From positions 1-9,911 of the forward strand of contig JAGVGX010000128.1 of the NCBI GenBank assembly GCA_020056865.1: 9,911 bases of DNA, read 5' to 3'. Positions 1 to 9,911 of the stretch are shown here, piece by piece. The notes under the pieces were generated by a model. That model ran no database searches, was not told where the DNA came from, and saw nothing but the letters and a program-made list of their open reading frames with translations. Made by a program: the position numbers and the translations under genes. The first letter of the stretch is position 1. Each line of letters starts with the position of its first letter. This DNA is from Desulfobacterales bacterium (lineage in GTDB: Bacteria; Desulfobacterota; Desulfobacteria; Desulfobacterales; BuS5).

Positions 1-198
1 GAAATATTTCAGACAGCAATTAAAAAAGGAATCTGGCTTGGAGCAACGGTTGACGATATTGAATCTTTCTCTCTTGTTGGATGCACGGTTTCTCCAGGCT
101 TTGATTTTAAGGATTTTGAACTGGCGCATCAAAAAAATATGCTTGAAAAATATCCCCAACATGCTTTAATAATAAAAAAGCTCACAACGCCATCTTAA
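1..198 (+). CDS. Cupin_5 (DUF985) family protein, C-terminal fragment
   Basis: The window opens inside a reading frame that runs 65 codons to a TAA at 196-198; its start lies to the left. The residues seen include WLGATV, FSLVGCTVSPGFDF and KDFELA, and it ends near YPQHALIIKKL. This is the characteristic C-terminal half of the DUF985/cupin_5 family (YML079w-like small cupins), where a tryptophan-rich strand is followed by a 'GCTVxPGFDFxDFELA' strand-turn and a final helix. Family members are single-domain beta-barrels of about 150-170 residues with no firmly established reaction, so no function is assigned. The 40 nt to the next gene show no terminator, so co-transcription with the citrate synthase gene is possible. 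Confidence 0.82.
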   Translation, partial: EIFQTAIKKGIWLGATVDDIESFSLVGCTVSPGFDFKDFELAHQKNMLEKYPQHALIIKKLTTPS

Positions 199-238
199 AT
201 GCTCCAACTTATCTCTTAACAAAAAAAAGGCCAAAATT

Positions 239-1519
239 ATGACCGAACATGCAACATTAACATATCATGGGAAAACCTTTCTCTTGCCTTTAGTTAAAGG
301 TTCAGAAGGAGAGATGGCAATCGATATATCAGAATTACGCAACCAAAGCGGGCTTATTACCCTCGACCCTGGTTTTGCAAACACAGGCAGTTGCAAAAGC
401 AGCATAACTTTCATGGACGGAGAAAAAGGCATTTTGCGTTACCGGGGTTATCCCATTGAACAACTTGCCGAGCATTCAAGTTTCAGAGAGGTCGCCTATC
501 TTATGATAAACGGGAAGCTGCCGACAAATGAAGAAATAAAACGTTTTTCAATCCTGCTCAACGATCATTCCATGGTTCATGAGGATATGAGAACTTTTTT
601 TGAAAGTTTTCCAAGGGCGTCCCACCCCATGGGCATTCTTTCTTCAATGGTCAATGCGTTAAAAAGCTTTTATCCATATCTGGAAAACACAGAAGAAGAG
701 ATCAATATTACCGTGGCACGCCTGATCTCAAAAATCAGAACCCTTGCAGCCATGTCATACAAGATTTCAAGAGGACATAAAGTTGTGTATCCAAGCGCAA
801 GGCTTTCCTACTGTGAAAACCTGTTGAACATGATGTTTCATTCTCCTGTAAACCCGTATAAAATTGATCAGGATATTGTACAAGCGTTAAATGTATTTCT
901 GATTCTTCACGCAGATCATGAACAAAACTGCTCAACATCAACGGTTCGCATGGTGGGAAGCGGGAAAGTAAACCTTTATGCTTCGATATCCGCAGGGATA
1001 TCCGCCTTGTGGGGGCCTCTGCATGGCGGAGCAAATCAGGCTGTTATTGAAATGCTGGAGAAAATATCAAAAAAAGAAATGACTATTTCAGAGGCTGTTG
1101 CAAGAGCAAAAGACAAAAATGACCCTTTTCGACTTATGGGATTTGGGCACAGGGTATATAAAACACATGATCCACGCACCAGAATCATAAAGAAAACATG
1201 CGATGCACTCCTTTTAAAACTGAAAGTTAAAGATCCATTATTAGATATTGCCATGGAGCTTGAAGACATTGCAATCCATGACGATTATTTTATCGAATAC
1301 AACCTGTATCCCAATATTGATTTTTACAGCGGAATCATACTCCGCACGATCGGCATCCCCACCAATATGTTTACCGTCATGTTTGCCATCGGAAGATTGC
1401 CCGGATGGATTGCCCAATGGAAGGAAAGCATGGACGATCCGGAATGGAAGCTTAACCGGCCCCGACAGATTTACACAGGTCAGACAAAAAGGGATTACGT
1501 GCCTATTAATGAAAGATAA
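239..1519 (+). CDS. gltA: Citrate synthase, hexameric GltA type
   Basis: Condenses oxaloacetate and acetyl-CoA to citrate in the cytoplasm, the entry step of the TCA cycle; complete-oxidising sulfate reducers can use the cycle to oxidise acetyl units. The catalytic landmarks are all present: HADHEQN at 224-230, the active-site histidine in GPLHGGAN (H262), the second histidine in GFGHRVYK (H304), and the catalytic aspartate in PNIDFYSG (D361), with GRLPGW and RPRQIYTG near the end. At 426 residues it matches E. coli GltA (427) and keeps the extra N-terminal beta domain (about residues 1-50) of type II hexameric enzymes, which shorter 2-methylcitrate synthases of about 375 residues lack. The ATG at 239 has an AAAAGG ribosome site 8 nt upstream. 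The stop codon shares one base with the start of the following receiver gene. Confidence 0.96.
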   Translation: MTEHATLTYHGKTFLLPLVKGSEGEMAIDISELRNQSGLITLDPGFANTGSCKSSITFMDGEKGILRYRGYPIEQLAEHSSFREVAYLMINGKLPTNEEIKRFSILLNDHSMVHEDMRTFFESFPRASHPMGILSSMVNALKSFYPYLENTEEEINITVARLISKIRTLAAMSYKISRGHKVVYPSARLSYCENLLNMMFHSPVNPYKIDQDIVQALNVFLILHADHEQNCSTSTVRMVGSGKVNLYASISAGISALWGPLHGGANQAVIEMLEKISKKEMTISEAVARAKDKNDPFRLMGFGHRVYKTHDPRTRIIKKTCDALLLKLKVKDPLLDIAMELEDIAIHDDYFIEYNLYPNIDFYSGIILRTIGIPTNMFTVMFAIGRLPGWIAQWKESMDDPEWKLNRPRQIYTGQTKRDYVPINER

Positions 1520-1950
1520 TGATCAGGATGGTAGATTCAATAAAAAATAAAAAAATTCTGATCGTAGATGATGAGACGGATATGATTATTTTTGTCTCAA
1601 CGGTTGTAGAAACGATTGGGTTTAAACCAATTGCAGCTCATAGTGGCACGGATGCTCTGAAAAAATCACAATCAGAAATTCCTGACCTGATAGTTCTCGA
1701 TGTTATGATGCCAAAAATTGAAGATGGTATCCAAACATATTTTTATTTTAGATCCAACATAAAACTATCAAGCATCCCAATCGTTATCCTCTCTGCAATA
1801 GCCGAAAAAACATTTATGCATTTAATCAGAGTATTAAGCGCCCAGGAAGGCAAACATATCCCCGTGCCTCAAGCATATATGGAAAAACCTCCGGATGCGA
1901 CTAAGCTTTCCACCCTGATAAAAAGTATTCTGTCTAATAATACATTTTAA
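1519..1950 (+). CDS. Stand-alone response-regulator receiver protein (first paralogue)
   Basis: A 143-residue protein that is only a CheY-like receiver domain, with no DNA-binding or enzymatic output. It has the acidic pair D17/D18 in KILIVDDE, phospho-acceptor D61 in LIVLDVMMP, the conserved serine S92 in ILSA and the lysine K123 in YMEKPP, so it should be phosphorylatable. Between beta4 and beta5 there is an unusually long segment (about 95-118), shared with the paralogue at 9145-9585. The ATG overlaps the citrate synthase TAA (TAATG), suggesting translational coupling. An in-frame ATG at 1528 (M4) is a possible alternative; neither start has a strong Shine-Dalgarno. A likely role is phosphate shuttle or partner-binding switch for the kinases encoded next; this is inferred from context only. 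Confidence 0.93.
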   Translation: MIRMVDSIKNKKILIVDDETDMIIFVSTVVETIGFKPIAAHSGTDALKKSQSEIPDLIVLDVMMPKIEDGIQTYFYFRSNIKLSSIPIVILSAIAEKTFMHLIRVLSAQEGKHIPVPQAYMEKPPDATKLSTLIKSILSNNTF

Positions 1951-1964
1951 CACCAAACCTGTTT

Positions 1965-1979
1965 AAAGGTCTAACCTTT
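1965..1979 (+). other. Short inverted repeat upstream of kinase gene
   Basis: AAAGGT at 1965-1970 and ACCTTT at 1974-1979 are perfectly complementary around a 3-nt spacer. This could form a small hairpin in the mRNA between the receiver gene and the kinase gene. It is followed by GGGAAAGGGG rather than a T-run, so it is not an intrinsic terminator. Its function is unknown; at six base pairs in AT-rich DNA it may be chance. Confidence 0.3.
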
Positions 1980-2008
1980 GGGAAAGGGGCAGAAAACCAA
2001 ATATAAAC

Positions 2009-4285
2009 ATGATAAAATATATCAAGATCGTCCCGCATAGCTTGTTTTCAAAACTATTTCTCCCTGTTGGTCTGGCTTTAATTTTTAGTTTGTCAATATG
2101 GGCATATTTCAATACACAACAGTACAAAAATAAAATGACCGAAGACATGATCATAAGCGCAGATCGTTTGGCGCAAACGATCTTACTCGGAATCCATTAT
2201 TCTATGATGCATAATTTAAAAAATGACATCAACACTATCATAAAAAAAATTGATGCTCAGAATAATTTAGAAAATATAAGCATATACAACAAAAATGGCC
2301 AAATAAAATTCTCCAATAAAACGATTGAATCCAGCCAGACTCTCAATACGAACGATCCTATCTGTTATGTTTGCCACAAATCGCAAACGCCTCTTTTCCA
2401 ACTTAACATATCCGAAAAAACCCGTATATTTTATTCTCCAAATGGTTATCGCCTGCTCGGGCTCGTCAATCCAATCTATAATCAAACCGGCTGTGCTTCC
2501 AAGGGTTGTCATGTGCAGCATAATGAAAAAAAAGTAATAGGGATTCTGGATCTAATTGTTTCTCTTGAGAAAACCGACGATGAGCTGTTGGCATTTAAAA
2601 AGCGACTCATGGTTCAAGCCATATTAACATTTATACTGATATCCGTCTTGATTTTTCTTGTTTTCCTGCGTTTTGTAAAGCGCCCTTTAAGGAAAATGAT
2701 TGAAGGAACACTCCGCATTTCAGCCGGCCAATATCATTCTAAAATCAACGTCATTCAAGATGATGAACTGGGACTTTTGTCCGATACGATTAATAAAATG
2801 GGGGGAAAAATCGGCGAGAAGCAGGGCGAACTGAACAAACAAAAAGATGAATATCAACACCTTTTTGAACTTGTTCCATGTATTATAACGGTTCAGGACA
2901 AAAACTATAAACTTGTAGGTTATAATCGCGAATTTGAACAAAAATTCAAACCCAAACTGGGAGATTACTGTTACTTTGCATATAAGGGACGCAACAAGCA
3001 ATGCGAAATTTGCCCGGTTCACATGACGTTTCAAGATGGGCAGTCCCATTTCAGTGAAGAAAGAGGTGTAGATAAAAACGGCAACCCAACATTTTGGATA
3101 GTAAAAACATCACCTGTAAAAAATTCCGATGGTGAAGTTGTTGCTGCCATGGAAATGAGCCTTGACGTCACCAATATAAAAATACTTGAAGAAGAGCTTG
3201 AAAAATCAGAAAAAAAATACCACGCTATATTCAATAATATCCCAAATCCAATTTTTGTTATGGATTCGGAAACGCTGGAGATTCTTGACTGTAACAAAAG
3301 CGTAGAGGTTGTTTACGGATATTCCTGTGATGAAATCATTGGAAAATCTTTTCTTTTTATGTTTAAGGACAATGAGAAACAGGTGTATTCAGAAAAAATA
3401 AAAAACACCTCCATCATCAACCGGGCAAAGCATATTAATAAAAGCGGTCATACACTGTTTGTTGATATCCGGATATCGCCTTTCAACTATCCGGGAAGAG
3501 AGGTTTGGCTTGTTACAACCAGTGATATAACTAAACAACTGGAAACCGAACAACAACTGATTCAAGCAAGTAAAATGGCAACTCTGGGAGAAATGGCAAC
3601 CGGCATCGCACATGAAATTAATCAACCGCTTACGGTAATCAAAACAGCCAGTAATTTTTTTATGCGCAAAATAAATAGAAAAGAGCCGATTACCGATGAA
3701 ATTTTTTTAACTATGTCTAATGAAATAGATGCCCAGGTTGACAGAGCTTCCAAAATCATCAATCACATGAGACAATTCGGAAGAAAATCAGATAGAAAAC
3801 TTGTGCAAGTCAACATAAACGAAACACTCAAAAAAGCTGTTAATATTTTGGGGCAACAGTTAAAAGTCATGGGAATCGATCTGGTATGGGAGCTTGAAGA
3901 AAATCTTCCTTTTGTCTCAGCAGATCCTAATCGTCTGGAACAGGTTTTTATAAATTTGTTGATAAATGCACGGGATTCAATTGATGACAAATGGCAATCC
4001 AGGATGCAGCCAGGAAAGGGGAAAACAATAACACTGAAAACCTGTTTAAATAATAAAAAAATTGTAGTAGAAATAAGCGATACCGGCTCAGGAATCCCCA
4101 AAGAACATATTGATCGCATATTTGAACCGTTTTTTACTACCAAAAAGGTAGGTCAGGGAACCGGTCTTGGCCTTTCCATAAGCTACGGTATTATTCAGGA
4201 ATGTAACGGCGATATTAAAGTGGTATCCGATAAAGACCAGGGGGCCAAATTTATAATGACGTTTTCAATAGCGGATGAAGCGTGA
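2009..4285 (+). CDS. Membrane sensor histidine kinase with heme-c-type extracytoplasmic domain
   Basis: Likely inner-membrane redox or ligand sensor. Layout: TM1 about 13-33; extracytoplasmic domain about 34-200 with CX2CH (C119-H123) and CX4CH (C162-H168) motifs, the spacings that attach heme c in tetraheme cytochrome c3; TM2 about 201-223; HAMP about 220-275; a PAS domain (about 280-392) with C321, C332 and C335; a second PAS (about 400-510); HisKA with phospho-histidine H535 in GIAHEINQP; HATPase with N-box NLLINARDS (649-657), G1 DTGSGIP (691-697), FEPFFTTK and G2 GQGTGLGLS. All kinase motifs are intact. The 758-residue frame starts at ATG 2009 directly before TM1; no in-frame upstream start exists, and the only purine-rich stretch (GGGAAAGGGG, 1980-1989) lies about 19 nt upstream, so initiation may be weak or structured. 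It overlaps the next gene at TGATG. Heme attachment itself is inferred from motifs. Confidence 0.93.
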   Translation: MIKYIKIVPHSLFSKLFLPVGLALIFSLSIWAYFNTQQYKNKMTEDMIISADRLAQTILLGIHYSMMHNLKNDINTIIKKIDAQNNLENISIYNKNGQIKFSNKTIESSQTLNTNDPICYVCHKSQTPLFQLNISEKTRIFYSPNGYRLLGLVNPIYNQTGCASKGCHVQHNEKKVIGILDLIVSLEKTDDELLAFKKRLMVQAILTFILISVLIFLVFLRFVKRPLRKMIEGTLRISAGQYHSKINVIQDDELGLLSDTINKMGGKIGEKQGELNKQKDEYQHLFELVPCIITVQDKNYKLVGYNREFEQKFKPKLGDYCYFAYKGRNKQCEICPVHMTFQDGQSHFSEERGVDKNGNPTFWIVKTSPVKNSDGEVVAAMEMSLDVTNIKILEEELEKSEKKYHAIFNNIPNPIFVMDSETLEILDCNKSVEVVYGYSCDEIIGKSFLFMFKDNEKQVYSEKIKNTSIINRAKHINKSGHTLFVDIRISPFNYPGREVWLVTTSDITKQLETEQQLIQASKMATLGEMATGIAHEINQPLTVIKTASNFFMRKINRKEPITDEIFLTMSNEIDAQVDRASKIINHMRQFGRKSDRKLVQVNINETLKKAVNILGQQLKVMGIDLVWELEENLPFVSADPNRLEQVFINLLINARDSIDDKWQSRMQPGKGKTITLKTCLNNKKIVVEISDTGSGIPKEHIDRIFEPFFTTKKVGQGTGLGLSISYGIIQECNGDIKVVSDKDQGAKFIMTFSIADEA

Positions 4286-5430
4286 TGGAAAAATCAATTT
4301 TATTGGTCGATGACGAAGAAGGTATTCGTAAGGTTCTTGCAATGACCCTAACTGATATGGGTTACGATGTCCTTACATCCGATAACGGTAAAAATGCGCT
4401 GTTAATCTTCAAAAAGGTTAAGCCTCTTATTGTCATCTCGGATATAAAAATGCCTGAAATGGATGGCATTGATTTTCTCCGCATGCTAAAACAGGAAAAT
4501 CCGGAAACCCAAGTTATTATGATCACCGGTCACGGAGATATCGATCTGGCCATAAAAAGCGTTAAATATGATGCTACTGATTTCATAACCAAACCGATTA
4601 ACAATGAATTTCTTGAAATTGCTTTAAAAAGAGCACAGGAAAGGATAGCCATTCGCAATCAGTTAAAAGAATATACATTAAATCTTGAGCAACTTGTTCG
4701 CGAAAAAACTAAAAAACTTATTGAAACTGAACGAATGGCAGCTATTGGACAGACCATAATGGGATTGAATCACGCTATAAAAAATATTGCAAGCGGCCTT
4801 AAGGGCGGAGAATTTGTTTTGGAAAAAGGAATTGAGATGAACAATCGAAAATATTTGATTCAGGGGTGGGAAATGGTTAAGGGTAATGTTGAGAAAATAA
4901 CAACTCTGTCCCTTGATCTTCTTGATTACGCAAAACCCACTGAAATAAATTATCAAATATGCGACCCGAACCTGCCTGTACATGAAGTCGCTGATCTTAT
5001 GAAGTTTAAGGCTGAAGAACTGGATATTGAATTAGCTGTTGATCTTTGTCCGGTTTTAAAAAAAATATGTTTCGATCCTGAGCTGATACACCGATGCCTC
5101 CTTAACCTTCTTACAAACGCTCTGGACTCCTGTAAAAATTTTACCCCGAATACAACAAATAGGAAAAAAATTCTTATTAAAACGGTTCATGCAAGCGGAT
5201 GGGGAGTTGAATATCAGGTCATTGATAACTGCTGTGGAATGAGCCAGGATATAAAAAACAGACTTTTCAAAGGTATTTTCAGCACAAAAGGCTCCTGTGG
5301 GACAGGCATCGGATTGATGATAACAAAAAAAATAATCGATGAGCATAAAGGTATTATAGAAGTCCTGTCTGAAGAAGGCACCGGTTCAACATTTATTATT
5401 AAAATACCGGAAGGCCTGCCAATAGATTAA
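4285..5430 (+). CDS. Receiver-histidine kinase fusion protein
   Basis: A cytoplasmic hybrid with the receiver at the N-terminus. Residues 1-120 form a receiver with acidic pair D9/D10, phospho-acceptor D53 in ISDIKMPEMDG, T81 and K103 in TKPI. A helical linker (about 112-150) leads to a kinase core with an atypical H-box, GLNHAIKN (H163), an N-box NLLTNALDS, and a G2 box GTGIGL. The G1 box reads DNCCGM (314-319), where DNGxGI is usual: the first glycine is a cysteine. The ATG at 4285 shares its A with the preceding TGA stop; a GTG one codon earlier (4282) is an alternative start. With the kinase just upstream it makes a plausible two-step relay: the heme-type kinase phosphorylates D53, which controls the second kinase. 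The partners are inferred from gene order. Confidence 0.92.
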   Translation: MEKSILLVDDEEGIRKVLAMTLTDMGYDVLTSDNGKNALLIFKKVKPLIVISDIKMPEMDGIDFLRMLKQENPETQVIMITGHGDIDLAIKSVKYDATDFITKPINNEFLEIALKRAQERIAIRNQLKEYTLNLEQLVREKTKKLIETERMAAIGQTIMGLNHAIKNIASGLKGGEFVLEKGIEMNNRKYLIQGWEMVKGNVEKITTLSLDLLDYAKPTEINYQICDPNLPVHEVADLMKFKAEELDIELAVDLCPVLKKICFDPELIHRCLLNLLTNALDSCKNFTPNTTNRKKILIKTVHASGWGVEYQVIDNCCGMSQDIKNRLFKGIFSTKGSCGTGIGLMITKKIIDEHKGIIEVLSEEGTGSTFIIKIPEGLPID

Positions 5431-5459
5431 AACAGTTAATTTATACAAAATAAGTCACG

Positions 5460-7184
5460 GTGAATGACCCATTAATAAAATACAGTCAACTGACTAACAT
5501 TTTTGATTTTTTTACCATGGGGGTTATGATTTTATCCCTGGATCGAAAAATCATTTCCTTCAATAGTACTGCAGAATTAATCACAGGGTATAAAAATGCA
5601 GAGGTAATTGGCAGGTATTGTTATGAAGTATTTCTGGATACGATATGCGGAGGAACATGTCTTCATAAAAACGCCTCACATGTTGATCTCCATCGGAATA
5701 AAAGCACCCATGAAAAAGAACACCTTGTAAATCATCGCCACGGCATTACCAGAATCATTGCCCCGCTTAGCGATCCGGATAAAAAATGTTGTGGATATAT
5801 TGAGGTCTTTCAGGATCAATCCGCTTTAATTGATCTTATAGACCGAATAAGGCATGATGATCGCAGATTGAAACTCATCCTCGACAATCTTGACATCGGA
5901 ATTCTGACCGTTGACTGCGGCGGCCACATCACCTTTTTTAACACCAGGTCTGAAACCATTACCGGTTTTAAGCGTGAAATGGTTCTTGGAAAATCCTGTG
6001 CTTTGATTTTTAGCACAACATCCGGAAAAGAAATTTCAATGCTAAACACCACGATTGCCGATGGAAATGCGCATACAAGCCAGGAAGGAGAAATAAAAAC
6101 AAGGCTTGGGCAGATGATTCCTATACGGGCAAACTATATGGCCCTTAAAAATGAAGATGAACGCATTTTTGGAGGATTGGTAACCATTTCAGATCTTTCA
6201 TTGATTTACCAGTTTAACAACGTCATAAAAGATCGATATACATTCTACGATATGGTTGGCCGGGACCCGGCAATGCAAAAAATTTTTGAGATTCTTCCTG
6301 TTGTCGCTTCAAGCTCCGCAACAGTTCTAATAGAAGGGCATACAGGAACCGGCAAGGATGTCTTGGCAAAGATTATCCATCATGCCAGCCCGAGATCCAA
6401 AAAGCCCATGGTCAAAGTCAATTGCGCGGCGCTTCCCGACAACCTTCTTGAATCAGAGCTGTTCGGATACGTCAAAGGCGCATTCACCGGAGCTGAAAAA
6501 GACAAGCCGGGCCGATTCCAGGAAGCAGACAATGGAACAATTTTTTTAGATGAAATCGGAGATCTGCCTTTAACACTTCAGGCAAAACTGCTTCGCGTTC
6601 TCGAAGACAAAGAATTCTATCCCCTGGGAAGCAGAAAAACAGCAAAAGTAGATGTTCGCATCATATCCGCAACCAACCAGAATTTAGAACAGCTTGTTCA
6701 TGAAAAACGCTTTCGGAACGACTTGTATTACCGTCTGAATGTGTTGCGTTTTGAAATGCCTCCTCTCAAAGACAGAAAAGGAGATATCCCCCTGCTCATA
6801 TCTCATATTATGAAGCGTCTTTGTCTTATCAGAGAAACATCAGTTGAAAATATTTCGGAAGAAGCCATGGAAGTTCTTTTAAATCACGATTTTCCAGGCA
6901 ACGTTCGCGAGCTTGAAAATATCATTGAACACGCCCTTATTGTCTGCAAAGATAACGTAATCAAACGAAAGCATCTGCCTATCTCGCTTCAAAATACAAT
7001 ACGTCCAGCGCATCAGGAAAATAAAGCGGGCAGTCTTGATCGGGAAATAACAGCCACTGAAAGAACCATCATCAGCGATATGTTGAAAAAACATGGATGG
7101 AACAGAAAAAAAACCGCACAGGCATTGAACATTAATCGCACAACACTATGGCGAAAAATGAAAGCGTATAACATCACAAATTAA
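5460..7184 (+). CDS. Sigma-54-dependent transcriptional activator, PAS-PAS-AAA+-Fis, no receiver
   Basis: A bacterial enhancer-binding protein that uses ATP to open sigma-54 RNA polymerase promoters. PAS1 (about 12-120) carries C54, C63 and C67 (C-X8-C-X3-C) plus C110/C111. PAS2 spans about 135-250. The AAA+ domain (about 263-490) has Walker A GHTGTGK (293-299), the sigma-54 contact loop GAFTGA (340-345), Walker B IFLDEIG (361-367) and [10 protein letters not shown] (417-426). A Fis-type helix-turn-helix ends the protein (about 534-572, [18 protein letters not shown]). There is no receiver domain, so control is probably by PAS ligand, redox state or protein contact rather than aspartyl phosphorylation. 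The start is GTG at 5460 with a poor ribosome site, 29 nt after the preceding stop. Its probable target lies just downstream: an inverted repeat at 7247 and a sigma-54 promoter at 7529. Confidence 0.95.
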
Positions 7185-7246
7185 CACTCGTAACATCGCG
7201 TCCCTACCCTCTTTTTTTTGATGTTCACATATATCCGCAATAGCAA

Positions 7247-7262
7247 TGCAACGTATGTTGCA
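7247..7262. promoter_or_regulatory. Candidate upstream activator site (TGCAAC-N4-GTTGCA)
   Basis: TGCAAC (7247-7252) and GTTGCA (7257-7262) form a perfect inverted repeat around GTAT. The 16-bp size and the form of the half-sites resemble NtrC-type enhancers (TGCACC-N4/5-GGTGCA), which are bound by Fis-type helix-turn-helix domains. Two more GCAAC copies follow in direct orientation at 7271-7275 and 7281-7285. The site lies about 60 nt after the sigma-54 activator gene and about 300 nt upstream of the predicted transcription start, a workable distance for DNA looping. Binding by the neighbouring activator is inferred. Confidence 0.55.
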
Positions 7263-7528
7263 CATACAAAGCAACATTTTGCAACAGTAAAGTTTTTGTG
7301 TTTTAATAATAGAAAATCGCCATTGTAAAAATTTTAATCTTTAATATTTAGATACTTATAAAATAAAACCTTCCGTTGTTACACGTATCGGCACCCTTTT
7401 TCTTACGGCTTGTAACGATGCAATACAGCAACACTGATTATTTCCTCACCCTGCTTCCCAGAAACCATTCATCCCTTTAACTGCCTTAAAATAAAAGAGA
7501 TTTAAACATTTAATTTTTAAAAAACCAC

Positions 7529-7545
7529 CTGGTACAATTAGTGCT
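7529..7545 (+). promoter_or_regulatory. Sigma-54 (-24/-12) promoter
   Basis: CTGGTAC at 7529-7535, the spacer AATTA, then GTGCT at 7541-7545. The invariant GG (7531-7532) and GC (7543-7544) are separated by exactly 10 nt, as required for sigma-54, and TGGTAC/GTGCT differ from the consensus TGGCAC/TTGCW at one base each. Transcription would start near 7556 and read into the gene at 7681 and probably on through the universal stress protein, receiver and tmcD-like genes. It sits downstream of a sigma-54 activator gene with a candidate enhancer between them, which raises confidence. Confidence 0.72.
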
Positions 7546-7570
7546 AAAGAAAAGGGGAAAGGTGGGAAGT

Positions 7571-7626
7571 AAAGGCTGAAAAATGAAAGCTGTTTATATT
7601 TGCAATTGACTGGTTTTCAGTTTTTT
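7571..7626 (+). promoter_or_regulatory. Leader hairpin with U-run, possible attenuator
   Basis: In the predicted sigma-54 transcript CTGAAAA (7576-7582) pairs perfectly with TTTTCAG (7614-7620). The pairing can extend through AAAGG (7571-7575) and TTTTT (7621-7625) to about 12 bp, including two G-U pairs. A competing local hairpin, ACTG (7609-7612) with CAGT (7618-7621), ends directly in a T-run. These mutually exclusive structures between promoter and first gene look like an attenuator or regulated terminator. The stems are AT-rich and the long-range loop is 31 nt, so chance is a real alternative. Confidence 0.3.
7583..7609 (+). CDS. Possible 8-codon leader peptide
   Basis: An ATG at 7583 preceded by AAAGG with a 7-nt gap opens an 8-codon frame (MKAVYICN) that ends at TGA 7607-7609. 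It lies entirely within the predicted sigma-54 leader and inside the loop of the long-range hairpin, and its ribosome site would be masked by that pairing. It could be a translated leader that affects the hairpin; there is no run of a single amino-acid codon as in classical attenuators. Very short frames arise often by chance. Confidence 0.18.
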   Translation: MKAVYICN

Positions 7627-7680
7627 AACACACAACAATTAAACCTGCTGACTTAAAATAATTTTTAATGAAGACATAAT

Positions 7681-8214
7681 ATGAACCTTGTCACTTTAAA
7701 ATCAGATGGCACAATTTTCCGCAGGGACAGTATTTTGGAAGCTGATCCGCTCAGCCTTTTAAATTGTCAGGTAGAACTTGATAAAAAATTCACATTAAGA
7801 AGCTATTTCCTCATGCTTGAAAATTATCCGCTGTTATCAAGGTTAAATCCTTTTTTCCCGACAATTATGGAACAGTATCATGCCTGCCCAGAAAGCAACT
7901 GCATCTGGGATGGAATCAACAGTTTTGAATTCAGCAAGGCAGTCGAAATGATAGGGTTCCCCAAAAAGCGTTTGGAAATTTACAACACGTTTCTCGGTGT
8001 ATGCGGAAAAAAACGATTTGAAATTAAATCAATGCAGCTTGAACATCTTTTGGACATTACCGTTAACCTTGGAAAGGTTAGACACATAATCTTTGGTGAC
8101 CAAATTGACCTGTTTGAATTTGATACGGTCTTTACGCTATTCGAGTTTATCGAAGGAATTTTATGGGAGCTTAGCTTTCATGCCAACCCGAAACAATGTG
8201 ACATCAGGAGGTGA
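7681..8214 (+). CDS. Conserved-looking hypothetical protein, first gene after the sigma-54 promoter
   Basis: A 177-residue protein I do not recognise. It has no signal peptide, no clear membrane helix and no familiar motif. It is probably a cytoplasmic, mostly helical protein, with aromatic-rich segments around 42-65 (YFLMLENYPLLSRLNPFF) and 145-166. Cysteines sit at 29, 69, 74, 108 and 173, with C69/C74 in an ACPESNC motif. The ATG at 7681 has a GAAG ribosome site 7 nt upstream. Its stop codon lies inside the Shine-Dalgarno of the next gene, so the two are translationally coupled and probably work together. As the first gene of the predicted sigma-54 operon ahead of a universal stress protein, a regulatory or adaptor role is possible but unsupported. 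The open frame, good start and coupling make it a real gene. Confidence 0.85.
   Translation: MNLVTLKSDGTIFRRDSILEADPLSLLNCQVELDKKFTLRSYFLMLENYPLLSRLNPFFPTIMEQYHACPESNCIWDGINSFEFSKAVEMIGFPKKRLEIYNTFLGVCGKKRFEIKSMQLEHLLDITVNLGKVRHIIFGDQIDLFEFDTVFTLFEFIEGILWELSFHANPKQCDIRR
8206..8214 (+). promoter_or_regulatory. Near-perfect Shine-Dalgarno overlapping a stop codon
   Basis: AGGAGGTGA is fully complementary to the 3' end of 16S rRNA and sits with ideal spacing (6 nt after AGGAGG) before the ATG at 8218. Its last three bases are the TGA stop of the upstream gene. It is by far the strongest ribosome site among the full genes here and predicts high translation of the universal stress protein. Confidence 0.85.
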
Positions 8215-8217
8215 CAT

Positions 8218-9138
8218 ATGTTTAAGAAAATACTCTTTGCAACAACAGCATCGCCAACATGCGACAATGCCGCTAAAGTGGCATTTGATCTGGAGGATAA
8301 ATGGGATGCCAAACTTTATGTTTTTCATGTTTTAGGTATACCAACAAGAGGTTTCAGCCAATATATCACAGACGCCAGGACAGGTGAATCTGAAGAAAAA
8401 GATGATGACTACATCGACTGGGTCAAAGAAGAACTCAAAAATACCTATGATAAATTAATAACAGATGAAAAAAATACAGTGATTGAAACCGCCATTGGTG
8501 TTCCTCATCGAGAGATATTGAGACTGGCTCGCAGGGAAGACGTTGATTTAATCATAATGGGCGCTCATACACGAGAAGAGGATGTGGGCGCTACACGTTA
8601 CCGCAGTGTCGTTGGCAGCACAATGCAAAAAGTAGCTAAAGCAGCCCGATGTCCTGTGGTTGTAATCAGCCGTCCCTGCACCACCTGCTGGAAATTATTT
8701 TCCAATATTGTTTTTGGTACAGATTTTTCAAAAGCAGCAGACTCCGCTTTTCTCTTTGCGCGTAACCTTGCCAATGAGGTCGGAGCAAAGCTTCACATTT
8801 TTCATGCATGTGAAATCAGTACAGGATCCGCCGGTCAGGTAAAAGATCAGGAAGAAATTGAAAAAATGATTAATGTGGCCAAGAAAAAAATGCAACCGCG
8901 TTACGTATCTAAAATGAATGGCTTTGATAACTATGATATCGAAGTTCGGGAAGGCATCCCATATGTTGAAATATTAAAATTTGCTCGTGAAAAATTGGGA
9001 GACCTAATTGTCATGTCTCACCATGCAAAAGAAATTAAAGAAGAAGATGCTGTGCTTGGCAGCACAATTGAGCAAGTCATACTGCGTGCTGGTTGCCCTG
9101 TTGCCAGCGTGAATCATCCTGACAAAGTATCTGATTAA
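8218..9138 (+). CDS. Tandem-domain universal stress protein (UspA family)
   Basis: A cytoplasmic nucleotide-binding stress protein of 306 residues made of two UspA domains (about 1-151 and 160-300). Domain 1 begins FKKILFATT and carries the nucleotide-loop residues MGAH (114-117) and VGST (132-135), ending with RCPVVVI. Domain 2 begins FSNIVFGTDFS and carries LGST (280-283), ending with GCPVASV, but the usual 'GxxG' start of its loop reads SHHA, so the second site may bind ATP poorly or not at all. The domains are joined by a PCTTC linker (C154, C157). It follows a very strong ribosome site and is coupled to the upstream hypothetical gene; the next receiver gene starts 6 nt after its stop. 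Usp proteins modulate survival and energy stress; the exact partner is unknown. Confidence 0.94.
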   Translation: MFKKILFATTASPTCDNAAKVAFDLEDKWDAKLYVFHVLGIPTRGFSQYITDARTGESEEKDDDYIDWVKEELKNTYDKLITDEKNTVIETAIGVPHREILRLARREDVDLIIMGAHTREEDVGATRYRSVVGSTMQKVAKAARCPVVVISRPCTTCWKLFSNIVFGTDFSKAADSAFLFARNLANEVGAKLHIFHACEISTGSAGQVKDQEEIEKMINVAKKKMQPRYVSKMNGFDNYDIEVREGIPYVEILKFAREKLGDLIVMSHHAKEIKEEDAVLGSTIEQVILRAGCPVASVNHPDKVSD

Positions 9139-9144
9139 TCATCA

Positions 9145-9585
9145 ATGAACGCGTTGATTTTAAACGGGAATGACAACTTAAAAATGAAAAAAAAAAAGAT
9201 TCTTATCGTAGATGATGAAATAGACATGAGAATTTTTATATCCACACTTCTGGAAACTGCGGGGTATAAATCACTGGTGAGCAGGAATGGTAAGGAAGGC
9301 ATCTTAAAAGTTAAAAAATTTATGCCTGATCTTATCATATTAGATGTCATGATGCCGGAAGAAGGCGGTGTAAAAATGTACCGTCAATTAAAAACAGACA
9401 ACAAACTAAAAAACATACCGGTAATTATGCTTTCAGCAGTAGCCAAAAAAACATTTTTTCATTACTTGAACATGTTAAACGTTCAATCCATGCACCCTGT
9501 CTCCGAACCGGAGGCATACATGGAAAAACCGCCGGAGGCTACAGTGTTGCTTAAAATTATCAAACAGCTTGTCGGCATAGGATAA
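9145..9585 (+). CDS. Stand-alone response-regulator receiver protein (second paralogue)
   Basis: A receiver-only protein of 146 residues with the acidic pair D23/D24 in KILIVDDE, phospho-acceptor D67 in IILDVMMP, S97 in MLSA and K128 in YMEKPP. It resembles the receiver at 1519-1950 over its whole length, roughly half identical by eye. The two share KKILIVDDE near the start, the long beta4-beta5 segment beginning KKTF/EKTF, and the YMEKPP-(D/E)-AT ending. The annotated ATG at 9145 lacks a ribosome site; an in-frame ATG at 9184 (M14, MKKKKILIV) gives a more typical receiver start and lies 14 nt after GGGA, so the true start may be there. It lies 6 nt after the universal stress protein stop and is probably in the same operon. 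Confidence 0.92.
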   Translation: MNALILNGNDNLKMKKKKILIVDDEIDMRIFISTLLETAGYKSLVSRNGKEGILKVKKFMPDLIILDVMMPEEGGVKMYRQLKTDNKLKNIPVIMLSAVAKKTFFHYLNMLNVQSMHPVSEPEAYMEKPPEATVLLKIIKQLVGIG

Positions 9586-9660
9586 TTTTTATTACTAACT
9601 CATAACACTAACGGAATGAAACATCATATGATTTTAAAAATGACGATACAACAACAATTC

Positions 9661-9666
9661 AGGAGA
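9661..9666 (+). promoter_or_regulatory. Shine-Dalgarno deciding the start of the tmcD-like gene
   Basis: AGGAGA lies just upstream of three closely spaced ATGs at 9667, 9671 and 9674. The frame at 9667 stops after four codons, whereas 9671 and 9674 are in the long open frame, so translation should begin at one of these two; 9674 gives the more usual spacing. Confidence 0.7.
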
Positions 9667-9670
9667 ATGC

Positions 9671-9911
9671 ATGATGCTTGATGCAAACAATTGGGATTGG
9701 GACACCGGTCAACGATTGATATCAGATATGAATCAGTGGCAGAGTAAATTTAATTGGATTGAGGAGCCGCAAGTCTCTCAAAACGGAGAAAAAATAGCGG
9801 CCATTGTCAACAACTCTGAAGGTGAATTCAATGTGTGCGTAAACGATGAAACATGGGAACAGTCATTCGAAAAAATCTGGTATCTCAGATTTTCACCTGA
9901 CTGTCGTTTAA
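9671..9911 (+). CDS. tmcD: TmcD-like electron-transfer complex subunit, N-terminal fragment
   Basis: An open frame of 80 codons running off the right edge. The N-terminus has a WDWDTGQ motif, then EEPQVSQNGEKIAAIV and a second strand-rich segment with WEQSFEKIWYLRFSPDCR. This repeating 'xxSPDGxxxAAIV ... W' pattern is that of WD40/PD40-like beta-propeller blades. From memory it resembles TmcD, the soluble propeller-like subunit of the Tmc complex of sulfate reducers, which with tetraheme cytochrome TmcA, iron-sulfur TmcB and membrane TmcC links periplasmic hydrogen or formate oxidation to cytoplasmic electron carriers. There is no signal peptide, consistent with a cytoplasmic subunit. It follows the receiver gene by 85 nt with no terminator. 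The TmcD identity rests on recognition of a fragment; another beta-propeller protein is possible. Confidence 0.6.
   Translation, partial: MMLDANNWDWDTGQRLISDMNQWQSKFNWIEEPQVSQNGEKIAAIVNNSEGEFNVCVNDETWEQSFEKIWYLRFSPDCRL

Follow-up and report, generated by a model that had tools for sequence, protein, structure and literature searches.

The stretch of DNA analysed here (hereafter the window; 9,911 nucleotides from a Desulfobacterales bacterium) carries a set of signalling genes that probably form a redox-responsive, heme-based cassette controlling the adjoining electron-transfer complex, which may be Tmc, Hmc or, in a few loci, a Qmo/Hdr-like complex. In this lineage the cassette would comprise two units. 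The first, RRa-HK-RRHK-EBP, would join a free receiver, a membrane kinase with heme motifs, a receiver-kinase hybrid and a sigma-54 activator. The second, D177-USP-RRb-tmcD, continued by tmcCBA in relatives, would be transcribed from a sigma-54 promoter before D177, with the linked EBP binding phased GTTGCA sites and opening this promoter. Phosphate would flow between HK, RRHK and the receivers, and RRb, USP and D177 may feed back on the complex. What the sequence itself shows are the genes, the order in which they recur and the promoter with its phased sites. A cassette adjoining both Tmc and Hmc, with a precise promoter and site prediction and a named orphan gene, makes it testable how sulfate reducers set the course and extent of electron transfer between periplasm and cytoplasm.

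Layout of the window and related loci

From RRa (1519-1950) to tmcD, D177 (7681-8214) included, all genes are encoded on the + strand. The following features were identified:

239-1519: citrate synthase gene, its end overlapped by the start codon of RRa
1519-1950, + strand: RRa, receiver-only protein of 143 aa (Pfam Response_reg, E 8.5e-14)
2009-4285, + strand: HK, membrane histidine kinase of 758 aa (Pfam)
4282-5430, + strand: RRHK, hybrid of receiver and HATPase_c, 382 aa (Pfam)
5460-7184, + strand: EBP, sigma-54 activator of 574 aa (Pfam Sigma54_activat, E 1.6e-71; HTH_8, E 6.4e-13)
7247-7262, no strand: distal GTTGCA element, the palindrome TGCAACGTATGTTGCA, read from the sequence
7270-7285, - strand: distal tandem repeat GTTGCA-N4-GTTGCA with 1 mismatch
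7416-7433, no strand: candidate proximal activator site, agreeing with TGTTGCA-N4-TGCAACA at 11/14 positions and lying 114 bp before the TGG of the promoter
7530-7545, + strand: predicted sigma-54 -24/-12 promoter TGGTACAATTAGTGCT, score 14.1 of 15.5, 151 bp before D177
7681-8214, + strand: D177, orphan protein of 177 aa with 291 homologues
8218-9138, + strand: USP, tandem universal stress protein of 306 aa (Pfam Usp in 2 stretches, E 3.5e-42)
9145-9585, + strand: RRb, receiver-only protein of 146 aa (Pfam Response_reg, E 3.9e-18)
9671-9911 (end of the window), + strand: tmcD, first 80 codons (NF045725 TmcD_fam, E 4.3e-30)

The Pfam and NCBIfam matches agree with the original prediction of a heme-motif kinase, a receiver-kinase hybrid, a receiver-less sigma-54 activator, a universal stress protein and a tmcD-family gene. 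Two receiver-only genes had been placed within positions 2009-9911 as well; both exist, with RRb alone inside this interval and RRa preceding its start. The HK and RRHK genes overlap by 4 bases. EBP and D177 are separated by 496 bp (7185-7680), and since this gap carries the predicted sigma-54 promoter, the single co-directional block that had been proposed, correct as regards the shared strand, is probably two transcription units. D177 was not among the genes named in the original prediction. Between 7100 and 9911 sigma-70 promoter-like sites were at background (10 vs. 8.0), and none of the terminators (5 vs. 2.3) was placed between RRb and tmcD.

D177 was the gene used for finding related loci. 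Neither Pfam nor NCBIfam gave a match to it at E 0.01; Cys74 and Cys173 are conserved, and 13 columns are invariant in 74 sequences. A contig scan with the single D177 sequence gave no matches, and a second scan with an alignment of 24 sequences (the window and 23 from the 120 matches listed) gave 83, of which 80 were kept as loci. Other genomes show the same succession HK-RRHK-EBP-D177-USP-RRb, so that a conserved module exists, as had been suggested; given this recurrence and the full-length homologues of HK and D177, the cluster in the window is more than chance.

The heme-motif kinase and the sigma-54 activator

According to Pfam, HK consists of a periplasmic PAS-like sensor, a HAMP domain, two PAS domains, HisKA and HATPase_c. 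The sensor holds two c-type heme motifs, CxxCH (119-123) and Cx4CH (162-168). Among homologues filtered at no less than 40% identity over 85% of the query, as for the residue counts of RRHK, RRPASHK, EBP and RRa below (divergent members are thereby excluded), CxxCH and Cx3-4CH were both kept in 36/36, as was the H-box HE..N; the relative P0123, without the first heme motif, is an exception. As its periplasmic sensor keeps the motifs for heme attachment, HK is at the motif level a c-type heme sensor kinase, in line with the heme-type kinase predicted originally. In a structure comparison the predicted sensor model, which is poor near the second heme motif (pLDDT <50 at model residues 128-140), resembles WalK-type folds and the heme sensor of the Geobacter chemoreceptor GSU0935 (3b42). 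HK shares with GSU0935 a periplasmic PAS-like fold with a heme motif in the corresponding position; it differs in carrying a further CxxCH motif and a Cx3-4CH motif, and in the profile comparison 3b42 matches weakly (E 0.0024, with an unrelated chain reaching E 0.0069). The HK motifs would serve for heme binding and for sensing how reduced the periplasmic cytochrome pool is.

EBP contains two N-terminal PAS domains, an AAA+ domain and a Fis-type HTH, and has no receiver. The AAA+ domain with GAFTGA (kept in 12/12) and the HTH are those of a sigma-54 enhancer-binding protein; Cys54, 63 and 67 of PAS1 are likewise kept in 12/12. As EBP lacks a receiver, any relay route to it is putative, whether via the PAS domains with their cysteines or through an interaction with RRa or RRb.

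At the sequence level, D177 is preceded by a -24/-12 promoter and by sites upstream of it, as expected of a target of such an activator. The score of the window promoter was reached in 0/200 shuffles, and such a promoter lies 71-151 bp ahead of D177 in 13/13 loci with a linked EBP. TGTTGCA-N4-TGCAACA (at least 11/14 matches) was found at -114 to -116 in 11/13 of these loci and at -127/-128, one helical turn further out, in the other two, with a chance expectation anywhere in all 13 regions of 0.33 (shuffles) to 0.65 (first-order Markov); the proximal site of the window is among the weakest of the 13. Distal GTTGCA repeats between EBP and D177 occur in all 13 loci (17 sites), where 0.04-0.09 per 13 regions are expected in randomised copies. 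Since the site motif was defined on the same related sequences in which it was later counted, these counts are not an independent test. Among 185 promoter-like sites in 81 locus sequences (1.23 Mb), 17 have a site at -85 to -140, and 17/17 of these pairs lie directly before D177. Genome-wide, a loose site-plus-promoter pattern gave 50 matches in 17/17 genomes vs. 26 in the reversed control and is thus not specific, so that an exclusive regulon cannot be claimed.

The predicted two-unit structure and the putative sigma-54 promoter with phased GTTGCA sites before D177 are new, as is the Rrf2-receiver fusion at Desulfovibrionia tmc loci described below, and in this lineage the cassette appears to switch tmc on via a dedicated sigma-54 promoter. 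We counted in favour of the cassette controlling its complex that Tmc is described, in the accessible part of PMC11887813, as an exception among the highly abundant, constitutive sulfate-respiration complexes of six strains. Tmc subunits were detected in low abundance under all 17 substrate conditions (PMC5109826, accessible part), and this does not point to strong on/off control. The scarcity of a linked EBP (directly upstream on the same strand in 12/80 D177 loci, most having none) and the existence of many tmc loci lacking the module were counted against the reading of a cassette that controls its complex.

Alternatively, HK-RRHK-EBP could regulate distant genes and stand beside tmc through shared gene-order ancestry only. 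The unspecific genome-wide search would fit such independent neighbours, as would the citrate synthase gene, which adjoins in the window and recurs in 0/80 D177 loci, so that adjacency alone proves little. We consider this quite improbable, however, as every EBP locus has the promoter and the phased sites as well, the promoter-site pair is found nowhere else in the locus DNA, and HK-RRHK stays with the module even where EBP is absent.

The arrangement is like the DVU3142/ohc operon, where a sigma-54 activator lies beside a trans-membrane cytochrome complex and both a promoter and activator sites have been predicted (PMC4641369, accessible part). It differs from that system in the complex (Ohc), in the divergent position of the activator there and in that the same part of the paper describes no kinase-receiver-USP-D177 set; 'tmc' is absent from the main text of PMC4641369. 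With tmcD and not ohc as its target, the window would work alike without being a member of the DVU3142-Ohc type.

Adjoining complexes and distribution

The tmcD fragment matches NF045725 with 104.9 bits over profile positions 2-75 of 412; the 440-bit whole-protein cut-off is out of its reach because the window ends after 80 codons. In 8/8 same-order relatives readable past tmcD, tmcC, tmcB and tmcA follow (called by NCBIfam cut-offs in L001, where full-length TmcD passes its cut-off too, and from BLAST matches in the seven remaining EBP loci). The proposed physical link to Tmc therefore holds, its check on the downstream genes having been made in these relatives.

The module had further been supposed to be dedicated to Tmc, which was rejected. 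Counted from matches of at least 40% identity (36% for TmcA; divergent members excluded), 34 of the 80 D177 loci carry Hmc genes alone and 23 Tmc genes alone, with both present in 10 and neither in 13, i.e., Tmc and/or Hmc genes are present in 67/80 and Hmc-adjoining loci outnumber Tmc ones; many tmc loci, moreover, lack the module. Qmo/Hdr-like genes were found in two tested loci among the 13. Eleven of these 13 sit on contig pieces of at most 12.4 kb.

A draw of 100 Desulfovibrionia genomes outside the D177-seeded set contained 64 with tmcD and 24 with D177, 40/64 tmcD genomes being without D177. In all 24 D177 genomes tmcD is on the same contig, within 6.2 kb in 23 and at 20.7 kb in one (co-occurrence: Fisher p 3e-6, uncorrected for kinship). 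The condition named originally as refuting, tmc loci elsewhere without such neighbours, applies in part: in 36 of the 40 D177-less Desulfovibrionia loci no full-length module gene was found at 40% identity or above within ~10 kb. Among 198 genomes drawn from the phylum, TmcD exceeded its cut-off in 25 and D177 was present in 3, all with TmcD; in one of these 3 (G017) the neighbour of D177 is hmc, and tmcD is 615 kb away. A draw of 96 genomes from the order gave D177 in 32, TmcD over the cut-off in 64 and both in 29 (Fisher p 2.6e-4), with tmcD within 20 kb on the contig of D177 in 17 of the 32, farther away on it in 3 and absent from it in 12.

Signalling genes might also cluster by themselves in genomes rich in two-component systems without forming a functional unit, and sulfate reducers of this group are indeed kinase-rich, with 109 histidine kinases in one genome (PMC2702500, accessible part). 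The presence of tmcD on the D177 contig in 24/24 D177 genomes of the Desulfovibrionia draw and a gene order kept across divergent lineages make this highly improbable.

A tmc/hmc neighbourhood with response regulators, a universal stress protein and histidine kinases is already in print for Desulfococcus multivorans and D. vulgaris (PMC5109826). The accessible part of that account makes no mention of D177, a sigma-54 promoter or an activator; the lineage of the window adds EBP and RRa and has, as far as seen, no Hmc between the parts. As to the expectation that the module had not been dissected, our search, mostly of literature outside subscription, found no paper dissecting tmc control. Tmc and Hmc are reported to have opposite effects in growth on hydrogen, and their fitness effects to vary between similar experiments with no cause known (PMC4215793, accessible part).

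An Rrf2-receiver fusion is encoded divergently to tmcD in 6/6 tested Desulfovibrionia loci; it couples a receiver independently with a DNA-binding domain at tmc and was counted in favour of the cassette reading. The rrf1 gene of D. vulgaris encodes a response regulator, and its rrf2 gene an Rrf2-type repressor. These are comparable as hmc expression regulators encoded beside hmc, and a universal stress protein gene is found by the hmc locus of Solidesulfovibrio carbinolicus (PMC10924467, accessible part). At the Desulfovibrionia tmc loci, by contrast, Rrf2 domain and receiver are fused in one protein.

Receivers, D177 and the universal stress protein

The H-box of RRHK is H-A-I-K-N. The residue after His is A/T/S/G and never an acid in 48/48, and Asn is at +4 in 47/48; RRPASHK lacks the acidic residue in 49/49. 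A HisKA match to RRHK was not found in Pfam, and the acid that follows His in HisKA is missing. In HisKA kinases this acid is needed for kinase and not for phosphatase activity (PMC3510030, accessible part). H-x-I-K may represent a different class of H-box, and we do not claim that RRHK is kinase-dead.

The lack of this acid was counted in favour of a reading in which D177, USP and the receivers act post-translationally, RRb and its partners gating electron flow or assembly of the complex and EBP being a local addition. It would also suit the D177-USP-receiver core following three kinds of complex, the rarity of a linked EBP and the near-fusion of D177 and USP (gap of 6-7 bases in 42/77 loci; USP in 78/80 D177 loci). 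RRa, RRb and RR3, furthermore, consist of a receiver only, and the last domain of RRHK and RRPASHK is a kinase ATPase and not a DNA-binding one. Contact of D177 or RRb with Tmc or Hmc is putative, however, and a transcription regulator is linked in two lineages, as EBP with its promoter and as the Rrf2-receiver protein; we regard gating of this kind as unlikely. Rather unlikely, too, is a portable, phospho-switched regulator of electron flow made up of D177, USP and the receivers, which would bind and gate whichever of the Tmc, Hmc or Qmo/Hdr-like complexes it adjoins, with an exchangeable transcription switch (EBP here, the Rrf2-receiver in Desulfovibrionia).

RRb has NF045717, the DVU0259 receiver family, as its best NCBIfam match, although RRb (84 bits) and RRa (61 bits) stay below the cut-off of 160 bits, which the RR3 receiver of related loci, absent from the window, passes with 180-183 bits. 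RRa is a paralogue of RRb (46% identical over 127 aa), and its phospho-acceptor Asp, Ser and Lys are kept in 10/10.

Gene layout and the region upstream of D177

The intergenic distances and the 496-bp gap between EBP, a receiver-less sigma-54 activator, and D177, an orphan 177-aa protein, give the window the appearance of two units, RRa-HK-RRHK-EBP (gaps of 58, -4, and 29 bp) and D177-USP-RRb-tmcD (gaps of 3, 6, and 85 bp).

Genes of the window (position, strand, product)
239-1519, +, citrate synthase, immediately preceding RRa and overlapping its start
1519-1950, +, RRa, receiver only
2009-4285, +, HK, heme-motif histidine kinase
4282-5430, +, RRHK, receiver-kinase hybrid
5460-7184, +, EBP
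7681-8214, +, D177
8218-9138, +, USP, tandem universal stress protein
9145-9585, +, RRb, receiver-only protein
9671 to window end, +, tmcD

The citrate synthase gene is not part of the module; it was present at 0 of 80 related loci.

For the promoter analysis the EBP-D177 regions of the window and 12 loci (n = 13) were used. A -24/-12 element was located 71-151 bp upstream of D177 in 13/13 regions, and the best promoter score per region was reached in 0/200 shuffles with the exception of L024 (1/200). The palindrome TGTTGCA-N4-TGCAACA (11-14 of 14 matches), a site motif derived from these same, mutually related sequences, started 114-116 bp upstream of the TGG in 11 regions and at 127-128 bp, one helical turn away, in two, with 0.33 (base shuffling) or 0.65 (first-order Markov model) palindromes expected in all 13 regions. 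Tandem GTTGCA repeats were found farther upstream in every region (17 sites vs. 0.04-0.09 expected). At L024 a triple GTTGCA direct repeat with an 11-bp period (3786-3814) lies ~180 bp upstream of RRa, where it could possibly mediate autoregulation of the kinase-activator unit.

Across 81 sequences 185 promoter-like sites scored at least 13.5. For 17 of them a palindrome site lay in the -85 to -140 range, and each of these 17 pairs was directly upstream of D177. Four pairs (L012, L028, L047, L061) had no same-strand EBP just upstream, in three cases because of a nearby contig start. At L037 and L078 D177 had the promoter without the palindrome, and the promoter score of L025 was borderline (13.5). 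The genome-wide search for the site-plus-promoter pattern was not specific. The nearest upstream module gene was hmcF in 36 loci, mostly <200 bp away, so that D177 is probably read together with hmc there.

Distribution of the module and its complexes

Related loci were identified by scanning one-genome-per-species contigs using the D177 alignment (83 hits, giving 80 loci). Module genes were counted using BLAST with window and reference genes (at least 40% identity), and on these contigs, many of them short, USP was found at 78 loci, RRb at 66, RRPASHK (receiver-PAS-kinase) at 61, HK at 50, RRHK at 47, RR3 at 37, EBP at 15 and RRa at 9. The original prediction of a conserved module dedicated to Tmc was borne out insofar as the module is real and conserved, but not in its dedication, since 34 of the 80 D177 loci carried Hmc only and 23 Tmc only (both, 10; neither, 13).

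In 12 of the 15 EBP-bearing loci, EBP immediately preceded D177 and shared its strand. Genes beyond tmcD were visible in eight of these 12 (L001, L002, L003, L004, L006, L011, L014, L015), all with the order tmcD-C-B-A-RR3-RRPASHK; at L001 tmcD, tmcC, tmcB, and tmcA, in that order 3' of RRb, exceeded the NCBIfam cut-offs. L013 and L029 stop short of the post-RRb complex genes. L010 and L024 kept EBP, promoter, D177, USP, and RRb, followed by QmoC-like/HdrD-like and HdrA-like genes in place of tmc or hmc; among these genes the only exact NCBIfam cut-off reached was that of a single, broad model for an NAD(P)-binding subfamily.

QmoC/HdrD-like and HdrA-like genes beside the cassette
L010, 4349-10058
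L024, 12203-13603

Among three unbiased genome draws, the phylum draw (198 genomes) contained 25 genomes with TmcD over the cut-off, 19 with HmcA over the cut-off and three with D177. The class draw from a Desulfovibrionia genome (100 genomes) contained 64 with TmcD and 24 with D177, each of the 24 also having TmcD and carrying the two genes on one contig (no more than 6.2 kb apart in 23), and the order draw of Desulfosarcina alkanivorans (96 genomes) 64 with TmcD, 32 with D177 and 29 with both. Hence, D177 nearly always implies Tmc, but the converse does not hold. From each of the 40 Desulfovibrionia genomes without D177 the tmc locus was retrieved; a full-length module gene (at least 40%) was present at four (L120, L122, L124, L140), and the others had tmcD-C-B-A or near it with different neighbors. 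L128 carries a tandem pair of complete tmcDCBA sets.

Signaling proteins and D177

The HK heme motifs were present in 36/36 aligned homologs, with complete H-box and ATPase boxes. P0123, a metagenome relative of HK, lacks 11 residues containing the first heme motif. The best PDB matches of the HK sensor model (pLDDT 76.9) were WalK-type PAS sensors and 3b42 (GSU0935 sensor), which also ranked first, as a weak match, in the profile search.

The receivers of RRHK and RRPASHK are complete and the H-box His is kept (48/48 and 49/49). Their H-box, H-x-[IV]-K-[NGS], was without an acidic neighbor in 97/97 sequences (window or L001 copy included), a residue described for HisKA kinases as needed for kinase activity (PMC3510030). 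At +4, the position needed for phosphatase activity, RRHK has Asn in 47/48 and RRPASHK Gly or Ser, which together suggests that both may act as phosphatases or relays. GAFTGA and the three Cys of the first PAS domain were conserved in 12/12 EBP sequences. The D177 alignment (74 sequences) had 13 invariant columns, with Cys173 invariant and Cys74 nearly so.

Links to transcription control

The module in outline has already been noticed in print, its neighborhood having been described in D. multivorans (PMC5109826). New are the orphan D177, the apparent two-unit structure with its specific putative sigma-54 promoter and the phased sites upstream of it, the occurrence beside further complexes, and a transcription switch seemingly exchanged between lineages. 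Our search of the accessible literature found no paper on tmc control by this module, and PMC3333781 gave no match for tmc or for four locus tags from that region in D. vulgaris. Sigma-54 control was predicted for ohc (PMC4641369), and rrf1 and rrf2 are named as regulators of hmc expression in PMC10924467. PMC11887813 counts the other complexes, but not Tmc, as highly abundant and constitutive; most Tmc subunits were low-level under all 17 conditions (PMC5109826), and in PMC4215793 the hydrogen phenotypes of Tmc and Hmc are opposite.

All six Desulfovibrionia loci tested encode, divergent to tmcD, a 307-355 aa protein in which an Rrf2 DNA-binding domain is joined to a receiver.

Loci with the Rrf2-receiver fusion
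L065, 1339-2280, -
L086, 4281-5222, -
L066, L070, L076, L077

The receiver of the fusion is closest to RR3, which exceeded the cut-off for the DVU0259 family; from family name and gene order, D. vulgaris DVU0258-0262 would correspond to RRPASHK, RR3, RRb, USP, and D177. The fusion may represent the rrf1/rrf2 arrangement of the hmc neighborhood combined in one protein. Together with the promoter data, these loci indicate two distinct ways in which tmc transcription control would be tied to the module.
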